The notes beneath the pieces are model-generated. The model was not told where the DNA came from, searched no databases, and was given only the letters and a program-made list of their open reading frames with translations. The translations under genes were made by a program, and so were the position numbers. A stretch of 64,000 nucleotides of DNA from Pseudomonas lopnurensis (GTDB taxonomy: Bacteria > Pseudomonadota > Gammaproteobacteria > Pseudomonadales > Pseudomonadaceae), in the NCBI RefSeq assembly GCF_015070855.1, contig NZ_JADDIX010000092.1, forward strand, positions 45,675 to 109,674. Reading direction: 5' to 3'. The number at the start of each line of letters is the position of its first letter. Position 1 is the stretch's first letter. Shown in pieces: positions 1 to 64,000 of the stretch.

Positions 1-90
1 CGGCCGCAACGCCGATGATCGCCGGCAAGGACTCGGCGTCTCCGACAAGGCAAGGCCTGTCCGGTAGGCTCCTGTAGACGCGACGTTTCC
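1..90. repeat. REP-like repeat remnant at window edge
   Basis: No gene is visible here. The stretch contains GATCGCCGGCAAGGAC and a GTAGGCTCCTGTAG tail. These resemble the Pseudomonas repeat family found elsewhere in the window at 8.9, 9.5, 31.5, 50.4 and 54.5-54.8 kb. It lies just downstream of the minus-strand symporter gene. Confidence 0.35.
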
Positions 91-1320
<1,230 letters not shown>

Positions 1321-1503
1321 GGCGGGCTCCTTGGGTCGGTGGCGCTAAGCAAGAGAATGACTGCGGCTGGGAAAAGTTCGCCGCCGCGGCGGCCATCATA
1401 CAGAGGCGACGCAACCGGCGTGCCAATGGCCAGGCGTCGGTCGGTAGCAGACAACGGCCCGCTGCCGGGTTTTCATGGGCGGGCAGGAGAGTGAGGGCCA
1501 GAG

Positions 1504-1827
1504 ATGAGCGATCAGGACATTGAACGGCGCATCGCCCGCGATATCGCCAAGTGGCAGCGCGGCGTGCGCGAGAAGGGTGCGCCGCTGACGATCGACGAAG
1601 GCTGGCGGCAGACCCCGCAGGGGCTGCGCCTGCCGTTCAGCGTGCTGAAAAGCGCCGGCGTGCCGCCGCGCGAGGTGGAGTTGCTGGCGCAGCGCGCGGC
1701 ATTGCGGGAACGGCTGGAGACCTGCGCCGACGCGCAGCAGCGCGAACGCCTGGAGCGCGAGCTGAGCGAACTGGAGCAGAACATCGCCTTTCGGCTCGAG
1801 GCGTTGCAGCGGCTGGGTCGCGGTTGA
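1504..1827 (+). CDS. DUF1992 / DnaJ-C28-like small protein
   Basis: A 107-residue, charged, soluble protein with no signal peptide. The middle part (LPFSVLKSAGVPPREVELL, about residues 43-61) resembles the conserved core of the DUF1992/DnaJ-homologue-subfamily-C28 domain, and the C-terminal half is predicted helical and rich in R/E/L. The family is widespread in bacteria but its role is unknown. A GGGCCAGAG stretch just upstream gives only a weak ribosome-binding site. It precedes the SIMPL-domain gene by 73 bases and may be co-transcribed with it. The family assignment rests on the short core motif. Confidence 0.6.
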   Translation: MSDQDIERRIARDIAKWQRGVREKGAPLTIDEGWRQTPQGLRLPFSVLKSAGVPPREVELLAQRAALRERLETCADAQQRERLERELSELEQNIAFRLEALQRLGRG

Positions 1828-1900
1828 GCGGCCGGTCGCTGGCGTTCGTCCGGCGCTGGAGTAGCATGGGCGTCCGGTCATTTCCTACTGGGAGAAGCCT

Positions 1901-2626
1901 GTGGCTACAGCACGAATCGGATTTCTGCCGGCGGCGTTGATCGCCGCGGCGGTGGCTTTCGCCGGCTGGTCGGTGGGGCAGGGGGTGGAGCGTTTTCGCA
2001 TGGCCGACCGCACGGTAACGGTCAAAGGCCTCGCGGAGATGGACGTGAAAAGCGACTTCGCGGTATGGACGCTGGGTTTTCGCCGTGGCGGCGAGCAGTT
2101 CGCCGATGTCCAGCAGCGCCTCACCGAGGACCGCCGCCAGGTCCTGGAATTCCTCCGCGAACAGGGCTTCAGCGACAGCGAGATCGAGATGCGCCCGCTG
2201 CAGGTGCAGGACCTGCTGGCCCGTGAATGGGCCTCGCGTGACGTGGCGTTGCGTTTCAATGGCCAGGGCCAGGTGCTGGTCAAGACCGAGCGCGTCGACG
2301 CCGTGGCGCAGGCGGCCAATGCCGTCGATCCACTGATCCAGGCCGGCGTGCAACTGGATACCGAGGCCAACGGTTTCGCCGGGCCGCGTTATCAGCTGCG
2401 CGGCTTCAACGATCTCAAGCCGCGTCTGCTGGAGGCCGCCACCGGTAATGCCCGCGAACAGGCGACGCGCTTCGCAGAGGATGCCGGCGCGTCCCTGGGC
2501 CGGTTGAAGAACGCCAATCAGGGTGTGATCCGCGTGATCGACGACGATGGCAGCGACATGGACAGCGGGCGCACCCTCGGCAAGCGCCTGCGGGTGGTCA
2601 GCAGCTTCGAATACAGCCTGGACTGA
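1901..2626 (+). CDS. SIMPL domain (DUF541) protein
   Basis: A 241-residue protein with an N-terminal hydrophobic segment (residues 5-22), which may be an uncleaved anchor or a signal peptide. The start of the mature part, DRTVTVKGLAEMDVKSDFAVW, is typical of the SIMPL/DUF541 family (BP26/OMP28-like periplasmic proteins), as is the C-terminal part with GRTLGKRLRVVSSFEYSL. The family is periplasmic or outer-membrane associated and has no settled biochemical function. The gene converges with the minus-strand permease ending at 2677, leaving about 50 bases between them. Confidence 0.85.
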   Translation: MATARIGFLPAALIAAAVAFAGWSVGQGVERFRMADRTVTVKGLAEMDVKSDFAVWTLGFRRGGEQFADVQQRLTEDRRQVLEFLREQGFSDSEIEMRPLQVQDLLAREWASRDVALRFNGQGQVLVKTERVDAVAQAANAVDPLIQAGVQLDTEANGFAGPRYQLRGFNDLKPRLLEAATGNAREQATRFAEDAGASLGRLKNANQGVIRVIDDDGSDMDSGRTLGKRLRVVSSFEYSLD

Positions 2627-2676
2627 TCGCGGGGCAGGTCGCGGCGGAGCGTCCGCACGCGGCCTGCCGTTGGGCC

Positions 2677-3612
2677 TCAGTGCCCCGGTTGCCAGGGCTG
2701 GCCGAGCGACACCGGTGCGTACAGCCGGGTGCGGATCGCATCGCGCGAGAGCAGCACCAGCACCAGGATCGTCGCGACGTAGGGCAGCATCGCCAGCAGG
2801 TTGCCGGGGATCGACAGGCCGATGCCCTGGGCGACCAGATGGAGGATGCTGGCCAGGCCGAACAGATAGGCGCCGAGCAGCACGCGGCTGACCCGCCAGC
2901 TGGCGAATACCACCAGCGCCAGGGCGATCCAGCCGCGCCCGGCGGTCATGTTCTCGGCCCACATCGGCGTGTAGGCCAGCGACATGTAGCCACCGGCGAG
3001 GCCGGCCATGGCGCCGCCGAACATCACCGCCAGGGTGCGCACGCGCAGCACCGGCAGGCCCATGGCACTGGCGGCGTTGGGGTTCTCGCCGACCGCCTGG
3101 ATGATCAGGCCGATGCGGCTTTTCAGCAGCACCCAGGCCACCAGCGCGAACAGCGCGAAGGAGAGGTAGACCAGCAGGTCCTGGGCGAACAGCATGCGGC
3201 CGATCACGGGAATCTCGCTGAGCAGCGGAATGGCCACCGGCTCGAAGCCGGCCAGTGGCTTGCCGACCCAGGCGGCGCCGACGAACGACGACAGGCCGAC
3301 GCCGAAGATGGTCAGCGCCAGGCCGGTGGCGACCTGGTTGGCATTGAAGCCCAGCGCCACCATGGCGAACAGCAGCGACAGCAGCACGCCGGCCAGGCAG
3401 GCGAACAGCACGCCGAGCCAGAGGTTGCCGCTGGCGAAGGCGACGATGAAGCCGATCACCGCGCCGAACAGCATCATGCCCTCCTGGCCGAGGTTGAGCA
3501 CGCCGCTCTTCTCGCACACCAGTTCGCCGAGCGCGACCAGCAGCAGCGGCGTGCCGGTGCGGATCATGGCGTAGAAGATATTGGTCAGTAGATCCATGTC
3601 CATGAGCGTCAA
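2677..3612 (-). CDS. ABC transporter permease, nucleoside/purine (BMP) type, second subunit
   Basis: A 311-residue polytopic membrane protein of the branched-chain/ribose-type permease superfamily. The early motif GELVCEKSGVLNLGQEGMML is characteristic of the permease that pairs with BMP-family nucleoside-binding lipoproteins (NupQ/YufQ-like). It is third in the minus-strand operon after the ATPase (4772-6355) and first permease (3656-4759). Start choice is uncertain: Met codons lie at 3612, 3603 and 3597, and the last is closest to the family consensus. The 44-base gap to the upstream permease is rich in GCTTGTAG/GGCTTG-like short repeats. Substrate is probably a nucleoside or purine base by family. 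Confidence 0.88.
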   Translation of the reverse strand: MTLMDMDLLTNIFYAMIRTGTPLLLVALGELVCEKSGVLNLGQEGMMLFGAVIGFIVAFASGNLWLGVLFACLAGVLLSLLFAMVALGFNANQVATGLALTIFGVGLSSFVGAAWVGKPLAGFEPVAIPLLSEIPVIGRMLFAQDLLVYLSFALFALVAWVLLKSRIGLIIQAVGENPNAASAMGLPVLRVRTLAVMFGGAMAGLAGGYMSLAYTPMWAENMTAGRGWIALALVVFASWRVSRVLLGAYLFGLASILHLVAQGIGLSIPGNLLAMLPYVATILVLVLLSRDAIRTRLYAPVSLGQPWQPGH

Positions 3613-3655
3613 GCCTCAAGCTGCAAGCGGCAAGTGAAAAGCGAATAGGTACGGA

Positions 3656-4759
3656 TCATGTGGCGGCTTCCTTCTTGTGGCTTGTAGCTTGTGGCTTGAC
3701 GCTCCGCGCGAAGCGCGGCTTGTAGAGAATCAGCACGTCGCAGGCCAGCAGGAAGAACAGCACCATGCCCTGGAACAGCTGGGTGATCGATTGCGGCAGG
3801 TTGGCCGCCATCTGCGCGTTTTCGCCGCCGAGATAGAGCAGCGCCATCAGCAGGCTGGCGAAGACGATGCCGATCGGGTTGAGGCGGCCGAGGAAGGCCA
3901 CGGTGATCGCCGCATAGCCGTAGCCCGGCGAGACCTGCGGCACCAGTTGGCCGATCGGCCCGGTGACTTCGGCGACGCCGGCCAGCCCGGCCAGGGCACC
4001 GCTGATCAGCAGGGCGATCCAGACCAGCTTCTTGTCGCGGAAACCGACGAAGCCGGCGGCGCGCTTGTCCAGGCCGAGCACCTTGATCTGGAAGCCGAGA
4101 AAGCTCTTCTGCAGCAGCACCCAGACCACCACCAGCGCCAGCAGGGCGAAGTAGAAGCCGGCATGCACGCGCAGGCCGTCGATCAGTTCGGGCAGCCGGG
4201 TGGCGTCGCCGAACATCGCCGATTCGGGGAAGTTGAAGCCGTCCGGGTCCTTCAGCGGGCCGTGCACGGCGAACAGCAGCAGGTTCAGCGCGATGTAGTT
4301 GAGCATGATGCTGGTGAGGATCTCGTTGGCGTTGAAGGCCGTCTTCAGCCAGGCGCAGAGCCCGGCCCAGGCGGCGCCGCCGAGGGTGCCGGCCAGCAGC
4401 GCCAGCACCAGCGCCCAGCGCGAATCCCAGTCGATGATGTGCACCGCCAGCGCGCTGCCGGCCAGGGCGCCGATCAGCAGCTGGCCTTCGGCGCCGATAT
4501 TCCAGATGCGCGCGTTGTAGACCACCGCCAGGCCCAGTGCGCAGAGCAGGATCGGCAGCGCCTTGACCAGCAGTTCGGAGACGCCGTAGAGGTCGGCGAG
4601 CGGATCGACCAGCAGCACCTTGAGCGTTTCCAGCGGCGGATGGCCGAGGATGGCGAACAGCAGTGCGCCGCTGACCAGCGTCAGCAGCGCCGCCAGCAGC
4701 GGCGAGAACCAGAGCATGGCGCGCGATTGCTGGCCGCGCGGTTGAAGGGATAACAGCAT
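3656..4759 (-). CDS. ABC transporter permease, nucleoside/purine (BMP) type, first subunit
   Basis: A 367-residue integral membrane permease (BPD_transp_2 superfamily) and partner of the protein at 2677-3612. The segment GLAVVYNARIWNIGAEGQLLIGALAGSA and the NEILTSIMLNYIA stretch are typical of the NupP/YufP subunit of BMP-dependent nucleoside uptake systems. Its last 15 residues (KPQATSHKKEAAT tail) are encoded by repeat-like DNA and are probably not functional. It begins 13 bases after the ATPase stop, so translation is likely coupled. Confidence 0.9.
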   Translation of the reverse strand: MLLSLQPRGQQSRAMLWFSPLLAALLTLVSGALLFAILGHPPLETLKVLLVDPLADLYGVSELLVKALPILLCALGLAVVYNARIWNIGAEGQLLIGALAGSALAVHIIDWDSRWALVLALLAGTLGGAAWAGLCAWLKTAFNANEILTSIMLNYIALNLLLFAVHGPLKDPDGFNFPESAMFGDATRLPELIDGLRVHAGFYFALLALVVVWVLLQKSFLGFQIKVLGLDKRAAGFVGFRDKKLVWIALLISGALAGLAGVAEVTGPIGQLVPQVSPGYGYAAITVAFLGRLNPIGIVFASLLMALLYLGGENAQMAANLPQSITQLFQGMVLFFLLACDVLILYKPRFARSVKPQATSHKKEAAT

Positions 4760-4771
4760 GGTGAACTCTCG

Positions 4772-6355
4772 TCAGGCGGCAGAGGTGGGAACGGGGGTGG
4801 CGGTGTCGAACTGGCCGGCCATCCAGCGACCGACTTCCACCGCGCAGGTGGAGGCGGTGGCGCGTTGCGGCGACAGCTTGCCTTCGCTGAGGGCGGCGAT
4901 GCGGTCGCTGATCTGGAACAGTTCCTCGAGGTCTTCGGAGATCACCAGGATCGCCGCGCCGGCATCGCGCAGTTCGATCAGTGCGCGGTGGATCGCCGCC
5001 GCGGCACCGACGTCGACGCCCCAGGTCGGGTGCGCGGCGATGAGCAGCTTCGGCTGCTGGAGGATTTCGCGGCCGAGGATGAATTTCTGCAGGTTGCCGC
5101 CGGAGAGGCTGGCCGCCGATGTCTGTGCGTCCGGCGTCTTCACCGCGAAGCGCTGGATGATGCGCTCGGCGAAGGCCTGGACCTTGCCGCGCCGGATCAG
5201 CCCGCGCTCGACCATGCCGGTCTGCTGGAAGGCGGTGAGCAGGCCGTTGTCGGCCAGGCTCATGCTCGGCACCGCGCCATGGCCGAGGCGTTCGGCGGGG
5301 ACGAAGGCCATGCCGTGACGGCGGCGGGCATCGGGGCGCAGATGGGCGACGTCGTCGCCGAGGAAGCGGATGCGCCGGGCCTCGCCGCTCGGCAGCCGTT
5401 GCTCGCCCGAGAGCAGGGCGAGCAGTTCGTCCTGGCCGTTGCCGGCGACCCCGGCGATGCCGACGATTTCGCCGGCGCGCACTTCCAGATCCACCTCTTC
5501 GAGCGAGACGCCGAACGGATCGGCGTTGTGCCAGGACAGTCGCTCCACCCGCAGGAAGGGCGTACGGCCCTCGCTCTTCGAGTATTCGGCTTCCAGCCCC
5601 TCGGCATCGCCGACCATCAGCCGCGCCAGCTCCAGGTCCGAGCACTCGGCCGGCACGCATTCGCCGGAGACCTTGCCGGCGCGCAGCACCGTGGCGCTCT
5701 GGCACAGCGCGCGCACTTCATTGAGCTTGTGGCTGATGAACAGGATGCTGCAGCCCTCGGCCGCCAGCCGACGCAGGGTGACGAACAGCTCGTCGGCCTC
5801 CTGCGGGGTGAGCACCGAGGTCGGCTCGTCGAGGATCAGCAGCTTGATTTCCTGCATCAGGCAGCGAACGATCTCCACCCGCTGGCGTTCGCCGATGGAC
5901 AGGCTGTGCACCAGCCGCTGCGGCTCCAGCGGCATGCCGTAGCGCTGCGAGACTTCGCGAATCTTCGGTTCCAGCTGCTTCGGCGTGCCGGCCCTGGCGC
6001 CCAGGGCGAGGGCGATGTTCTCCGCCACGCTGAGCGTCTCGAACAGCGAGAAGTGCTGGAACACCATGCCGATGCCGCGCTCGCGCGCCTGGGCCGGGTC
6101 GCGCATGGTCACGCGCTCGCCTTGCCAGACGATCTGCCCGGCGTCGGGCTGGGTGACGCCGTAGATGATCTTCATCAGGGTGCTCTTGCCGGCGCCGTTC
6201 TCGCCGAGCAGGGCGTGGATCTCGCCCGTCTGGATCGACAGGTCGATGTGGTCGTTGGCCAGGCAGCCGGGATACTGTTTGGTAATGCCGGTCAGCTGCA
6301 GGCGTGCGGTCTGTGGTTCGGGCATGGAGGCGTCCGCTGGGTTTTTCATGGTCAT
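4772..6355 (-). CDS. ABC transporter ATPase with two nucleotide-binding domains, nucleoside/purine (BMP) type
   Basis: A 527-residue tandem ATPase of the RbsA/NupO arrangement. NBD1 has Walker A GENGAGKST near residue 53, signature LSIGERQRVEI and Walker B LLILDEPTSVL. NBD2 has a degenerate P-loop (GVAGNGQDE) and signature LSGGNLQKFILGRE, as expected for this subfamily. It energises the two permeases downstream on the same strand for cytoplasmic uptake of a nucleoside or purine. No BMP/Med lipoprotein gene, the usual substrate-binding partner, is present on either side. The operon is divergent from the AraC gene at 6611, and the shared 255-base region contains a perfect 12+12 inverted repeat (6426-6453). 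Confidence 0.92.
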   Translation of the reverse strand: MTMKNPADASMPEPQTARLQLTGITKQYPGCLANDHIDLSIQTGEIHALLGENGAGKSTLMKIIYGVTQPDAGQIVWQGERVTMRDPAQARERGIGMVFQHFSLFETLSVAENIALALGARAGTPKQLEPKIREVSQRYGMPLEPQRLVHSLSIGERQRVEIVRCLMQEIKLLILDEPTSVLTPQEADELFVTLRRLAAEGCSILFISHKLNEVRALCQSATVLRAGKVSGECVPAECSDLELARLMVGDAEGLEAEYSKSEGRTPFLRVERLSWHNADPFGVSLEEVDLEVRAGEIVGIAGVAGNGQDELLALLSGEQRLPSGEARRIRFLGDDVAHLRPDARRRHGMAFVPAERLGHGAVPSMSLADNGLLTAFQQTGMVERGLIRRGKVQAFAERIIQRFAVKTPDAQTSAASLSGGNLQKFILGREILQQPKLLIAAHPTWGVDVGAAAAIHRALIELRDAGAAILVISEDLEELFQISDRIAALSEGKLSPQRATASTCAVEVGRWMAGQFDTATPVPTSAA

Positions 6356-6425
6356 GGCAGAAGCAAAAAGCTGGCCAGGTAGTCAGGAAATTGGTCATGG
6401 CGCAGACGACCGCATAGCGTGCCGG

Positions 6426-6453
6426 CCGGCTACCATCGGAGGATGGTAGCCGG
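6426..6453. promoter_or_regulatory. perfect 12-bp inverted repeat in divergent promoter region
   Basis: CCGGCTACCATC and its exact reverse complement are separated by GGAG. The site lies between the divergent starts of the ABC ATPase (6355, minus) and the AraC regulator (6611, plus). No T-run follows on either strand, and no gene ends here, so an operator or RNA hairpin near the 5' ends fits better than a terminator. The binding protein is unknown. Confidence 0.5.
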
Positions 6454-6610
6454 TGCGTCGCTTTGGTGCTCGCATTGCCGAATGCCGGCGCGGGTGCACC
6501 TGTTCTGGGCGCTATGGCCGGGTGGCTGCGAACGGTCGAGCGGGCTCTGCGAAGACGCCATGCGGCCTGCTAAGCTGTCTGCCCACCCCCGCAACCTGAC
6601 GGACCGAACC

Positions 6611-7522
6611 ATGAACCAGCCAGCCATCGCCGCCGAGACGATCGCCCAGCGTGCCGCGCTGGCCCGCCTGATCGATGGCCTCGTCAGCGAGGACGGGATG
6701 CATCCCACCGCCATCGACGATCTGTACCTGATCCGCTGCAGCGCGCCGAGCGAGCCGGTGCATGGGCTGCACAAGCCGGCGTTGTGCGTCATCGTGCAGG
6801 GCAGCAAGGAGGTGCGCCTGGGCGACGAGCGCTATACCTACGATGCGCTGCGTTACCTGGTGGTATCGGTCGCCGTGCCGGTGGCCGGTCGCGTGCTGGA
6901 AGCCTCGCCGGGCGAACCCTACCTGTGCATCCGCCTGGATATCGACCCGGCGCTGATCGCCACGCTGGTGGCCGAAGCCGGCCCGGTCGATGCCGGCGGC
7001 GGACCGCAACGGGGGCTGTACCTGGACCGGATCGATGCGCCGTTGTTGGATGCGACCCTGCGCCTGGTGCGTTTGCTCGATTCCCCACAGGACATTGCGG
7101 TACTGGCGCCGCTGGCGCTGCGCGAGATCTTCTATCGCTTGCTGCGTGGCCAGCAGGGGCGGCACCTGCACGAGATCGCCGTGCGCGACAGCCAGGGGCA
7201 TCGCGTCACCCGCGCCATCGAATGGTTGAACCGCAACTACGTCGAACCGCTGCGCATCGACGAGCTGGCGCAGCGGGTCAACCTCAGCAGTTCGACGCTG
7301 CACCACCGCTTCAAGGCGCTGACCGCCATGAGCCCGCTGCAGTACCAGAAGCAGCTGCGCCTGCAGGAGGCGCGGCGGCTGCTGATCGCCGAGGGGCTCG
7401 ACGTCTCCAGCGCGGGTTACCGGGTCGGCTACGAAAGCCCCTCGCAGTTCAGCCGTGAGTACAGTCGGCTGTTCGGCGCCTCCCCGGTCAAGGACCTGGC
7501 GCGCCTGCGCAGCATTGCCTGA
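6611..7522 (+). CDS. AraC family transcriptional regulator
   Basis: A 303-residue regulator. The N-terminal half matches the AraC_N (PF06719-like) sensor seen in regulators of SDR/oxidoreductase genes (HKPALCVIVQGSKEVRLGDE near residue 55). The C-terminal 100 residues carry two helix-turn-helix units (IDELAQRVNLSSSTLHHRF and a second within DVSSAGYRVGYESPSQFSRE). The reading frame is open from 6419, but ATG 6611 begins the family-typical sequence. It converges with the minus-strand CMD and SDR genes, leaving three bases between the stops, and probably regulates them; this kind of AraC/oxidoreductase pairing is common in pseudomonads. Confidence 0.9.
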   Translation: MNQPAIAAETIAQRAALARLIDGLVSEDGMHPTAIDDLYLIRCSAPSEPVHGLHKPALCVIVQGSKEVRLGDERYTYDALRYLVVSVAVPVAGRVLEASPGEPYLCIRLDIDPALIATLVAEAGPVDAGGGPQRGLYLDRIDAPLLDATLRLVRLLDSPQDIAVLAPLALREIFYRLLRGQQGRHLHEIAVRDSQGHRVTRAIEWLNRNYVEPLRIDELAQRVNLSSSTLHHRFKALTAMSPLQYQKQLRLQEARRLLIAEGLDVSSAGYRVGYESPSQFSREYSRLFGASPVKDLARLRSIA

Positions 7523-7525
7523 ACG

Positions 7526-7981
7526 TCAGCGCGCCTCCGGGGCCGGCACCTCGCGCAGTGCCTGGGCGGCGTCGATGGCGCGGGGAAAGCCGGCGGTGAC
7601 GGTGGTCAGGTAGACCACCTCCTTCAGCTCCTCGCGGGTGACGCCCAGGCGCAGCGCGTAGCCGGCATGCACCTTCATGTACTGCAGGTTGCCCTGGGCG
7701 GCGAAGGCGGCGACCACTGCCAGCTGGCGGGTGCGGTCATCCAGCTCGCTGCGCCCCCAGACATCGCCGAGTGCATATTGAGTGATGCCGTCTGCGAGAA
7801 ACGGATAGTCCTCGCGCAGCGCTTCGAGCACCGGTTGCCCGGCGCCGCCGGACAGGTGATCCATGACCTGCAGGCCGCGTTCGTGTCGCTCGCTGCCAGC
7901 GGCCTCCAGCGAGGCGAAGGTCAGCGAGCCGAACAGGCCCAGGCAGGCGGCGGCCACGGTGTTGCCAGTACGAATGTTCAT
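7526..7981 (-). CDS. carboxymuconolactone decarboxylase (CMD)-family protein, probably exported
   Basis: A 151-residue protein. Residues 1-29 look like a signal peptide (NIRTGN then a hydrophobic stretch ending SLEAAG). The rest is a CMD domain (YALGDVWGRSELDDRTRQLA, then KVHAGYALRLGVTREELKEV). The CxxC/H redox motif of AhpD-type members is absent, so a peroxidase role is unlikely. Start was set at ATG 7981, where the signal peptide begins, although the frame is open to 8074. It follows the SDR gene by 10 bases in the same direction; the two are likely co-transcribed and linked to the facing AraC gene. Substrate unknown. Confidence 0.82.
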   Translation of the reverse strand: MNIRTGNTVAAACLGLFGSLTFASLEAAGSERHERGLQVMDHLSGGAGQPVLEALREDYPFLADGITQYALGDVWGRSELDDRTRQLAVVAAFAAQGNLQYMKVHAGYALRLGVTREELKEVVYLTTVTAGFPRAIDAAQALREVPAPEAR

Positions 7982-7991
7982 GACGGCGTCC

Positions 7992-8729
7992 TCAGTAGGG
8001 GCTGGCGGTGGGGCGCACGACCAGCTCGCTGACATCGACATCGGCCGGCTGCTCGATGGCGTAGGCGATGGCACGGGCGATGGCCTCGGCCGGGATGGCG
8101 ATGCGGCGGAAGTCGCGCATCACTGCACGGGCGCCCTCGTCGGAGATGCTGTCGGCCAGCTCCGAGTCGGTCACGCCGGGGGACACCAGGGTGACGCGGA
8201 TATCGCCGCCGACCTCCTGGCGCAACCCTTCGGAGATGGCGCGCACCGCATATTTGGTGGCGCAGTACACCGCTGCGGTGGGGCTGACCGCGTAGGCGCC
8301 GATGGAGGCGACATTGACGAACTGGCCCGAGCGCTGGCGCTGCATCAGCGGCAGGCCGGCGGCGATGCCGTGCAGCACGCCGCGGATGTTGACGTCGATC
8401 ATCCGGTTCCACTCATCCAGCTTCAGCGCGTCGAGGCGGGACAGCGGCATGACGCCGGCGTTGTTGACGATGACGTCGACCCGGCCGAAGCGCTGCTCGG
8501 CGAAGTCGACGAAGGCCTGGACGTCCTCGCGGCGGGTGACGTCCAGCGCGCGGCAAGTGGCGACGCCGCCGGCCTCGGTGATCTCGGCAACCCGTTTTTC
8601 CAGCTGCTGCAGACGGCGTGCGCCCAGCACGACCGTGGCGCCCTGGGCAGCCAGCAGGCGCGCCGTCGCTTCGCCGATGCCGCTGCTGGCGCCGGTGATG
8701 AGTACGATTTTGCCATCGATGTTCGACAT
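7992..8729 (-). CDS. SDR family oxidoreductase
   Basis: A 245-residue classical short-chain dehydrogenase. It has the NAD(P)-binding TGASSGIGEA motif near the N-terminus, NNAGVM in the middle, and the active-site Ser then YCATK (Y-x3-K) around residues 150-154. A basic residue (R) after the first beta strand region suggests NADP preference, which is inference. It heads the two-gene minus-strand unit with the CMD-like protein. The alcohol or ketone substrate cannot be predicted. Confidence 0.92.
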   Translation of the reverse strand: MSNIDGKIVLITGASSGIGEATARLLAAQGATVVLGARRLQQLEKRVAEITEAGGVATCRALDVTRREDVQAFVDFAEQRFGRVDVIVNNAGVMPLSRLDALKLDEWNRMIDVNIRGVLHGIAAGLPLMQRQRSGQFVNVASIGAYAVSPTAAVYCATKYAVRAISEGLRQEVGGDIRVTLVSPGVTDSELADSISDEGARAVMRDFRRIAIPAEAIARAIAYAIEQPADVDVSELVVRPTASPY

Positions 8730-9028
8730 GGGGGTGTCCTCCGCAGGTTCATTCGATCCGGCGCCGGTGACGCCGTGGTTCGAATGGTGGGGCGGAGGGC
8801 GCTCTCGGCGTTATGTCGATCCTGCCGGGCGCTTGCCTGATCCTAGGGTCTGTTCCCGTTTCAGTTTTGCGCATAGCGCTGTAGGAGGCCATGCTCGCGA
8901 AAGAGCAGCCGTACCGATGCGTGGGCCCTGTTCGCAGGCATGGCCTGCTCCTACAAGGGGGGCAGGCGGCCAGCGCTTCAGATACGCGCAGGAGGACTTG
9001 GCGCGAAACGGGAGCAGAGCCTGGACGG
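8730..9028. repeat. intergenic region with inverted REP-like pair
   Basis: No gene is supported here. At about 8881-8957 two REP-like units face each other: TGTAGGAGGCCATGCTCGCG and TTCGCAGGCATGGCCTGCTC followed by CTACA. They could form a long hairpin and mark the boundary between the SDR unit and the module-1 operon, whose last gene ends at 9029. Confidence 0.6.
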
Positions 9029-9499
9029 CTACCAGATGCCTTCGTGCAGCTCGGCCGCTTCCGCTTCCAGCAACGGGCCGACCACCTCGACCTTGCGCTG
9101 GCCCGCTTCGAACACGATGCGGCAGGGCAGGTCGAGCGTCGGGTTTTCCGGATGGTTGCCGGTGATCTCCTTCAGGCTGCGTTCGGACAGGCCATAGACC
9201 ACCCGCCCCAGGCCCGCCCAGTACGCCGCGCCGGCGCACATGGCGCAGGGCTCGGCGGAGGTGTACATGGTGCAGCGCGAGAGGAATTCCGGCGTGTAGC
9301 GGGTCGAGGCGCGGGTCATCAATACGCGCTCGGCGTGGCCGGTCATGTCGTGGTCGGGCATGTAGGCGTTGCCCTGTTCCAGCAGCACTTCGCCGTCCGG
9401 CCCGACGAGGATGGCGCCGAAGGGGTGGGTGCCATTCTCCAGCGCGCGGCGGGCCACGTCGAAGCTCTTGCGCAGCAGGATGAGGTCTTGTTCGTTCAT
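9029..9499 (-). CDS. nucleoside/nucleobase deaminase, CDA fold (guanine deaminase/TadA-like)
   Basis: A 156-residue zinc-dependent deaminase. The zinc ligands and proton shuttle are H55-A-E57 and P84-C-A-M-C88, the cytidine-deaminase-like signature used by guanine, adenosine and tRNA-adenosine deaminases. The open frame continues upstream to 10294 but that part overlaps the permease gene; ATG 9499 starts the domain. It is last in the minus-strand module-1 operon, separated from the permease by a 90-base gap holding a GTAGGAGCC/GGCTCCTAC inverted repeat. Its placement with an NMT1-type transporter suggests deamination of an imported heterocycle. Exact substrate unknown; it lacks features that would make it the essential TadA. 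Confidence 0.87.
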   Translation of the reverse strand: MNEQDLILLRKSFDVARRALENGTHPFGAILVGPDGEVLLEQGNAYMPDHDMTGHAERVLMTRASTRYTPEFLSRCTMYTSAEPCAMCAGAAYWAGLGRVVYGLSERSLKEITGNHPENPTLDLPCRIVFEAGQRKVEVVGPLLEAEAAELHEGIW

Positions 9500-9526
9500 G
9501 GAGAAGCTCCGGTCGAAGGGGAGTGC

Positions 9527-9576
9527 GTAGGAGCCTGGGGCCGCCCCGACCACCCGTGGGGCAAGCCGGCTCCTAC
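9527..9576. repeat. REP-like inverted repeat inside module-1 operon
   Basis: GTAGGAGCC at 9527-9535 and its complement GGCTCCTAC at 9568-9576 bracket a GC-rich centre that itself contains GGGGC/GCCCC pairing. It sits between the permease and deaminase genes and may cause partial termination or mRNA stabilisation. Confidence 0.6.
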
Positions 9577-9588
9577 AACGGGCGGGGG

Positions 9589-10368
9589 TCAGTGCTGCGC
9601 CTTGGGCAGGCTCCAGGGGAAGAACGCCTTCTGCAGCAGGCCGATGAGGTGGAACAGCGCCAGGCTGATCACCACCAGCATCATCAATGCGGCGAAGGCC
9701 TGCGGCACCTGGAACATCGAGGTGGAGAAGTTGATGAAGTAGCCCAGGCCCTTTTCCGCGGCGACGAACTCGGCCACCACCGCGCCGATCACCGCCAGGG
9801 TGATGGAGATGCGCAGCGCCGAGAACAGGTGCGGGATGGCGTAGGGCAGGCGGATGTTGCGGTACTCGCGGGCCTTCGAAGCGCCCAGCGAACGCGACAG
9901 CTCCACCAGTTCCTCGGGCGTCGCCAGCAGGCCGGTGACGCAGGACACCACGATCGGGAAGAAGGCGATGAGGAAGGTGATGAATACCCGCGGCAGGTCG
10001 CCCGCACCCATCACCACGACGATGATCGGCGCCACCGCGACGATTGGCGTGGACTGCACGATCACCAGCAGCGGATACAGCGTGCGTGACATCAGCCGTG
10101 AGGACGCCAGGGCGATGGCCAGCGGAATGCCGATCAGGATCGACAGGCCGTAGCCCATCAGCGTCACCCGCAGCGTGGCGAAGATGTGTTCCGACCAGGC
10201 GCCGAAGCCGACCTTCTGCGTCGCGGCGAGGATGGCGCTGGGCGAGGGCAGCACGAAGCTTGGCAGCTTGAGCAGGCGGCAGGCCGCTTCCCACACCAGC
10301 AGCAGGACGAGCAGGGCGAGCCAGGGCGCCAGGCGATCGGCCTGGGCCTTGAGTTTAATGGTCGGCAT
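9589..10368 (-). CDS. ABC transporter permease, NMT1/taurine/HMP type (module 1)
   Basis: A 259-residue inner-membrane permease of the SsuC/TauC/ThiX class (BPD_transp_1). The cytoplasmic coupling helix (EAA-like) reads SLGASKAREYRNIRLPYAIP. Start is placed at ATG 10368, which overlaps the ATPase gene's 3' end by 14 bases; an upstream in-frame ATG at 10410 would overlap more. It works with the ATPase at 10355-11158 and binding protein at 11163-12140. The class imports sulfonates, thiamine precursors or other small heterocycles. Confidence 0.9.
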   Translation of the reverse strand: MPTIKLKAQADRLAPWLALLVLLLVWEAACRLLKLPSFVLPSPSAILAATQKVGFGAWSEHIFATLRVTLMGYGLSILIGIPLAIALASSRLMSRTLYPLLVIVQSTPIVAVAPIIVVVMGAGDLPRVFITFLIAFFPIVVSCVTGLLATPEELVELSRSLGASKAREYRNIRLPYAIPHLFSALRISITLAVIGAVVAEFVAAEKGLGYFINFSTSMFQVPQAFAALMMLVVISLALFHLIGLLQKAFFPWSLPKAQH

Positions 10369-11158
10369 GGCGCGAGAAGACCTTGCGGCGGATGTGGTTG
10401 GCGAGCTCATTGAAACGCGGCTCCGTCAGGGTTTCCATCGACCGCGGGCGCGGCAGGTCGACGTCGATGATTTCCTGCACGCGGCCGGGACGCGCCGACA
10501 TCACCAGGATGCGGTCGGCCAGCAGCAGCGCCTCGGGAATCGAGTGGGTGATGAACAGCACCGTCTTCGGCCGCTGGGTCCAGATGTTCAGCAGCTCCAG
10601 GCTCAGTTCGTCGCGGGTCAGCGCGTCGAGGGCCGAGAACGGCTCGTCCATCAGCAGGATCTCCGGGTCGTGCAGCAGCGCCCGGGCGATCGCCGCGCGC
10701 TGCTGCATGCCGCCGGATAGCTCGTCCGGGCGCTTGTTGCCGAACTCCTTGAGCCCCACCAGTTCCAGCAGTTCCTCGCCGCGGGTGATCTCCTGCGCGG
10801 TGACGCGGCCGTACTTGTGGCGCATGGGGAAGGTCAGGTTGTCGCGAATGTTCAGCCAGGGCAGCAGCGTCGGCTTCTGGAAGACGATGCCGATCTCGTC
10901 GCGCGGGCCGTCCACCGGGCTGCCGTAGATGCTGACCTGGCCGTGGGTCGGCCTGACCAGCCCGGCGAGGATGCGCAGCAGCGTGGATTTGCCGCAGCCC
11001 GACGGGCCGAGCACCGCGATGAACTCGTGGCGGCCGATGTCGAAGCTGGCGTTGTCCAGGGCCACCACTTCGCTGCCATCGGAGGAGGTGAAGACCTGGC
11101 TGACCCGGTCGAAGCTGATGTTGGGACGCGGTGTGGCGTTCGGGGCTGCGGCGCTCAT
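10355..11158 (-). CDS. ABC transporter ATPase, NMT1/taurine/HMP type (module 1)
   Basis: A 267-residue cytoplasmic ATPase with Walker A GPSGCGKSTLL, signature LSGGMQQRAAIARAL, Walker B EILLMDEPFSALD and switch histidine in FITHSIPEA. It belongs to the SsuB/TauB/ThiZ class. The frame is open to 11269, but ATG 11158 lies 4 bases after the binding-protein stop and fits the family N-terminus. Overlap with the next permease gene indicates translational coupling. Confidence 0.93.
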   Translation of the reverse strand: MSAAAPNATPRPNISFDRVSQVFTSSDGSEVVALDNASFDIGRHEFIAVLGPSGCGKSTLLRILAGLVRPTHGQVSIYGSPVDGPRDEIGIVFQKPTLLPWLNIRDNLTFPMRHKYGRVTAQEITRGEELLELVGLKEFGNKRPDELSGGMQQRAAIARALLHDPEILLMDEPFSALDALTRDELSLELLNIWTQRPKTVLFITHSIPEALLLADRILVMSARPGRVQEIIDVDLPRPRSMETLTEPRFNELANHIRRKVFSRHADH

Positions 11159-11162
11159 GGCA

Positions 11163-12140
11163 TTACTCGCTGAGGCTGGAGTCGACGGCGCTGGCCGGAT
11201 CGAGGCTGTCGAGGGCCATGCCCTGCGCCCTGGCGACCCATTCCCAGGTGGTGGCCAGGCGCTGGGCATCGAAGCCCGTGCCTTCGGCGGCGCTGATCTC
11301 GTTCTGCATCAGTGGCACCGAGGCGGCGAACTGTTCTTCGGCCTGCTGCTCGTCGACCTCGGCGACCATCTTCTTCAATGCCGCGGCGGCGGCGGCCGGA
11401 TCGGCAATGGCGTTCTGCTGGGCCTGCTGGTAGGCCTTGACGAACTTCTTCGCCACCTCGGGATTGTTCTTGACGAAGCGCTGCGAGGCCACCAGCGACA
11501 GGCCATAGCCCTCGAAGCCGTATTCGGACCAGGGGATGGTCTTCAGCGTCTTGTCCGCTTCGCCGAGCGCGCGGACGAAGCCGGGCGCCACGGTCAGCCA
11601 GTTGATGGTGGCGTCGACCTTGCCGGTGGCGAGCATCGGTGCCAGCGCGCCCGGGTCGAGCTTGAGCAGCTTGACGCTGTTCGGGTCGATGCCGTTGCGT
11701 TCCAGCAGCAGCGGCCAGACCACGTTGGAAGCCGAGAAGGTCGGGGTGGCGACCGTCTTGCCGACAATGTCCTTGAACGACTCGATACCCGAACCTTCGG
11801 TGGTGAAGAAGGCATCCGGCTGCTTGTTGTAGATCGGCGCGACCGCCACCACCGGTACGTCGCCCTGGGCCTTGGCCTGCAGCAGCGAAGCCAGGCCGGC
11901 GGAGCCGAAGTCGGCGCTGTTGGTGGCCAGCTTGGTCACCACGTCGTTGCCGCCGCGGGCGCTGGCGATTTCCACTTCGATGCCTTCGGCGGCGAACAGC
12001 CCCTGCTCGACGCCGAGGTAGATCGCCGCCTTGTCGCCGGCCGGCAGCCAGTCGTTGAGCCAGCGCACCTTGTCGGCGGCCAGCGCGGCATTGGAGCACA
12101 GGGCCAGCAGGGCGCTGGCGATCAGGGTTTTCTTGAACAT
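11163..12140 (-). CDS. ABC transporter substrate-binding protein, NMT1/THI5-like (module 1)
   Basis: A 325-residue periplasmic binding protein. Residues 1-22 form a signal peptide (MFKKTLIASALLAL core, cleavage after NAALAA). The mature part opens with VRWLNDWLPAGDKAAIYLGV, the usual beginning of NMT1/THI5-like proteins that bind thiamine precursors, riboflavin, nitrate or aromatic heterocycles. The start at 12140 is fixed by the signal peptide and an AGGAGCTTTCCC site just upstream; the longer open frame to 12602 lies within the hydrolase gene. It supplies the ligand to the permease and ATPase downstream. The ligand may be a nucleobase-like compound, judging from the deaminase in the operon (inference). 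Confidence 0.92.
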   Translation of the reverse strand: MFKKTLIASALLALCSNAALAADKVRWLNDWLPAGDKAAIYLGVEQGLFAAEGIEVEIASARGGNDVVTKLATNSADFGSAGLASLLQAKAQGDVPVVAVAPIYNKQPDAFFTTEGSGIESFKDIVGKTVATPTFSASNVVWPLLLERNGIDPNSVKLLKLDPGALAPMLATGKVDATINWLTVAPGFVRALGEADKTLKTIPWSEYGFEGYGLSLVASQRFVKNNPEVAKKFVKAYQQAQQNAIADPAAAAAALKKMVAEVDEQQAEEQFAASVPLMQNEISAAEGTGFDAQRLATTWEWVARAQGMALDSLDPASAVDSSLSE

Positions 12141-12187
12141 GGGAAAGCTCCTTGAGGTTGGCCGGTAAGGGCCATGCAATAAACGCG

Positions 12188-12937
12188 TCAGAGAACGGGG
12201 TGCGGATGGCGGGCGAAGAAATCCAGCAGGGCGGCGAGCAATGCCTCGGGGGCGGCCAGCTGCGGCGCGTGGCCGCAATCGAGCGGCACCCGCTCGGCGC
12301 CGGGCACCAACTGCTGCATGCGTTGCTGCACCCGCGGCAGTACCGAGCGGTCCCGCGTCGCTTCGAGGTACAGGCGCGGCAGGCGGCCGAAGCGCCCGGC
12401 CGTCCACTGCGCGGCGATATCGCGACCGCCGTCGGGCTGCACCGTCAGGCGGCGCGCCGCGTCCAGGGCGGCCTGTGCCGGTGCGTCGTGGAAGAACACC
12501 GCGCAGGCGGCGTCGCTGGGTACCCGGCTGCCGCCCGCCACGGGCTCGAGGTACGGGCCGATGCCGCTGACTTCGGGGAAGTCGCGGCTCATCTCGGCAC
12601 ACAATTCGCCGAAGCCTTTGCCGCTGGGCAGCATCATCCCGGCAACATAGGCGACTCCGGCGATGCGTTCGGCGTAGCGCTCGGCCACGGCGGTGGCGGT
12701 GACTCCGCCGCCGGAATGGCCGACCAGGTGCACTGGCCCGTCCAGCGTTTCGATCAGCGCGCCGACGTGTTCGACGTAGCGTTCGAGCGAAACCTCGGCG
12801 AGCGGCGTGGCGTCGCTGCCATTGCCCGGCAGGTCGAGCGCATGCGGCTCATGACCGGCGCTGCGCAGGCCGTCCTGCAGCGAGTCCCAGACCCAGCTGC
12901 CGGCCCAGGCACCGTGGATGAGGACGATGTCAGCCAT
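12188..12937 (-). CDS. alpha/beta hydrolase
   Basis: A 249-residue alpha/beta-fold hydrolase. The oxyanion region IHGAWAGSWVW is at residues 7-17, the nucleophile S75 is in GHSGGG, and the C-terminal catalytic histidine is in DCGHAP near residue 222. The N-terminal pattern resembles the plant esterase/hydroxynitrile-lyase-like group (EstC-type). It overlaps the upstream oxygenase gene by 8 bases and precedes the binding-protein gene by 47 bases, so it belongs to the module-1 operon. It may cleave an ester or amide formed or exposed by the oxygenase; the substrate is unknown. Confidence 0.88.
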   Translation of the reverse strand: MADIVLIHGAWAGSWVWDSLQDGLRSAGHEPHALDLPGNGSDATPLAEVSLERYVEHVGALIETLDGPVHLVGHSGGGVTATAVAERYAERIAGVAYVAGMMLPSGKGFGELCAEMSRDFPEVSGIGPYLEPVAGGSRVPSDAACAVFFHDAPAQAALDAARRLTVQPDGGRDIAAQWTAGRFGRLPRLYLEATRDRSVLPRVQQRMQQLVPGAERVPLDCGHAPQLAAPEALLAALLDFFARHPHPVL

Positions 12938-13910
12938 AGGTCCTCCGGTACATCTCGCGGTGGTGCTCTTCCACCGTCACGGCGGGATAGCGTGGCGTCT
13001 CGCCCGGTGCGAGGCAGACCGGCAGGCACTCGACCAGGTGGTCCGGGTTGCCGCTGAAGAAGAACGGCACGCTGTAGCGCTCGCGCCCGGAAACGTTCAC
13101 CACCCGGTGCAGCGTCGAGCGGTACTGGTCGTTGGTCCAGCGGGCGATCATGTCGCCGAGGTTGATCACGTAGGTGCCGGGCACCGGCTCGGCGTGAATC
13201 CAGCTTTCGCTGTGGCGATCCCAGACCTGCAGGCCGGGGTTCTGATCCTGCAGCAGCAGCGTCAGGCCGCCGAAGTCGGTGTGCGCGCCGCAGCCCTTTT
13301 CGCCGGGCGCGGCATTGGCCGGCTGCGGTGGGTAGTGCAGCAGGCGCAGGGTGCTCATGGAATCGCGGCAGAAGCCGGCGAAATAGTCCTCGGGCAGTTG
13401 CAACGATAGTGCAATGGCGCCCATCAAACGCGTTGCCAGTGCGTTCATCGCGTCGCGGTAACGCTCCATCGCCGGGCGAAAGGCGGGAAGCTCGCCGGGC
13501 CATTGATTGGCGCCGTGGTTGAAGCGCCCGGCCTGTACGCGCGGGTCGGCCTCGGCCAGCTCCTCGCCGATGTAGAAGCCCTCCTTGAGATCGGCCGGCG
13601 CCCCGGCCTCCAGCACCTGCCCACGCAGCGGCTCGTAGCCGCGGTTGGCTTTCGAGAGGGCCTTGTCCAGCGTGCGCTTGGCCGCCTCCGGCTGGGCGAA
13701 GAAGGCCTGGGCCTGCTCGAACACCGCCTGCTGCAGCGCCGGGTCGACGCCATGGTTGGCGATACAGAAGAAACCGACCTCGCGACAGGCTGCGCCGATT
13801 CGTTCGGCGACGGCGGCGCGCTCGGCGAGTTCGGCGGAGAACAACCCGGCGATATCGATCAGCGGCAGCGCGGCGGCTTCGAGATGGCGGGCGGAAAGGG
13901 CATCGGTCAT
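12930..13910 (-). CDS. isopenicillin N synthase-family 2OG-Fe(II) oxygenase (module 1)
   Basis: A 326-residue non-haem iron oxygenase. The N-terminal DIOX_N part starts LPLIDIAGLF; the catalytic part has iron ligands H210-x-D212 and H268 and the 2-oxoglutarate-binding R278-x-S280. It probably hydroxylates or dealkylates a small molecule with 2-oxoglutarate and O2. It is the first gene of the module-1 operon (oxygenase, hydrolase, binding protein, ATPase, permease, deaminase). A second family member occurs in module 2 at 35463, with the same ligand set, in an equivalent context. It is not a penicillin biosynthesis gene: no ACV synthetase is present. Confidence 0.9.
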   Translation of the reverse strand: MTDALSARHLEAAALPLIDIAGLFSAELAERAAVAERIGAACREVGFFCIANHGVDPALQQAVFEQAQAFFAQPEAAKRTLDKALSKANRGYEPLRGQVLEAGAPADLKEGFYIGEELAEADPRVQAGRFNHGANQWPGELPAFRPAMERYRDAMNALATRLMGAIALSLQLPEDYFAGFCRDSMSTLRLLHYPPQPANAAPGEKGCGAHTDFGGLTLLLQDQNPGLQVWDRHSESWIHAEPVPGTYVINLGDMIARWTNDQYRSTLHRVVNVSGRERYSVPFFFSGNPDHLVECLPVCLAPGETPRYPAVTVEEHHREMYRRTYG

Positions 13911-14204
13911 GGCTGTTTTCCTGCTTGGCCGGCGGCGGGATGGCGGCCGGCGAACGCAGTATCCGGCGCGCTGCCTGTGCGCAAAAGCAGAGAATATCGA
14001 GCATGCCGATGCTGTTTCGGCAGCGGGGTGCGATGCGTCGAAGCGGGGCGATCAGTGACCCTGAATGGTGCGTGGTGAAGGGCGCGGCGGCGCTTCGATG
14101 TGCTCGGTGAGGAGCCCGCAGGCACACTGTCGGCGCCCTGTTTCGGGGCGTCTGGCGGGGTGATTGGCTGGGCTTATTTTTTTTTCGAGCAACAAGCCGT
14201 CGAG
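13911..14204. other. intergenic region upstream of module 1
   Basis: No gene is supported. The region should hold the promoter of the minus-strand module-1 operon, starting at 13910. It also contains a T9 tract (around 14176-14184) whose position does not fit a terminator for either flanking gene. I could not identify an operator or riboswitch. Confidence 0.4.
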
Positions 14205-14954
14205 CTAACGCAACGGCCGCGTCGCCAGTTCGAGCCCCAACAGCAGCAGGAACGCCAGAAAGCACATGCGAAATACCCGTGGGCTGATTCGCGTCCTGAT
14301 CCGCTGTCCCAGCCACATGCCGGCGAGGGCAGGCACGACGGCCAGCATGGACAGGCCGAGCTGGCCGATGCGAAAGGCGTCGTGCAGCGCCAGGCCGGCG
14401 GCGAGCGACAGCGTGGAGACCGTGAACGACAGGCCCAGGGCCTGGATCAGCTCTTCCTTGTCCAGCCGCAGGGCCTGCAGGTAAGGCACCGCCGGTATCG
14501 CGAACACCCCGGTGGCGCCGGTCACCAGGCCCGTGACCAGGCCGACCAGCGGCGACAGCCACGGCTCGACGCGCGCCGGGACCTGCAGCGCCGGCGAGAC
14601 CAGCGCGTAACCGGCGTAGACCACCAGGGCGATGCCCAGCGCCAGGCCCGACAGCAGTGGGTCCACCCGCGCCAGCAGCGCGGCCCCGGCAACGGTGCCC
14701 AGGACGATCCCCGTCATCATCGGCCACAGGCGCCGCAGCAAGGGCGCCAGCGCCGGCCCGGCGACGAGTTGCCATACATTGGTCACCAGCGATGGGATGA
14801 CCAGCATGGCGGCGGCGGTGGCGGGCGCCATCACGGCGCCCAGCAGCCCCATGGCCACGGGTGGCAGGCCCATGCCGGTGACACCCTTGACCAGCCCGGC
14901 GGCGAGGAAGGTGCCGATGAACAGCGCGAAGAGGAAAGGCGAGAGATCGTTCAT
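14205..14954 (-). CDS. TSUP family permease (TauE/SafE-like)
   Basis: A 249-residue polytopic membrane protein. The N-terminal FALFIGTFLAAGLVKGVTGMG and the second repeat beginning GLVTGLVTGATGVF are the two-fold related motifs of the TSUP/TauE-SafE family, which exports or imports sulfite, sulfoacetate and other organic anions. The frame is open upstream, but ATG 14954 lies at the start of the first helix, 85 bases from the divergent LysR gene at 15040, which probably controls it. Substrate unknown. Confidence 0.88.
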   Translation of the reverse strand: MNDLSPFLFALFIGTFLAAGLVKGVTGMGLPPVAMGLLGAVMAPATAAAMLVIPSLVTNVWQLVAGPALAPLLRRLWPMMTGIVLGTVAGAALLARVDPLLSGLALGIALVVYAGYALVSPALQVPARVEPWLSPLVGLVTGLVTGATGVFAIPAVPYLQALRLDKEELIQALGLSFTVSTLSLAAGLALHDAFRIGQLGLSMLAVVPALAGMWLGQRIRTRISPRVFRMCFLAFLLLLGLELATRPLR

Positions 14955-15039
14955 GTCGGCATTGGACACGGACGAGCGCTCGGGCACAATGCGGTTTTCT
15001 CGATCGAGCCTTCGGCAAATCCGAAGGCAGGGTGGGCTC

Positions 15040-15939
15040 ATGCGGATCGACCTGGCGGACCTGCAGCTGTTTCTCTGCATCGCCGATGCCGGCAGCATCA
15101 CCCACGGCGCCGCCCGGGCGAACCTGGCGCTGGCTTCGGCGAGCGAGCGGTTGCGCAACATCGAGGCGGACGCCGGCGTGCCATTGCTGCACCGCCACGC
15201 CCGCGGCGTGGTGACCACCGAGGCCGGCGAGGCCCTGGCGCACCATGCGCGCCTGATCCTGCACCAGCGAACCCTGCTCCAGGGCGAATTGCGTGATTTC
15301 GCCACTGGCGCGCGGGGTACGCTCCACCTGTACGCCAACACGGCCGCGCTCACCGAATACCTGCCACGCACGCTCGCCCCCTGGCTCGCCAGTCGTCCGC
15401 ACCTGCAGGTGGACCTGAAGGAGCGAACCAGCGTGGAAATCGTCCGCACGATCGATGCCGGGCTGGCCGAGGCCGGTATCGTCTCCGACGCCGTCGAGGC
15501 GCCCGGGCTGATCCGCCAAGCCGTCGCGGAAGATCACCTGGTGCTGATCGCACCCACCGGCCACCGCCTGGCGAGCCGCCGCAGTGTTGTCGCCTTCGCC
15601 GACATCCTCGGCGAGCCTTTCGTGGGGCTCGCCGCGAGCAGCGCCCTGCACGCCCACCTCGACGACCACGCCCGCGCCGTCGGCCGCACGCTCGCCTCGC
15701 GCATTCGCATGCATACCTACGAAGGGATCTGCGAAATGGTGTCGCACGGCATCGGCGTAAGCGTCCTTCCGCTGGGCGTCGCCAGACGCCTCCGCGGACG
15801 CCACACCTATCGCATACGCCCGATCATGGACAGCTGGAGCCGTCGACGGCTGTGCCTGTGTTACCGAGACTGGTCGGCGCTGTCCGCCCCGATGCAGAGC
15901 CTGTTGCTGCATCTGGGGCAGGGGACCGGTGGGGCCTAA
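15040..15939 (+). CDS. LysR family transcriptional regulator (next to TSUP permease)
   Basis: A 299-residue LysR regulator. The N-terminal winged helix-turn-helix spans residues 1-60 (DLADLQLFLCIADAGSITHG, then HRHARGVVTTEAGE), followed by the effector-binding domain. Although the frame is open from 14632, ATG 15040 matches the family start. It is divergent from the TSUP permease and likely regulates it. The inducer is unknown. Confidence 0.92.
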   Translation: MRIDLADLQLFLCIADAGSITHGAARANLALASASERLRNIEADAGVPLLHRHARGVVTTEAGEALAHHARLILHQRTLLQGELRDFATGARGTLHLYANTAALTEYLPRTLAPWLASRPHLQVDLKERTSVEIVRTIDAGLAEAGIVSDAVEAPGLIRQAVAEDHLVLIAPTGHRLASRRSVVAFADILGEPFVGLAASSALHAHLDDHARAVGRTLASRIRMHTYEGICEMVSHGIGVSVLPLGVARRLRGRHTYRIRPIMDSWSRRRLCLCYRDWSALSAPMQSLLLHLGQGTGGA

Positions 15940-15956
15940 GGCTATCGAACCGACGT

Positions 15957-16400
15957 TTAGGACTCCGGCAAATTCGCCTCAGCGAACCTCAGCAGGCTGG
16001 CGCGGGTTTCGTCGAGCAGGCGATCGGACAAGTCCGGATCAGCCACGCTACGCGATAGCATCAACGCGCCGACCATGGCACTGAGCGCCAACGCCGCATC
16101 CTGGCTGTTCTGCAGATGCGCGCCAAGCTGGGCGAGCCGTTTGTTGACCGCCTCGTCGGTCACTGTGCTGGCTTGGCCACGCTGGCCCAGTTCGGCGGAA
16201 ACCGTCGGCAGCGGGCAACCCTGCGCCGGCTCGGCGCGGTGGGTCTTTGACAGATAACGGCGAATGAAGGTAGCCAGCGGCTGGTCGCCGGACAGGCTGT
16301 CGAAGGTGACCTCGTCGAGTTCGCGCGCGCAATGACGCAGAGCCTCCTCGACCAGCTCATCCTTGGATTTGAAAGGCGTCGAATCACGATAGTTCGGCTG
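15957..16400 (-). pseudogene. TetR/AcrR regulator remnant lacking its DNA-binding domain
   Basis: The minus-strand frame ending at 15957 encodes TPFKSKDELVEEALRHC and then a TetR C-terminal ligand-binding region to AEANLPES. KSKDELVEEAL is the typical junction after the TetR helix-turn-helix. The roughly 45 residues of DNA-binding domain that should precede it are missing: upstream the frame passes into the 3' end of the GFA gene, whose stop is at 16440. No start codon lies before the remnant except an internal Met at 16163. A deletion has probably joined the GFA end to the middle of the regulator. It cannot act as a normal TetR repressor. Confidence 0.75.
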
Positions 16401-16439
16401 CTGGCGGCGACAGGGCTGCTCCGGATCGGTTCGCGGCCC

Positions 16440-16831
16440 TTACTCCTCAGCGCGTCCGGTCGCGTCACGATCGCGTTCGTATCGTCTGGCGAGCGCAAAC
16501 GGCGGCAACCAGGCCTCGCGGCGGATGGTCCAGATTCGTAGGTCGGCATCAGCTGGTCGGGAGCGTCCAGGGCGCCCAGGCTCACTTCGATTTCGTCTGC
16601 GCTGCGGGCGAAAACGGACGAGCCGCAACGGGGGCAGAAAAACCGCCCGGCGTAGTCGCGCGTTTCGCCCTCGATCGTCACCGCGTCCTGGGGAAATATC
16701 GCCGAGGCATGGAAAAGGGCCCCATGATGCTTGCGGCAGTCGAGGCAGTGGCAAAGGCCGACCCGGTATGGGCGCCCCGCTGCCTCGATGCGGACGTTGC
16801 CGCACAGGCAACCGCCGGTGAATCGGTTCAT
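16440..16831 (-). pseudogene. GFA (glutathione-dependent formaldehyde-activating) family protein, frameshifted
   Basis: The N-terminal frame from ATG 16831 gives a zinc-binding GFA domain: CLCG, CHCLDC and CPRCGS cysteine motifs, continuing to DQLMPTYE. At about 16540 the frame shifts by one missing base; the neighbouring frame continues WTIRREAWLPPF..RRYERDR to a stop at 16440, which is the expected family C-terminus. Without the shift the protein would be about 130 residues. All expected metal ligands are before the break. This is either a real mutation or a sequence error; the adjoining TetR fragment favours local decay. Confidence 0.72.
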
Positions 16832-16958
16832 GCTGCGTCTCCTCTGAAACCAAGGCGTTTCCACGAGTCCCGTCGGGCTTCCACGACAGGATGGACTTCG
16901 CAGACGGTCATTACTCGGTCCTTGTGAAAATAGCAGCCGGCTGAAGCGAGCGATGAGC

Positions 16959-17432
16959 TCAGCTGCGATCGCAGGATCGCAAAGGCGCCGCGTCCTGTTC
17001 GGACGGGCGCAGGTAGCGCTCGCGCAGCAGGTCGTAGATCCAGTTGAAGCACAGGGTGTAGGGCAGGAAGAACAGGATCAGGCCGATATCCAGCCAGAAG
17101 GCTTCGAGCAGGCCGATCGACAGCCACCAGGCGGCCAGGGGCACCAGCAGCACGATCAGGCCGAGCTCGAACAGGGACGCGTGCAGCAGACGCGCCGCCA
17201 GTCCGCGCTCGAATCCGATACGCGCCTGGGCCTTGTCGAAGAACAGGCTGAAGACCATGTTCCAGAGCATGGCGATGGCCGAAAACATCACGGTCAGCGC
17301 ACCGACATGCGCGAGCGGCCGCTCCATCGCCCAGGCCAGCACGGGGGCACAGATCGCGACGGCGATGATTTCGAAGGCGACGGCGTGGCCTATGCGTTCG
17401 GCAAGGCCGCGGTTGGCGGGAGCGCTGTTCAT
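16959..17432 (-). CDS. PACE family multidrug/biogenic amine efflux transporter
   Basis: A 157-residue protein with four transmembrane helices arranged as two bacterial transmembrane pair domains: RIGHAVAFEIIAVAICAP opens the first and RLLHASLFELGLIVLLVP the second. This is the signature of PACE transporters (AceI of Acinetobacter, chlorhexidine and short diamine efflux). The membrane-embedded glutamate in AFEII corresponds to the essential AceI Glu15. The divergent LysR gene at 17519 is the expected AceR-type regulator, with an 86-base shared promoter region. Confidence 0.92.
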   Translation of the reverse strand: MNSAPANRGLAERIGHAVAFEIIAVAICAPVLAWAMERPLAHVGALTVMFSAIAMLWNMVFSLFFDKAQARIGFERGLAARLLHASLFELGLIVLLVPLAAWWLSIGLLEAFWLDIGLILFFLPYTLCFNWIYDLLRERYLRPSEQDAAPLRSCDRS

Positions 17433-17518
17433 GGCTGATTCGCTACGATCGATGAGTTGCCGTTATAGTCATCGCAATCTCCGGCAACATCCAGTTGGCT
17501 GCCATCGGTTATCCCGAT

Positions 17519-18394
17519 ATGAACCTGTCCCCTGAAGCACTCGAATCCTTCGTTCAAGCTGCCGCGAGCGGCTCTTTCAGCGCGGCGGCGCGACGCCTCG
17601 GCAAGAGCCAGTCCACCGTCAGCGAGGCGGTCGCGCGGCTGGAGATCGATCTCGACGTCGAGTTGTTCGTCCGCGGCGCTCGCCAGTTGTTGCCGACCGA
17701 GGCGGGTCAGGTGCTGCTGGGCCATGCTCAGGACGTGTTGGCTGCCGGCGAGCGCCTGAAGCGCCATGCCGCGCTGCTCGCGCGCGGCCAGGAAGCCCGG
17801 TTGACCCTGGCGCTCTCGGATGCCTATCAGCAGAGCCAGTACGAGGCGCGCCTGTGCGAACTGGACCAGCGATATCCGGACCTCGAATTCGAATGCCTGA
17901 TCGCCGAGCGCGCCGACGTCCTCGACCTGGTCAACCAGGGCCGCGCGCACCTCGGGCTGCTCGCGGCCCAACCGCGCTACGCTGCCGAAATCGCCTCTGC
18001 CCGCTTGCCTCACGCGGCGGAGTTCGGCCTGTTCGTGCGCAGCGATCACCCGTTGGCGAGCCGGGATTCGGTCGATGCGCAGGCGCTGGCGCAGTGGCGC
18101 CGGTTGCGTTTGAAGACCGTGGTCGGCGGCGACACGAACGATGACGAAATGGGCACCGTCGGCTCGCGATGCTGGGCTGCCCCGGACTACATGCTGCTGA
18201 TGGAAATGGCCGCGCTCGGCTTCGGCTGGGCGATCCTGCCCAAGCCACTGGTGCAGGCCTATGCGCACGAACGGCTCGAGGAGCTGGCGGTGCACGGCTG
18301 GCCCAAGCAGGTGGCCGTGGATGCCGTCTGGTCTCGCCAGCGTCCGCTGGGACCGGCCGCCGCCTGGCTGCTGGATCGCCTCATCAAGTTTTGA
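17519..18394 (+). CDS. LysR family regulator (AceR-like), divergent from PACE transporter
   Basis: A 291-residue LysR protein. The DNA-binding domain is at residues 1-60 (LSPEALESFVQAAASGSFS, then SQSTVSEAV). An in-frame start at 17495 would add eight residues, but ATG 17519 fits the family better. By position it probably controls the PACE efflux gene in response to a cationic compound, as AceR does in Acinetobacter; that role is inferred. Confidence 0.9.
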   Translation: MNLSPEALESFVQAAASGSFSAAARRLGKSQSTVSEAVARLEIDLDVELFVRGARQLLPTEAGQVLLGHAQDVLAAGERLKRHAALLARGQEARLTLALSDAYQQSQYEARLCELDQRYPDLEFECLIAERADVLDLVNQGRAHLGLLAAQPRYAAEIASARLPHAAEFGLFVRSDHPLASRDSVDAQALAQWRRLRLKTVVGGDTNDDEMGTVGSRCWAAPDYMLLMEMAALGFGWAILPKPLVQAYAHERLEELAVHGWPKQVAVDAVWSRQRPLGPAAAWLLDRLIKF

Positions 18395-18643
18395 ACGCTC
18401 GGATTGGCGACGATACGGCTGGCGCTTCCGGCTGTGGAAGACGCGTGACGATGGGCAATCCACCCGACCGCGTCAACGTAGCTGCCGGCGGCTACTCCGA
18501 ATCGATCTCCCCGCGCAGGTCGACCTTCGTCGCCGAGCGCGGCCGCCGCGCAACAGGCTGCAACCATTGGCCCTTGGATCGCTGGCCGGGCTGTCCCATG
18601 ATCGGCTTTTGCTGCTGCGGGTGGCCTGCATGTCTCGATTCTC

Positions 18644-19740
18644 ACGACCCTCGGCGTCGGCACTGGGGCGCTTTCTGCAACTGGGCGGCACCGGCGCGCG
18701 GATCGCCGGCAACCTGCTGGTGCAACGCATCACGCCGGGCAAGGCGCGCATCGACTGCAACCGGTGGGCGAGCTGCTGGGCGATGCCCTCGGCCAAATGA
18801 AAGGCCCGGTGCTCAAGCTCGGGTAACAGGCCTCGCAACAGGACCTCTTGCCCGAGCCGGTCAGCAAGGCCCTGGCACGCTTGCAGAACCAGGTGCCGTC
18901 GCTGCCGTTCGCCGTGCTGGAAGCCAACCTGCAGCGGCTGTATGACGGCCGGCTCTACGAGCTGTTCGAATCCATCGAGCCGACGCCTGCCGCGGCCGCC
19001 TCGCTGGGGCAGGTCCACCGCGCCCGTGACCGCCAGGGCAGGCGCTGATCATGAAGATTCAGTACCCCGGCATCCATGCCATCTGCGCCGCCGACCTGCG
19101 CCAGTTGCGCCGCCTGATGCCGCTCGGGCGGCTGTTCGGAACGCCGCCGTCACGCCTGGAGGCGGTCTACGCCGAGCTGCAGCGGGCCATCGGCGAAGAA
19201 CTGGACTACGACACCGAACGAGACAATCTCAACGCGTTCCGAGCGCATTTCACTGGCTGGCCGGGTCTGCGCATACCTTTCGCTGCCGCCGAACTCTGCC
19301 GACCTGGCGTGCTGGTGCTGGAAGAGCTGCCAGGGCAGGCCATGGCCGAGGTGGAGCAGGCGCCCGCCGAGGTGCGCCAGCGCCTGGCCGAGACGCTGTG
19401 CCAGTGGCTGGCCGAGCAGGCGTTCGGCCTGCAGCGACTGCACACCGATCCGCATCCGGGCAACCTGGCCTGGACCGAGAGCGGCGAACTGGTGGTCTAC
19501 GATTTCGGCAGCGTGCTGTGCCTGGAGCCGCGCCTGCTGGCCGGCTACGTGCAGATCTTCGAGGCGCTGCGCGGCACCTCCAGCGAAGCGCTGGAGGCGG
19601 GCTTCCAGATGCTCGGCGGGCGCCAGCCGGGCAGCATGCCGCCGCACGGGCTGTACCGGCGCATCCACCTGATGCTGCATCCGCTGCTGCAACCCGGCGC
19701 GCAATGGGAATTCCGCGAAGCCGCGCTGCACCAGCAACTG
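18644..19740 (+). pseudogene. ABC1/AarF-UbiB-like kinase gene, multiply disrupted and truncated
   Basis: Pieces of an atypical kinase of the ABC1/ADCK family lie in consecutive frames. First comes FSRPSASALGRFLQLGGTGARIA (from about 18644). Then GQMKGPVLKLG is followed by an in-frame TAA at 18825-18827 and QASQQDLLPEPVSKAL. A missing base near 19043 separates DRQGR from ALIMKIQYPG. The rest runs to about 19740 with TDPHPGNLAW (catalytic loop) and VYDFGS (metal-binding DFG-like). After REAALHQQL at about 19737 the homology stops and lower-GC DNA starts; the open frame to 19890 is therefore a chimeric tail. At least two frameshifts plus one stop plus the 3' truncation make this a genuine pseudogene. 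Confidence 0.85.
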
Positions 19741-19912
19741 TCAGCATTCGATGATCACGATGTGGTCGGTCAGCGGATCCTTCTTGCTGCAGCAAGGCCA
19801 GCGAACCCGTTTCGTGCCGTGCGCTCTAGCGCGCAGCTTTTTCGGATACTTTTCATTGAAATGGACCTGCTGGTAATGTCACGTCGTTAACCAAACAAAA
19901 TGGAAGAACTTG

Positions 19913-20710
19913 ATGGCCGGCGAGGACTGGGCAGTACGAGCGCCACAAACTAAGCTGGAGCGTATGGAGGCGTACTTTAGTGGTTTTGGTTTTGAGCCTC
20001 ACCGGCACGACACCTATGCTGTCGGTCGCACCCTCGCAGGAGTCCATAGCTTCCGCTATCGAGACGGCATGAAACATAGCCTTCCGGGCGGGACGATCGT
20101 AATCCACCCTGACGAATTGCACGACGGCGAAGCTGGAAGCATCGACGGCTTTCACTATCGGATTCTCTACATCGAACCCGCTCTCTTGCAGAAAGCTCTT
20201 GGTGGAACGACGTTACCGTTTGTACCAGACGGAATTTCACGAGATCCGCGCCTCTACGCAGCTACGCAGACGTTAATGCAAGAAATGGACTGCGTAATCG
20301 AGCCGCTTGAGGAAGAAGACGCCATCTACGATCTTGCGCAGGCCCTTGCCGCAGTTTCGGGGATAAGAAAGCGCCGTCGGACTTTAAATTACACGGCTGC
20401 CGAGCGTGCTCGTGAATTCATTCACAGCGCATTGGATTCAACCATATCGCTTGATCAGCTCGAAGCGGCCAGTGGTCGGGATCGCTGGAGTCTTTCCCGC
20501 GATTTCAGGGCGCTTTATGGAACGAGTCCTTACCGGTATCTAACGATGCGGCGTTTAGACCAAGTCAGACGACAGCTACTGGCGGGGCAGCCATTGATCG
20601 ATGCTGCGTTGAGCCTTGGCTTTGCCGATCAGAGTCACATGACCCGCCATTTTAAGAAAGCGTACGGAATCTCTCCAGCGCGGTGGCTCGAAATGCTACG
20701 CCGTTGTTGA
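19913..20710 (+). CDS. cupin-type AraC transcriptional regulator (island)
   Basis: A 265-residue regulator. The N-terminal cupin sensor (PHRHDTYAVGRTLAGVHSFR, then HSLPGGTIVIHPDELHDG) is the form often found beside LysE- or AzlCD-type amino acid exporters. The C-terminal AraC domain has helix-turn-helix units at SLDQLEAASGRDRWSLSRDF and ALSLGFADQSHMTRHF. ATG 19913 has GGAAG 7 bases upstream; TTG 19910 is an alternative. It is 206 bases upstream of the precursor peptide gene, in the same direction, and is the likely local activator, perhaps sensing an amino acid or the pathway product. Confidence 0.9.
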   Translation: MAGEDWAVRAPQTKLERMEAYFSGFGFEPHRHDTYAVGRTLAGVHSFRYRDGMKHSLPGGTIVIHPDELHDGEAGSIDGFHYRILYIEPALLQKALGGTTLPFVPDGISRDPRLYAATQTLMQEMDCVIEPLEEEDAIYDLAQALAAVSGIRKRRRTLNYTAAERAREFIHSALDSTISLDQLEAASGRDRWSLSRDFRALYGTSPYRYLTMRRLDQVRRQLLAGQPLIDAALSLGFADQSHMTRHFKKAYGISPARWLEMLRRC

Positions 20711-20741
20711 GCGTCGATGCTGTCCAAAGCTGCACGATCGT

Positions 20742-20760
20742 TCAAGACCCTCAAATACCC
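20742..20760 (+). promoter_or_regulatory. candidate AraC operator: tandem TCAA-ACCC repeats
   Basis: TCAAGACCC (20742-20750) is directly followed by TCAAATACCC (20751-20760), about 155 bases before the peptide gene. AraC proteins bind direct repeats of roughly this size and spacing. No clear -35/-10 pair could be fixed nearby. This is a suggestion based on position and repetition only. Confidence 0.3.
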
Positions 20761-20916
20761 TCTCTCTAGACTGCGTTCTCGCAGCGCGTACTGGTAAAGC
20801 ATCGCCGCTGCGGCTCTAGGTCGGGTGCTTCGTTCGGCCTGGAGCATGGTCACTCACGGAGTATCTGATGGGGCTCGCGAATCTATCGGCCCTGAAGACA
20901 AAGAGAGGAAATCTGA

Positions 20917-21081
20917 ATGAGCAAAAACCATATCTCGTTGGTCGGCGGAACGCTTGGCGGTACCGTCGGAGGCACGGTAGGTGGCACGGTGGGCGGGACA
21001 GTTGGCGGAACGGTCGGTGGTACGGTAGGCGGCACATTTGCCGTAGGCGGGATGCAGTTGAGCAAGCGACTGACGAAGTGA
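20917..21081 (+). CDS. GGTV-repeat peptide, putative RiPP precursor
   Basis: A 54-residue peptide. A short leader (MSKNHISLV) is followed by eight tetrads, GGTL, six GGTV and GGTF (residues 10-41), then AVGGMQLSKRLTK. AGAGAGGAA lies about 7 bases before the ATG. It has no Cys, Trp or Tyr, and only one Phe. The tetrads are encoded by different synonymous codons (all four Gly and all four Val codons occur), so the repeat is conserved as protein and is not a recent DNA expansion. Its place 73 bases before a radical SAM/SPASM gene and upstream of an oxygenase suggests it is the modified substrate. The 4-residue Gly spacing also forms a GxxxG glycine zipper, so a membrane-active peptide is an alternative. 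Too short for many gene callers. Confidence 0.78.
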   Translation: MSKNHISLVGGTLGGTVGGTVGGTVGGTVGGTVGGTVGGTFAVGGMQLSKRLTK

Positions 21082-21154
21082 CCGCCATGGCGGCGCTGAT
21101 TCTAGCGTCGCCATTCCAGACCTATGGTCATCGCGCCTATGGAGAGAGTGCAAG

Positions 21155-22652
21155 TTGAACCTGCCCGATACCGAATCTTATGTTCTTTCAGCCGATGTAG
21201 TTCAAAACGAAATTGGTGACCGCTTCGCGACCTATCATCGCCTCCTGGGGGGATTGTTCTTTCTGGATCGCTACGGCCAAGAGCTATTAGAAGCGTACCG
21301 CACGCCGAAGCCTGTCCGTACCGCGCTTCTTTCCGGCGAAGCTCGAACAAGGGAGGAAGAGTTGACCCAGCAGCTTATTGCCCGGCATATCCTCGTGCCG
21401 GTTCGCGTTCGGCAGTCACGTAGTGAGCCCGCGTCGCTGGAAAAAAAGGTCAACATTATTCAGCTGATTCTCGCGAATGCCTGCAACTTCGGCTGTACCT
21501 ATTGCTTTGAAGGCGTTCAGGGCAAGAAAATGTCCGCGGAAGATGAGTACAACAAAGTTGATACGTCGCGGCTGATCGCCCGTGAAGGGATTAAGGTGAA
21601 CATCGAGGACTCCATTTATGCCTCGAAAGAACGCTTTGACCATCAGTACGACTCAAAGAATCGGTCGATGAAGCCAGCCGATGGTATCGCTTATGTCGAG
21701 TCCGCTCTTGCTGTGGCTCGTTCCGAAGGCGTTCGAGAAGTTATGCTTCAGTTCTTCGGGGGTGAACCGCTGCTCAACTGGCGCACAATTCACGCTGTTC
21801 TTGAGCGTTTTGGAAACGGCGAAAGCGAAGGCGTCAAGATCAATTATTCGACCGTTACAAACGGCTCCCTCATCACCGAAGAGGTGGCGGAAGCGTTTGC
21901 GAAGTATCAGGTTGCCGTCTGCGTCAGCTTTGATTCGCCGACGAGCCCCAGTAGACCTCTCAAAAACGGTGATGACAGCACGCCCGTAGTGATGCAGGGC
22001 CTTCGGACACTTCAGAGGTTTGAGAACCGAGTGGCTATCAATGCTGCGCTAACCTCTGCAACTTGGGATGACTTCAATAACTCAATTGTAGACCTCGCCG
22101 TTGATGTCGGGGCACAAGAAATCGGGGTCGTAGTCGATTTTGACCCTACGTTTTATTCAAATTATGGAGCACAACGTATTGTCGACCGCCTCTGGAAAGT
22201 CGTTGAGTACGGCAGGACGCGTGGGGTGGTATTGACCGGTTATTGGCATCAGATTTTTCAAGTCATGTTGGGTTTCGATTAGCGTCTCTTATCGAGGATT
22301 CAAGAATTGCTCTGCGAAAGGCGCGCAGTTCAGTATTGAGCCGAATGGCTCTGTATTCGCCTGTAAAGCTGGGTCGACTCTGCTGGGCGACATCCGGGAT
22401 GGCACCAAAATCTTGGATTCGCAACCGTACTTGAAGCACGCCGAACTTCGCAGAGATAACCCAGCTTTTTGCCACGGATGTGAAATAGAAGGTTTCTGTG
22501 GCGGGTTATGTTTGGGACCTTTGGAGAAGAAGTTCGCATCATTTAATGCGGTCGAGCCATCTGCCTGTGACTTTTACCGAGGTATTACTCGAAAACACAT
22601 CGGCTCACTTCAGTCCTACGAGATTGCCACCTTTGATCTTCAGTCGGCTTGA
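21155..22652 (+). pseudogene. radical SAM/SPASM peptide-modifying enzyme, single apparent frameshift
   Basis: The first frame (21155-22282, 375 codons) starts at TTG with GGAGAG about 8 bases upstream. Residues 8-82 resemble a PqqD-like peptide-recognition (RRE) domain. The radical SAM cluster motif is C110-N-F-G-C114-T-Y-C117, followed by FFGGEPLLNW. The frame stops at a TAG (22280-22282). One base further on, the 0-phase frame continues SVSYRGFKNCSAKGAQFSIE, then FCHGCEIEGFCGGLCLG and ACDFYRG, a Cys-rich SPASM-type domain for auxiliary iron-sulfur clusters, ending at 22652. An extra base near 22281 explains the break. Intact length would be about 499 residues. It is predicted to modify the GGTV peptide. 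Either a decayed gene or a sequence error. Confidence 0.82.
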
Positions 22653-22662
22653 GAGAAGAAAT

Positions 22663-23399
22663 ATGAATAACATTATGGCTAGACTCGGTGCGGTTACTTC
22701 AACTGATAGCAAATTTGTAGAAAGCGGTTTTTGTGTTATTGATATGCCGGTCATGCCTGCATCCTTTCAATCCTCGTTTGCAAACTTGCCGCGCGACAGC
22801 CATAGCCCCAGTCGACTTCGACAGATTCGGCTCTCTCAATACATGGGTTCTGGGATGAGGATGCGTGGGTGTTCGCATTATTGCCTCAGCGGAAGTATAT
22901 TCAGTCGGCCCGATACATAAAGTTGGCGGAGGCAGGAGGGGTGCCAAGGCATCGTGAACAGCTCGAAGTGAATCCGGCGCCTCTCATTGCTTGTGTTCTC
23001 GATGCACTGCCTATCAACCGGAAAGACAAGTTACAGGTAAATGTTAATCAGATCCGGGTCGTGGCGAACAAACTTTTCCGTGGCGTGACCGTGCCTGAAG
23101 GCCCACATAGGGATGGCCATGAGTACAGCGTAATTGCTGTGGCGCACCGAGCGAATGTCAAAGGGGGCGAGACACAGGTCATCGATCCGGTCTCAAACAA
23201 GGTCGTATTCAGGCAGACACTGAATGAGAATGAGGCCATCGTCATCGACGATGAGCGATATATTCACTATGCAACTAATATTGAGCCCGCCGAAGGTGAA
23301 GCTGGATTCCGCGATATTTGGGTTATTGAAATCAACCGTTGGGAGAATCGCGCCTACGGACGGGCTCATGAAAGATTGGCAATGTCGGCTGATGAGTGA
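22663..23399 (+). pseudogene. 2OG-Fe(II) dioxygenase (PF10014/BsmA-IDO type), single apparent frameshift
   Basis: The N-terminal frame from ATG 22663 (GAGAGAAGAA upstream) encodes ARLGAVTSTDSKFVESGFCV to LSQYMGS. A missing base near 22853 then shifts to the frame WDEDAWVFALLPQRKY, ending at 23399. The catalytic core shows H-R-D-G (HRDGHEYSV), RANVKGGETQ and DDERYIHYATNI, the iron and 2-oxoglutarate pattern of the family that includes Bacillus L-isoleucine 4-hydroxylase and BsmA. Members hydroxylate free aliphatic amino acids. It starts 11 bases after the radical SAM gene and ends immediately before azlC (TGA then ATG), so it is part of the operon. It may hydroxylate Val/Thr in the peptide or a released residue. 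Like the radical SAM gene it is broken once. Confidence 0.8.
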
Positions 23400-24140
23400 A
23401 TGAGATACGTTCTGCGTGTGTTTAACAGGCCAGCCAGTTCGCAAGAGGCAGGAACAGGCGTTGCCGTGCTCCGCCGGGTGGTTCCAACAGCGCTGGCCAT
23501 CGTTCCGGTAAGCATGCTGTTTGGTGTGCTTGCCGCACGGGGTGACTGGACTGTTCTTGAAGTGCTTGCTGTTGGTCTGCTGGGGTTCTCCGGAAGCGGC
23601 CAGTTTGCACTTTTGCCGCTAGCTGAGGCCAACACTGGGTTTCTTACGATGCTGCTGGTAACCGCGTCTATAAACAGCCGATACCTTCCAATTGCCTACG
23701 CGTCAGCGAGGCGCCTCCCGACGACAATCACTAAACGGGCGTTTACCGCGCATATGTTGGGTGACGAAGCCTATGCAACAGAGCAGGAGTCGGACAGTTG
23801 GCGAACGGTACTTTTTATACGAGCGGTAATCTTCGCCACTTGGGTGGGTTCTGGGGTAGTCGGAGCTCTGCTTGGACAGTTCATTCCGTCTGATTGGATC
23901 AGTGAAGGCGTTAATCTCGGCTTTCCTGCAAGCGTTGTGCTCATGTATCTGTCTGTAAGTCAGCTACGGTCCAGATTGTGGCTACCACGGAGCGACTCGC
24001 GTGATCGCTCCGGTTTGCTTGGTGTCGCCGGGCTGTGTGCGGGCGCTGCGTTGCTTTTGATCAACCTGGTAGGTCCGCTTTACTTTTGGATACCAGGTAT
24101 ATTGATTGCAACGGTACTCTTAGGGCGTGCAAAAATATGA
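23400..24140 (+). CDS. azlC: AzlC family branched-chain amino acid exporter, large subunit
   Basis: A 246-residue membrane protein with the AzlC pattern: an early amphipathic stretch, VPVSMLFGVLAARGDW, FSGSGQFALLPL and SINSRYLPIAYASA. AzlC with AzlD exports branched-chain amino acids and analogues (4-azaleucine resistance in Bacillus, YgaZH valine export in E. coli). It begins one base after the oxygenase stop, and its own stop overlaps the azlD start. The coupling to a hydroxylase suggests export of a modified amino acid or small peptide product, but this is inference. Confidence 0.9.
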   Translation: MRYVLRVFNRPASSQEAGTGVAVLRRVVPTALAIVPVSMLFGVLAARGDWTVLEVLAVGLLGFSGSGQFALLPLAEANTGFLTMLLVTASINSRYLPIAYASARRLPTTITKRAFTAHMLGDEAYATEQESDSWRTVLFIRAVIFATWVGSGVVGALLGQFIPSDWISEGVNLGFPASVVLMYLSVSQLRSRLWLPRSDSRDRSGLLGVAGLCAGAALLLINLVGPLYFWIPGILIATVLLGRAKI

Positions 24141-24439
24141 ACCCTTCGACGATCATTGCTATTGCAGCATTATTTGTTACAAGTTTCCTTGTACGTATCC
24201 TTCCTGTTTTTGTCACGTTTCAGTTCGGCGGTGCGAGCCAGCGCTATCTTGAGCGCGTACTCCCGGCTGCGGTATTTATAAACTTTGCCGTTTATATCGT
24301 GTATACGGAGACCCTGCGAGAACCTACGGCTGCTCTGGTTTCACTTGGCGTAGTTGCTATCATTGCCGCGCTGGGCTTATTTGGACTGATTGCCGTCGTA
24401 GGAATCGGGACTATTATTTATTTTGCGCTGGTGGCTTGA
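24137..24439 (+). CDS. azlD: AzlD family exporter subunit
   Basis: A 100-residue protein with three to four hydrophobic segments, of the AzlD/YgaH size and pattern (SFLVRILPVFVTFQFGGASQ, RVLPAAVFINFAVY). The ATG overlaps the azlC stop as ATGA, so the two subunits are translationally coupled. The longer open frame from 24035 is inside azlC and not used. It is the last recognisable gene of the island. Confidence 0.88.
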   Translation: MNPSTIIAIAALFVTSFLVRILPVFVTFQFGGASQRYLERVLPAAVFINFAVYIVYTETLREPTAALVSLGVVAIIAALGLFGLIAVVGIGTIIYFALVA

Positions 24440-24822
24440 AAGTAATCGTATATTTTCCAGTAGCTATGGCATGGCTGGTGCGGACGGCGAAATTCGATAA
24501 GTCGTGCTAATAGACTTGATCTGGCTCGCGTCAGAACGGTTTCTTTATTGATGACTAGGTATATCTGCGTTCTAACTGCCGAGAAACGCGGCTTTGCTAG
24601 GTAGTACAAGCGATACGCTATGACCGATCTTCGGAGGCTACTTGGCGAAGAGGAAGTTCCTTGCCTATGAACACAAGGACATTCAAGACACAACCGGTGT
24701 GTACATGACCATCTCCCAGCATTTCTTATCTATCGATACGTAATTTGGGGTCTCGGGTTTACCAATAGAAAACCCGTTGCTACCGAACGCCAGAGCAGTC
24801 GTGTAGCGAAGCCAGGGCTCCG
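24440..24822. other. island right end, no confident gene
   Basis: This AT-richer stretch after azlD holds no recognisable gene. One short plus-strand frame (ATG 24619, 16 codons) is unremarkable. On the minus strand, a frame of about 45 codons runs from the SGNH gene end to a stop near 24690 (ALAFGSNGFSIGKPE, DKKCWEMVMYTPVVS). It has no start codon or recognised homologue and may be a gene fragment. No terminator hairpin with a T-run was seen. Confidence 0.45.
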
Positions 24823-26361
24823 TCAGCGCATCGCTTCACCCACCACCATATCGAAGGCAATGCTCCAGTTGTGCAGCGGGTAGGGCTTGTCCACCAGCGC
24901 TTCGATGTTCGCTTCTTCGGGCATGAGTTCGGGCAGGTATTCGTAGCTGGCGTCGGCGCGCATGGGGTCGCTGTCGCGTAGCTGGCCGGCGCCGCCGACC
25001 TGGTAGCTGGCGTAGGTGATGCGCGGCTGGCCGCTCAGTTCGCGGCCGGCGCGCAGGCGCACGATGGTGTCGGCGGCGAGTTCCACCGCGACGATGGGCA
25101 CTTCGCCCCGGTCGTCGTAGAGCAGGAAGCCCTTGTTCTTCACTTCGCGGGCCTGGTGCCCGAGGTAGGGTTTGTCGAAGGCCAGCGGCGGGTGTGGTAC
25201 GTGGAAGTCGATCAGCACGTCGCGGCCGTCCACTGTGGCCTGCATGGGCGACAGCGGCTGCCAGCCCTTTCGTTCGACGACGACGCGATGGTAGACCTTG
25301 CCGAGCATCTGCCCGAACCAGCGGTAGCCGTTCGCCGACAGGTGCACACCCTTGTCGACGTAGGGATAGACCGGGCCGGTGAGAAACCAGTTCGGTTCTT
25401 CCCGGGCCAGCTCCCATTGCGCCATGCCCACGGCCAGCGAGCCGTCCTGCACCGAGGACTTGGCGTCGGTCTGGTAGCTGATGAAGGCCGGCATCTGCGG
25501 CTGTTCGGTGATGGCCTTCGTGTCCGCGTAGAGGTCATCGCGCAGCTGGCGCATGAGGCGCTTGTAGCGGGCCTTGTCGTTCACCCCGCCGTTGGTCTGC
25601 GAGTAGTCGTACTCGCCCTGCATCCAGAAGAAGGCGCTGACCGCGTAGCTGGCGTTCTCGGCATCGGCGAGGGCCTTGGCCTGATCCATGGCCTGCGTCA
25701 CCCGTCGGTATTCGTGGGTGCCGCCGCTCTTCGACAACTGGGCGATCGAGCGGCCGGAGGTCGAGGCGTTGCTGGCGATGAACAGGTGCTCGGGATCGGT
25801 ATCGCTGCCGTGCCGGTGCAGGTACAGGCGCCGGGCCATGTTCAGCGCGCCGACGTCCACCGATTCGCCTTCCTCCTGGGCGTGCTCGTCCAGCCGCGCG
25901 ACCTTGGCCTGCTCGAGGATGACCGCGGCATCGTCCTTGCGCTGCACCACCGCCCGCAGCGGCGTGAAGGCCGCCTCGCCGACCGGTTTGAACGCCGCGC
26001 CGCTGTAGGTCGCCGAGCGCACCGCCTGGCCGAGCATGAGATTGTCGTAGCGCGGCTGGCGGCTCAGCGCCGGCCAGCCTTCGGCCGCCGAGGCGAGCGA
26101 CTGGCCATAGGTGATGATGTGGTTGTATTTGGCCGTCGGTGGTGCCGACAGCCGATTCGGCTCCGCCATCAGCTGTGCGCTCAGGCGTTCGTTCCGCGCA
26201 TCGCGTTCGGCGAGTGGGTCGTTCGTCGCGTAGGCGGGCAGGGCGGCGATCACCGTCAGCAGCGCGGCGATTCCGACAGACATGCCCCGCCGTCGAAGGC
26301 CCTTTCGTGCCAGCGCAAAGGGCCGTGACCGTATCGATTTATCTTCCCGTTCGCACTGCAT
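24823..26361 (-). CDS. exported SGNH-type hydrolase/esterase
   Basis: A 512-residue protein with a signal-type hydrophobic segment (MSVGIAALLTVIAALPAYA) after an Arg-rich n-region. The SGNH-like pieces are YGQSLASAAEG (nucleophile Ser), ASNASTSGRSI, FFWMQGEYDYSQ (block III-like) and DKGVHLSANGYRWFG (catalytic Asp/His region), resembling sialate O-acetylesterase-related proteins. ATG 26361 has GGAG 5-6 bases upstream; ATG 26283 would give a shorter signal peptide lacking positive charge. The C-terminal 140 residues are probably a beta-sandwich accessory domain. Natural substrate unknown, perhaps an acetylated glycan. It flanks the island on its right. Confidence 0.72.
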   Translation of the reverse strand: MQCEREDKSIRSRPFALARKGLRRRGMSVGIAALLTVIAALPAYATNDPLAERDARNERLSAQLMAEPNRLSAPPTAKYNHIITYGQSLASAAEGWPALSRQPRYDNLMLGQAVRSATYSGAAFKPVGEAAFTPLRAVVQRKDDAAVILEQAKVARLDEHAQEEGESVDVGALNMARRLYLHRHGSDTDPEHLFIASNASTSGRSIAQLSKSGGTHEYRRVTQAMDQAKALADAENASYAVSAFFWMQGEYDYSQTNGGVNDKARYKRLMRQLRDDLYADTKAITEQPQMPAFISYQTDAKSSVQDGSLAVGMAQWELAREEPNWFLTGPVYPYVDKGVHLSANGYRWFGQMLGKVYHRVVVERKGWQPLSPMQATVDGRDVLIDFHVPHPPLAFDKPYLGHQAREVKNKGFLLYDDRGEVPIVAVELAADTIVRLRAGRELSGQPRITYASYQVGGAGQLRDSDPMRADASYEYLPELMPEEANIEALVDKPYPLHNWSIAFDMVVGEAMR

Positions 26362-26716
26362 TTCGGCTCCGTTTGCCCCTGGCTTGAAGCCGTTTCGACG
26401 ATGTCCGCTTGCAGAAGTTCGGCGCGAGTTCTGTGCGGCGGCGATCAGCAGCGCCCCCAAACGACAGGCCCGCCAGGGCCATCAGCCCCGGCAGCATGGG
26501 CCTGCGCGACGTGCTCGCCACGCTGGCCGCGAACGGCAGCAAGCTGCACGAGATCATGCTCGGTCTGTCGGTGAGTTCGCCCGCTTTCGGGAACTATTGC
26601 GGCTGACGGGCGACCCGCGTGATGCGCTGCCGCCAGTGCCGGCGTCTCGGCGCCCCGCGGCAACGACCGGCCGGCACTGCTAGAATGCCGCGCCCCGATC
26701 CTGACCGAACACGCCC
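26362..26716. other. intergenic region between divergent SGNH and methyltransferase genes
   Basis: Short open frames on both strands (for example MALAGLSFGGAADRRRTE on minus, GLRDVLATLAANGSKLHE on plus) show no support as genes. Promoters for both flanking genes must lie here; a TAGAAT box at 26681-26686 is a plausible -10 for the methyltransferase. Confidence 0.4.
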
Positions 26717-27658
26717 ATGCACGCCGACGCGCTCGCCACCCTGCAACAGCACCTGCTTCGCGGCCTCGACCCAGCTCCCGACGAGACGCGGCGGCTGTTC
26801 CATGGCCGCGGCCGCTGCTATCCGGGGCTCGAACAGCTGACGGTGGACTGGCTGCAGGGGGTGGTGCTGGCGGCGCTGTTTCGTGATCCCGGCGAGGCGG
26901 AACTGGCGGCGCTGAAGCAGATGCTCATGGAACTGACTGCCACCCCGACCTGGCAAGAGAGCCAGGCACAGCGGCTATTGCTGCAGCATCGCTATCTGCC
27001 GGATGCGCCGACCGAAGCGCTGCTGGGGGACGTGCCGGGCGAATGGACCATCAGTGAAAACGGCCTGAACTACTGGCTGGACCTGGGCCGCAAGCAGAAC
27101 AACGGCCTGTTCCTCGACATGCGCTACGGCCGCCGTTGGGTGCAGGAACATGCATGCGGCAAGCGGGTGCTCAACCTGTTCGCCTACACCTGCGGCTTCT
27201 CGGTGGTGGCGCTTGCCGGCGGTGCCGAGCAGGTGGTCAATCTGGACATGGCCAGTGCGGCATTGACTCGTGGGCGCGAGAACCATCGGCTCAACCAGCA
27301 CGATCTCGGCCGGGTGAGCTTTCTCGGCCATGAACTGTTCAAGTCCTGGGGCAAGGTGACCAAGCTCGGCCCCTACGACCTGATCGTCATCGACCCGCCA
27401 TCCTTCCAGAAGGGCAGCTTCGCGCTGAGCCGCGATTATCGGAAGATCCTGCGCCGCCTGCCGGAATTGTTGACGGCGGGGGGCAGCGTGCTGGCCTGCG
27501 TCAACGATCCGGACGTCGGCCCGGACTTCCTGGTCGAGGGCATGGCCGCCGAGGCGCCGCAACTGCGCTTCGAGCGGCGCCTGGAGAATCCCCCGGAGTT
27601 TCCCGACGTGAACCCCGACAGCGGTTTGAAGGCGCTGGTGTTCGTCCGCGTGGATTGA
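26717..27658 (+). CDS. class I SAM-dependent methyltransferase, rRNA m5C/RlmI-like (PF10672)
   Basis: A 313-residue enzyme. The SAM-binding motif I is VLNLFAYTCGFSV, motif II region VVNLDMASAAL, and motif IV IVIDPPSFQKG, which is the layout of RlmI/RlmK-type 23S rRNA methyltransferases and their YgiQ-neighbour paralogues. The N-terminal 100 residues differ from the PUA domain of RlmI, so this is the smaller paralogue family common in pseudomonads. It ends 8 bases before the converging DUF305 gene. RNA target not determined. Confidence 0.86.
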   Translation: MHADALATLQQHLLRGLDPAPDETRRLFHGRGRCYPGLEQLTVDWLQGVVLAALFRDPGEAELAALKQMLMELTATPTWQESQAQRLLLQHRYLPDAPTEALLGDVPGEWTISENGLNYWLDLGRKQNNGLFLDMRYGRRWVQEHACGKRVLNLFAYTCGFSVVALAGGAEQVVNLDMASAALTRGRENHRLNQHDLGRVSFLGHELFKSWGKVTKLGPYDLIVIDPPSFQKGSFALSRDYRKILRRLPELLTAGGSVLACVNDPDVGPDFLVEGMAAEAPQLRFERRLENPPEFPDVNPDSGLKALVFVRVD

Positions 27659-27666
27659 CCACGGCA

Positions 27667-28119
27667 TCACGGGCGCGCTTCGAGTTCCTCGATCAGCGCT
27701 TTCATCTCGCCGATCTCGCGGCGCTGCGCTTCGATGATGCTATCGGCCAGCTCGCGCACGCGGGGATCGCGGATGTCCGCGCGTTCGCTGGTGAGAATGG
27801 CGATGGAATGATGCGGGATCATCGCTTTCATCCAGGATACCTGATCCACCGTGGCCTGGCTGCGTACCAGCCACAGCGACAGGGCGAAGACCACCGCGCT
27901 GGCGGCGAAAATGGCGATGTTCAGGCCGCGCCTGGGATACATCGTCAGCATGAAGGCGAGCATGACGATCGCCATGCTCGCGCCCATCACCAGCGCCATG
28001 TAGGCGCGCGTTTCGCTGAACAGAACATGTTCGAGCCGGTAAACGTTCAGGTACATCAGGCCGAACATCACCAAGGTGGATGTGGCAATCATCGCGCCGA
28101 ACTTCGCATAGGGCTGCAT
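27667..28119 (-). CDS. DUF305 membrane protein
   Basis: A 150-residue protein with three predicted transmembrane helices (residues 10-26, 40-57, 66-84) followed by a C-terminal DUF305 domain with the metal-binding-type MIPHHSIAI motif (HH pair) and a long charged helix. ATG 28119 is chosen as the start of the first helix; the frame is open to 28173. DUF305 proteins are often linked to copper resistance, but no copper genes lie nearby. Confidence 0.85.
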   Translation of the reverse strand: MQPYAKFGAMIATSTLVMFGLMYLNVYRLEHVLFSETRAYMALVMGASMAIVMLAFMLTMYPRRGLNIAIFAASAVVFALSLWLVRSQATVDQVSWMKAMIPHHSIAILTSERADIRDPRVRELADSIIEAQRREIGEMKALIEELEARP

Positions 28120-28227
28120 GGGCGTGTTCCTCTCGAGGCACATAGGTGCCGGCAGGCTGCCGGCCCTTCTCATATCTCGACAGCGCCGCGGCGCGCCCGT
28201 TTCGCAATGGCCGAGCCCGACGTATGG

Positions 28228-28316
28228 CCGAGGTTGGGGCTCGGCAAGGCCTGATATCGCGCACGTTGGGCTTCGCTTCGCTCAACCCAACCTGGCCCCC
28301 CACCCAACCTACCGTG
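28228..28316. repeat. GTTGGGCTTCGC/CAACCCAACCT repeat
   Basis: GTTGGGCTTCGCTTCGCTCA followed by ACCCAACCT and CACCCAACCTACCG form an imperfect inverted repeat. The same motif family occurs at 50225-50340 and 60893-60990. It sits downstream of the LysR gene ending at 28309 and may act as a terminator. Confidence 0.5.
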
Positions 28317-29244
28317 CTGCGGTTTCCCGCGCTTCGCGCATGGCGATTTCCTCGCACAGGGCGCGGACGAAGGCGTCCACCGCCACCGGCAGGTAGCGTG
28401 AGCCGCGTACGTAGACGCCGAGATCGCTGAATACCGCGCCGCTGTCGTTCAGCGCCACGTGCACCAGCGTGCCGCCGGCCAGTTCCGCCTCGATGCCGAT
28501 GCGCGTCTGGAAGGCGACGCCGCCGCCGCGCTTGGCCATCTGCAGCGCCAGTTCCACCGAGCTGGTCTCCAGCGAGGCCTTGTGCCGCAGGCCGGTGCGC
28601 GCCAGCAGCGGGCCGAGCAGGTGATGGATGGACAGTTCGCTCTTGGCCAGGATCAGCGGGTATTCGGCGCAGGTGGCGAAACTCACTTCCCGTCGCTCGG
28701 CCAGCGGATGATCGGGCGTGACGATGGCGCCCAGACGGAAGTGGCCGACGCCCAGCTGCTGTAATTCGGCGGTACGTGGCAGGGCGAAGGCCAGGCCGAT
28801 GTCCGCCTGGCCCTGGGTGACCGCCCCCGGAATCGCCTGCGAGCCGAGGCTGGTGACACCGACGGTAATGCGTGGGTAGCGTTCGCGCAGGCGCTCCAGC
28901 ACGCAGGGCAGCAGGTCGGCGGTGACGCCCGATACGGTGGCGATTTCCACATGGCCGGTGCGTAGCCCCTGCAGCGCATCCAGCTCCGAGCGCACCCGTT
29001 CGGTGTCCTGCAGCACGACGATGACGTGGCGGGCGAAGATCTCGCCGGCAGCGGTCAGCCGCAAGCCGCCGGGCAGGCGTTCGAACAGCGGCGTGCCGAT
29101 CTCGTCCTCGAGCTTGAGGATCTGCCGGTTCACCGCCGAAGAGGCGACATTGAGCCGCCGCGAGGCTTCGCGGATGGACTGGCAGCGGCGCACCATGTCG
29201 AAATAGTGGATCGCCGGGGAGTGGATGCGCAGCTTGCGGGGCAC
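28309..29244 (-). CDS. LysR family transcriptional regulator (module 2)
   Basis: A 311-residue LysR protein. The helix-turn-helix region is HYFDMVRRCQSIREASRRLN..SAVNRQI at residues 14-45 and the effector domain follows (VEIATVSGVTADLLP onward). It starts 7 bases after the TetR gene and is the third gene of the minus-strand set NCS2 permease, TetR, LysR. It probably helps control the nucleobase-related locus, possibly the divergent plus-strand operon. Confidence 0.9.
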   Translation of the reverse strand: MPRKLRIHSPAIHYFDMVRRCQSIREASRRLNVASSAVNRQILKLEDEIGTPLFERLPGGLRLTAAGEIFARHVIVVLQDTERVRSELDALQGLRTGHVEIATVSGVTADLLPCVLERLRERYPRITVGVTSLGSQAIPGAVTQGQADIGLAFALPRTAELQQLGVGHFRLGAIVTPDHPLAERREVSFATCAEYPLILAKSELSIHHLLGPLLARTGLRHKASLETSSVELALQMAKRGGGVAFQTRIGIEAELAGGTLVHVALNDSGAVFSDLGVYVRGSRYLPVAVDAFVRALCEEIAMREARETAAR

Positions 29245-29251
29245 GGCGGCT

Positions 29252-29926
29252 TCACTGTCCGGCAGCGGGCGGCGGAGTGAGGCCGCAGCCCTTGAGGACG
29301 ATGCGGGTCAGGTTGTCGCTGGCGCGCGCATAATCGGCCTTGGTCATGCGCTTGTTGGTGATCCGGCGGATCTGGTCGGAGAAATCCGCGTAGTGCTGCG
29401 TGCCGCTCCAGATCAGGAAGATCAGGTGCATGGGGTCCACCGGGTCCATCTTGCCGGCGGCGATCCAGGCGTCGAACACCGCCGCACGGCCGCGGAACCA
29501 GTTGCGGTAGTCCTGGTTGAAGTGTTCGGACAGGCATTCGCAGCCGCTGATGACTTCCATGGCGAAGATTTTCGACGCCTGCGGATGGCGCCGGGAGAAC
29601 TCCATCTTGATGCGGATGTAGTCGGCCAGCGCGATGGCCGGGTCGTCATCGACGGTGAGATCGTCGAAGGCGGTATCCCAGAGTTCGAGAATGTGCCGCA
29701 TCACCTCGACGTACAGCCCCAGCTTGCTGTTGAAGTAATAGTGCACGTTGGCCTTGGGCAGCCCGGCGCGGGTGGCGATGGCGTTCATGCTGGTGCCCTT
29801 GAAGCCGTAGCGGGCGAATTCCTCCGCCGCCGCGGCGAGGATGGTTTCCTCGTTCTTCTGGCGGATGCGGCCGGCGGGCTTGCCCGTGGCGGTGTACAGC
29901 GGCTGGGGTGCTTCGTTCTTGTTCAT
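29252..29926 (-). CDS. TetR family regulator, RutR-like
   Basis: A 224-residue TetR regulator. The DNA-binding domain is at residues 20-70 (ILAAAAEEFARYGFKGTSMN, then LPKANVHYYFNSK). The C-terminal domain (MEVISGCECLSEHF, then IWSGTQHYADFSDQI) matches the TetR_C_3 group, whose best known member RutR of E. coli senses uracil and thymine and controls pyrimidine and purine degradation. Its gene lies 51 bases after an NCS2 nucleobase permease, which supports a nucleobase sensor role. The actual ligand here is inferred. Confidence 0.9.
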   Translation of the reverse strand: MNKNEAPQPLYTATGKPAGRIRQKNEETILAAAAEEFARYGFKGTSMNAIATRAGLPKANVHYYFNSKLGLYVEVMRHILELWDTAFDDLTVDDDPAIALADYIRIKMEFSRRHPQASKIFAMEVISGCECLSEHFNQDYRNWFRGRAAVFDAWIAAGKMDPVDPMHLIFLIWSGTQHYADFSDQIRRITNKRMTKADYARASDNLTRIVLKGCGLTPPPAAGQ

Positions 29927-29977
29927 AGTCCCTTATCCGAAGAGCGCGGTGACGTCGGTGCGCCACCGCAGTTGGGC

Positions 29978-31348
29978 TCAGGCCTGGTGCGTGCTGGCGA
30001 CGATGGCGGGCTCGGCTCGTTCGCGCGGCAGCAGCAGGTCCAGCAGGATCGCCGTCAGGCCGCCGCAGGTAATGGCCGAGTCGAACAGATTCTGCACGAG
30101 TTGCGGCATTAGATGCAGCAGTTCCGGTTGCGCCGCGATACCCAGGCCCACACCCAGCGAGGCGGCGATGATCAGCATGTTGCGCCGATCCAGCTGCGCC
30201 TGCGCGAGCATGCGGATGCCGGCGGCGGCGACGCTGCCAAACATGATCAGGGTGGCGCCGCCGAGCACTGGCTTGGGAATCTGCTGCAGGATCGCGCCGA
30301 GCAGCGGGAACAGCCCGAGGGCGAACAGGATCGCGCCGATGTACAGGCCGACGTAGCGGCTGGCCACGCCGGTCATCTGGATCACGCCGTTGTTCTGCGC
30401 GAAGGTGGTGTTGGGAAAGGCATTGAAGGTCGCGGCGATCAGGCAGCTGACGCCATCGCCGAGAATGCCGCCACGCAGCCGCTGCACGTAGCTCGGCCCT
30501 TCGATGGGCTTGCGCGAGAGCATGCAGTTGGCGGTCAGGTCGCCGACGGTCTCGATGGTGCTGATGAGGTAGATCAGCGCCACGGGCACGAAGGCCGTCC
30601 AGTCGAAGGCGAAACCGTACTTGAAGGGCTGCGGGAGGCTGACCAGCGGCAGGTCCGGCAGCGGCTGCGGGACCAGCTTGCCGCTGAACCAGGCCGCCAG
30701 GCTGCCCACCGCCAGGCCGACGATGATCGCCGACAGCCGTACCCAGGGCTGTTGCGAGCGGTTGAGCAGCAGGATCAGCAGGAACACCAGCGCGCCGAGG
30801 GCGAGGTTGCCCGGTGCGCCGAAATCCTCGGCATTGAAGCCGCCGCCGATATCGGTGATGCCGACCTTGATCAGGCTGACGCCGATCAGGGTGATGACGA
30901 TGCCGGTCACCAGCGGCGTGATGACCTTGCGCAACTGGCCGATGAAACGGCTGAGCACGATCTGCACGAAGGCGCCGAAGAAGCACACGCCGAAGATCAT
31001 CGCCAGGATGTCCTCGGGGCTGCCGCCGCGACTCTTGACCAGCAGGCCGGCCGAGAGCACGGCGCCAAGGAAGGCGAAGCTGGTGCCCTGCAGGCAGATC
31101 ATGCCGGCGCCGATGCCCAGCGGCCGGCGGGCCTGGATGAAGGTGCCGACGCCGGAAACCATCAGCGCCATGCTGATCAGGTAGGGCAGGTGCTCGGCCA
31201 GGCCCAGCACCGCGCCGATCACCAGCGGCGGGGTGATGATGCCGACGAAGCTGGCGAGGATGTGCTGCAGGGCGGCGAACACGGCGGCGGTCGGTGTCGG
31301 ACGATCGTCCAGGCCGTAGATCAACTCGGAGTCGGCGTTTTCGTGCAT
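29978..31348 (-). CDS. NCS2 family nucleobase:cation symporter (xanthine/uric acid type)
   Basis: A 456-residue inner-membrane transporter with about 14 helices. The early QHILASFVGIITPPLVIGA and the signature TFNAFPNTTFAQNNGVIQMTG are typical of the NAT/NCS2 family, with the xanthine- and urate-permease branch (XanP, UacT) using the Asn-Phe-Pro/Gln-Asn-Asn-Gly pattern. It is the first gene of the minus-strand unit with RutR-like TetR and LysR, divergent from the plus-strand module-2 operon. Purine specificity is likely but not proven. Confidence 0.9.
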   Translation of the reverse strand: MHENADSELIYGLDDRPTPTAAVFAALQHILASFVGIITPPLVIGAVLGLAEHLPYLISMALMVSGVGTFIQARRPLGIGAGMICLQGTSFAFLGAVLSAGLLVKSRGGSPEDILAMIFGVCFFGAFVQIVLSRFIGQLRKVITPLVTGIVITLIGVSLIKVGITDIGGGFNAEDFGAPGNLALGALVFLLILLLNRSQQPWVRLSAIIVGLAVGSLAAWFSGKLVPQPLPDLPLVSLPQPFKYGFAFDWTAFVPVALIYLISTIETVGDLTANCMLSRKPIEGPSYVQRLRGGILGDGVSCLIAATFNAFPNTTFAQNNGVIQMTGVASRYVGLYIGAILFALGLFPLLGAILQQIPKPVLGGATLIMFGSVAAAGIRMLAQAQLDRRNMLIIAASLGVGLGIAAQPELLHLMPQLVQNLFDSAITCGGLTAILLDLLLPRERAEPAIVASTHQA

Positions 31349-31447
31349 GGCAGGAATCTCAAACGAACGGGAAAAATGCAGGCTTTGTCGCCTGATGCCA
31401 GTCGGTCAGGCGTTTGGCCTCCTGACATGTCGGCCTCTGTCGGCCTT

Positions 31448-31521
31448 GTAGGAGCCAGCGTGCTGGTGATCGGCGCTAAACGGCATCGCCAGCAAGGACT
31501 GGGTATCCCCCAGGCTCCTAC
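31448..31521. repeat. REP-like inverted repeat
   Basis: GTAGGAGCC (31448-31456) and GGCTCCTAC (31513-31521) enclose CGTGCTGGTGATCGG and CATCGCCAGCAAGGAC, which also pair partly. It is a member of the same repeat family as at 9527 and 54511. Confidence 0.6.
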
Positions 31522-31980
31522 GGATTTGATCGGCATCAGGCTTTAGCGCCTGTCTTGTTTTCGCCTCCTGCAAGAAGCTGACCAGTCGCTTAGATTTTGC
31601 CCGCTTGCGCAACGCCGAGGCCGGCTGCGAGGCAGCGATACGCGGTGCTTGCGCGGGATTGGCGATCCTCCCTTCATGCACTGCGGATGCCTGCTGAACC
31701 GGCGGCACGAATCCGAGCGAAGTGCTTGGTTGCACCAAAATGGTCCGGGTTGTTCGCGGTTGCCCGTTTTTGTCGCGCGGAACGAGGAGCTGCGGGATTC
31801 TTCGATGCGCCTGCGGGCCGGCAAAAAGCTGTCCGATGTGTCAGCTAGAGCGTCGGGCAACGGTTCGCCGGTTCGGCGCCACGGATCCCGAAAAAAAACT
31901 GGCACAGCTCGTGCTAAGTCACCCATCGAGTAGAAGCGGTTAGCGCCGATCGGTTTCCGACGACGTGGGACATTGCTCTT

Positions 31981-32031
31981 GCGGCCCTTATGGCCGCACA
32001 CCCTGGTTGCAGGGTGCTTGTTTTCGCCTCC
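31981..32031 (+). promoter_or_regulatory. two consecutive hairpins with T-rich tail, possible leader RNA
   Basis: GCGGCC-CTTAT-GGCCGC (31981-31997) is followed at once by CACCCTG-GTTG-CAGGGTG (31999-32016) and CTTGTTTTCGCCTCC. The second hairpin plus T-rich tract looks like an intrinsic terminator lying about 175 bases before the binding-protein start. Xanthine-I (NMT1-motif) riboswitches are known in front of NMT1-type genes in proteobacteria, so a purine-sensing leader is worth testing; I could not match a consensus by eye. Confidence 0.35.
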
Positions 32032-32204
32032 AACGGGGCTGGACAGGAGAGAGGTCTACCACCATGCGCAAAGCGTTATCGCTCATTCCCATTCCCGGCC
32101 GGACGCAGAATTCCGGCGCTGTTTCCCTTCGTTCGAAAACTTCCTCGAGCTACCGGCCCCTGCGGTCGGTGGCTTTGCCGTGCCTTGCTTGTGGAGAAAT
32201 GTCG

Positions 32205-33215
32205 ATGAAAGCGATGAAATCGGGACGCGTCGCGCCCGTGCTGAGCAAACTCGCCCGCTGCGCACTCTGGTCCACCGCCCTGCTGGGGGCTGCGGTGGCG
32301 CAGGCCAATGACAAGCTGACGCTGCTCACCTCCTGGTACGCCCAGGCCGAGCATGGTGGCTTCTACCAGGCGGTGGCCGAGGGCATCTACGAAAAGCACG
32401 GGCTGGACGTGACCCTGAAGATGGGCGGCCCGCAGGTCAACGGCACGCAACTTCTGGTGGCGCGCAAGGCCGATGTGATCGTCGGTTATGACTTCCAGGT
32501 GCTGAAAAGCCTGGAACAGGGCCTGCCGGTAGTCGCCATCGGGGCCTGCTTCCAGGGCGACCCGCAGGGTTTGCTGACCCATGCCGACGTCAAGGGCCTG
32601 GACGGGCTGAAGGACCAGACCATCCTCGTCGCTACTTCCGGGCAGACCTCCTGGTGGCCCTGGCTCAAGGCCAGGTACGGGCTGTCCGACAGCCAGACCC
32701 GGCCCTACACCTTCAACCTGCAACCCTTCTTCGCCGATCCCAATACCGCGCAGCAGGCCTATGCCAGCTCCGAGCTGTTCCAGGCCCGTCAGCAGGGTGT
32801 CGAGGCCAACTTCTACCTGTTCGCCGAGCACGGCTATCCACCCTATGGCTCAACGCTGGTGACCCGCCGCGACCTCGTCGAATCGCGTCCCGAAGTCCTG
32901 CAGCGTTTCTACGACGCGACCATGGAGGGCTGGAAGAGCTATCTGGCCGACCCGGCGCCGGGCAATGCGCTGATCAAGCAGGACAACCCCAACATGCAGG
33001 ACGCGCAGATCGCCTGGGGCATCGAGCGCATGAAGGCGTTTCAGCTGGTCACCGGTGGCGACGCGGCTACTGCCGGCATCGGCGTGATGACCGACGCACG
33101 CTGGCAGAAGACCCGCGACTACATGGTCGAGGCTGGCCTGCTCGGCGAGGCCGTGGACTTCAGGCAGGGCTACGACCTGCGCTTCGTCCAGGGCGCCGAC
33201 AAGGTGCTGCCGTAA
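32205..33215 (+). CDS. ABC transporter substrate-binding protein, NMT1-like (module 2, first)
   Basis: A 336-residue periplasmic binding protein. The signal peptide runs to about residue 33 (KLARCALWSTALLGAAVAQA). The mature protein opens with DKLTLLTSWYAQAEHGGFYQ, typical of NMT1/THI5-like proteins. ATG 32205 has GGAG 8 bases upstream (32193); ATG 32199 and 32064 are in frame but fit less well. It is paralogous to the protein at 34424. Two different binding proteins with one ATPase and permease suggest two related ligands. Confidence 0.9.
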   Translation: MKAMKSGRVAPVLSKLARCALWSTALLGAAVAQANDKLTLLTSWYAQAEHGGFYQAVAEGIYEKHGLDVTLKMGGPQVNGTQLLVARKADVIVGYDFQVLKSLEQGLPVVAIGACFQGDPQGLLTHADVKGLDGLKDQTILVATSGQTSWWPWLKARYGLSDSQTRPYTFNLQPFFADPNTAQQAYASSELFQARQQGVEANFYLFAEHGYPPYGSTLVTRRDLVESRPEVLQRFYDATMEGWKSYLADPAPGNALIKQDNPNMQDAQIAWGIERMKAFQLVTGGDAATAGIGVMTDARWQKTRDYMVEAGLLGEAVDFRQGYDLRFVQGADKVLP

Positions 33216-33283
33216 CCCTATGCGAATGACGACGCCCGCTGCCTACGCAGCGGGTGGACGAAAGAAAGAATGAGGAGAACAAC

Positions 33284-34309
33284 ATGCTGGTTACCCAACA
33301 ACCCGTACTGCGCCGTTTCTGGTATGCCCTGATGCCCATCGCACGGCTCGCCGAGGGACCACAGCCTTTTACCCTGCTGGGTGAGCCACTGGTGCTTTGG
33401 CAGAAGCCGGACGGCACACCGGTCGCCATGCGCGACCGCTGTTGTCACCGTACCGCCAAGCTGTCGAAAGGCTTCATCAGCGAGGACGGCAACATTGCTT
33501 GTGGCTACCACGGTTGGGAGTACGACTGCAGCGGCGCCTGCGTGAAAATCCCGCAGAACCCTGAGGGCATGATTCCTCCGGGCGCCAAGGTCGAGAGCTT
33601 CCACTGCCAGGAGCGCTACGGCTATGTGTGGGTCGCGCTGGACGACCCGCTGCAGCCGATCCCGGACTTCCCCGAGGACGGCGCGCCCGGCTACCGGCGC
33701 ATCTTCCAGTTCTACGAGGAGTGGAAGACCAGCCCGCTGCGGGTGATGGAGAATTCCTTCGACAACTCGCATTTTTCCTTCGTGCACAAGGCCAACTTCG
33801 GCCTGTTCGACCAGCCCAAGCCGTCGAGCTACGAATTCCGCGAGACCGACTACGGCTTCGAGGCCGAGACGCTGGTGCCGATCCGCAACCCCGAGGCGAG
33901 CTTCCGCATCACCGGCAGCACCGCACCGATCACCAACCGCCACCTGGTCAACCGCTACTACCTGCCGTTCTCGCGGCGCTTCGGCTGCATGTACCCGGAC
34001 AGCGGTATCCACCACATCATCTACAACTGCGCGACGCCGATCGACGACGGCCGGCTGATGCTGGTGCAGTGGCTGTACCGCAACGACAGCGAGGAGCAGT
34101 GCTCGACCCAGGAGCTGATCGACTGGGACGCGGCCATCACTGCCGAGGACCGGGAGATTCTCGAAGCGACCGATTACGACGCCTGCATCGATACCCGCCG
34201 TCGCGTCGAGCTGCACATGCCCTCGGACAAGCCGGGGCTGGTGATCCGCAAGCAACTGCTGGCGCTGCTCGAAGCGCACGGCGAAAGCGAAGTGTTCCTG
34301 ACTGCCTGA
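33284..34309 (+). CDS. Rieske non-haem iron oxygenase (VanA/phthalate-oxygenase-like)
   Basis: A 341-residue oxygenase component. The Rieske [2Fe-2S] ligands are C53-C-H55 and C73-G-Y-H76. The catalytic domain has the mononuclear iron region MENSFDNSHFSFVHK (about residue 157-171). The length and arrangement fit O-/N-demethylases and related single-component oxygenases such as VanA and the caffeine demethylases, working with a VanB-type reductase. The reductase at 39788 is the probable electron donor. ATG 33284 has GAGGAG upstream. Substrate unknown; a nucleobase-like compound is suggested by the neighbours. Confidence 0.9.
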   Translation: MLVTQQPVLRRFWYALMPIARLAEGPQPFTLLGEPLVLWQKPDGTPVAMRDRCCHRTAKLSKGFISEDGNIACGYHGWEYDCSGACVKIPQNPEGMIPPGAKVESFHCQERYGYVWVALDDPLQPIPDFPEDGAPGYRRIFQFYEEWKTSPLRVMENSFDNSHFSFVHKANFGLFDQPKPSSYEFRETDYGFEAETLVPIRNPEASFRITGSTAPITNRHLVNRYYLPFSRRFGCMYPDSGIHHIIYNCATPIDDGRLMLVQWLYRNDSEEQCSTQELIDWDAAITAEDREILEATDYDACIDTRRRVELHMPSDKPGLVIRKQLLALLEAHGESEVFLTA

Positions 34310-34423
34310 CGCTTGACGCTCGACCGCAATGCCCCGGCATAAAGCCCGCACAGATGGGCAGGGCCGGGTGCCGATCCGCCGCGAGGGCGCGGCAGACGGC
34401 GCAATCCGCCTTGGAGACCGTGC

Positions 34424-35461
34424 ATGAACGCCATCGATACCACGCTTCACGCTTCGCCCCGTTTCCCGCTGCGTCGCCTGCTGGCGCTCGCCGTCGCGCC
34501 GCTGTGCCTGCTGGTGCCGGCGGCACAGGCCGCAGAATCCCTGCGCTTCGGCCTCAACTGGCTGCCGCAGGCGGAGATGTGCGGCTTTTACCAGGCCCAG
34601 GCCAGCGGCCTTTACCAGAAGGCCGGGCTCGACGTCGAACTGGTGCCGGGCGGGCCTGATCGCAACATCCCGCTGCAGGTCGCCGCCGGTGATCTGCAGC
34701 TGGGCATGGGTTCGAGCTTCACCACGCTGAACATGGTCCAGCGCGACATCCCGGCGCGCACCGTTGCGGCCTTCCTGCAGAAGGACCCGCAGACCCTGGT
34801 CGCCCACGCCGGGCAGGGCGTGGAAACGCTGGAGGACCTCAAGGGCCGGCCAATCATGGTCGCCAAGTTCTCGCAGACCGAGTTCTGGCAATTCCTCAAG
34901 CAGCGCTACGGCTTCAGCGACAGCCAGTTGCGCCCCTACGCCTATTCCTCGGTGCCCTTCCTCGCCGACCCCAGGGCCGTGCAGCAGGGCTATATCACCG
35001 AGGACGCGCACCTGCTCGGCAAGGAACTCAAGGAGCCGCCGGTTTCGATCCTGTTGGCCGACTACGGCTACGACAACTACGCCACCACCGTCTTCGCCCT
35101 CGACAGCTACATCGGCGCGCATCGCGACGTGGTCGCCCGGTTCGTCGCGGCCAGCCGCCAGGGCTGGAACGAATGCGCGGCGGGGGACTACGAGCCGGCG
35201 ATGCGGGCCACCCTGGCCGCCAACCCCGAGCATGGCGAGGCGCTGTACCACTTCAAGATAAAGCAGATGCGCGAGCGCGGCCTGATCGACAGCGGCGATG
35301 CCGCCGTGCAAGGGCCGGGTGCCATGAGCGATGCACGCTGGGAAAGCTTCTTCGAAACCATGAGCGCCGCCGGCGTATACCGCACGGACCTGGACTACCG
35401 CCGCGCCTACACGTTGGAATTCGTCAGTTCCGGTGCGGCCATGGCCGCCCAGGAGCGATGA
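34424..35461 (+). CDS. ABC transporter substrate-binding protein, NMT1-like (module 2, second)
   Basis: A 345-residue periplasmic protein with a signal peptide ending near VPAAQAA (residue 34). The mature start is SLRFGLNWLPQAEMCGFYQA, closely similar in layout to the protein at 32205 (SWYAQAEHGGFYQA), so the two are paralogues. It ends one base before the IPNS-like oxygenase gene (TGA then ATG). The ligand is probably imported by the ATPase and permease at 36479-38132. Confidence 0.9.
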   Translation: MNAIDTTLHASPRFPLRRLLALAVAPLCLLVPAAQAAESLRFGLNWLPQAEMCGFYQAQASGLYQKAGLDVELVPGGPDRNIPLQVAAGDLQLGMGSSFTTLNMVQRDIPARTVAAFLQKDPQTLVAHAGQGVETLEDLKGRPIMVAKFSQTEFWQFLKQRYGFSDSQLRPYAYSSVPFLADPRAVQQGYITEDAHLLGKELKEPPVSILLADYGYDNYATTVFALDSYIGAHRDVVARFVAASRQGWNECAAGDYEPAMRATLAANPEHGEALYHFKIKQMRERGLIDSGDAAVQGPGAMSDARWESFFETMSAAGVYRTDLDYRRAYTLEFVSSGAAMAAQER

Positions 35462-35462
35462 G

Positions 35463-36485
35463 ATGAGCCTGGACAGCATTCCGGTCATCGATCTCGGCCC
35501 TTTCCTCGCGGGAGACGAGCCGGCGCGGCGCGAGGTGGCCCGTCGGTTCGGCGACGCCTTCGAAACCTGCGGGTTCGCCAGCATCGTCAACCATGGCGTC
35601 GACGCCGCGCTGGTCGAACGCATGTACGCCGAGGCCGAGCGCTTCTTCGCCCAGTCGTACGCCGACAAGCTGGCCTGGACGCCGCCGGAGCGGACCAAGG
35701 GCCGTGGCTATCTGCCGCTCGGCATCGAAAGCGTGGCCGCTACGCTCAGCGGCGAGACGCCGCCCGACCTGTGCGAAGCGTTGGTGTTCGCCTCGCTGCA
35801 GCGCGAGCGGGCCGGGCAGGGCCTGCCGAATATCTGGCCGGACGAGCCGCCGGCGCTGAAGGCGACGGTCGAGGCCTGGTTCGATGCGATGTTCGCGCTG
35901 TGCCAGCGGCTGATGCGGCTGTCGGCACTGGCGCTGGACCTCCCCGAAGACCATTTCCAGGCCAGCTATCGCGAGCCGTCGCTGACGCTGCGCTTCGTCA
36001 ACTACCCCGATCAGCCCGAGGCGCCGCGCGAGGGCCAGCTGCGCTACGGCGCGCATCACGACTACGGCGGGCTGACCATCCTGCGCCCGGACCAGGCGCC
36101 CGGTGGCTTGCAGGTGTGCGACCTCGCTGGCCGCTGGCGCGACGTTACAGCGCCGCCGGGTGCCTTCGTGATCAACGTCGGCGACCTGATGGCACGCTGG
36201 ACCAACGACCGCTGGCGCTCGACGCTGCACCGGGTGATCAACCCGCCGCGCGAGTGGAGCGGATCGACCCGGCGCCTGTCCCTGGTGGCCTTCACCGGCC
36301 CGGCGGCCGACACCGAGGTGGCCTGCCTGCCGAGCTGCTGCAGCGCCGAGTACCCGCCACGCTATGCACCCGTGGAGGCGGGCGCCTATATCCGCGGCAA
36401 GCTCGACCAATCCATGCAGATATCCCTGCCGGCGGCTGGTTCCCGGCCTGCGCAGGTACCGAGCCGGAGCACGCAACCATGCTGA
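35463..36485 (+). CDS. isopenicillin N synthase-family 2OG-Fe(II) oxygenase (module 2)
   Basis: A 340-residue non-haem iron oxygenase starting SIPVIDLGPFL (DIOX_N). Iron ligands are H198-x-D200 (in GAHHDYGG) and H256 (in STLHRV), with R271-x-S273 for 2-oxoglutarate. It is a family relative of the module-1 enzyme at 12930. Its stop overlaps the ABC ATPase start. It may act on the same imported compound as the Rieske oxygenase, for example by demethylation or ring hydroxylation (inference). The upstream in-frame ATG at 35433 overlaps the binding-protein gene and is not needed. Confidence 0.9.
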   Translation: MSLDSIPVIDLGPFLAGDEPARREVARRFGDAFETCGFASIVNHGVDAALVERMYAEAERFFAQSYADKLAWTPPERTKGRGYLPLGIESVAATLSGETPPDLCEALVFASLQRERAGQGLPNIWPDEPPALKATVEAWFDAMFALCQRLMRLSALALDLPEDHFQASYREPSLTLRFVNYPDQPEAPREGQLRYGAHHDYGGLTILRPDQAPGGLQVCDLAGRWRDVTAPPGAFVINVGDLMARWTNDRWRSTLHRVINPPREWSGSTRRLSLVAFTGPAADTEVACLPSCCSAEYPPRYAPVEAGAYIRGKLDQSMQISLPAAGSRPAQVPSRSTQPC

Positions 36486-37318
36486 TGCACACAATAGCTG
36501 TCGACACGGCCCGTCCTGCTTCCGGCGCCCCAGCCAACGAGGCGATCCCGGTACTGCTGGCTAACCAGATCGAGAAGACCTACCCCAACGGCACCCATGC
36601 CCTGCAGCGGCTGAAACTGGCCATTGGTCGCGGTGAGTTCGTCTCGCTGCTCGGCCCGTCAGGTTGCGGCAAGAGCACCTTGCTGAAGATGTTCGCCGGG
36701 CTCGAAGCGCCCTCGGCCGGGCACGTGCGCTGGTGGGGCAAGGGCGACCTCGAGGCGACCGAGGCCGGCCAGCGCATGGCCATGGTGTTCCAGGAGGCGA
36801 CGCTGATGCCCTGGGCGAAGGTCGCCGACAACGCCCGCCTGCCGCTGGATCTGGCCGGTGTGCCGAAGGCCGAGGGCAACGCACGGGTGCAGGCGGCGCT
36901 GGATCTGGTCGGTCTGGGTTCGTTCGGCGGCGTCTACCCGCGCGAGCTGTCCGGTGGCATGCAGATGCGCGCCTCCATTGCCCGCGCCTTGGCCACGCAA
37001 CCGAACCTGCTGCTGATGGACGAGCCCTTCGGTGCGCTCGACGAATTCACCCGCAACCGCCTGGACAGCGATCTGCGCGACCTCTGGCGTGCCCGTGACC
37101 TGACCGTGGTATTCGTCACCCACAGCATCTACGAGGCGGTGTTCCTTTCCTCGCGGGTGGTGGTGATGGGCGCGCGGCCCGGCCGGGTGCTGGCCGACGT
37201 GACCATCGAGGGGCCGCAGGTGCGCGACGAGGCGTTCCGCACCAGCGCTGCCTTCATCGAACAATGCGCGCAGCTGTCCCGGTTGCTCGCCGAAGCCAAT
37301 GCCGATGCAGGCCACTGA
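36479..37318 (+). CDS. ABC transporter ATPase, NMT1/taurine type (module 2)
   Basis: A 279-residue ATPase with Walker A GPSGCGKSTLL, Q-loop FQEATLMPW, signature LSGGMQMRASIARAL, Walker B LLLMDEPFGALDE and switch H in VTHSIYEA. It overlaps the oxygenase gene's end by 7 bases, so translation is coupled. It drives uptake with the permease at 37326. Confidence 0.93.
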   Translation: MLMHTIAVDTARPASGAPANEAIPVLLANQIEKTYPNGTHALQRLKLAIGRGEFVSLLGPSGCGKSTLLKMFAGLEAPSAGHVRWWGKGDLEATEAGQRMAMVFQEATLMPWAKVADNARLPLDLAGVPKAEGNARVQAALDLVGLGSFGGVYPRELSGGMQMRASIARALATQPNLLLMDEPFGALDEFTRNRLDSDLRDLWRARDLTVVFVTHSIYEAVFLSSRVVVMGARPGRVLADVTIEGPQVRDEAFRTSAAFIEQCAQLSRLLAEANADAGH

Positions 37319-37325
37319 GGTGATC

Positions 37326-38132
37326 ATGATGGACAAACATTCCCAACCCCTGCTGGCCGATCCGCGTGTGCAGCGTATCGCCGCGCCGTTGTTGGTCGGC
37401 CTGGTGCTGCTAGGTCTCTGGCAGTTCCTCTGTGTTGCGCTGAAAGTGCCGACCTATCTGGTGCCGACACCGTTGGATATCGGCCGGACGCTGGTGAGCG
37501 ACGGGCCGATGCTGTTCGGTGCGTTGGTGGTGACATTGAAAATCACCTTCCTTTCATTCGCCCTGGCGGTGGTGCTGGGCGTGATCGCCGCGTTCTTGTT
37601 CGTGCAGAGCCGGGTGATCGAGGCCAGCCTGTTTCCCTACGCCATCCTGCTGCAGGTGACGCCGGTGGTGGCCGTGGCGCCGCTGATCATCATCTGGGTT
37701 AGCAACACCACGCTGGCACTGACCATCTGCGCGACGCTGGTGGCGATCTTCCCGATCATCTCCAACACCGTGCTCGGTTTGCGCAGCGTCAATCCGGGAC
37801 TGCTCAACCTGTTCCGCCTCAACCGCGCAAGCCGCTGGCAGACTTTGGTACGCCTGCGCATACCCAGTGCGTTGCCATACTTCTTCGGCGGTCTGCGCAT
37901 CGCCAGCGGTCTGGCGCTGATCGGCGCGGTGGTCGCCGAGTTCGTCGCCGGTACCGGCGGCACCGGGGCGGGGCTGGCCTACCAGATCCTCCAGGCCGGC
38001 TTCCAGCTCAACATCCCACGCCTGTTCGCCGCGCTCTTTCTCATCGCGCTGACCGGCGTTCTGCTGTTCAGCCTGATGGCAGCACTGGCGCGCTTCAGCC
38101 TCGGGCATTGGCACGAGAGCGAGCAGGGGTGA
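37326..38132 (+). CDS. ABC transporter permease, NMT1/taurine type (module 2)
   Basis: A 268-residue inner-membrane permease with about six helices. The coupling loop reads LNRASRWQTLVRLRIPSALP and a later GLALIGAVVAEFVAG is typical of the SsuC/ThiX class. Start is ATG 37326 or the adjoining 37329; 37299 would overlap the ATPase gene. It completes the transporter for the two binding proteins of module 2. Confidence 0.92.
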   Translation: MMDKHSQPLLADPRVQRIAAPLLVGLVLLGLWQFLCVALKVPTYLVPTPLDIGRTLVSDGPMLFGALVVTLKITFLSFALAVVLGVIAAFLFVQSRVIEASLFPYAILLQVTPVVAVAPLIIIWVSNTTLALTICATLVAIFPIISNTVLGLRSVNPGLLNLFRLNRASRWQTLVRLRIPSALPYFFGGLRIASGLALIGAVVAEFVAGTGGTGAGLAYQILQAGFQLNIPRLFAALFLIALTGVLLFSLMAALARFSLGHWHESEQG

Positions 38133-38140
38133 AGCCGGGA

Positions 38141-38275
38141 TTCGCGGTGGAAAACGCTGCGCGGTTTTCCACCCTGCGGTTGAAACACATCGGAGCTGTG
38201 GGAGGCGTGCCCTCGCGGCGATGCAGGCCGTAGGGTGGGCTTCAGTCCGTAGGGTGGGCTTCAGCCCACCAAGCG
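38141..38275. repeat. hairpin and duplicated GTAGGGTGGGCTTCAG repeat
   Basis: GGTGGAAAAC (38146-38155) pairs with GTTTTCCACC (38164-38173), a possible terminator after the permease gene. It is followed by two tandem copies of CGTAGGGTGGGCTTCAG (38228-38264), the second completing a GTGGGCTTCAGCCCAC palindrome. This kind of repeat is common between pseudomonad genes. Confidence 0.55.
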
Positions 38276-38354
38276 ACCCGCAGCCGAACGCGCGAGCCCG
38301 GCCCCCGTGGGCGCGGTCTCGGCTGCGAACTAAAACCGAACGACAGGAAACCCC

Positions 38355-39791
38355 ATGCATACCAACACCAACTGGCTGATCCGCAACGCGGCCGCCATCC
38401 TCACCGGCCTTTGCGGTGACCAGGCGCGTCACGCCGGGCCGGACATCCGCATCGTCGACGGGCGCATCGCCGCGCTCGGACCGCTCACGCCGGAGCCCGG
38501 CGAGCAACTCATCGACGCCCGCGACTGCGTGGTCTATCCGGCCTGGGTCAACACCCACCACCACCTGTTCCAGTCGTTGCTCAAGGGCGAGCCGCAGGGG
38601 CTCAACCAGACCCTGACGCCCTGGCTGGCGGCGACCCCGTATCGCTTTCGCGGCGCCTTCGACGAGGACAGTTTCCGTCTTGCGGCCCGGGTCGGGCTGG
38701 TCGAACTGGTGCGCTCGGGTTGCGGCACCGTGGCCGATCATCACTACCTCTACTACCCCGACATGCCGTTCGATGGCGCGGCGATCCTCTTCGAGGAAGC
38801 CGAGGCACTGGGTGTGCGCTTCGTGCTCTGCCGCGGCGGCGCCACCCAGACCCGTCAGCTCGAGGCCGAGTTGCCCCAGGCGCTGCGCCCGGAGCGTTTC
38901 GACGCCTATCTGGCCGATGTCGAGCGCCTGGTCGCGAACTATCACGATCCGGCCGGTGACGCCTGGCGGCGGGTGGTGATGGCGCCGACCACGGCGCTGC
39001 ATTCCACCTCGCCCGAAGAGCTACGCGAAAGCGCGGATGTCGCGCGGCGCCTCGGCATTCGTCTGCACAGCCATCTCTCCGAGACCGTCGACTACCTCGA
39101 CGCGGCACGCGCCAGGTTCGGCATGACGCCCGTGCAGTTCTGCGCCGAGCAGGGCTGGGTCGGCTCGGACGTCTGGTTCGCCCACCTGGTCAAGCTGCTG
39201 CCCGAGGAGATTCGCCTGCTCGGCGAGACCGGTACCGGGATCGCCAGTTGCCCCCAAAGCAACGGTCGGCTCGGCAGCGGCATCGCAGACTTGCCGGCGC
39301 TTGAGGCGGCGGGCGTGACGGTATCGCTCGGTGTCGACGGCGCCGCCTCCAACGAGGCTGCCGACATGCAGTCCGAAGCGCATGCCGCCTGGCTGTTGCA
39401 GCGCGCGCGCAAGGGCGAACGGGCACAGCCGCGCTACGACGGCGGTGCGTTCGAAGGCGGTGCGGATGCCGCCCGGATCGAAGACGTGCTGCGTTGGGGC
39501 ACTGCCGGCGGGGCCAGGGTGCTGGGGCTGGACGCGGTCGGTACGCTGCAGGTCGGCCAGGCCGCAGACCTGGCGATCTACCGGCTCGACGATCCGCGTT
39601 ACTTCGGCCTGCACGATCCGGCCATCGGCCCGATCGCCAGCGGCGGCCGCGCATACCTGCAGGCGTTGCTGGTGGGCGGGCGTCGGGTGGTCGAGGATGA
39701 TCGCATCCCGGGGCTGGACATGGCCGAGCTGGGTCGGCGCTCGCGCGAGGCCGTGGCGCGCCTGATCCAGCGGGCGGAGGCTGCGGCATGA
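38355..39791 (+). CDS. amidohydrolase, 8-oxoguanine deaminase type
   Basis: A 478-residue metal-dependent deaminase of the cytosine/guanine deaminase branch. The metal motif is T67-H68-H-H70-LFQ, then LHSHLSETVDY, and GVDGAASNEAADM near residue 325. NTHHHLFQSLL and the length match proteins characterised as 8-oxoguanine deaminase (for example P. aeruginosa PA0142). It converts an amino-purine to the oxo form in the cytoplasm. Its stop overlaps the start of the reductase gene. A close relative acting on another aminopurine or pterin cannot be excluded. Confidence 0.86.
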   Translation: MHTNTNWLIRNAAAILTGLCGDQARHAGPDIRIVDGRIAALGPLTPEPGEQLIDARDCVVYPAWVNTHHHLFQSLLKGEPQGLNQTLTPWLAATPYRFRGAFDEDSFRLAARVGLVELVRSGCGTVADHHYLYYPDMPFDGAAILFEEAEALGVRFVLCRGGATQTRQLEAELPQALRPERFDAYLADVERLVANYHDPAGDAWRRVVMAPTTALHSTSPEELRESADVARRLGIRLHSHLSETVDYLDAARARFGMTPVQFCAEQGWVGSDVWFAHLVKLLPEEIRLLGETGTGIASCPQSNGRLGSGIADLPALEAAGVTVSLGVDGAASNEAADMQSEAHAAWLLQRARKGERAQPRYDGGAFEGGADAARIEDVLRWGTAGGARVLGLDAVGTLQVGQAADLAIYRLDDPRYFGLHDPAIGPIASGGRAYLQALLVGGRRVVEDDRIPGLDMAELGRRSREAVARLIQRAEAAA

Positions 39792-40735
39792 GCGGATTCG
39801 ATATGCGGGTGTGCGCCTTGCGCGAAGAGGCGCGGGATGTCCTCGGCGTGGAACTGGCGCCGGCGGATGGCGTGCCACTGCCCTTCGACTGGGCACCCGG
39901 CGCGCATGTCGACCTGCGCTTGCCGAACGGGCTGGTCCGCCAGTATTCGCTGGTCAGCCGGCCCGCCGATGGTCACCTCTATTTTGCCGTCAAGCGTGAG
40001 CCGGGCTCGCGCGGCGGCTCGCGCTGGCTCCATGAGGACCTGCGCCTGGGGCAGATACTCGGTGTCGGCGAGCCGCGCAACCTGTTCGAACTGCATGAAG
40101 GGTCGGGCGAGGTGCTGCTGATCGCTGGTGGTATCGGCATCACGCCGCTGCTGGCGATGTATCGCGCCTGTCGCGCGAATGCCAGGCCGGTCGGGCTGCA
40201 CTATTTCGCCCGAGAACGAGCGGGGCTGGCTTTTCGTCGCGAGCTGGAAGAGCAAGCGGATGTGCACCTGCATGTGGGACTGGAACGCGCAGCGCTGCAT
40301 GACCGGCTGGGCGAGCTGTTATCGATGCGCGGCGAACGGGCCAGCCTCTATTGCTGCGGTCCGGCCGGCTTTATGCAGCGGGTACGGGAAGTCGCCTTGG
40401 CTGCCGGCTGGCCGGAAAAGGCGCTGCATCAGGAGCATTTCCAGGCGCAGGCCGAGCCGGTCACCACCACGGGCTTCGAACTGGTGCTGGCCGCCAGCGG
40501 CCGGCAGGTGCGGGTGATCGCGGGTGAGTCGGTGGCCGCCGCTGCTGCTCGCGCCGGGGTGGAAATCCCGCTGTCCTGTGGCATGGGCATGTGTGGCTGC
40601 TGCCTGACGCGGGTTATCGAGGGGCAGCCAGTGCATCGTGACGCTTATCTCGGGGCCGCCGAACAGGCGTCCGGCGAATGGATGCTGCCCTGCGTTTCCG
40701 GCTGCGCCGGAGCACGATTGGTGCTGGACTGTTAA
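39788..40735 (+). CDS. VanB/phthalate dioxygenase reductase-type oxidoreductase
   Basis: A 315-residue flavo-iron-sulfur protein. The flavin domain has RQYSLVSRPAD, the nucleotide domain has GGIGITPLLAM, and a C-terminal plant-type [2Fe-2S] domain has CGMGMCGCC and a later C in MLPCVSGC. This one-protein electron chain from NAD(P)H fits a Rieske oxygenase, most probably the one at 33284. It starts within the deaminase stop (ATGA) and ends the plus-strand module-2 operon. Confidence 0.92.
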   Translation: MSGFDMRVCALREEARDVLGVELAPADGVPLPFDWAPGAHVDLRLPNGLVRQYSLVSRPADGHLYFAVKREPGSRGGSRWLHEDLRLGQILGVGEPRNLFELHEGSGEVLLIAGGIGITPLLAMYRACRANARPVGLHYFARERAGLAFRRELEEQADVHLHVGLERAALHDRLGELLSMRGERASLYCCGPAGFMQRVREVALAAGWPEKALHQEHFQAQAEPVTTTGFELVLAASGRQVRVIAGESVAAAAARAGVEIPLSCGMGMCGCCLTRVIEGQPVHRDAYLGAAEQASGEWMLPCVSGCAGARLVLDC

Positions 40736-40745
40736 AACACCCGAC

Positions 40746-40824
40746 GGTCGTTGTCGCACAACGACCATCAGGAAAAATGGGAGCCTGTAGCGCTACGCTG
40801 CCGCCCGGCGAGGCCGGGCGGCAG
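40746..40824. terminator. two strong hairpins between converging genes
   Basis: GGTCGTTGT-CGC-ACAACGACC (40746-40766) and CTGCCGCCCGGC-GAG-GCCGGGCGGCAG (40798-40824) lie between the converging reductase and Tsx/OmpK genes. The first is followed on the minus strand by GTTTTAA, the second lies six bases beyond the Tsx stop. Together they probably terminate transcription from both sides. Confidence 0.6.
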
Positions 40825-40830
40825 GTCGTT

Positions 40831-41622
40831 TCAGAAGTGCGCCTTCACGATAGCGCTGAAGGTGTTCTGGTCGGTCTTGAAAGGTAGCAAGCCGTCTTCC
40901 AAGCCGTATTTGTTCGACCAGTAGTCGTACTCGATACCGACATAGAGTTTGCCCGGCGTGTAGTCCAGGGCTTTGCCCAGGTCGTACTTGACCTGCGGGT
41001 TGATGTGCAGGTTCTTGGCGATGAAGTCACCCTTGGTCTTGGAGCCCTTGTCATTGACCACCCAGTCGATGTAGCCGTCGAACAGGATGTCGGACTTGCC
41101 GACCGGAATGGTGATGGCCCAGGTGGGGGTGATCTGCCACTGGCCGCCCGGCTTGCCGGTGATGCCGTCGGGCTTGCGGTAGTAGGTGTTGATGGCCAGG
41201 CGATCGAAGCCGGGCATGTCCAGATCGACGGCCGGCCCAAGCAGGTAGTTGCGATTGCGGTCTTCGCCACGCTCGTAGGTGGCCGAAAGCAGCACGTCCT
41301 TCACCGGGCCGAAGGAAAGGTCGGCGCCGGTGATCTTGCCGAAGGACAGGCGCGGGCTGAACTCACCGTAGTAGGTGTGGCCGTCGTTACCGGACAGGCC
41401 GTTGTACCACTTGTTATCGACGAACAGGAACATGTCCCCCCAGGTCCAGCCGCTGGCATGTTCGAAGGTGATGGTCTGCTGGATTTCGCCGGCGTCGACC
41501 TTGAAGTCCTTGCCGTAGAGATAGGTCAGGCTGTTGTTCTGCCAGAGCATCGGACTGGCCATGGCTTCGCCACTGAGGATCAACCCGGCCGCGAGGGCTG
41601 CGGTGGTAAGGCTGCGTTTCAT
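40831..41622 (-). CDS. outer-membrane nucleoside-specific channel, Tsx/OmpK family
   Basis: A 263-residue outer-membrane beta-barrel with a signal peptide (residues 1-22, ending GEAMA). SPMLWQNNSLTYLYGKDF at the mature start, repeated amphipathic strands and the C-terminal Phe (IVKAHF) fit the Tsx/OmpK channel family, which passes nucleosides. It converges with the nucleobase-related operon, so it likely serves entry of the same compounds. Its promoter lies in the 322-base gap to 41946. Confidence 0.88.
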   Translation of the reverse strand: MKRSLTTAALAAGLILSGEAMASPMLWQNNSLTYLYGKDFKVDAGEIQQTITFEHASGWTWGDMFLFVDNKWYNGLSGNDGHTYYGEFSPRLSFGKITGADLSFGPVKDVLLSATYERGEDRNRNYLLGPAVDLDMPGFDRLAINTYYRKPDGITGKPGGQWQITPTWAITIPVGKSDILFDGYIDWVVNDKGSKTKGDFIAKNLHINPQVKYDLGKALDYTPGKLYVGIEYDYWSNKYGLEDGLLPFKTDQNTFSAIVKAHF

Positions 41623-41945
41623 GTGTGTACTCCTTGCTGCAGATGTGAGTGCTTGTATTAGTTGTCCAAGCGGTCAGGCTTCGCTCTCATAGCAAGGCGC
41701 GAGCCAACCCCGTAGGGTTGTTGTGTGTATTGATTATGTATTTGATTTTTAAGAAGTTATTTTTATCGGTCGTTGCGCTACGGAAGGTGTGGAGGCGCCG
41801 ACACACGAATTCCGTATCGGCTCGAGCTGACCGATGCGTCAGGTTGCTCCGGTTTGGGGCGTGCTCGATGGCCATTTGCTCCATGTTGCAACGCGAATGC
41901 TGCGCACGGGGTCGTAGCTAGGGTGCACATATAGACGAGGCAGCC
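41623..41945. other. divergent promoter region between Tsx/OmpK and maltose acetyltransferase genes
   Basis: No gene is supported. The centre (about 41715-41770) is noticeably AT-rich, with runs such as TTGATTATGTATTTGATTTT, and should hold the promoter for the minus-strand channel gene. No operator was identified. Confidence 0.4.
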
Positions 41946-42485
41946 ATGAACCTGAGTGAAAAACAGAAGATGCTCACCGGGCAGCCGTACCTGGCAGGCG
42001 ATGCCGAACTCAAGGGCGAGCGGGAAAAGGCCGGGGCTTGGCTGGAGCGCTATAACGGTTCGGCGGGTGCGGAGCGGGACGTCCTGTTGGCCGAAGGGTT
42101 GGGCACGGTGGGGCGCGGCGTGGAGGTTCGTTCGCCGTTTCACTGCGACTACGGCTACAACATCCACCTGGAAGAGGGCGTGTTTCTCAATTTCGGCTGC
42201 GTGATCCTGGATGTCTGTAGCGTGCACATCGGTGCGGGGTGCCAGATCGGCCCGGCCGTACAGATCTATACCGCGGACCATCCGCGCGATCCGCGACAGC
42301 GCCGGGCTGGCCTGGAGTGCGGCAAGGCGGTGGTGATCGGGAAGAATGTCTGGATCGGCGGCGGCGCGATCATCCTGCCGGGCGTGACGGTTGGTGATGA
42401 CGCCATCATCGGTGCCGGCAGCGTGGTGACCCGCGACGTGACGGCGGGGGCCACGGTATTGGGCAATCCCGCGCGGCCTCGCTGA
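41946..42485 (+). CDS. sugar O-acetyltransferase (maltose O-acetyltransferase/NodL family)
   Basis: A 179-residue hexapeptide-repeat transferase. The N-terminal Mac domain is at residues 5-55 (SEKQKMLTGQPYLAGD). The left-handed beta-helix follows, with repeats such as VFLNFGCVILDV and NVWIGGGAIILPGVTVGDDAI. The catalytic His is in TADHPRDPRQR. It uses acetyl-CoA to acetylate a sugar in the cytoplasm. It converges with csgA. Physiological acceptor unknown. Confidence 0.9.
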   Translation: MNLSEKQKMLTGQPYLAGDAELKGEREKAGAWLERYNGSAGAERDVLLAEGLGTVGRGVEVRSPFHCDYGYNIHLEEGVFLNFGCVILDVCSVHIGAGCQIGPAVQIYTADHPRDPRQRRAGLECGKAVVIGKNVWIGGGAIILPGVTVGDDAIIGAGSVVTRDVTAGATVLGNPARPR

Positions 42486-42512
42486 AGATCCGCGTTCAGC
42501 CGCTCGCGCAAA

Positions 42513-42539
42513 CGAAACCGCCGGCACTGGGCCGGCGGT
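42513..42539 (-). terminator. rho-independent terminator after csgA
   Basis: On the minus strand ACCGCCGGC-CCAGT-GCCGGCGGT is followed by TTCGTTTG, 20 bases beyond the csgA stop. The 9-bp GC-rich stem and T-rich tail fit an intrinsic terminator; it may also serve the converging acetyltransferase gene. Confidence 0.65.
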
Positions 42540-42558
42540 GTCAGGTCACGACACAGGT

Positions 42559-43845
42559 TCAGTTCTGGGTCACCACGGCACTGTTGCCCCAGCCGTTCTG
42601 GTTGACGTAGGCCGCGTTGCCGTAGCCGCTCTGGCTGGCGATGGCTTCGTTGCCGGAGCCGTGCTGGAACACCTGGACCAGATGGTCGCTGCCGTTCTGG
42701 CTCAGCAGGGCTTCGTTCCACGAACCTTCCTGGCGCACGGAAGCCAGGTTGTCCGCACCGTACTGTTCGATGTCGCTGCTGTTGGCCCAGCCCTGGCTGG
42801 TCCCGACGATTTCGTTGCCGGTGCCGTTCTGCACGGCGTTCAGCTCGTTGCCGACACCGTCCTGCTGGAAGTGCAGGTCGTTGCCATGCCCCTGCTGGTC
42901 GACGCTGGCGACGTTGTAGGCGCCTTTCTGGATGGTCTTGGCGGCCTGGTTGCGGCCGTCCTGGTGGACGTCGGCCTGGTTGCCGGTGCCGAACTGCTCG
43001 GTGGTGGCGGTGTTGTTGCCGCCGAACCAGCCGTTGGTCTGCACGATGCGGGTATCGTTGCCGAAACCGTACTGCAGGGCGAAGGCGTTTTGCGCATTGC
43101 CGCTCTGGTTCACGTCGACGTCGTTGCCGGCGCCGTCGGAATAGACATAGGCCTCCTGTTGAACGCCGGTCTGCGAAACCAGCGCATCATTGCGCCAGCC
43201 GACCTGCTCGACTTCGGCGATGGAGCCGGAGCTGATGACCTGGGTGACCTGTGCATCGTTGTCGGTGCCTCGCTGGTCGATGGTCGCCTTGTCCCATGCG
43301 CTTGCGACCTGGGTAACGCTGGAGGTGTTCAGGTCGCCGTTCTGGATTTGCACGGCCTGGCTGCCGTAGGCACCGGTCTGCGTGGCCAGCGCATGGTTGT
43401 GTTTGCCGGTCTGGTCGGTGGTGGCGTCGCTCAGGGTCGAGGCGGTCTGGAACGTCTCGGCACTGTTGTGCACACCGCTCTGGTTCTGCGTGGCGCCGGT
43501 CTTGTAGGTGCCGGTCTGCTGCACCAGGGCGTCGTTGCCCCAGCCGCTCTGGGTCTGGGTGGAGCCGCTCTGCGAGGTGAAATTCTGCACCGCGTCGGCG
43601 GCGTTGAAGGTGCCGGTCTGTGTCTGGGTGGCGTCCGAACTCAGCGAACCGGCTTGCTCGATCACGGCCTCGTTGCCGTAGCCGCTCTGGTTCTGCGTGG
43701 CGAAATTGCCCGAACCGCCGCTTTGCAGCACGTGCGCGTCGTTGTCGATGCCGAACTGGTTCTGCTCCGAGGTGTTCTCGGCGGCGAAGGCCTGGGCAGT
43801 GGCGACAGTCAGGATGGCTGCTACTAAGGGTTTGAACTTAAACAT
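42559..43845 (-). CDS. csgA: CsgA-like major curlin, unusually long
   Basis: A 428-residue secreted amyloid subunit. A signal peptide (MFKFKPLVAAILTVATAQAFA) precedes about 18 imperfect curlin repeats of 22-23 residues with the Q-x-G-x-x-N-x-A-x-V-x-Q pattern. E. coli CsgA has about 151 residues and five repeats, so this protein is nearly three times longer. Many repeats carry the Gly/Asp gatekeeper-like positions and the final ones (GYGNAAYVNQNGWGNSAVVTQN region) are closest to consensus. It is the last gene of csgDEFG-BA; the csgB nucleator precedes it by 99 bases. The ATG at 43845 begins the signal peptide. Confidence 0.9.
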   Translation of the reverse strand: MFKFKPLVAAILTVATAQAFAAENTSEQNQFGIDNDAHVLQSGGSGNFATQNQSGYGNEAVIEQAGSLSSDATQTQTGTFNAADAVQNFTSQSGSTQTQSGWGNDALVQQTGTYKTGATQNQSGVHNSAETFQTASTLSDATTDQTGKHNHALATQTGAYGSQAVQIQNGDLNTSSVTQVASAWDKATIDQRGTDNDAQVTQVISSGSIAEVEQVGWRNDALVSQTGVQQEAYVYSDGAGNDVDVNQSGNAQNAFALQYGFGNDTRIVQTNGWFGGNNTATTEQFGTGNQADVHQDGRNQAAKTIQKGAYNVASVDQQGHGNDLHFQQDGVGNELNAVQNGTGNEIVGTSQGWANSSDIEQYGADNLASVRQEGSWNEALLSQNGSDHLVQVFQHGSGNEAIASQSGYGNAAYVNQNGWGNSAVVTQN

Positions 43846-43944
43846 TTTGTCTCTCCATGGATGTTTTAAGTACAGCGGTATTTCCTTGGGGTGCCTAAGG
43901 TCGTTGAGGCTTCGGCGCGTCTGCGAACGAAGCCTCAACAGACC

Positions 43945-44433
43945 CTACCGGTACTGGCGAACCACTACCGTCAGACTCTGGCCGCTCTGGGTGACGCTGC
44001 TGCTGTGGCCGCTGCCAGTCTGTTCGATGAGCGCGCTGTTGTTCGCGCCCTGTTGTGCGATGGCGGCGGTGTTGTCCGCGCCGTACTGCTCGATCCGGGC
44101 ATCGTTGTAGAGGCCGTACTGGCTGATCGATGCCGCGTTGCCGAGGCCGATCTGCTCGATGGAGGCGCTGTTGGCGTAGCCGCTCTGGATGATGTAGGCC
44201 TCCAGCTCGGAGCCGGCCTGGGCGACGTTGCCGACCATGCCGTTCCCCGTCTGCTGGATGAGCGCGAGCGCGCCCTGGGCACCGATGCCCGCGTTGGCAA
44301 GGGCCGGAAGATCGCCGGGACCGAATTCGCTGGGGGCGAGATCGTACATCTCGGCGTGAGCGGTCGGGATCACCAGCAGTGCCAGAACGACGGGTAGCAG
44401 CAGATGGCGTGCAATCCTTTGCGAGCTTTCCAT
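43945..44433 (-). CDS. csgB: CsgB-like curlin nucleator
   Basis: A 162-residue secreted protein. The signal peptide is at residues 1-27 (HLLLPVVLALLVIPTAHA). About five curlin repeats follow (IIQSGYANSASIEQ, GLGNAASISQYG, GADNTAAIAQQG, GANNSALIEQTG). The C-terminus is basic (VVVRQYR), as in E. coli CsgB, which anchors and nucleates CsgA. It is directly upstream of csgA and 203 bases downstream of csgG. The length is near that of E. coli CsgB (151). Confidence 0.9.
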   Translation of the reverse strand: MESSQRIARHLLLPVVLALLVIPTAHAEMYDLAPSEFGPGDLPALANAGIGAQGALALIQQTGNGMVGNVAQAGSELEAYIIQSGYANSASIEQIGLGNAASISQYGLYNDARIEQYGADNTAAIAQQGANNSALIEQTGSGHSSSVTQSGQSLTVVVRQYR

Positions 44434-44576
44434 GGCGTCCTTTCCTGATGTGGCTCGATGCTTACATCCTTGCCTCGAATCGAGCGGGCGACCATCCATC
44501 CAATGATTGAATTTGCCGTGGGGTGGTATGAGTGTGCACACCGGGTGCTTGTTAAGGCCCGGCCCCGGGCGATGCT

Positions 44577-44625
44577 TTCAGGCTTCAGGCTTCAGGCTTC
44601 AGGCTTCAGGCTTCAGGCTTCAGGC
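44577..44625. repeat. seven tandem copies of TTCAGGC
   Basis: An exact heptamer repeat (49 bases, 7 units) lies 11 bases after the csgG stop and 144 bases before the csgB start. Heptamer tracts can change copy number by slippage. Being in the intergenic DNA, a change would alter spacing and not a reading frame. Confidence 0.85.
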
Positions 44626-44636
44626 GAAGGCGCGTG

Positions 44637-45467
44637 TCAGTCCACCCTGCTCAGGTACTTGCTCAGCGCCGGATGGTCGCCGCCGCTGCCTTCGGCCGTC
44701 TGCCACAGGCGTCGGTCGACGCCCTGGGCGATCAGGTGGGCGACGGCGGCCTCGATCGCCGACAGCACGCACAGCTGCGCCGGCTCGTTGGTGGTATAGC
44801 CAGCCTCGGCCTCGAGCAGTTCCTTGAATTCGATGAACTTGTAGACGTTGGCGCTGCGCCCGATGGAGAAGATGGTCTTGGTGGTCATCACGTTGGACAG
44901 CACCCGCCCGCTGCGCACGTCGATGGCCCTGAGGTTCACCGTGACCTGGTCGACCCGGTACTCCTGCGAAACGCCGATGCCCAGGTAGCGGGCGCCCTGG
45001 CCACCGCTGCGCACGTTGGTCTCGTAGGCGACGATGGCGCCTTCCATGATGATGTTGGCGGCCAGCAGCGACGGCAGTTCGGACTGGATGTTGGGTGCCA
45101 CGTCGGGCTTGGCCTGCGAGGCGCGGATGATCTTGCGCTCGGTCAGTACGTTCTGCAGGCCCTCGCGCTCGAGCACGACGAACCAGCCGCTGGCCTGCAT
45201 GGCGTCGACCAGCATGCTCGCCGCGCCCTGGGTCACGGCGGTGGAGAAGGAACTGGCAGGGTTGGGTTTGTACTGCCCGGTCTGGTCGCGAAAACCGTAC
45301 ACCGCCGCCACCAAGGGACCCTTCGGGCGAGGCAGCGCCAGCAGGTCCTGGTAGGTCGAGGTGCGTGGGGTCAGTGTCGGTGGATGCTGATCGGCGGACA
45401 TGGGCTCGCGCACGGCGCAGCCCTGCAACACGGCCATCATCCCGATGGCTACGAACAGGCTTCTCAT
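44637..45467 (-). CDS. csgG: CsgG curli secretion channel lipoprotein
   Basis: A 276-residue outer-membrane lipoprotein. The lipobox LQGC gives a lipidated Cys17. The CsgG domain includes VYGFRDQTGQYKPNPASSFS and the segment GGQGARYLGIGVSQEYRVDQVTV, matching the pore-forming transmembrane hairpins of the E. coli nonameric channel; the constriction-like YKPNPASSFSTAV is conserved. It exports CsgA and CsgB. It begins 22 bases after csgF. Confidence 0.94.
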   Translation of the reverse strand: MRSLFVAIGMMAVLQGCAVREPMSADQHPPTLTPRTSTYQDLLALPRPKGPLVAAVYGFRDQTGQYKPNPASSFSTAVTQGAASMLVDAMQASGWFVVLEREGLQNVLTERKIIRASQAKPDVAPNIQSELPSLLAANIIMEGAIVAYETNVRSGGQGARYLGIGVSQEYRVDQVTVNLRAIDVRSGRVLSNVMTTKTIFSIGRSANVYKFIEFKELLEAEAGYTTNEPAQLCVLSAIEAAVAHLIAQGVDRRLWQTAEGSGGDHPALSKYLSRVD

Positions 45468-45489
45468 GGCCTTTGCTCTCCCTGGATGG

Positions 45490-45903
45490 TCAGTTCTGAC
45501 CGACGATGATTTCGGACATTTCGCCGGTGAGTCGATCCGTGATCTCGACGATCAGCGTACCGATTTCGTTGTTGTAGATGCGGACGATGAAATCCTCGGT
45601 GGTCAGCGTGCCGGTCTGGCCGTCGCTCACGCCACTCAGCAGATCGGTCAGCAGGCGTGACTCCAACTGGCTGGTGAAGCGATCCAGCGCGGACATGCCG
45701 GTCAGCGACGCGCGATCCAGCGCGTCCGGGTCTTTCTTGTCGTTCTGTGCCTGGGCGTTACCGAGCAGCCAGGCGCCATTGAGCGGGCTGCCACCGAAGG
45801 AGGGATTGATCGGGGTGTACACCAGTTCGGTGGCGCTGGTGCCAGCGCTGAGCAGCAGACTGCCGAGCAGCAGGCCGGTCGTCTTGGGAATGTGCCGGTT
45901 CAT
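45490..45903 (-). CDS. csgF: CsgF curli assembly protein
   Basis: A 137-residue secreted protein. The signal peptide ends at about residue 24 (LLLSAGTSA). The mature N-terminus TELVYTPINPSFGGSPLNG is the CsgF segment that inserts into the CsgG pore. It couples secretion to CsgB nucleation at the cell surface. Its ATG overlaps the csgE stop as ATGA. Confidence 0.94.
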   Translation of the reverse strand: MNRHIPKTTGLLLGSLLLSAGTSATELVYTPINPSFGGSPLNGAWLLGNAQAQNDKKDPDALDRASLTGMSALDRFTSQLESRLLTDLLSGVSDGQTGTLTTEDFIVRIYNNEIGTLIVEITDRLTGEMSEIIVGQN

Positions 45904-46283
45904 AACTCGTCCTTGGCTAGGTCAATGTTGTCTTCGAACAACGCTTCTATTTTTCGCCGGTTTATTTCCTGTACCACGAAGTCGGCGGCCTCGTAGGCGG
46001 TGTCCTTCATGTCCGCGACGTTGGGCTGGAGAAACCTGCGATAGAGCGTCTGGTTCTCATGCTCGACCCACACCAGCACGCCCCAGCGGGCCGAAGGGCG
46101 CTCCTTGACGGCGAGATTGAAATCCAGCCGGCTGATGTCGTTCAGGCGTTCGCAGAACCTGAGATAGAACTCGTGCCCGGAGCGCGAAATGGTGTTGTCG
46201 GTGATGAAGCCCTGCAGTTCGGCTTCATCGGCATGGCTGGCCAGGCCCAACAGCAGCAGCAGCAGCGGGCCGGTGCGTTTCAC
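45900..46283 (-). CDS. csgE: CsgE curli secretion specificity factor
   Basis: A 127-residue periplasmic protein. The start is a GTG at 46283 that overlaps the csgD stop as GTGA; the open frame continues upstream inside csgD but only this start gives a signal peptide (KRTGPLLLLLLGLASHA). The mature part ELQGFITDNTISRSGHEFY and ARWGVLVWVEHENQTLY matches CsgE, which caps the CsgG channel. Overlaps at both ends indicate tight coupling. Confidence 0.93.
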   Translation of the reverse strand: MKRTGPLLLLLLGLASHADEAELQGFITDNTISRSGHEFYLRFCERLNDISRLDFNLAVKERPSARWGVLVWVEHENQTLYRRFLQPNVADMKDTAYEAADFVVQEINRRKIEALFEDNIDLAKDEL

Positions 46284-46957
46284 GGCGTCGCCTCGCCGAC
46301 GTGGGCCAGCACCAGGGAGGCGCCCTGCGCCCGGTTGCTGGCGCCCAGCTTGCGCAGGGCGTTGTGCACATGGCTCTTGATGGTGTGGGTGCTCAGGTGC
46401 AGTTTTTGCGCGATGGCCGAATTCGAGAGACCGTGCCCGGCCAGGGCGAGGATCTGCTTCTCGCGCAGGGTCAGCTCGTCGATGGCCTGCCTGGAATGGG
46501 TCAGTTGCCGGTAGCGGCACAGCAGCTTTTCCATCAACGCTCGCGGCAGCCAGTCGCCGCCGGTGAGAATGGCCTGGACGCCCCGCATGAAATTGCTGCG
46601 CGGCGTCGAGCGGTAGAAAACGCCGCGAATCCAGGGATGCATCTCGATCAGCAGGCGTGCCTGGTCGGGCTGCGCATTGACCAGGGCGACCGGCGTTTCA
46701 CCGAACTGGCGCAGCAACTGCAGGCACTGCTCGTGGGAAAAGCTGCCAAGGTCCAGGAGCGCCAGGGCGAACCGTGCGTGTTCCGGGCGCAACGTGCCGG
46801 TGCGGTACAGGACGCAGGTGGGGCAGTCGTCGAGGTGTTGGCGCAATGCGCTGTCGAGGAGTTCGCTATGGGAAAGCAATAGCAGGCGCGACGGGGCCGG
46901 CGCGATAGCCGATACGGCATCATTTTTCATTCGCATGTCCTTTGCTGAATGGAACAA
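46280..46957 (-). CDS. csgD: CsgD-like LuxR family regulator of curli
   Basis: A 225-residue LuxR/FixJ-type regulator with a receiver-like N-terminal half that lacks the full acidic phosphorylation site, as in CsgD. The C-terminal helix-turn-helix (residues 155-215) reads LTLREKQILALAGHGLSNSAIAQKLHLSTHTIKSHV. It is the first gene of the csgDEFGBA set. Start may be ATG 46957, 46936 or 46930; none can be excluded. Autoregulation and control of csgBA are expected from the family. The AT-rich DNA upstream (47015-47065) is the likely promoter. Confidence 0.9.
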   Translation of the reverse strand: MFHSAKDMRMKNDAVSAIAPAPSRLLLLSHSELLDSALRQHLDDCPTCVLYRTGTLRPEHARFALALLDLGSFSHEQCLQLLRQFGETPVALVNAQPDQARLLIEMHPWIRGVFYRSTPRSNFMRGVQAILTGGDWLPRALMEKLLCRYRQLTHSRQAIDELTLREKQILALAGHGLSNSAIAQKLHLSTHTIKSHVHNALRKLGASNRAQGASLVLAHVGEATP

Positions 46958-47180
46958 CCTAGAGTTCTCGTTCGCCTCCGATCCGTGGAGATCCGGCGAT
47001 TCGATACGTCGATTCGAAAAGTAGTTCAGCTTTTCGACAAAAAAAAGTCAAAAGTGAAAAAATATGTCAGTTTGCTGGCGAGGTGTCCCGCGGGTTCCCC
47101 TGGCGGAGGCCGTTGAGCCCGTCTACAGTGTCGTTTTCGGGCGCATTTCATGCCCGTGGCAGCTGTAGCGGAACGATGCG
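46958..47180. other. promoter region upstream of csgD and lysE-type gene
   Basis: No gene is present. The segment 47015-47065 is AT-rich, with A and T tracts (GAAAAAATATG), set in GC-rich DNA. It is shared by the minus-strand csgD and plus-strand LysE-type gene, and is where integration of biofilm signals would be expected. No exact operator was assigned. Confidence 0.45.
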
Positions 47181-47816
47181 ATGGGTGATCCTCTTTTCTG
47201 GCTGGTGTTCTTTTCGGCGGCACTGGCGCTGAACATATCGCCGGGACCGGACCTGTTCTACGTGCTGTCGCGCACCTTTTCCGGCGGGCGGCGCATCGGG
47301 ATGATTTCCGCCTGCGGCGTATGCAGCGGTGCGCTGGTGCACGTGCTGTTCGCTGCCCTGGGCATCTCGGCCATTCTCGCCACCTCGGCGCTCGCCTTCG
47401 CGCTGGTCAAGTACGTCGGCGCGGCCTATCTGCTCTATCTGGGCATCCAGGCGTTGCGCTCGGCCGGCAGCGGGGCCGCGCTGGAAATCAAGGCCGGGCC
47501 GCGCACCTCCGCTTGGCGGGCCTATCGCCAGGGTGTGCTGGTGGACCTGCTCAATCCCAAGGCAGCGATCTTCTTCATGGCCTTCCTGCCGCAGTTCGTG
47601 CGACCCGAGCATGGCGCAGTACCGTTGCAACTGCTGGTGCTCGGCGTTCTGGTGGTGCTGGTGGCAATCGTCGTCGAATGCGGCCTGGTACTGCTGGCGG
47701 CACGGGCGACCACGGCGCTACGCAACAACCGTACCCTGAGCCAGTGGCTCGACCGGGTGCTGGGTTCGATCCTCATCGGCCTGGGGGTTCGCCTGGGGCT
47801 CAGCGAACGCGCCTGA
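47181..47816 (+). CDS. LysE/RhtB family amino acid exporter
   Basis: A 211-residue inner-membrane exporter with six predicted helices. The opening LNISPGPDLFYVLSRTFSGG is the family motif, and VLVDLLNPKAAIFFMAFLPQF follows in the fourth helix region. It exports amino acids or homoserine-type compounds; substrate not determinable. It is monocistronic on the plus strand, divergent from csgD. Confidence 0.9.
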   Translation: MGDPLFWLVFFSAALALNISPGPDLFYVLSRTFSGGRRIGMISACGVCSGALVHVLFAALGISAILATSALAFALVKYVGAAYLLYLGIQALRSAGSGAALEIKAGPRTSAWRAYRQGVLVDLLNPKAAIFFMAFLPQFVRPEHGAVPLQLLVLGVLVVLVAIVVECGLVLLAARATTALRNNRTLSQWLDRVLGSILIGLGVRLGLSERA

Positions 47817-47892
47817 CGGGAATTCGATCGGCCTGGCGCCGCTCTCAACAGCGAGGGCTCGCCAACCGACGGCCCCATGATCGGAGCTGCCT

Positions 47893-48348
47893 ATGTCTCA
47901 TCAAAGCAAGAACACCACGTCCACCCTGATTCCCTGCCTGCGCTATCGCGACGTGGCGGCGGCGATCGACTGGCTGTGCCGCGCCTTCGGCTTTGAACGC
48001 CAGCGGGTGAACGAGGACGAACTGGTCGGCATCATCCATGCGCAGCTCGGCTTCGGCAGCGGCATGCTGATGGTCGGCCCGGTGGACGATTCGGAGTACG
48101 GCCGTCAACTGCGCCAGCCGGACGAGCTCGGCGGCGCCTCGACCCAGGGCATCTATGTCATCGTCAACAGTGCCGATGCGCTCTACACCCAGGCCAAGGC
48201 CGCCGGCGCGCAGGTCGTCGTCGAGCTGAAGGACGAGGACTACGGTGGCCGCGGTTTCAGCTGTCGCGACCTGGAAGGCCACCTGTGGAGTTTCGGCACC
48301 TACGATCCCTGGGCGGACGAAGCCGCCGGTTCCGTGGAGCAGGCCTGA
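47893..48348 (+). CDS. VOC (glyoxalase/bleomycin-resistance-like) protein
   Basis: A 151-residue protein with two beta-alpha-beta-beta-beta units of the vicinal oxygen chelate fold (TLIPCLRYRDVAAAIDWLCR and GIYVIVNSADALYTQAKAAG). The end RDLEGHLWSFGTYDPW is common in this PhnB/YkcA-like group. Its stop overlaps the aldo/keto reductase start (TGATG), so the two are co-translated. Function unknown. Confidence 0.88.
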   Translation: MSHQSKNTTSTLIPCLRYRDVAAAIDWLCRAFGFERQRVNEDELVGIIHAQLGFGSGMLMVGPVDDSEYGRQLRQPDELGGASTQGIYVIVNSADALYTQAKAAGAQVVVELKDEDYGGRGFSCRDLEGHLWSFGTYDPWADEAAGSVEQA

Positions 48349-49175
48349 TGCGCGCTTTCAGCATGATCGATGGTGGACGCGTCCCGCGGGTCGGCCAGGG
48401 CACCTGGCACATGGGCGAGGACCCGGCTGAGCGGCAGCGCGAGGTGGCGGCGCTGCGCCTGGGCATCGAGCTGGGCATGCCGCTGATCGACACCGCCGAG
48501 ATGTACGGCGAAGGCGGCGCCGAGGAGGTCGTGGGCGAGGCGATCCGCAGTCGCCGCGAGCGGGTTTTCCTGGTCAGCAAGGTCTACCCGCACAATGCCA
48601 GCCGCCAGGGCATACCGCTGGCCTGCGAGCGCAGCCTGCGGCGCCTGGGGACCGATTGCATCGATCTCTACCTGCTGCACTGGCGCGGGCAACATCCGCT
48701 GGCGGAAACCGTGGAAGCCTTCGAACGGCTGAAGACGGCCGGCAAGATCCGTCACTGGGGTGTGTCCAACCTCGATCTCGACGATATGCAGGAACTGCCG
48801 CAGGCGCGGGCCTGCGCCACCAACCAGGTGCTGTACAACCCGGCCGAGCGCGGCATCGAATTCGATCTGCTGCCCTGGTGCCAGGCCCAGGGGATGCCCG
48901 TCATGGCTTATTGCCCGCTGGGGCAGGGTGGCGAGCTGTTGCGCGCTCCCGCCCTGCTCGAAGTGGCGCGCCGCCACGGCGCGCAGCCGGCGCAGGTCGC
49001 CCTGGCCTGGGCGCTGCGCCAGCCGGGCGTGTGGGCGATTCCAAAGGCCAGCGATCCCGTGCATCTGCGTGCCAATGCCGCGGCCGCCGGGTTGCGCCTG
49101 GGCGCCGAGGACCTGGCGATCATCGAGCAGGCCTTTCCGTCGCCCTCGCGCCGGCAACCGTTGCAGATGGTCTGA
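48348..49175 (+). CDS. aldo/keto reductase
   Basis: A 275-residue NADPH-dependent reductase of the AKR superfamily. It has GQGTWHMGED near the N-terminus, catalytic D46-T-A-E-M-Y50, K76 (LVSKVYPHN) and H106 (LLHWRG), then GVSNLDLDD. ATG 48348 fits better than the open frame start at 48285. It is translationally coupled to the VOC gene. Carbonyl substrate unknown. Confidence 0.91.
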   Translation: MRAFSMIDGGRVPRVGQGTWHMGEDPAERQREVAALRLGIELGMPLIDTAEMYGEGGAEEVVGEAIRSRRERVFLVSKVYPHNASRQGIPLACERSLRRLGTDCIDLYLLHWRGQHPLAETVEAFERLKTAGKIRHWGVSNLDLDDMQELPQARACATNQVLYNPAERGIEFDLLPWCQAQGMPVMAYCPLGQGGELLRAPALLEVARRHGAQPAQVALAWALRQPGVWAIPKASDPVHLRANAAAAGLRLGAEDLAIIEQAFPSPSRRQPLQMV

Positions 49176-49252
49176 ACTCCGACTGCCGTAGGGAATGATT
49201 GCCGCGCCGCCGCTGTCAGCAGATGGATGACAGCGAATCCGGAGGAACGGGC

Positions 49253-50224
49253 ATGGCCAAGGCGACACTCGACGGCGCGGTGGTGGTGATCACTGGCGCA
49301 TCCAGCGGCATCGGCCGCGCTGCGGCGCAGGCTTTCGCCCGTCGCGGCGCGAGACTGGTGCTGGCGGCACGGGACGCCGAAGCCCTGCAGGAAGCCGCGG
49401 ACGAATGCCGCAGCTTCGGTAGCGACGCCATTGCCGTGCCGACCGACGTGACCCATAGCGACGAGGTGGAAAACCTCGCCAGCGCCGCGGCGGAGTTCGG
49501 CCAGGGGCGCATCGACGTGTGGATCAACAATGCCGGGATCGGCGCGGTCGGCGCCTTCGACGAAACCCCGCTGGATGCCCATGAGCAGGTGGTGCAGACC
49601 GACCTGCTCGGCTATCTGCGCGGCGCCCATGCGGTGCTGCCGTACTTCAAGCAGCAGCAGGGCGGCGTGCTGATCAATACGCTGTCGATGGGCAGCTGGG
49701 TGGCACAGCCTTACGCGGTGGCCTATTCGGCGAGCAAGTTCGGCCTGCGCGGCTTCTCCCAGGCGCTGCGTGGTGAGCTGGGACAGTGGCCGGGCATCCA
49801 TGTCTGCGATGTCTACCCGTCAGTGGTGGATACCCCGGGCTTTCGCGACGGCGGCAACTATGCCGGGCGTTCGCTGCAGCCGCCGCCACCGCGGTACGAC
49901 CCGCGCCGGGTGGCCGATGCGATGGTCAGCCTGGCGCTGCACCCGCGCCATACCACCTCGGTCGGCGCGGTGGCGACGCTGCTGCGTCTGGCGCATTTCC
50001 TCACACCCGGCTTCGATCGCCTGAACGGCCTGCTCACCGGCACGGCATTGAACCGCGCGCGGCGCGTGCCGACATCGTCGGGCAACCTGTTCCATCCGGC
50101 CCTGGGGCAGCGGCGGATCGATGGCGGCTGGCGCGGCGAGGCCCCCGAGCCACGCAAGTGGCTGCTGGTCGGCGGCCTGGCGCTGGGGATTGTCGGATTC
50201 TGCCTGTGCCGGCATCGCCGGTAG
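49253..50224 (+). CDS. SDR family oxidoreductase with C-terminal membrane segment
   Basis: A 323-residue short-chain dehydrogenase. The cofactor motif is TGASSGIGRA, NNAGIG follows, and the catalytic residues are S (NTLSMGSW) and Y-S-A-S-K. After the catalytic domain there is an extension of about 80 residues ending in a hydrophobic helix (LLVGGLALGIVGFCLC) and a basic tail, suggesting membrane anchoring. GGAGGAA precedes ATG 49253; 49223 is an upstream alternative. Substrate unknown. Confidence 0.9.
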   Translation: MAKATLDGAVVVITGASSGIGRAAAQAFARRGARLVLAARDAEALQEAADECRSFGSDAIAVPTDVTHSDEVENLASAAAEFGQGRIDVWINNAGIGAVGAFDETPLDAHEQVVQTDLLGYLRGAHAVLPYFKQQQGGVLINTLSMGSWVAQPYAVAYSASKFGLRGFSQALRGELGQWPGIHVCDVYPSVVDTPGFRDGGNYAGRSLQPPPPRYDPRRVADAMVSLALHPRHTTSVGAVATLLRLAHFLTPGFDRLNGLLTGTALNRARRVPTSSGNLFHPALGQRRIDGGWRGEAPEPRKWLLVGGLALGIVGFCLCRHRR

Positions 50225-50395
50225 GTCGACGGTTGGGTTGGTTTGAGCGAAGCCCAACGAGCGGACCGTCAGCCCGCGCGGGGCCACGACCTCGGCGAAC
50301 CGTTGGGCTTCGCCGACAAGCGGCTCAACCCAACACGGGCGCATAGGTCGTAGGTTGTTCGCGAGCAGGCTCGCTCCTACGGCGGGGGCCGCGTT
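50225..50395. repeat. GTTGGGCTTCG inverted repeat and REP-like half site
   Basis: GGTTGGGTTGG..GAAGCCCAACG and CGTTGGGCTTCG..CTCAACCCAAC form an inverted repeat between 50230 and 50338, followed by TTCGCGAGCAGGCTCGCTCC and TACGG (50358-50382). It separates the converging SDR and metR genes and may terminate both. Confidence 0.55.
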
Positions 50396-51322
50396 TCAGC
50401 GCGGCTTGGCTGCGGCGCTGACGCCTTCCAGCGTGGCGAAGGAGGTGTCCTTGGCGGTGAGCAGGAAGTCGCGCATGAACGGCGAATCCAGCATGTCGGC
50501 GCGGATGCCGGCGAACAGCGTGGCGAACAATCCCTTCTCGCCGAGCCGCTTGGCGGTCACGTAGCCGCGTGCGCTGTATTCATGCAGCGCCCAGTTCGGC
50601 AGGCAGCAGACGCCGCGTCCGGATGCCACCAGTTGCATCATCATCACCGTCAGCTCCGAGGTGCGCACCTGCGCCGGCTCGACGTCGGCGGGCTCGAGAA
50701 AGCGGGTGAACACATCGAGGCGGTCGCGTTCGACCGGGTAGGTGATCAGGGTTTCGCTCGCCAGGTCCTCGGGACGAATGTACGGCCGCGCTGCCAGCGG
50801 GTGCTGGTTGGCCACCGCCAGCAGCGCCTCGTAGGTGAACAGCGGTACGTAGGTGATGCCCGGCAGCTCCAGTGGGTCGGAGGTGACCACCAGGTCGAGG
50901 TCGCCACGTGCCAGCGCCGGCAACGGCGCGAAGGAAAAGCCCGAGGCGAGGTCCAGCTCGACTTCCGGCCAGGCGTCGCGGAACTGGTCGATGGTGGGCA
51001 TCAGCCACTGGAAACAGCTGTGGCACTCGATGGCCATGTGCAGGCGCCCCGCGGTACCGCCGGCCAGGCGGGCCAGATCGCGTTCGGCGCTGCGCAGTTG
51101 CGGCAGCACCGCGTCGGCCAGCTGCAGCAGCCGCAACCCGGCGCTGGTGAAGCGCACCGGCCGCGTCTTGCGTACGAATAATTGCAGGCCGAGGCGCTCT
51201 TCCAGTTCCTTGAATTGATGGGAGAGCGCCGACTGGGTCAGGTGCAGGCGCTCGGCGGCTTCCACCAGGCTGTCCGTCTCGCGCAGTGCATGAAGCGTCT
51301 TCAGGTGTCGAATTTCCAGCAT
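50396..51322 (-). CDS. metR: MetR, LysR-type regulator of methionine biosynthesis
   Basis: A 308-residue LysR protein. The N-terminus MLEIRHLKTLHALRETDSL and LTQSALSHQFKELE match MetR, which activates metE and other genes with homocysteine as co-inducer. The upstream open frame to 51403 adds residues not found in MetR. The predicted target metE lies about 900 bases away at 52223 with an intervening exoD-like gene, in place of the usual adjacent divergent layout. A near-consensus MetR box precedes metE. Confidence 0.92.
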   Translation of the reverse strand: MLEIRHLKTLHALRETDSLVEAAERLHLTQSALSHQFKELEERLGLQLFVRKTRPVRFTSAGLRLLQLADAVLPQLRSAERDLARLAGGTAGRLHMAIECHSCFQWLMPTIDQFRDAWPEVELDLASGFSFAPLPALARGDLDLVVTSDPLELPGITYVPLFTYEALLAVANQHPLAARPYIRPEDLASETLITYPVERDRLDVFTRFLEPADVEPAQVRTSELTVMMMQLVASGRGVCCLPNWALHEYSARGYVTAKRLGEKGLFATLFAGIRADMLDSPFMRDFLLTAKDTSFATLEGVSAAAKPR

Positions 51323-51470
51323 GCCGGACTCCCCTGCAATCGGTAGCGATCGAGCCTGCATGAGAGCTGCGGTCGAGCTGATGAAACAAGTCGGTATGAG
51401 CATCGCTCATCGAGTGGGCGAAGTGTGTCGCACCGGGACGGTGCTGTCGAGAGGCCGCCGGCGCCGCGGG

Positions 51471-52061
51471 CTAAAGCCACAGCCGGCTGGTCATGTAGAC
51501 CAGGCCGAAGAAGAACAGCGCCGCCACGACGATCATCGCACCGTCACGCGCCATCATGCCCAGTCCGAGCACGCTCAGCGCCGCCCCGGCGATGGAGTTG
51601 CCGAAGGGGATCAGTTCCAGCGGCGGCATGGTGGCGGCGATCAGCATGCAGAGCAGGGCGTTGAGGCGGGTCGCCAGGCCACTGGTGAGGAAGGTCAGCC
51701 GTCGCCGCAGCAGCCGATCGACGAAACCTGAAAGGCGTTGCAGGAAGGCGATCGCCTTGTCGTACTTGCTGCGCGAAGCACTGCGTCTGAGCAGCCATTG
51801 CGGCAGCCAGAAGCGCTCGCGCCCGATCAGCAACTGCACCGCGATCAGCATCACCATGACCGCTATCACGCTGGGCAGGCCCGGAATACCGGACAGCGGC
51901 GAAAGTACCAGCAGGCCCGGTATCAGCAGCAGGGCGCCGAAGCTGCGTTCGTCCGTCACCTGCAGCATGCATTCGATGGTCACCGGCTGGTCGGGCTCAC
52001 CCGCCTGTTCCAGGCGCTGCAACAGGCTTTCGAGGTTCTGTGGCTGTTCGTCGGAGGACAT
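51471..52061 (-). CDS. ExoD family membrane protein
   Basis: A 196-residue inner-membrane protein with about five helices, of the ExoD family (exopolysaccharide synthesis, PF06055). SFGALLLIPGLLVLSPLSGIPGLPSVIAVM and FGNSIAGAALSVLGLGMMARDG are conserved family features. ExoD of Sinorhizobium affects exopolysaccharide and alkaline pH tolerance; the biochemical role is unknown. It lies between metR and metE, divergent from metE. Confidence 0.87.
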   Translation of the reverse strand: MSSDEQPQNLESLLQRLEQAGEPDQPVTIECMLQVTDERSFGALLLIPGLLVLSPLSGIPGLPSVIAVMVMLIAVQLLIGRERFWLPQWLLRRSASRSKYDKAIAFLQRLSGFVDRLLRRRLTFLTSGLATRLNALLCMLIAATMPPLELIPFGNSIAGAALSVLGLGMMARDGAMIVVAALFFFGLVYMTSRLWL

Positions 52062-52151
52062 GGCGGCACCTTGCGTTGGGGACTCTGGTTAGAACGCCGG
52101 CCTCGGCAAATGCTCCAACATGAATAATTTTGTATGTTAAATCAAATTACA

Positions 52152-52164
52152 TGAGTTTGTTTCA
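52152..52164 (+). promoter_or_regulatory. probable MetR box upstream of metE
   Basis: TGAGTTTGTTTCA matches the MetR consensus TGAA-N5-TTCA except for one base (G for A). It lies 59 bases before the metE ATG in AT-rich DNA and next to its own regulator's locus, so it is the likely activation site. A second site could be in the ATGAATAATTTTGTAT stretch at 52120-52135. Confidence 0.6.
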
Positions 52165-52222
52165 TTGCTTGGCGGCGGGGACAATCGCCGCACTCATGCA
52201 GAACGACATTCGGAGTGAAAAA

Positions 52223-54514
52223 ATGGCTGTAGCGCATAACCTGGGATTTCCGCGCATTGGCGCCGACCGCGAGCTGAAGAAAGCGCTCGAGGCCTTCTGG
52301 AAGGGTGAACTGGACGACGCGGGGCTGCGCCAGGTGGGGCGCCAACTGCGCGCGGAGCATTGGCGCGTACAGGCCCGGGCTGGCATCGAGCTGCTGCCGG
52401 TGGGCGATTTCGCCTGGTACGACCAGGTCCTGACCCATTCGCTGATGTTCGGCGTGATCCCGCAGCGTTTCCGACCTGCCGATGGCCAGCCGACGCTGGA
52501 TACCCTGTTCGCCATGGCGCGGGGCGTGGCGAATAGCTGTTGCGGCGGCGCCCAGGCGCAGGAAATGACCAAGTGGTTCGATACCAACTATCACTATCTG
52601 GTCCCGGAGTTCAGCGCCGACCAGCCGTTCCGGCTGTCCTGGACGCAGCTGTTCGAGGAAGTCGAGGAGGCACAGGCGCTGGGATTCGTCATCAAACCGG
52701 TGCTGATCGGCCCGCTGACCTATCTCTGGCTGGGCAAGGTCAAGGGCGAAGGCGATTTCGACAAGCTGGAACTGCTCGAAAGGCTGCTGCCGGTGTACGG
52801 TGAAATCCTCGAGCGTCTCGCGGCGCAGGGCGTGGAATGGGTGCAGATCGACGAGCCGATCCTCGCCCTGGACCTGCCGCAGGACTGGAAGAACGCCTTC
52901 GAGCGTGCCTACAACCTGCTGCAGCGCGCGCCGTTGAAGAAGCTGGTCGCCACCTATTTCGGTGGCCTGGAGGACAACCTCGGCCTGGCCGCGACGCTGC
53001 CGGTGGACGGCCTGCACATCGATCTGGTGCGCGCACCTGAGCAATACCCGGTGATTCTCGACCGGCTGCCGGCCTACAAGGTGCTGTCGCTGGGCCTGGT
53101 CAACGGGCGCAACGTCTGGCGCTGCGACCTGGACAAGGCGCTGGAGGTGGTGCGGCACGCCGCCGAGCGTCTCGGCGAGCGCCTGTGGCTGGCGCCGTCC
53201 TGTTCGCTGCTGCACAGCCCGGTGGACCTGCAGCGCGAGGATCGATTGGATGACGAGCTGAAGAGCTGGCTGGCCTTCGCTGTGCAGAAGTGCGCCGAGG
53301 TCGTCACGCTCGCCCGTGCCGTCGATACTCCGCAGGACGCCGGCGTCCAGGCGGCACTGGCGCGAAGCCGCGCGGTGCAGGCGGCGCGTGCGCAGTCGCC
53401 GCGCATCCACAAGCCCGAGGTGCAGGCACGCCTGGCCGCCATCGAACCGCGGCACAGCCGGCGGACCTCGGTCTTCGCGGCGCGGATCGAGCAGCAGCGC
53501 GCGCGCCTCGGTCTGCCGCCGTTCCCCACCACCACCATCGGTTCGTTCCCGCAGACGCCGGCGATCCGCCTGGCGCGCCAGGCCTACAGGCAGGGCAAAC
53601 TGTCGCCGGGCGACTACACCGAGGCGATGCAGGCGCAAATCCGGCATGCCGTGGCGGTGCAGGAGCAGATCGGCCTGGACGTGCTGGTGCATGGCGAGGC
53701 GGAGCGCAACGACATGGTCGAGTATTTCGCCGAGCAGCTCGACGGCTATGCCTTCACCCGCTTCGGCTGGGTGCAGAGCTATGGTTCGCGCTGCGTCAAG
53801 CCGGCGGTGATCTACGGCGACCTCAGCCGGCCGCGGCCGATGACGGTGGAGTGGATCCGCTATGCCCAGCAGCAGACCGACAAGGTGATGAAGGGCATGC
53901 TCACCGGCCCGGTGACCATGCTGATGTGGTCGTTCGCCCGCGAGGACCTGCCGCGCGAAGTGCAGGCCCGGCAACTGGCGCTGGCGATCCGCGACGAGGT
54001 CTGCGACCTGGAGGCCGCCGGCATCCGCATCATCCAGATCGACGAGGCGGCGTTCCGCGAAGGCCTGCCGCTGCGCAAGGCCGACTGGCAGCACTACCTG
54101 GACTGGGCGGTGGAGGCGTTCCGCCTGTGCGCCAGCGGGGTGCGCGACGAAACCCAGATCCACACCCACATGTGCTACAGCGAGTTCAACGACGTGATCG
54201 AGTCGATTGCCGCGATGGATGCCGACGTCATCACCATCGAGACCTCGCGCTCGCAGATGGAGCTGCTGGAAGCCTTCCGCGCCTTCGACTACCCCAACGA
54301 CATCGGCCCGGGCGTCTACGACATCCACTCGCCGCGGGTGCCGGATACGGCGGAGATGGTGCAACTGCTGGGGAAGGCCGCCGAGCGCATCCCGGCCGAG
54401 CGCCTGTGGGTCAACCCGGACTGTGGGCTGAAGACGCGCGGCTGGGCGGAAACCGAAGCGGCCCTGGTGAACATGGTGGCGGCGGCGCGGCAACTGCGGG
54501 CCGCTGCATTGTAG
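52223..54514 (+). CDS. metE: cobalamin-independent methionine synthase MetE
   Basis: A 763-residue enzyme that transfers a methyl group from 5-methyltetrahydropteroyl-triglutamate to homocysteine. The N-terminal domain starts [19 protein letters not shown]; the catalytic C-terminal domain has [25 protein letters not shown], zinc ligands H and C in HTHMCYSEF and C in [12 protein letters not shown]. The length matches E. coli MetE (753). GGAG 8 bases before ATG 52223 supports this start over the frame start at 52130. Expected MetR control. Confidence 0.97.
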
Positions 54515-54577
54515 AGCCAGCTTGCTGGCGATTCATCGGAGTAGCCGCAGAAGCATCGCCAGCAAGCTGGCTTCTAC
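54511..54577. repeat. long REP-like inverted repeat after metE
   Basis: GTAGAGCCAGCTTGCTGGCG (from 54511) and ATCGCCAGCAAGCTGGCTTC with TAC (to 54577) are near-perfect complements of about 22 bases. It begins at the metE stop codon and probably ends its transcript. Confidence 0.7.
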
Positions 54578-54804
54578 AGGTAATGCCTTCAGCCTGGTCC
54601 GGTTGCCATTTCGTACGCAAAACGCGGCTCGCGACGAAACGGCAACAGACCTCAGGCGACTGCTTTCGAGAGGGCATCAGCGTGGTGGCGCGCTGCACTT
54701 GTAGGCGCGAGCTTGCTCGCGATCAGCGGGCTTCGGGTGAGCACGATCGCCGGCAAGCCGGCTTCAACGGAGGGGCGATCGCCGGCAGCCAGGGCTTGCG
54801 GAGG
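54578..54804. repeat. intergenic region with second REP-like pair before glpD end
   Basis: TGTAGGCGCGAGCTTGCTCG with CGATC (54700-54724) and GATCGCCGGCAAGCCGGCTT (54747-54766) form another facing pair. Between 54580 and 54700 no gene is seen. The region lies between the converging metE and glpD genes. Confidence 0.6.
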
Positions 54805-56349
54805 TCAGCCCTGGGCGATCCGTTCGAATGTCGTCAGGCACTCACCGGAACGGTCGTCCAGATAGCGCTGCAGGCGCTCGCGTTCGGCGGGCTCCATGAA
54901 CAATCCGAGCTTGCTCCGGCGCCAGAGAATGTCGTCGAGGTTCAGGGCCCACTCCTCGACGATCAGGTAGTCCACCTCGCGGGCATGCAGGCCGGCGCCG
55001 AAGCATTCGCCCAGATCCTCCAGCCCCTGAGTGTCCCTGAGAATCAGCCAGCTGCGGTTGCCGTAGCTGCGCGCCCAGCGCCGGGCGATCGGCCCCGGCA
55101 ACCAGGGATAGCTGGCGCAGAGGGCATCGGCGAGGCTGGATGGATCACTGAGGTTCTCCCCACCGGGCAACGGCGCATCCCGCGTCCAGGCCGGCTTCAT
55201 TTCCGGGAACAGCGGCGCCAGCTCCGCGAGCGCGGCCTCGGCGAGCTTGCGGTAGGTGGTCAGCTTGCCGCCGAATACCGAAAGCAGCGGCGCTTCGCCC
55301 GGTTGCATGCTCAGCGCCAGGGTGTAGTCGCGGGTAATGGCCGAAGGCAGGTCGCACTCGTCGTCGCACAGGGGCCTGACGCCGGCGTAGCTGTGGCGTA
55401 TGTCGGCGCGTGACAGCGGGCGCCGGAAATGCGCGTTGACGACGGCCAGCAGGTAGTCGATCTCGCCCTCGGTGATCTTCACCTGGGCCGGATCGCCACG
55501 GTACTCGTGATCGGTGGTGCCGATCAGGCTGAACCGGTCGAGATAGGGAATCACGAAGACGATGCGCCGGTCCTCGTTCTGCAGGATATAGGCATGGTCC
55601 CCCTCGTAGAGCCTCGGCACCACCAGATGGCTGCCCTGGATCAGGCGAATGCCGTGGGGCGGGGTCTGCCTGAGCTGGTTCTGGATGAAGTGCGCGACCC
55701 AGGGGCCGGCGGCATTCACCAGCGCGCGGGCGCGAACGGAAAAACGGCTGCCGTCCACCCGTTCCAGATGCAGATGCCAGAGCCCCTTGCTGCTGCGCGC
55801 GCTGACGCAACGGGTGCGGGTGTGGATGTGCGCGCCCTGCTCGCGTGCGGCCATGGCATTGAGTACCACCAGTCGAGCATCGTCGACCCGGCAGTCGGAA
55901 TACTCGAAACCGTGACTGATCTCGGCCTTGAGCGGGCTGTCGGCACCGAAGCGCAGGCTTCGCGAGCCACCCAGCTTTTCCCGCTTGCCGAGGTGGTCGT
56001 AGAGAAACAGGCCGGTGCGGATCATCCACGACGGGCGCAGATGTGGGCGGTAGGGCAGCACGAAACGCAGGGGCCTGATGATGTGCGGGGCCTTGGCCAG
56101 CAGTACTTCGCGTTCGGCCAGCGCTTCGCGCACCAGGCGCAGGTGGTAATGCTCCAGATAGCGCAGGCCGCCATGCACCAGCTTGCTGCTGGCCGAGGAG
56201 GTATGTCCGGCGAGGTCGTCCTGTTCGCAGAGAATCAGCGAGAGACCGCGTCCGGCGGCATCCGCAGCGATTCCGGCGCCATTGATGCCGCCACCGATCA
56301 CGGCCAGATCGTAGACTTCCGCGAGCGGTGCGAGAGGAGGATGATTCAT
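54805..56349 (-). CDS. glpD: aerobic glycerol-3-phosphate dehydrogenase
   Basis: A 514-residue FAD enzyme at the cytoplasmic membrane, oxidising sn-glycerol-3-phosphate to dihydroxyacetone phosphate and feeding quinone. The N-terminal FAD motif is DLAVIGGGINGAGIAADAAG, followed by SSKLVHGGLRYLE. A conserved substrate region (GGKLTTYRKLAE) is near residue 360. The length agrees with E. coli GlpD (501). No glpF/K/R genes are in the window; its other glp partners must be elsewhere. Confidence 0.95.
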   Translation of the reverse strand: MNHPPLAPLAEVYDLAVIGGGINGAGIAADAAGRGLSLILCEQDDLAGHTSSASSKLVHGGLRYLEHYHLRLVREALAEREVLLAKAPHIIRPLRFVLPYRPHLRPSWMIRTGLFLYDHLGKREKLGGSRSLRFGADSPLKAEISHGFEYSDCRVDDARLVVLNAMAAREQGAHIHTRTRCVSARSSKGLWHLHLERVDGSRFSVRARALVNAAGPWVAHFIQNQLRQTPPHGIRLIQGSHLVVPRLYEGDHAYILQNEDRRIVFVIPYLDRFSLIGTTDHEYRGDPAQVKITEGEIDYLLAVVNAHFRRPLSRADIRHSYAGVRPLCDDECDLPSAITRDYTLALSMQPGEAPLLSVFGGKLTTYRKLAEAALAELAPLFPEMKPAWTRDAPLPGGENLSDPSSLADALCASYPWLPGPIARRWARSYGNRSWLILRDTQGLEDLGECFGAGLHAREVDYLIVEEWALNLDDILWRRSKLGLFMEPAERERLQRYLDDRSGECLTTFERIAQG

Positions 56350-56420
56350 GGGCGCTTGTAACCACCGTTTCTTTGGCTGTTAAGGTACAGGCATTCGTCA
56401 ACCACTCGTACTACAAAGCA

Positions 56421-56891
56421 ATGACACCCGCCATCGATCTGCTGAAGAAAGCCCGTGCCGAACATCGCGTGCACGCTTACGAACATGACCCCAAGTCCGC
56501 TTCCTACGGTCTGGAAGCGGCGGAAAAGCTCGGCCTGGAGCCGGCCCGGGTATTCAAGACGCTGCTCGCCTGCAGCGAGAGGAACGAATTGCTGGTGGCC
56601 GTGGTTCCCGTTGCCGGAACGCTCGATCTCAAGGCTCTGGCCCAGGCGGCGGGTGTGAAGAAGGTGGAAATGGCCGACCCGATGGCGGCACAGCGTGCCA
56701 CGGGGTATCTGGTCGGCGGCATCAGCCCGCTGGGGCAGAAGAAGCGCCTGCGGACCTTTATCGACAGCTCTGCGCAGGCGCAGCCGACCATCCATGTGAG
56801 TGCCGGCCGCCGGGGGCTCGAGGTGGAACTGGCGCCCGCAGTGCTGGCCGAGCAGACCGGGGCGCTTTTTGCCCCTATCGGGCGGGGTTGA
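56421..56891 (+). CDS. ybaK: Cys-tRNA(Pro)/Cys-tRNA(Cys) deacylase YbaK
   Basis: A 156-residue editing-domain protein. TPAIDLLKKARAEHRVHAYEHDP begins the family, and K46 region FKTLLA, then GVKKVEMAD and GYLVGGISPLGQKK are conserved. YbaK hydrolyses cysteine mischarged on tRNA(Pro). The frame is open upstream to 56328 but ATG 56421 gives the E. coli length (159). It is divergent from glpD. Confidence 0.94.
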   Translation: MTPAIDLLKKARAEHRVHAYEHDPKSASYGLEAAEKLGLEPARVFKTLLACSERNELLVAVVPVAGTLDLKALAQAAGVKKVEMADPMAAQRATGYLVGGISPLGQKKRLRTFIDSSAQAQPTIHVSAGRRGLEVELAPAVLAEQTGALFAPIGRG

Positions 56892-57113
56892 GTGGGCGAG
56901 GAGTGCAGGTGGTCGGCCTGGTCTGAGTGTTCGGGCTAACCCATTATCGATTGAGCCCCGAAGCTTCAGAGCAGGCCAAACCAGACAGCAATGCCAATCT
57001 TCCCAGCCTGAGCCCACCTTCGCTGCCCCGGCAACCCACGACGACTTGTCGCCCACCATGATGGCGTCGAGCTATATTGTGCGCCGTTCCAGTCCTGAAT
57101 AGCGGGTGCGCTC

Positions 57114-58196
57114 GTGAACCCCTCTGCCGTACTCCCCAAGCCGGGGGCTTCCTTCGCCCGGCGTGCGTTCTACCCGCGTGCCATCGGCCTGGCGGTGGGT
57201 TTCTTCTGCGTCGCGGCGGTGCTCTGGGAGCGTGAGACATCCCTGTGGCTCTGGGGACTGCTGATCGGCTTCTGCTATGTCTGGCCGATCGTGGCACTGA
57301 ATCTGTCCAGGCGGTCGCTTTCTGCATCGCTTACCGAAAGGCGCTTCGTGCTGTTCGACTCGCTGATGGGCGGTTTCTGGATCGCCGTCATGGAGTTCAA
57401 CGTCCTGCCATCGGCAGTGCTGCTGTCGATGCTGGCGATGAACAATACCGCGACCGGCGGCGCGCGCTTCGTCCTGCAGGGGCTGGTGGCGCAATTGCTG
57501 GGCATGCTGGTCTCGGTACTGTTGCTGGGCTTCGGTTTCTCCCCGCAAACCAGCCAGGCACAGATGTATGCCTGCCTGCCGATGCTCATCGTGCATCCGC
57601 TGACCATCGGCATGGTGCTTTATCGCCTGGCGTATCAACTGGGCGAGAACAAGCGGGCGTTGCGCAGCCTGAGCCGTACCGACAGCCTGAGCGGGCTGTT
57701 CAATCGCGGCTACTGGAACGAGCTGCTGCAGCTGGAATTCGCTCATTGCAAGCGCAGCGGAGGCATCGCCAGCCTCGCGCTGATCGATCTGGATGACTTC
57801 AAGCACGTCAACGACCGATACGGGCACGTCATCGGCGACGAACTGCTGCGTCAGGTCGGCCAGTGCATCCGCCGCAACCTGCGTAGCGAGGATATGCCCG
57901 GGCGCTACGGTGGGGACGAATTCTGCGCCGTGCTGCCGGGCGCGCGCGCTCGGGATGCCTGGGAGGTGCTGGAGCGTCTGCGGAACGAGATCGCCGAATT
58001 GGACTTTACCCTGGCGCCCAGGTTGAGCATCAGCCTGAGCATCGGTATCGCGCAGTACGATCCGCGCATAGAAGACGCGCTCGGCTGGCTCAAGGCGGCC
58101 GACCTGGCGCTCTACGAGGCCAAGCGCCAGGGGCGCAACCGGATCGCCATCGCCGAGCGGCAATGGACGCCGGCATTGGCACCCGTGGCCGAGTGA
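57114..58196 (+). CDS. MASE2-GGDEF diguanylate cyclase
   Basis: A 360-residue membrane-bound enzyme with a GTG start. An N-terminal MASE2 domain (residues 10-170, six helices, FARRAFYPRAIGLAVGFF then GFCYVWPIVALN) is followed by a GGDEF domain with DLDDFKHVND, RYGGDEFCAVLPG and SIGIAQY. The product-inhibition I-site R-S-E-D precedes GGDEF at the correct spacing. It makes c-di-GMP. MASE2 cyclases such as AdrA/DgcC of enterics are CsgD-regulated; the curli locus 11 kb away makes a link possible, but this is inference. Confidence 0.94.
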   Translation: MNPSAVLPKPGASFARRAFYPRAIGLAVGFFCVAAVLWERETSLWLWGLLIGFCYVWPIVALNLSRRSLSASLTERRFVLFDSLMGGFWIAVMEFNVLPSAVLLSMLAMNNTATGGARFVLQGLVAQLLGMLVSVLLLGFGFSPQTSQAQMYACLPMLIVHPLTIGMVLYRLAYQLGENKRALRSLSRTDSLSGLFNRGYWNELLQLEFAHCKRSGGIASLALIDLDDFKHVNDRYGHVIGDELLRQVGQCIRRNLRSEDMPGRYGGDEFCAVLPGARARDAWEVLERLRNEIAELDFTLAPRLSISLSIGIAQYDPRIEDALGWLKAADLALYEAKRQGRNRIAIAERQWTPALAPVAE

Positions 58197-58264
58197 TCCA
58201 GGCGGACGCTACGCGACGGCAACGCCTGGATGCCCCGGCCGCCGGCTAGCGCCGATGCGCAAAA

Positions 58265-58789
58265 TCAGCCGAGCAAGCCTCGTAGCTGTGCCTGGGTATC
58301 CGTTGCACCCATCATGGTCGCGGCGGCCAGTGGCGTGGCGCCGCTGGCGTCCGTGGCCCGCGGATCGGCGCCGTGGGCGACGAGGTATTCGACGATTTCC
58401 GTGCGGTTGAACATGGCCGCCATCATCAGCGCAGTCTTGCCATCTTCGCAGCGACCCTCGATGTCGGCGCCGTGCGCCAGCAGCAGCTCGATCATCGCCA
58501 GGTCGCCCTTGAAGGCCGCGCCGGCCAGCGGCGTGTGGCCGCGATGGTTGCGCAGCTGCGGGTCGGCGCCGTGCTCCAGCAAGGTGCGGGTGGCCTGCAG
58601 GTGGCCGTGGTAGCTGGCGAGCATCAGCAGGCTGTCGCCGGCATGGTTGCGCAGGTTGGCCGGCATGCCTTGCGCCAGCAGCTCGCCGAGACGGGCGCTG
58701 TCGCCGGCGCGCGCGCTGTCGAAGACCTGCTCGGCGAAGGCCAGTGTGGCGTCATCCAGTTCCGGGGTTTGCTTGGGCGCTTGCGACAT
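58265..58789 (-). CDS. ankyrin repeat protein
   Basis: A 174-residue soluble protein with about four ankyrin repeats: GDSLLMLASYHGHLQATRTLLEHG, RNHRGHTPLAGAAFKGDLAMIE, EDGKTALMMAAMFNRTEIVE and DASGATPLAAATMMG. No signal peptide is evident. Such proteins, often linked to catalase or peroxidase in pseudomonads (AnkB-like), act as protein-binding scaffolds. Here it precedes no catalase, but a dihaem peroxidase-like gene lies next to it on the same strand. Confidence 0.88.
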   Translation of the reverse strand: MSQAPKQTPELDDATLAFAEQVFDSARAGDSARLGELLAQGMPANLRNHAGDSLLMLASYHGHLQATRTLLEHGADPQLRNHRGHTPLAGAAFKGDLAMIELLLAHGADIEGRCEDGKTALMMAAMFNRTEIVEYLVAHGADPRATDASGATPLAAATMMGATDTQAQLRGLLG

Positions 58790-58940
58790 CGCGGGTCCTC
58801 CGTTGGCAAGGCGGCGAATACGTTCGCCGTGTTGGCCGCCATTGTCGTCCCGGTTGCCGAGGCGTGCCAGCGAAGCCTTTCTATGCGCGAAATAGGCGGC
58901 CTTTATCCGACGCCCCGGAGCGGGGCGCCGGATGCGGCTC

Positions 58941-60335
58941 TCAGAGGGTGCGCAGGAAGGCGACCAGATCGGCTTTCTCCTGCTGGTTCAGGTTGCGCTG
59001 CAGGACCAGGTTGAAAAATTCCACGGTGTCTTCCAGGGTCAGCAGGCGGCCGTCATGCAGGTACGGCGGCGACTCCTTGATGCCGCGCAGCGGGAAGGTC
59101 TTGATCGGCCCGTCGCCGACCGCCATGACGCCGTTGTACTCCTGCGGTTCGTAAAAGCGCTCGGTCTTCAGATCGTGCATCAAGTGGTCGGTGTAGTAGG
59201 GCGGCACGTGGCAACCGGCACAGGCGCCCTTGCCATGGAAGAGCTCCTCGCCACGCAGCTCCTGCTCGCTGGCCTTGGTCGGGTCGAGGCGGCCTTCGAC
59301 GTTGAGCTTGGGTGCCGGCGGGAAGTCGAGAAGGGCCTGGAACTCGCCCATGAAATGCACCTGGCTGCCGCGTTCGAGCACGTTCACACCCTTCTTCGTC
59401 GCCAGCACCGGATCGCCATCGAAGTAGGCGGCGCGCTGTTCGAACTCGGTGAAGTCCTCGACCGATTTCAATGCCCGCTGCGAGCCGAAGATCTGCTGGA
59501 TGTTCACCCCGCGCAGGGTCGGGGTGTCGATGCGGTGGCGGAATTTCTGCGGACGCACATCGCCGGCCAGGTGGGTGGCGGCGTTGGTGTGGCCGTTGGC
59601 ATGGCAATCCAGGCAGGCGACGCCGGTGTGCGGGTGTTCGCTGCGGCGGTCATCGGTGGCGTTGAACTGCTGTTGCGGGAAAGGCGTCACCAGCAGGCGC
59701 AGGCCTTCGAGCTGCTTGGGATTGAGGATACCGTTGAACAGCTCGAAGAAATTGCGGATGTTCACCAGCTTGCCCTGGGAGACGTCGCCCAAGTCCGGCC
59801 GGGTGGTGAGGAAGATCGGTGCCGGGAACTCGGGAAGGAAGTGGTCCGGCAGGTCGAAGTCCAGGTCGAAGCGGGTGAGGTCGCGCCCCTCGATCCGGTT
59901 CACCTCGTCGATGTGGAATTGCGGAAAGATCATCCCGCCCTCGGGATGATTGGGGTGGGGCAGCGGCATGAAGCCGAGGGGGAAGCGCTTCTGCTGGCGG
60001 ATATCGTCGGGGCTCAGTTCGGCCAGTTCATCCCAGTTGGTACCGCTCGGCAGCTTGACCCGCACGCCGCCCTGGATCGGTTTGCCGCGGGTCATCTGCA
60101 GCCCTTCGGCGGGCTTGTCGCTGAGGTCGTAGCGCTGTTCCAGCAGGTCCTGGTGCTTTTTCAGGATGCCGTCCTTGTCGGCGGCCATGCGTTGCATGAT
60201 CGTTTCGAACTTCTCGGTGATCACCACCGGTGAATAACTGGTGGGGACCTCGTCTTCGGCGGCTCGAGCGCCACCACATGTGAGGGCGATGCCGAGCGCG
60301 GCGGCGAGACAGGCCCTGGCGTGAGGTGCAGTCAT
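58941..60335 (-). CDS. dihaem cytochrome c peroxidase-family protein
   Basis: A 464-residue periplasmic protein with a signal peptide (residues 1-25, GIALTCGGARA). Two CxxCH haem c motifs appear, CLDCH near residue 242 and CAGCH near 377, with a C-terminal VEFFNLVLQRNLNQQEKADLVAFL typical of the CCP/MauG superfamily. It is longer than classic CcpA (about 330), with an extended N-terminal part of unknown role. It may reduce hydrogen peroxide or act as an electron-transfer oxidase. Confidence 0.86.
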   Translation of the reverse strand: MTAPHARACLAAALGIALTCGGARAAEDEVPTSYSPVVITEKFETIMQRMAADKDGILKKHQDLLEQRYDLSDKPAEGLQMTRGKPIQGGVRVKLPSGTNWDELAELSPDDIRQQKRFPLGFMPLPHPNHPEGGMIFPQFHIDEVNRIEGRDLTRFDLDFDLPDHFLPEFPAPIFLTTRPDLGDVSQGKLVNIRNFFELFNGILNPKQLEGLRLLVTPFPQQQFNATDDRRSEHPHTGVACLDCHANGHTNAATHLAGDVRPQKFRHRIDTPTLRGVNIQQIFGSQRALKSVEDFTEFEQRAAYFDGDPVLATKKGVNVLERGSQVHFMGEFQALLDFPPAPKLNVEGRLDPTKASEQELRGEELFHGKGACAGCHVPPYYTDHLMHDLKTERFYEPQEYNGVMAVGDGPIKTFPLRGIKESPPYLHDGRLLTLEDTVEFFNLVLQRNLNQQEKADLVAFLRTL

Positions 60336-60654
60336 TTTCTTTTTCTCCTCGCAATGGCTTACGGACGGACGAGCCCGTAAAAGAGGCCTAGGCCAGAACG
60401 GCCGGGGGAGAAAATAGAGACAGGCTATCAGGAAGATTGATTTTTCAACCGAAACGGGGTGCAAGCTGACAGAGGCCGTAGCGCGGGCCTTTGCGATCTA
60501 TATGGCGTATTGCCTTATATCGCCTCGTTTCTTGTAGGAACTTTTTATCCGCAATCGGTAAAAGGCAATGCGCCAGCTTCGGGGCCGGCAGTGGGCATCC
60601 TCGGTCGCGACTGTGGCACTATGCGCCGCCTGGATTCCGCCCACCATAGTCGCC
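60336..60654. other. intergenic region before DUF3820 gene
   Basis: No gene is supported. The moderately AT-rich 60470-60570 segment may contain promoters for the flanking divergent genes. GCCTAGGCCAGAACGGCC near 60389 is a local imperfect repeat. Confidence 0.4.
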
Positions 60655-60879
60655 ATGAAACCCGAAGACCTCGAACGTCTGGTCACCCAGACGATGCCCT
60701 ATGGCAAGTACAAGGGGCGCCTGATCGCCGACCTGCCCGGGCATTATCTCAACTGGTTCGCCCGGGTCGGCTTCCCGCCCGGTGACTTGGGCCGCCTGCT
60801 GGCGCTGATGCAGGAGATCGACCATAACGGCCTGTCGCCCCTGCTGGAGCCGCTGCGGCGAAACGCCGACAGGCGGTAG
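60655..60879 (+). CDS. DUF3820 small protein
   Basis: A 74-residue protein with the family core MPYGKYKGRLIADLPGHYLNWF, near-identical in pattern to the DUF3820/YpeB-like proteins of proteobacteria, which are of unknown function and sometimes fused to exonuclease domains. The ORF frame is open from 60568, but ATG 60655 is the family start. Confidence 0.87.
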   Translation: MKPEDLERLVTQTMPYGKYKGRLIADLPGHYLNWFARVGFPPGDLGRLLALMQEIDHNGLSPLLEPLRRNADRR

Positions 60880-60892
60880 GCTGGTCGGCCGG

Positions 60893-60990
60893 CGTTCCGC
60901 CAACGGGCGTAGCGCCGAAGCCCAACGGCGCACCGAAGCCCTGGGCCTGATTCCACGCTCGTTGGGCTTCACGGGCTGCCACCCAACCTA
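60893..60990. repeat. GCCCAACG/CGTTGGGC inverted repeat
   Basis: GCCGAAGCCCAACGGCGC and CGTTGGGCTTCACGGG are complementary, followed by CACCCAACCTACG. It lies between converging small genes and probably works as a terminator. Confidence 0.5.
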
Positions 60991-61512
60991 CGCCTCCGCG
61001 CGCAGCGCTTCGAGGGCCGGCATGGCATAGATGCCCACCTGCACCGCCAGCTGCATCATCCGCTGCAGATCGCAGGTGTACACCAGCACCGCCTGCAATT
61101 CGTCGTCCAGCGGCTCGCTGAAGTCCACCAGCACGTAGCCGCCTTTCTCCGGGTAGAGGCTGCTCATTTGTACCTGGATGCGGTTCAGCGCCTTCAGCGG
61201 CTCGGTCTTGGCCAGTTGTTTGGGCTTGAGCACGAAGTTCACGCTGTCGCCGAAGGATGCGACGATCTGGCTGAACAATTGCTCGTAGTCATCGGCCTGG
61301 AACAGCACGGTGTCCGGCAGGCTGCCGATCACCACCCATTCGCCGAGCGGGATCGGAAAGCTGTCGTCGTAGTTGATGTCCGGGTTGGCCTGTAGGAAGG
61401 CCTGGGGATCGGCATAGGCCTGGTCGGCTTCGTCGGCTATCCGGGCGATTTCTTCCTCGGTCATGCAGCCGGAACTGATGAGCGTGACCAGTTCGAGAAG
61501 GGAGGCTTTCAT
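60988..61512 (-). CDS. hypothetical protein, acidic, soluble
   Basis: A 174-residue protein starting MKASLLELVTLISSGCMTEEE. It has no signal peptide or membrane segment and is acidic. Codon structure and length support it as real. The frame is open to 61578 but ATG 61512 fits with GCAGGATCTTCC upstream. I do not recognise a family. It is divergent from the tsdBA unit, separated by 263 bases. Confidence 0.7.
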   Translation of the reverse strand: MKASLLELVTLISSGCMTEEEIARIADEADQAYADPQAFLQANPDINYDDSFPIPLGEWVVIGSLPDTVLFQADDYEQLFSQIVASFGDSVNFVLKPKQLAKTEPLKALNRIQVQMSSLYPEKGGYVLVDFSEPLDDELQAVLVYTCDLQRMMQLAVQVGIYAMPALEALRAEA

Positions 61513-61775
61513 GGAAGATCCTGCAGGGGAGGGCGCACAAGGATAACCAAGGACCGACGTCGCGCGCACGCGCGGCACGGCATTGCCGCAGCGTTTTGCT
61601 TGGTTATATTCGAATGAGTTCTAAGCTTATTCTTTTTCTAGAGGCGGGTCGGAGTGCTGTGATAGCTTCCATCACTGCGACAGGTCGCCCGCGGTCGTTT
61701 CGCCGAGAGCGTCGAGCGAAGCGATGCCGAGGCGGGCTGCACGATAATAACGACAGCGCTGACGAGGCTCTCTTC

Positions 61776-62426
61776 ATGACATTCCCCCGCTGGCCCCTGG
61801 CAGGCGTGGCTGCATTGTTGCTGGCGATGCAGGCACAGGCTGCCGATGGACAAAAGATCTATACACAAGGAGGCGCCAATCCCGCCGCCATGGCCTGTGG
61901 CACTTGCCATGGCGCCGATGGCAGGGGCATGGCGGCCGGTGGTTTCCCTCGCTTGGCCGGTCTCGCGGCCGGCTATAGCGCCAAGCAGCTCGAGGATTTT
62001 CGTTCGGGGAGCCGGGCCAATCCGATCATGCAGCCGATCGCCGCGGCATTGAGCGACGAGGAGATTCAAGCCGTTACCGCGGCGCTGGCGGCGATGCCCG
62101 CACCGCCCATGGCCGGCGTCGGTCGTGGCGAGAAAGCCGAAGGCGCCGGTGAGGTCCTGGCCCTGCGTGGTGCCTGGGAGCGCAACATTCCGGAGTGCGT
62201 TGCCTGTCACGGCCCCGGGGGCGTTGGCGTCGGCGAGAGTTTCCCACCGCTGGCCGGGCAGTCCGCGCAGTACCTCCGGGCTCAGCTTGAGGCCTGGCGG
62301 CAGGGAACCCGCAAGAACGACCCGAACGATCTGATGGGCCATATCGCCCGCTCGATGACCGATGTCGAAGTTCAGGCCGCATCCGACTATTTCGCCGGCC
62401 TCGAGCTCAAGGAGGCCAGCCAATGA
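61776..62426 (+). CDS. tsdB: TsdB-like dihaem cytochrome c4
   Basis: A 216-residue periplasmic dihaem cytochrome with a signal peptide ending MQAQAA (residue 23). Haem motifs are C41-G-T-C44-H45 and C141-V-A-C144-H145, in two duplicated halves as in cytochrome c4. Its stop overlaps the tsdA start as ATGA. In P. stutzeri such a c4-type protein, TsdB, accepts electrons from thiosulfate dehydrogenase TsdA. Family and context both support this. Confidence 0.9.
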   Translation: MTFPRWPLAGVAALLLAMQAQAADGQKIYTQGGANPAAMACGTCHGADGRGMAAGGFPRLAGLAAGYSAKQLEDFRSGSRANPIMQPIAAALSDEEIQAVTAALAAMPAPPMAGVGRGEKAEGAGEVLALRGAWERNIPECVACHGPGGVGVGESFPPLAGQSAQYLRAQLEAWRQGTRKNDPNDLMGHIARSMTDVEVQAASDYFAGLELKEASQ

Positions 62427-63343
62427 AAGCCGTGATCTCCGCACTCCTGGCCATGACTGTTGGCGGCTCGCTGCAGGCCGCCGAGATCAGCATGGACGAC
62501 CAATCCCAACTGACGCAGAAAGCCTCCAAGACGGCAGGCGAGCCGTATTTCCAGCCGCCGCAGGAAAGGGACCTGCCGGCCAATGCCTATGGCGAACTGG
62601 TGGAGCAGGGGCGGGCGATCTTCGTCGATACCCAGAAATACGCAGCGGAATATGTCGGCAACGGCATGAATTGCACCAACTGCCATACCGAGCAGGGACG
62701 CAAGGCCAATTCCGCGCCGCTATGGGGTGCCTATCCGATGTACCCGGCGTACCGGAAGAAGAACGACAAGGTGAACAGCTATGCCGAGCGTATGCAGGGC
62801 TGCTTCCAGTTCAGTATGAATGGCACGCCACCAGCAGCCGACAGCCATGTAATCAACGCGCTGACCGCCTATTCCTACTGGCTGTCCACCGGTGCGCCGA
62901 CGGGCCAGGAACTGCCGGGGCGCGCCTACCCCGAAGTGCCGCAGCCCAAGGATGGCTTCGATATCGCCAAGGGCCGCCAGATCTACGCCGAACAGTGTGC
63001 GGTCTGCCACGGTGACAACGGCCAGGGGCAGAAGGCCGGGGACGTCTACGTTTTCCCGCCGCTGTGGGGGCGGGACTCGTTCAACTGGGGGGCCGGGATG
63101 CATCGCATCAATACGGCGGCGGCTTTCATCAAGGAAAGCATGCCGCTGGGCAAGGGCGGCACGCTCAGTGGCGACGAGGCTTGGCATGTGGCCGCCTACA
63201 TGAACAGCCACGAACGGCCGCAGGACCCACGCCTGGTCGAGGGTTCGGTGGAAAAGACCCGGCTCCGCTACCACGCCAACGATGGCGTCAACCTGTACGG
63301 CCAGAAGGTCGATGGCGTCGTGCTGGGACAGGGTATCGAGTAA
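62423..63343 (+). CDS. tsdA: thiosulfate dehydrogenase TsdA
   Basis: A 306-residue periplasmic dihaem enzyme that converts thiosulfate to tetrathionate. The signal peptide ends near GGSLQAA. Haem motifs are C84-T-N-C87-H88 and C192-A-V-C195-H196. MQGC127FQFSMNG carries the unusual Cys axial ligand of the catalytic haem 1, and [23 protein letters not shown] is the family core. Together with TsdB it forms an electron relay to the respiratory chain. No sox genes are visible here. Confidence 0.93.
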
Positions 63344-63364
63344 CCCGCCAAGCGCCTGGTGCAA

Positions 63365-63389
63365 CGCGAGGGCGTCTGGGGCGCCCTCT
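63365..63389 (+). terminator. possible terminator after tsdA
   Basis: GAGGGCG and CGCCCTC form a 7-bp stem (loop TCTGGGG) followed by TTCGCATTC. The T-tract is weak, so termination is only plausible. It is the only hairpin between tsdA and the KAS III gene. Confidence 0.4.
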
Positions 63390-63594
63390 TCGCATTCGGA
63401 CTGTACGGTCACCGAGCAATGTGCCGGATCGTTCGCCCCTTTGGCCCTTCAATCTACGCAATGTTACGGATTCTTTCGGCTTTTCGTGCACAATAGCCGC
63501 CATAAGAGGCGCTGGAATGATCGTGATCGGCCGAGGCCATCGCTGCTCCGTCCCAACGTCAGAACGATCAAGCCAATATTCGAGAGGAACGACC

Positions 63595-64000
63595 GTGCAT
63601 AACGTCGTAATCAGCGGTACCGGCCTTTACACCCCTGCCAGCAGTATCTCCAACGATGAACTCGTGGAGTCCTTCAATACCTACGTGCACCGCTTCAACA
63701 GCGCCAACGCCGCCGCCATCGAGGCGGGCGAAATCCAGCCGCTGGCCGAATCCAGCTCGGCCTTCATCGAGAAGGCCTCGGGCATCAAGAGCCGCTACGT
63801 CACCGACAAGGCCGGCATTCTCGATCCCGAGCGCATGGTTCCGCGGATTCCCGAGCGCAGCAACGACGAGTGGTCGATCCTCTGCGAGATGTCGGTGAAG
63901 GCCGCCGAGCAAGCGCTGGCGCGCGCGGGCAAGACCGCGGCTGATCTCGATGGCGTGATCGTCGCCTGCTCCAATCTGCAGCGCGCCTATCCGGCCATCG
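63595..64000 (+). CDS. 3-oxoacyl-ACP synthase III (FabH-like), partial at window end
   Basis: The first 135 codons, with a GTG start preceded by GAGAGGAA, of a ketoacyl synthase III-type enzyme; the gene continues past the window. [20 protein letters not shown] and [27 protein letters not shown] resemble the P. aeruginosa PA3286 group, which condenses malonyl-ACP with medium-chain acyl-CoA (shunting beta-oxidation products into fatty acid synthesis). The catalytic Cys lies just past the visible part. Confidence 0.87.

Follow-up and report, generated by a model that had tools for sequence, protein, structure and literature searches.

Described relatives of the locus

The tvg cluster, tvgABCDE, was described in Halomonas anticariensis DSM 16096 (Kostenko et al. 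2022, PMC9062424). Its precursor peptide TvgA carries TVGG repeats, TvgC is a dioxygenase, and TvgD and TvgE are two putative transporters. The radical SAM enzyme TvgB joins both gamma-carbons of valine to give cyclopropylglycine, a rare amino acid, as shown by MS/MS and NMR; only the L. anticariensis enzyme has been demonstrated to carry out this conversion (PMC9062424). Characterized PF10014 enzymes act as hydroxylases of free Leu, Ile and Thr, and the operons that group them with exporters, amino-acid ligases and PALP genes have been proposed as sources of antimetabolites (PMC3684760). The Hil/IDO operons resemble tvg in combining a PF10014 hydroxylase with an exporter, in some cases with an amino-acid ligase, a PALP gene and HilA, but they start from free isoleucine and have neither a peptide nor a radical SAM enzyme (PMC3684760). 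The gvg cluster for 4-formylaminooxyvinylglycine (PMC8064604) likewise involves a non-protein amino acid, small ORFs and LysE exporters, in Pseudomonas; its core enzymes, however, are unrelated. A link to gvg, suggested by the small ORFs, was dropped because PMC8064604 mentions no radical SAM enzyme.

Gene content and origin of the locus

We analyzed a window of 64,000 nucleotides from Pseudomonas lopnurensis (NZ_JADDIX010000092.1:45675-109674), in which six plus-strand genes occupy positions 19910-24439 in the order araC, peptide, radical SAM, oxygenase, azlC and azlD. The genes and the two lesions found in them are given below, with coordinates counted from the first letter of the window.

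19910..20710, + strand: AraC-family regulator with cupin-type sensor domain, intact (PF02311 E 3e-23, PF12833 E 1e-21)
20917..21081, + strand: tvgA, 54-aa precursor, intact, MSKNHISLV-(GGTx)8-AVGGMQLSKRLTK
21155..22652, + strand: tvgB, putative radical SAM/SPASM cyclopropylglycine synthase, frameshifted (PF04055 E 1e-11; SPASM PF13186 E 8e-6, in the other frame)
22279..22282, + strand: lesion 1, in tvgB, an extra T at 22279-22280 (GATTAGC vs GATAGC/GACAGC in relatives), giving a TAG at 22280-22282
22663..23399, + strand: tvgC, PF10014 Fe(II)/2OG oxygenase, frameshifted (PF10014 E 9.5e-28 on the downstream part)
22845..22847, + strand: lesion 2, in tvgC, a G run one base shorter (ATGGGTTC vs ATGGGGTTC in relatives)
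23400..24140, + strand: tvgD (azlC), branched-chain amino-acid exporter subunit, intact (PF03591 E 1.9e-24)
24137..24439, + strand: tvgE (azlD), exporter subunit, intact (PF05437 E 0.003), overlapping azlC by 4 bases

The order and strand predicted for the six genes were borne out by Pfam domains and open reading frames, and the predicted spacings of 73, 10, 0 and -4 bases after the peptide gene are correct. Every domain that had been named (AraC, radical SAM core, SPASM, PF10014, AzlC and AzlD) was detected; the AzlD match is under the Pfam gathering cut-off, with the gene in its expected and conserved position, and the AzlC match is above it. Scans of the locus for promoters and terminators gave counts close to the shuffled expectation.

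The original prediction held that this combination of genes was not a described pathway, which is wrong, as the cluster is the published tvgABCDE (PMC9062424). The identification came through a structure search. The top structural match of an AlphaFold model of the Serpens TvgB (mean pLDDT 76) was TigE (8VPO, E 1e-36), and the same chain was the best sequence match of the TvgB family profile (E 5e-123). TigE is the closest solved relative of TvgB; the two share the radical SAM/SPASM layout and, aligned by structure, are about 31% identical. We take TigE to be the radical SAM cyclopropyl synthase of Paramaledivibacter, whose precursor repeat and host phylum presumably differ from those of TvgB. 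From TigE the literature on cyclopropylglycine led to the tvg paper. Literature searches on GGTV, on AzlC with SPASM and on multi-core radical SAM peptides returned nothing relevant by that route. NCBIfam has no model for TvgB, every match there being far under the cut-off, so a search by family name alone would leave TvgB unrecognized.

The type locus, from Litchfieldella anticariensis FP35 (= DSM 16096; L028), has the same gene order as the window. Identity between the two is 79% and 91% over two parts of TvgB, 54% and 79% over two parts of TvgC, 66% for TvgD, 58% for TvgE and 75% for AraC. In a tree, the window TvgB falls in a supported clade with Stutzerimonas and Serpens proteins, and the L028 protein lies in the same part. 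Since gene content and order, identity and tree all match L028, the locus is the known system. Both copies have the five genes in order, a TVGG/GGTV peptide and an araC gene upstream; the window copy differs in that its peptide has 8 tetrads where that of L028 has 12, and in that its tvgB and tvgC are frameshifted.

The GC content of the block is 0.49-0.56, whereas the DNA on either side has about 0.68, so the block looks acquired. A blastn search with the AraC gene gave plasmid matches in Cupriavidus and Klebsiella; the matching Klebsiella plasmid was inspected for related clusters and has none, and the Cupriavidus record carries no annotation. The account that we favor, and consider very probable as a whole, is that a tvg cluster with an araC gene was acquired horizontally and that both of its enzyme genes were recently inactivated; its downstream part, the putative route from peptide to exported antimetabolite, is set out below.

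Frameshifts in tvgB and tvgC

Each of the two enzyme genes, radical SAM and oxygenase, had been taken as one open frame, and neither is. The tvgB frame ends at 22282 after 375 codons, ahead of all SPASM cysteines; the remainder is encoded in another frame, and the CX3CX2C and SPASM cysteines are thereby split over two frames. The tvgC frame is lost near 22845, ahead of the HxD...H iron site. The cut-off products would thus be a TvgB lacking any SPASM cysteine and a TvgC lacking its iron site. Both genes are intact in two loci of the same genus (G035 and G037), and comparison with these places a one-base insertion in tvgB and a one-base deletion in tvgC. As sequenced, the window copy cannot work, and would be a member of the family by descent, not a working one. 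The earlier reading had run across both frame breaks unnoticed.

Sequencing or assembly errors, or programmed frameshifting, could in principle leave the window cluster functional, and they would agree with the nature of the lesions, which are single-base indels, one of them within a short G run, and with a dN/dS that is low up to now (0.06-0.08 for tvgB and 0.1-0.2 for tvgC against G037). We nevertheless judge this reading unlikely. Among the approximately 43 window genes that can be aligned to G037 relatives, genuine frame breaks occur in tvgB and tvgC only. The two lesions hit neighboring genes of a single pathway, within 2.2 of the ~38 kb compared, and some 40 other genes are free of such breaks. 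Two further Stutzerimonas loci have decayed as well, through different lesions. Programmed frameshifting was ruled out because the two shifts run in opposite directions and no relative requires one. On the reading that the genes are truly broken, the low dN/dS suggests that selection held until lately and that the break is recent. A third gene flagged in the same comparison (1250-1824) was rejected as a frame break; its query ranges overlap and it looks spurious.

The repeat peptide and TvgB

The predicted 54-residue peptide with eight GGTx tetrads is present, its tetrads being one GGTL, six GGTV and one GGTF. Pairs of window repeat units differ on average at 2.86 third codon positions, 0.46 first positions and 0 second positions. 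Over 841 unit pairs within loci, 2149 differences are at third positions, 193 at first and 68 at second positions. Variation between units is thus almost exclusively synonymous across 22 loci; in Actinocrinis, Ile replaces Val. Such near-synonymous differences indicate that the protein repeat, and not the DNA repeat, is under selection. A scan of 398 genomes of the phylum found the repeat pattern only in the two genomes that hold the cluster, and the reversed pattern, used as a control in the same genomes, had zero occurrences. The GGTx repeat is not due to chance.

A search of genomes and genome contigs for relatives of the radical SAM gene gave 21 distinct proteobacterial loci: 18 intact ones from the contigs, G035 and G037, all with a full-length TvgB, and the window with its frameshifted TvgB. 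Relatives lacking the peptide had been named as a finding that would speak against the prediction. Among these loci there are none: a GGTV-repeat peptide of 4 to 12 repeats sits just upstream of tvgB in 21/21 loci. The hosts are Pseudomonadaceae, Halomonadaceae, Marinobacter, Oleiphilus, Burkholderiales, one member of the Neisseriaceae and one alphaproteobacterium. An actinomycete relative (L044) has a peptide with GGTI/AGTI repeats. The pairing of repeat peptide and TvgB across the proteobacterial loci, together with this actinomycete form, is new here. The stretch N-terminal to the repeats is variable and comprises only about five residues in Rhizorhapis, and a C-terminal tail, LxxxL[ST]K, is kept among the TvgA peptides.

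In 20 relatives of TvgB, the CX3CX2C cysteines (C110, C114 and C117) and the SPASM cysteines C385, C403, C439, C442, C448 and C471 are invariant (L026 numbering). Residues 1-82 are predicted by the AlphaFold model to form strands followed by three helices (pLDDT about 87), and the 8VPO entry of TigE stands in a list of RRE structures (PMC12710340). In intact relatives TvgB, a three-cluster radical SAM enzyme, would bind TvgA, probably via this predicted RRE-like N-terminal domain and the LxxxL[ST]K tail, and would then join the two gamma-carbons of Val in the GGTV repeats to give cyclopropylglycine. Judging from their sequences, we infer the same conversion for the Stutzerimonas relatives of TvgB.

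TvgC, the exporter and the end product

Residues H145, D147 and H198 of TvgC (HxD...H) are invariant in 17 relatives; in the window gene, the frameshift precedes them. The closest solved structures are HrmJ and BelL, of hormaomycin and belactosin (PDB 9dq0 and 8jms), followed by the isoleucine dioxygenase IDO. HrmJ and BelL have the PF10014 fold in common with TvgC at 34% identity, and presumably form a cyclopropane on free nitronorleucine. In the tvg pathway, by contrast, the ring would already be in place, formed by the radical SAM enzyme, when TvgC acts.

Accessory genes of the relatives offer further clues. In Massilia and Pseudoduganella the cluster also includes a second threonine deaminase, a TauD oxygenase and the beginning of an NRPS, and both genomes have their housekeeping threonine deaminase elsewhere. 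In the cluster deaminase the regulatory part has diverged further (60%) than the catalytic part (73%), a pattern that is absent when the two housekeeping enzymes are compared with each other. In one Pseudomonas, a TauD oxygenase, a carbamoyltransferase and a LysE exporter are flanked by inverted repeats located at the two ends of the contig. The place of AzlCD is taken in Rhizorhapis by a WelO5/HilA-like enzyme, and Actinocrinis has two ATP-grasp genes of the amino-acid-ligase type. AzlCD is absent from three clusters, those of Massilia, Pseudoduganella and Rhizorhapis. No peptidase gene was found to be conserved in the tvg clusters, so the cutting step would rest on housekeeping enzymes.

These gene contents fit a free branched-chain amino-acid antimetabolite that is cut out of the peptide, tailored and exported, and fit some hosts protecting their threonine deaminase against the product. 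They also fit the downstream oxidation, cutting and amino-acid-type export of the earlier model. The poly-cyclopropylglycine peptide may serve as a reserve that the cell's ordinary peptidases break down. TvgC would oxidize either the cyclopropylglycine set free or the peptide, and the resulting antimetabolite, of branched-chain or threonine-like type, would be exported by TvgDE (AzlCD). We tentatively propose, at somewhat below even confidence, that tvg is a ribosomal factory, with 4-12 copies per peptide, for a free cyclopropyl amino-acid antimetabolite (e.g. a hydroxylated cyclopropylglycine mimicking Val, Ile or Thr), with export by AzlCD, self-resistance by a feedback-altered deaminase in some hosts, and regulator-exporter immunity relics that include the window.

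Other readings differ in how much of this they would overturn. Crosslinking of Val and Thr by the radical SAM enzyme, or some other chemistry, would be generic for SPASM peptide maturases and had been part of the original prediction. Reconstitution of the orthologous TvgB gave cyclopropylglycine within single Val residues (PMC9062424), so the prediction was right about a peptide-modifying radical SAM system with the peptide as substrate and Val altered, but there is no crosslink between residues, and we regard such chemistry as highly improbable here. A less probable but still credible alternative is that the end product is a modified or short peptide, TvgC oxidizing the peptide and TvgD and TvgE hydrolyzing and exporting it. 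This is the expectation stated by the discoverers (PMC9062424), and the GG spacing and 4-12 repeats would suit a multi-core precursor. TvgD and TvgE, however, are AzlC/AzlD-type membrane exporters without a Pfam peptidase domain, the characterized PF10014 relatives use free amino acids (PMC3684760), and the ligase, NRPS and IlvA neighbors in relatives fit a free amino acid.

The exporter itself would be uninformative on the product if AraC-AzlCD were a general branched-chain amino-acid export module that tvg captured and that is retained for a use of its own. Some AzlC homologue is found in about half of the Stutzerimonas genomes, most being 54-64% identical to the tvg AzlC, and three clusters do without AzlCD. 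Against this, AzlC adjoins tvgC in 15/18 loci of the contig search, in Stutzerimonas both azlC and azlD start right behind the gene before them or overlap it, and the five tvg-type Stutzerimonas AzlC proteins are 71-88% identical to that of the window, apart from the others. We consider a captured general module rather unlikely.

The pathway is a described one and its copy in the window is dead; its value lies in comparative clues to the end product, which PMC9062424 leaves to future work together with the roles of tvgC, tvgD and tvgE. On the free amino acid reading, these clues narrow the product to a testable claim, namely a cyclopropyl amino acid in free form, branched-chain or threonine-like, with a threonine-deaminase gene for self-resistance in some hosts.

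Retention of regulator and exporter in Stutzerimonas

Five Stutzerimonas loci were compared, of which G035 and G037 are intact and three, including the window, are decayed. G024 lacks the peptide repeats, the greater part of tvgB and the whole of tvgC; in G047 the peptide and tvgB are gone and only the end of tvgC is left. AraC, AzlC and AzlD are full-length in 3/3 decayed loci (the window and G024 and G047, loci L025 and L096), and the window regulator is 98.5% identical to that of G037 at the amino acid level, with a dN/dS of 0.015. Retention of exporter and regulator after loss of biosynthesis at three loci is suggestive, and among so few it could be chance. It would follow if AzlCD protects against a product made by neighbors. 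The window strain would have no active TvgB or TvgC, and its intact AraC-AzlCD would still provide sensing and export, so the cluster may persist as a self-protection remnant. A single genus thus offers a natural contrast between intact loci (G035, G037) and loci with dead biosynthesis and an intact exporter (window, G024, G047), and the Stutzerimonas strain set suits a comparison of producer, immune and sensitive strains.

Probable mobility and possible replacement at the window site

In Pseudomonas sp. URMO17WK12:I2, the tvg cluster, which also carries TauD, carbamoyltransferase and LysE genes, is probably a composite transposon, since it is flanked by 342-nt inverted repeats (99%), one at each contig end, and a transposase-like fragment lies close to it. 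The TvgB proteins of Pseudomonas chlororaphis 14D6 and P. morbosilactucae (L030 and L042) are identical, which suggests very recent transfer. At the window site, a native AzlCD may have been replaced by the tvg block, judging from the gene context. In comparison genome G039, an AzlCD pair differing from the tvg one adjoins a methyltransferase-like gene, whose window counterpart is separated from the downstream end of the tvg cluster by about 2.3 kb. The window genome contains only one AzlC match at E 1e-20.

Loci discussed (positions within each locus or the window).
L035:1-9094, Pseudomonas sp. URMO17WK12:I2 tvg cluster
L097:5891-8028, G039 locus with the AzlCD pair
window 26717-27658, methyltransferase-like gene
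L036:10306-12808, Massilia tvg cluster
L039:10345-12859, Pseudoduganella tvg cluster
L043:8941-9888, Rhizorhapis WelO5/HilA-like non-heme iron enzyme
L044:1796-9464, Actinocrinis locus
L096:5276-7420, Stutzerimonas locus
L025:6702-9183, Stutzerimonas locus

Variant clusters

The Massilia and Pseudoduganella clusters lack AzlCD and instead encode a TauD oxygenase, an additional threonine deaminase (67-69% against its housekeeping counterpart) and the beginning of an NRPS. The Rhizorhapis iron enzyme sits beside tvgC, where AzlCD would stand. In the Actinocrinis locus, two ATP-grasp genes, both of amino-acid-ligase type, accompany a pair of radical SAM genes; the locus also encodes a GGTI/AGTI-repeat peptide and an MFS exporter, and is likely a methyl-cyclopropylglycine variant.

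A second radical SAM clade, at about 30% identity and with a weaker match to TigE, occurs in Streptomyces and relatives (L020 and L046-L066). Its genes adjoin a small conserved peptide unlike that of tvg (SSRPCAFVSPDKGNAPTITP-like in L020, L047 and L048), with carbamoyltransferases, a PhyH oxygenase, an FAD enzyme, a GDSL-like protein and an MFS exporter as other neighbours.

Beyond the window, two Stutzerimonas loci (L096 and L025) have had their biosynthetic genes deleted and retain AraC and AzlCD intact.

Follow-up and report, generated by a model that had tools for sequence, protein, structure and literature searches.

The window, a stretch of 64,000 nucleotides from Pseudomonas lopnurensis, contains on its forward strand a small open reading frame (20917-21081, +) encoding a peptide of 54 amino acids, MSKNHISLVGGTLGGTVGGTVGGTVGGTVGGTVGGTVGGTFAVGGMQLSKRLTK, for which orthologues were found in other bacteria and which we refer to as tvgA. 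The translation consists of a short N-terminal stretch (MSKNHISLV), a core of eight in-frame tetrads at 20944-21039 (one GGTL, six GGTV and a final GGTF) and a C-terminal tail, AVGGMQLSKRLTK, at 21040-21078. The preliminary description had counted eight GGTV tetrads, and while eight tetrads are indeed in frame only six of them read GGTV. Tandem Repeats Finder called the array at 20940-21035 with a period of 12 and also called periods of 36 and 48; by score the 48 bp period was best (81% matches), followed by 36 and then 12 bp. All four glycine codons are used in the array together with ACG, ACC and ACA for threonine and GTC, GTA, GTG and GTT for valine, as the preliminary description had it. 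The repeat places glycine at positions i and i+4 and is mildly hydrophobic. A plausible ribosome-binding site, AAGAGAGGAAA, lies 5' of the tvgA start codon. No peptide family model in Pfam or NCBIfam matched the peptide.

The peptide gene is followed on the same strand by four further genes and is preceded by that of an AraC-family regulator (19910-20710, +; Pfam AraC_binding 3e-23, HTH_18 1e-21), relatives of which were found near most homologous cassettes (family F2, 15 loci). Immediately downstream, tvgB (21155-22652, +) encodes a radical SAM/SPASM enzyme with an RRE-like N-terminus, assigned from the Pfam Radical_SAM match, from alignment and from a fold match to TigE. It is followed by tvgC (22663-23399, +; PF10014, 1.6e-27), a Fe/2OG dioxygenase of the BsmA/isoleucine-hydroxylase family in which the Fe/2OG residues (HxD...H and R) are invariant. 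The last two genes encode membrane proteins: tvgD (23400-24140, +; PF03591, 1.9e-24) belongs to the AzlC family of branched-chain amino-acid exporters, and tvgE (24137-24439, +), which overlaps tvgD by ATGA, to the AzlD family (PF05437, E 0.008, below the cut-off). Both recur as families among the relatives, the AzlD-type protein as family F3 in 15 loci, and Pfam found no peptidase domain in either of them. At a distance from the cassette, at 44577-44625, the window also carries seven perfect copies of TTCAGGC just 5' of an open reading frame start at 44634, a heptamer array which, judged by its sequence, could be phase-variable.

The closest solved structure to TvgB was 8vpo, TigE of Paramaledivibacter caminithermalis (profile E 8e-112; fold rank 1). 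An AlphaFold model of TvgB was of low quality across the SPASM region (mean pLDDT 67.5), so only the TigE match backed by sequence was used. Neither the peptide nor the enzyme passed a specific NCBIfam cut-off, and since the enzyme scored far below the cut-offs of the NCBIfam peptide-maturase models, automatic annotation would probably call it simply a radical SAM protein. PADLOC matches to viperins were weak, reflected generic radical SAM similarity and were rejected.

The neighbouring enzyme genes, which the preliminary description did not mention, identify a known pathway. It was reached through the solved structure 8vpo and the search term cyclopropylglycine; the literature search found no paper directly tying GGTV repeats or AzlC to a radical SAM enzyme. 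The TVG pathway of Halomonas (Litchfieldella) anticariensis is encoded by tvgABCDE, comprising TvgA with TVGG repeats, the radical SAM enzyme TvgB, the dioxygenase TvgC and the membrane proteins TvgD and TvgE (PMC9062424). In vitro, TvgB links both gamma-methyl groups of valine in the TVGG repeats to give cyclopropylglycine, a loss of 2 Da per unit that was established for the H. anticariensis peptide by mass spectrometry and NMR (PMC9062424). The GGTV register of the preliminary description and the published TVGG register are one and the same repeat. The window cassette shares with that of H. anticariensis the repeat motif, the enzyme families and the order peptide, radical SAM enzyme, dioxygenase and two membrane proteins. 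Among the genomes inspected, Litchfieldella anticariensis FP35 (locus L005) is DSM 16096, the strain named by a review as that of the published tvg cluster, and the window TvgB is 79% identical to its enzyme over 371 residues (residues 5-375). The window tvgB encodes the CxxxCxxC motif as well as the SPASM cysteines, but the frameshift at 22279 separates the latter from the rest of the enzyme. The two cassettes differ in unit number, with six GGTV units in the window compared to ten GGTV and one SGTV in the H. anticariensis array, in the first unit, which is GGTL in the window, and in the state of tvgB and tvgC, which are frameshifted in the window assembly. Given the identity to the enzyme of the TvgB strain together with the same gene order and repeat, the window cassette is a new copy of an already known and already explained system. 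We conclude, with a probability of roughly 0.94, that the open reading frame at 20917-21081 is tvgA, a multi-core TVG precursor in which the valine residues of the repeats would be converted to cyclopropylglycine by TvgB.

Relatives of the enzyme were collected by scanning GTDB genomes as well as the family to which the window belongs. Close relatives of TvgB were found in Pseudomonadaceae, Halomonadaceae, Marinobacter and other marine gammaproteobacteria, in Burkholderiales, in one Neisseriaceae genome and in one sphingomonad. A GGTV peptide lies directly upstream of the enzyme gene in all 20 of the 20 full-length proteobacterial relatives inspected, which excludes a chance association and indicates that the peptide motif is under selection. 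It is also present upstream in locus L021, where the enzyme gene has been cut short and runs into dioxygenase sequence as a fusion. The usual cassette consists of the peptide, the radical SAM enzyme, the PF10014 protein, AzlC and AzlD, with the AraC regulator nearby, and the CxxxCxxC motif and SPASM cysteines were kept in each of the 18 aligned intact relatives. Arrays beside full-length enzyme genes contain 4 to 11 valine units and that of L021 three. No exception to Gly-2 or Thr-3 was seen among the 193 tetrads of the 22 arrays, and position 4 is valine apart from terminal units, the first unit of the window and an isoleucine-based array from Actinocrinis. This is in keeping with the earlier proposal that these are old repeats maintained at the protein level, and the frameshifted or non-GGTx orthologues that the preliminary description held would speak against it did not appear. 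Outside the repeats the most regular part of the peptide among relatives is the ending of the tail, L...L(T/S)K, which from its conservation may be a recognition sequence. The three-unit DNA pattern GGTVGGTVGGTV occurred in none of 368 other genomes of the class. The enzyme tree departs from taxonomy in places, with Pseudomonas sp. URMO17WK12:I2 grouping with Burkholderiales (support 99/98). A search of plasmids returned one distant relative of the enzyme only (30%), on a Streptomyces plasmid (locus L046, 7896-17428) where its neighbours include a phytanoyl-CoA-type dioxygenase and a pair of carbamoyltransferases; that locus yielded no repeat peptide.

The strain studied here may have lost the function of the pathway. 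Compared with the intact relatives L038 and L039, tvgB contains an extra T at 22279 (+), so that the gene is open in one frame to 22282 and in another from there to 22652, and TvgB is cut before all of the SPASM cysteines; in tvgC one base is missing at about 22845. The reading frames of tvgA, tvgD and tvgE are still open. Because of the two frameshifts the pathway would not work as assembled and this strain may make nothing from it. We give an even chance to the explanation that the cassette is a dead remnant, with tvgB and tvgC reduced to pseudogenes and with a drifting tvgA whose first unit has changed to GGTL. Such a first unit was seen in the window alone among the arrays inspected, and in a coarse check of about 12.7 kb against the closest available genome (G072, 84-91% identical, with no match to tvgB) no other broken genes were seen, both of which favour decay of the cassette, as do the two single-base frameshifts themselves. 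Decay does occur in the genus, as in locus L041 (9388-12183) where only an AraC gene, an enzyme fragment and AzlCD remain and neither an intact peptide gene nor an intact dioxygenase gene is present. On the other side, with L039 as outgroup, the window branch carries 5 non-synonymous and 34 synonymous substitutions in tvgB (7 and 60 on the intact branch) and 4 and 16 in tvgC (5 and 14 on the intact branch), substitutions which resemble those of the intact branch and look purifying, so that decay would be very recent at most and the frameshifts are either mutations of recent date or errors of the assembly at these sites. This explanation bears on this strain's copy and does not conflict with the identification of the cassette as a TVG pathway.

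The preliminary description had offered regular enzymatic modification or helix packing in a membrane as what might be selected, and of these only modification stood, the peptide being a substrate of a TvgB-type enzyme. The spacing of glycine at i and i+4 and the mild hydrophobicity of the repeat are what an unmodified, membrane-active or membrane-packing glycine-zipper peptide would have, but the peptide is constantly paired with a TvgB-type enzyme, and the published TvgB modifies exactly the GGTV/TVGG motif. Moreover, the array of locus L015, beside an intact enzyme gene, has four units and, at 16 amino acids, falls short of the length of about 20 residues for a membrane span, as does that of L021 beside its truncated enzyme gene (three units, 12 amino acids). 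We therefore consider a glycine zipper very improbable.

Codon mixing between units was found to be a property of the whole family. In a comparison of units across 21 genes there were 1650 synonymous and 88 non-synonymous differences, as would be expected from the selection on the amino-acid motif that the preliminary description had proposed. When codons were permuted within each gene as a shuffle control, adjacent units were found to share fewer identical bases than the shuffles (0.750 compared to 0.784, z -6.1; z -4.6 with one gene per lineage) and units four apart shared more (z 4.9; 3.1 with one gene per lineage). Only one of 139 adjacent pairs was identical, in line with the earlier argument against recent slippage. 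Two explanations fit this pattern, either selection against identical neighbours, which would be prone to slip, or growth of the array through block duplications, two or four units at a time, which would separate identical units without any selection, and under both of them recent slippage of single units is argued against. That the repeat is merely a by-product of replication slippage with no selection on the peptide has a negligible probability: the detectable 36 and 48 bp block periods and the likeness of units four apart do indicate that block duplication occurs, but the excess of synonymous differences, the lower similarity of adjacent units than in the shuffles and the persistence of the motif beside the same gene in alpha-, beta- and gammaproteobacteria all stand against it.

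Sequence and fold place TigE and the window TvgB in one radical SAM/SPASM subfamily, and the two are about 30% identical. TigE reportedly acts on isoleucine or valine in repeats of a motif other than GGTV, its precursor motif being said to be of the TIGSVS type; this type of motif is absent from the window peptide, in which the motif is GGTV. A variant of the repeat was observed in Actinocrinis puniceicyclus (locus L020), where two TvgB/TigE-like radical SAM enzymes are encoded in tandem (about 4480-5930 and 5935-7464) downstream of a peptide of the form (GGTI AGTI)x4 GGTA (about 4250-4390). The replacement of valine by isoleucine in these repeats suggests a methyl-cyclopropyl product. A search for further GGTI arrays by way of the enzyme, run over 245 genomes of the Actinocrinis order, gave no other case.

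By homology to the H. anticariensis system, TvgB would convert the valine of each TVGG/GGTV unit to cyclopropylglycine, and thanks to the repeats each translated peptide would yield the same small building block many times over. TvgC would then probably hydroxylate cyclopropylglycine, perhaps as the free amino acid rather than in the peptide, and the AzlCD-type pair would export the small, amino-acid-like product. TvgC belongs to the isoleucine dioxygenase/BsmA family (PF10014; PDB 6lnh, 8jms, 9dq0), its substrate being predicted, and it is closer to 8jms and 9dq0, for which a literature search found no publication, than to the isoleucine hydroxylase 6lnh. The 2022 paper expected that TvgC oxidises the peptide and that TvgD and TvgE hydrolyse and export the product (PMC9062424). 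A free amino-acid product would, we infer, be a better fit, since Pfam places TvgD and TvgE in the AzlC/AzlD exporter family and detects no peptidase domain in them, since the TvgC family includes hydroxylases of free amino acids such as isoleucine-4-hydroxylase, and in view of the downstream neighbours in three variant clusters. Downstream of the cassette of Massilia sp. Root335 (L012, 8306-12404) lie genes for a TauD-type dioxygenase and a threonine dehydratase, together with a partly masked NRPS adenylation region. That of Pseudomonas sp. URMO17WK12:I2 (L011, 4855-8389) likewise has a TauD-type dioxygenase behind it, here along with a carbamoyltransferase and a LysE exporter. In Rhizorhapis suberifaciens (L018, 8264-9214) a WelO5/HilA-like dioxygenase follows tvgC and no AzlCD was recognised.

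The extended cluster of L011 resembles the gvg cluster for 4-formylaminooxyvinylglycine in its small open reading frames, carbamoyltransferase and LysE exporters, and the gvg paper mentions no radical SAM enzyme (PMC8064604). An FVG/gvg identity, which L011 had raised, was set aside for the window cassette, as neither a carbamoyltransferase nor a formyltransferase was found by the ORF list and Pfam among its adjoining open reading frames.

Taken further, tvgA genes may be a ribosomal means of producing a free cyclopropyl amino acid in quantity, which would be hydroxylated and either exported by the AzlCD-type pair or, in some bacteria, passed to NRPS, carbamoyltransferase or dioxygenase enzymes, with codons arranged so that neighbouring 12 bp units differ and the number of repeats is held against slippage. 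We put this forward tentatively and at less than even odds. From the codon statistics, codon mixing would keep the peptide motif while lowering 12 bp slippage, and the avoidance of codon identity between adjacent units is thus a testable case in which the choice of codons may keep a repetitive gene stable. Judging from the variants of the downstream genes, cyclopropylglycine may leave the pathway, itself or as a derivative, in the form of a free amino acid, a point left open by the 2022 paper. A reading that starts from the peptide alone can lead to an enzymatic pathway that is missed by family models.
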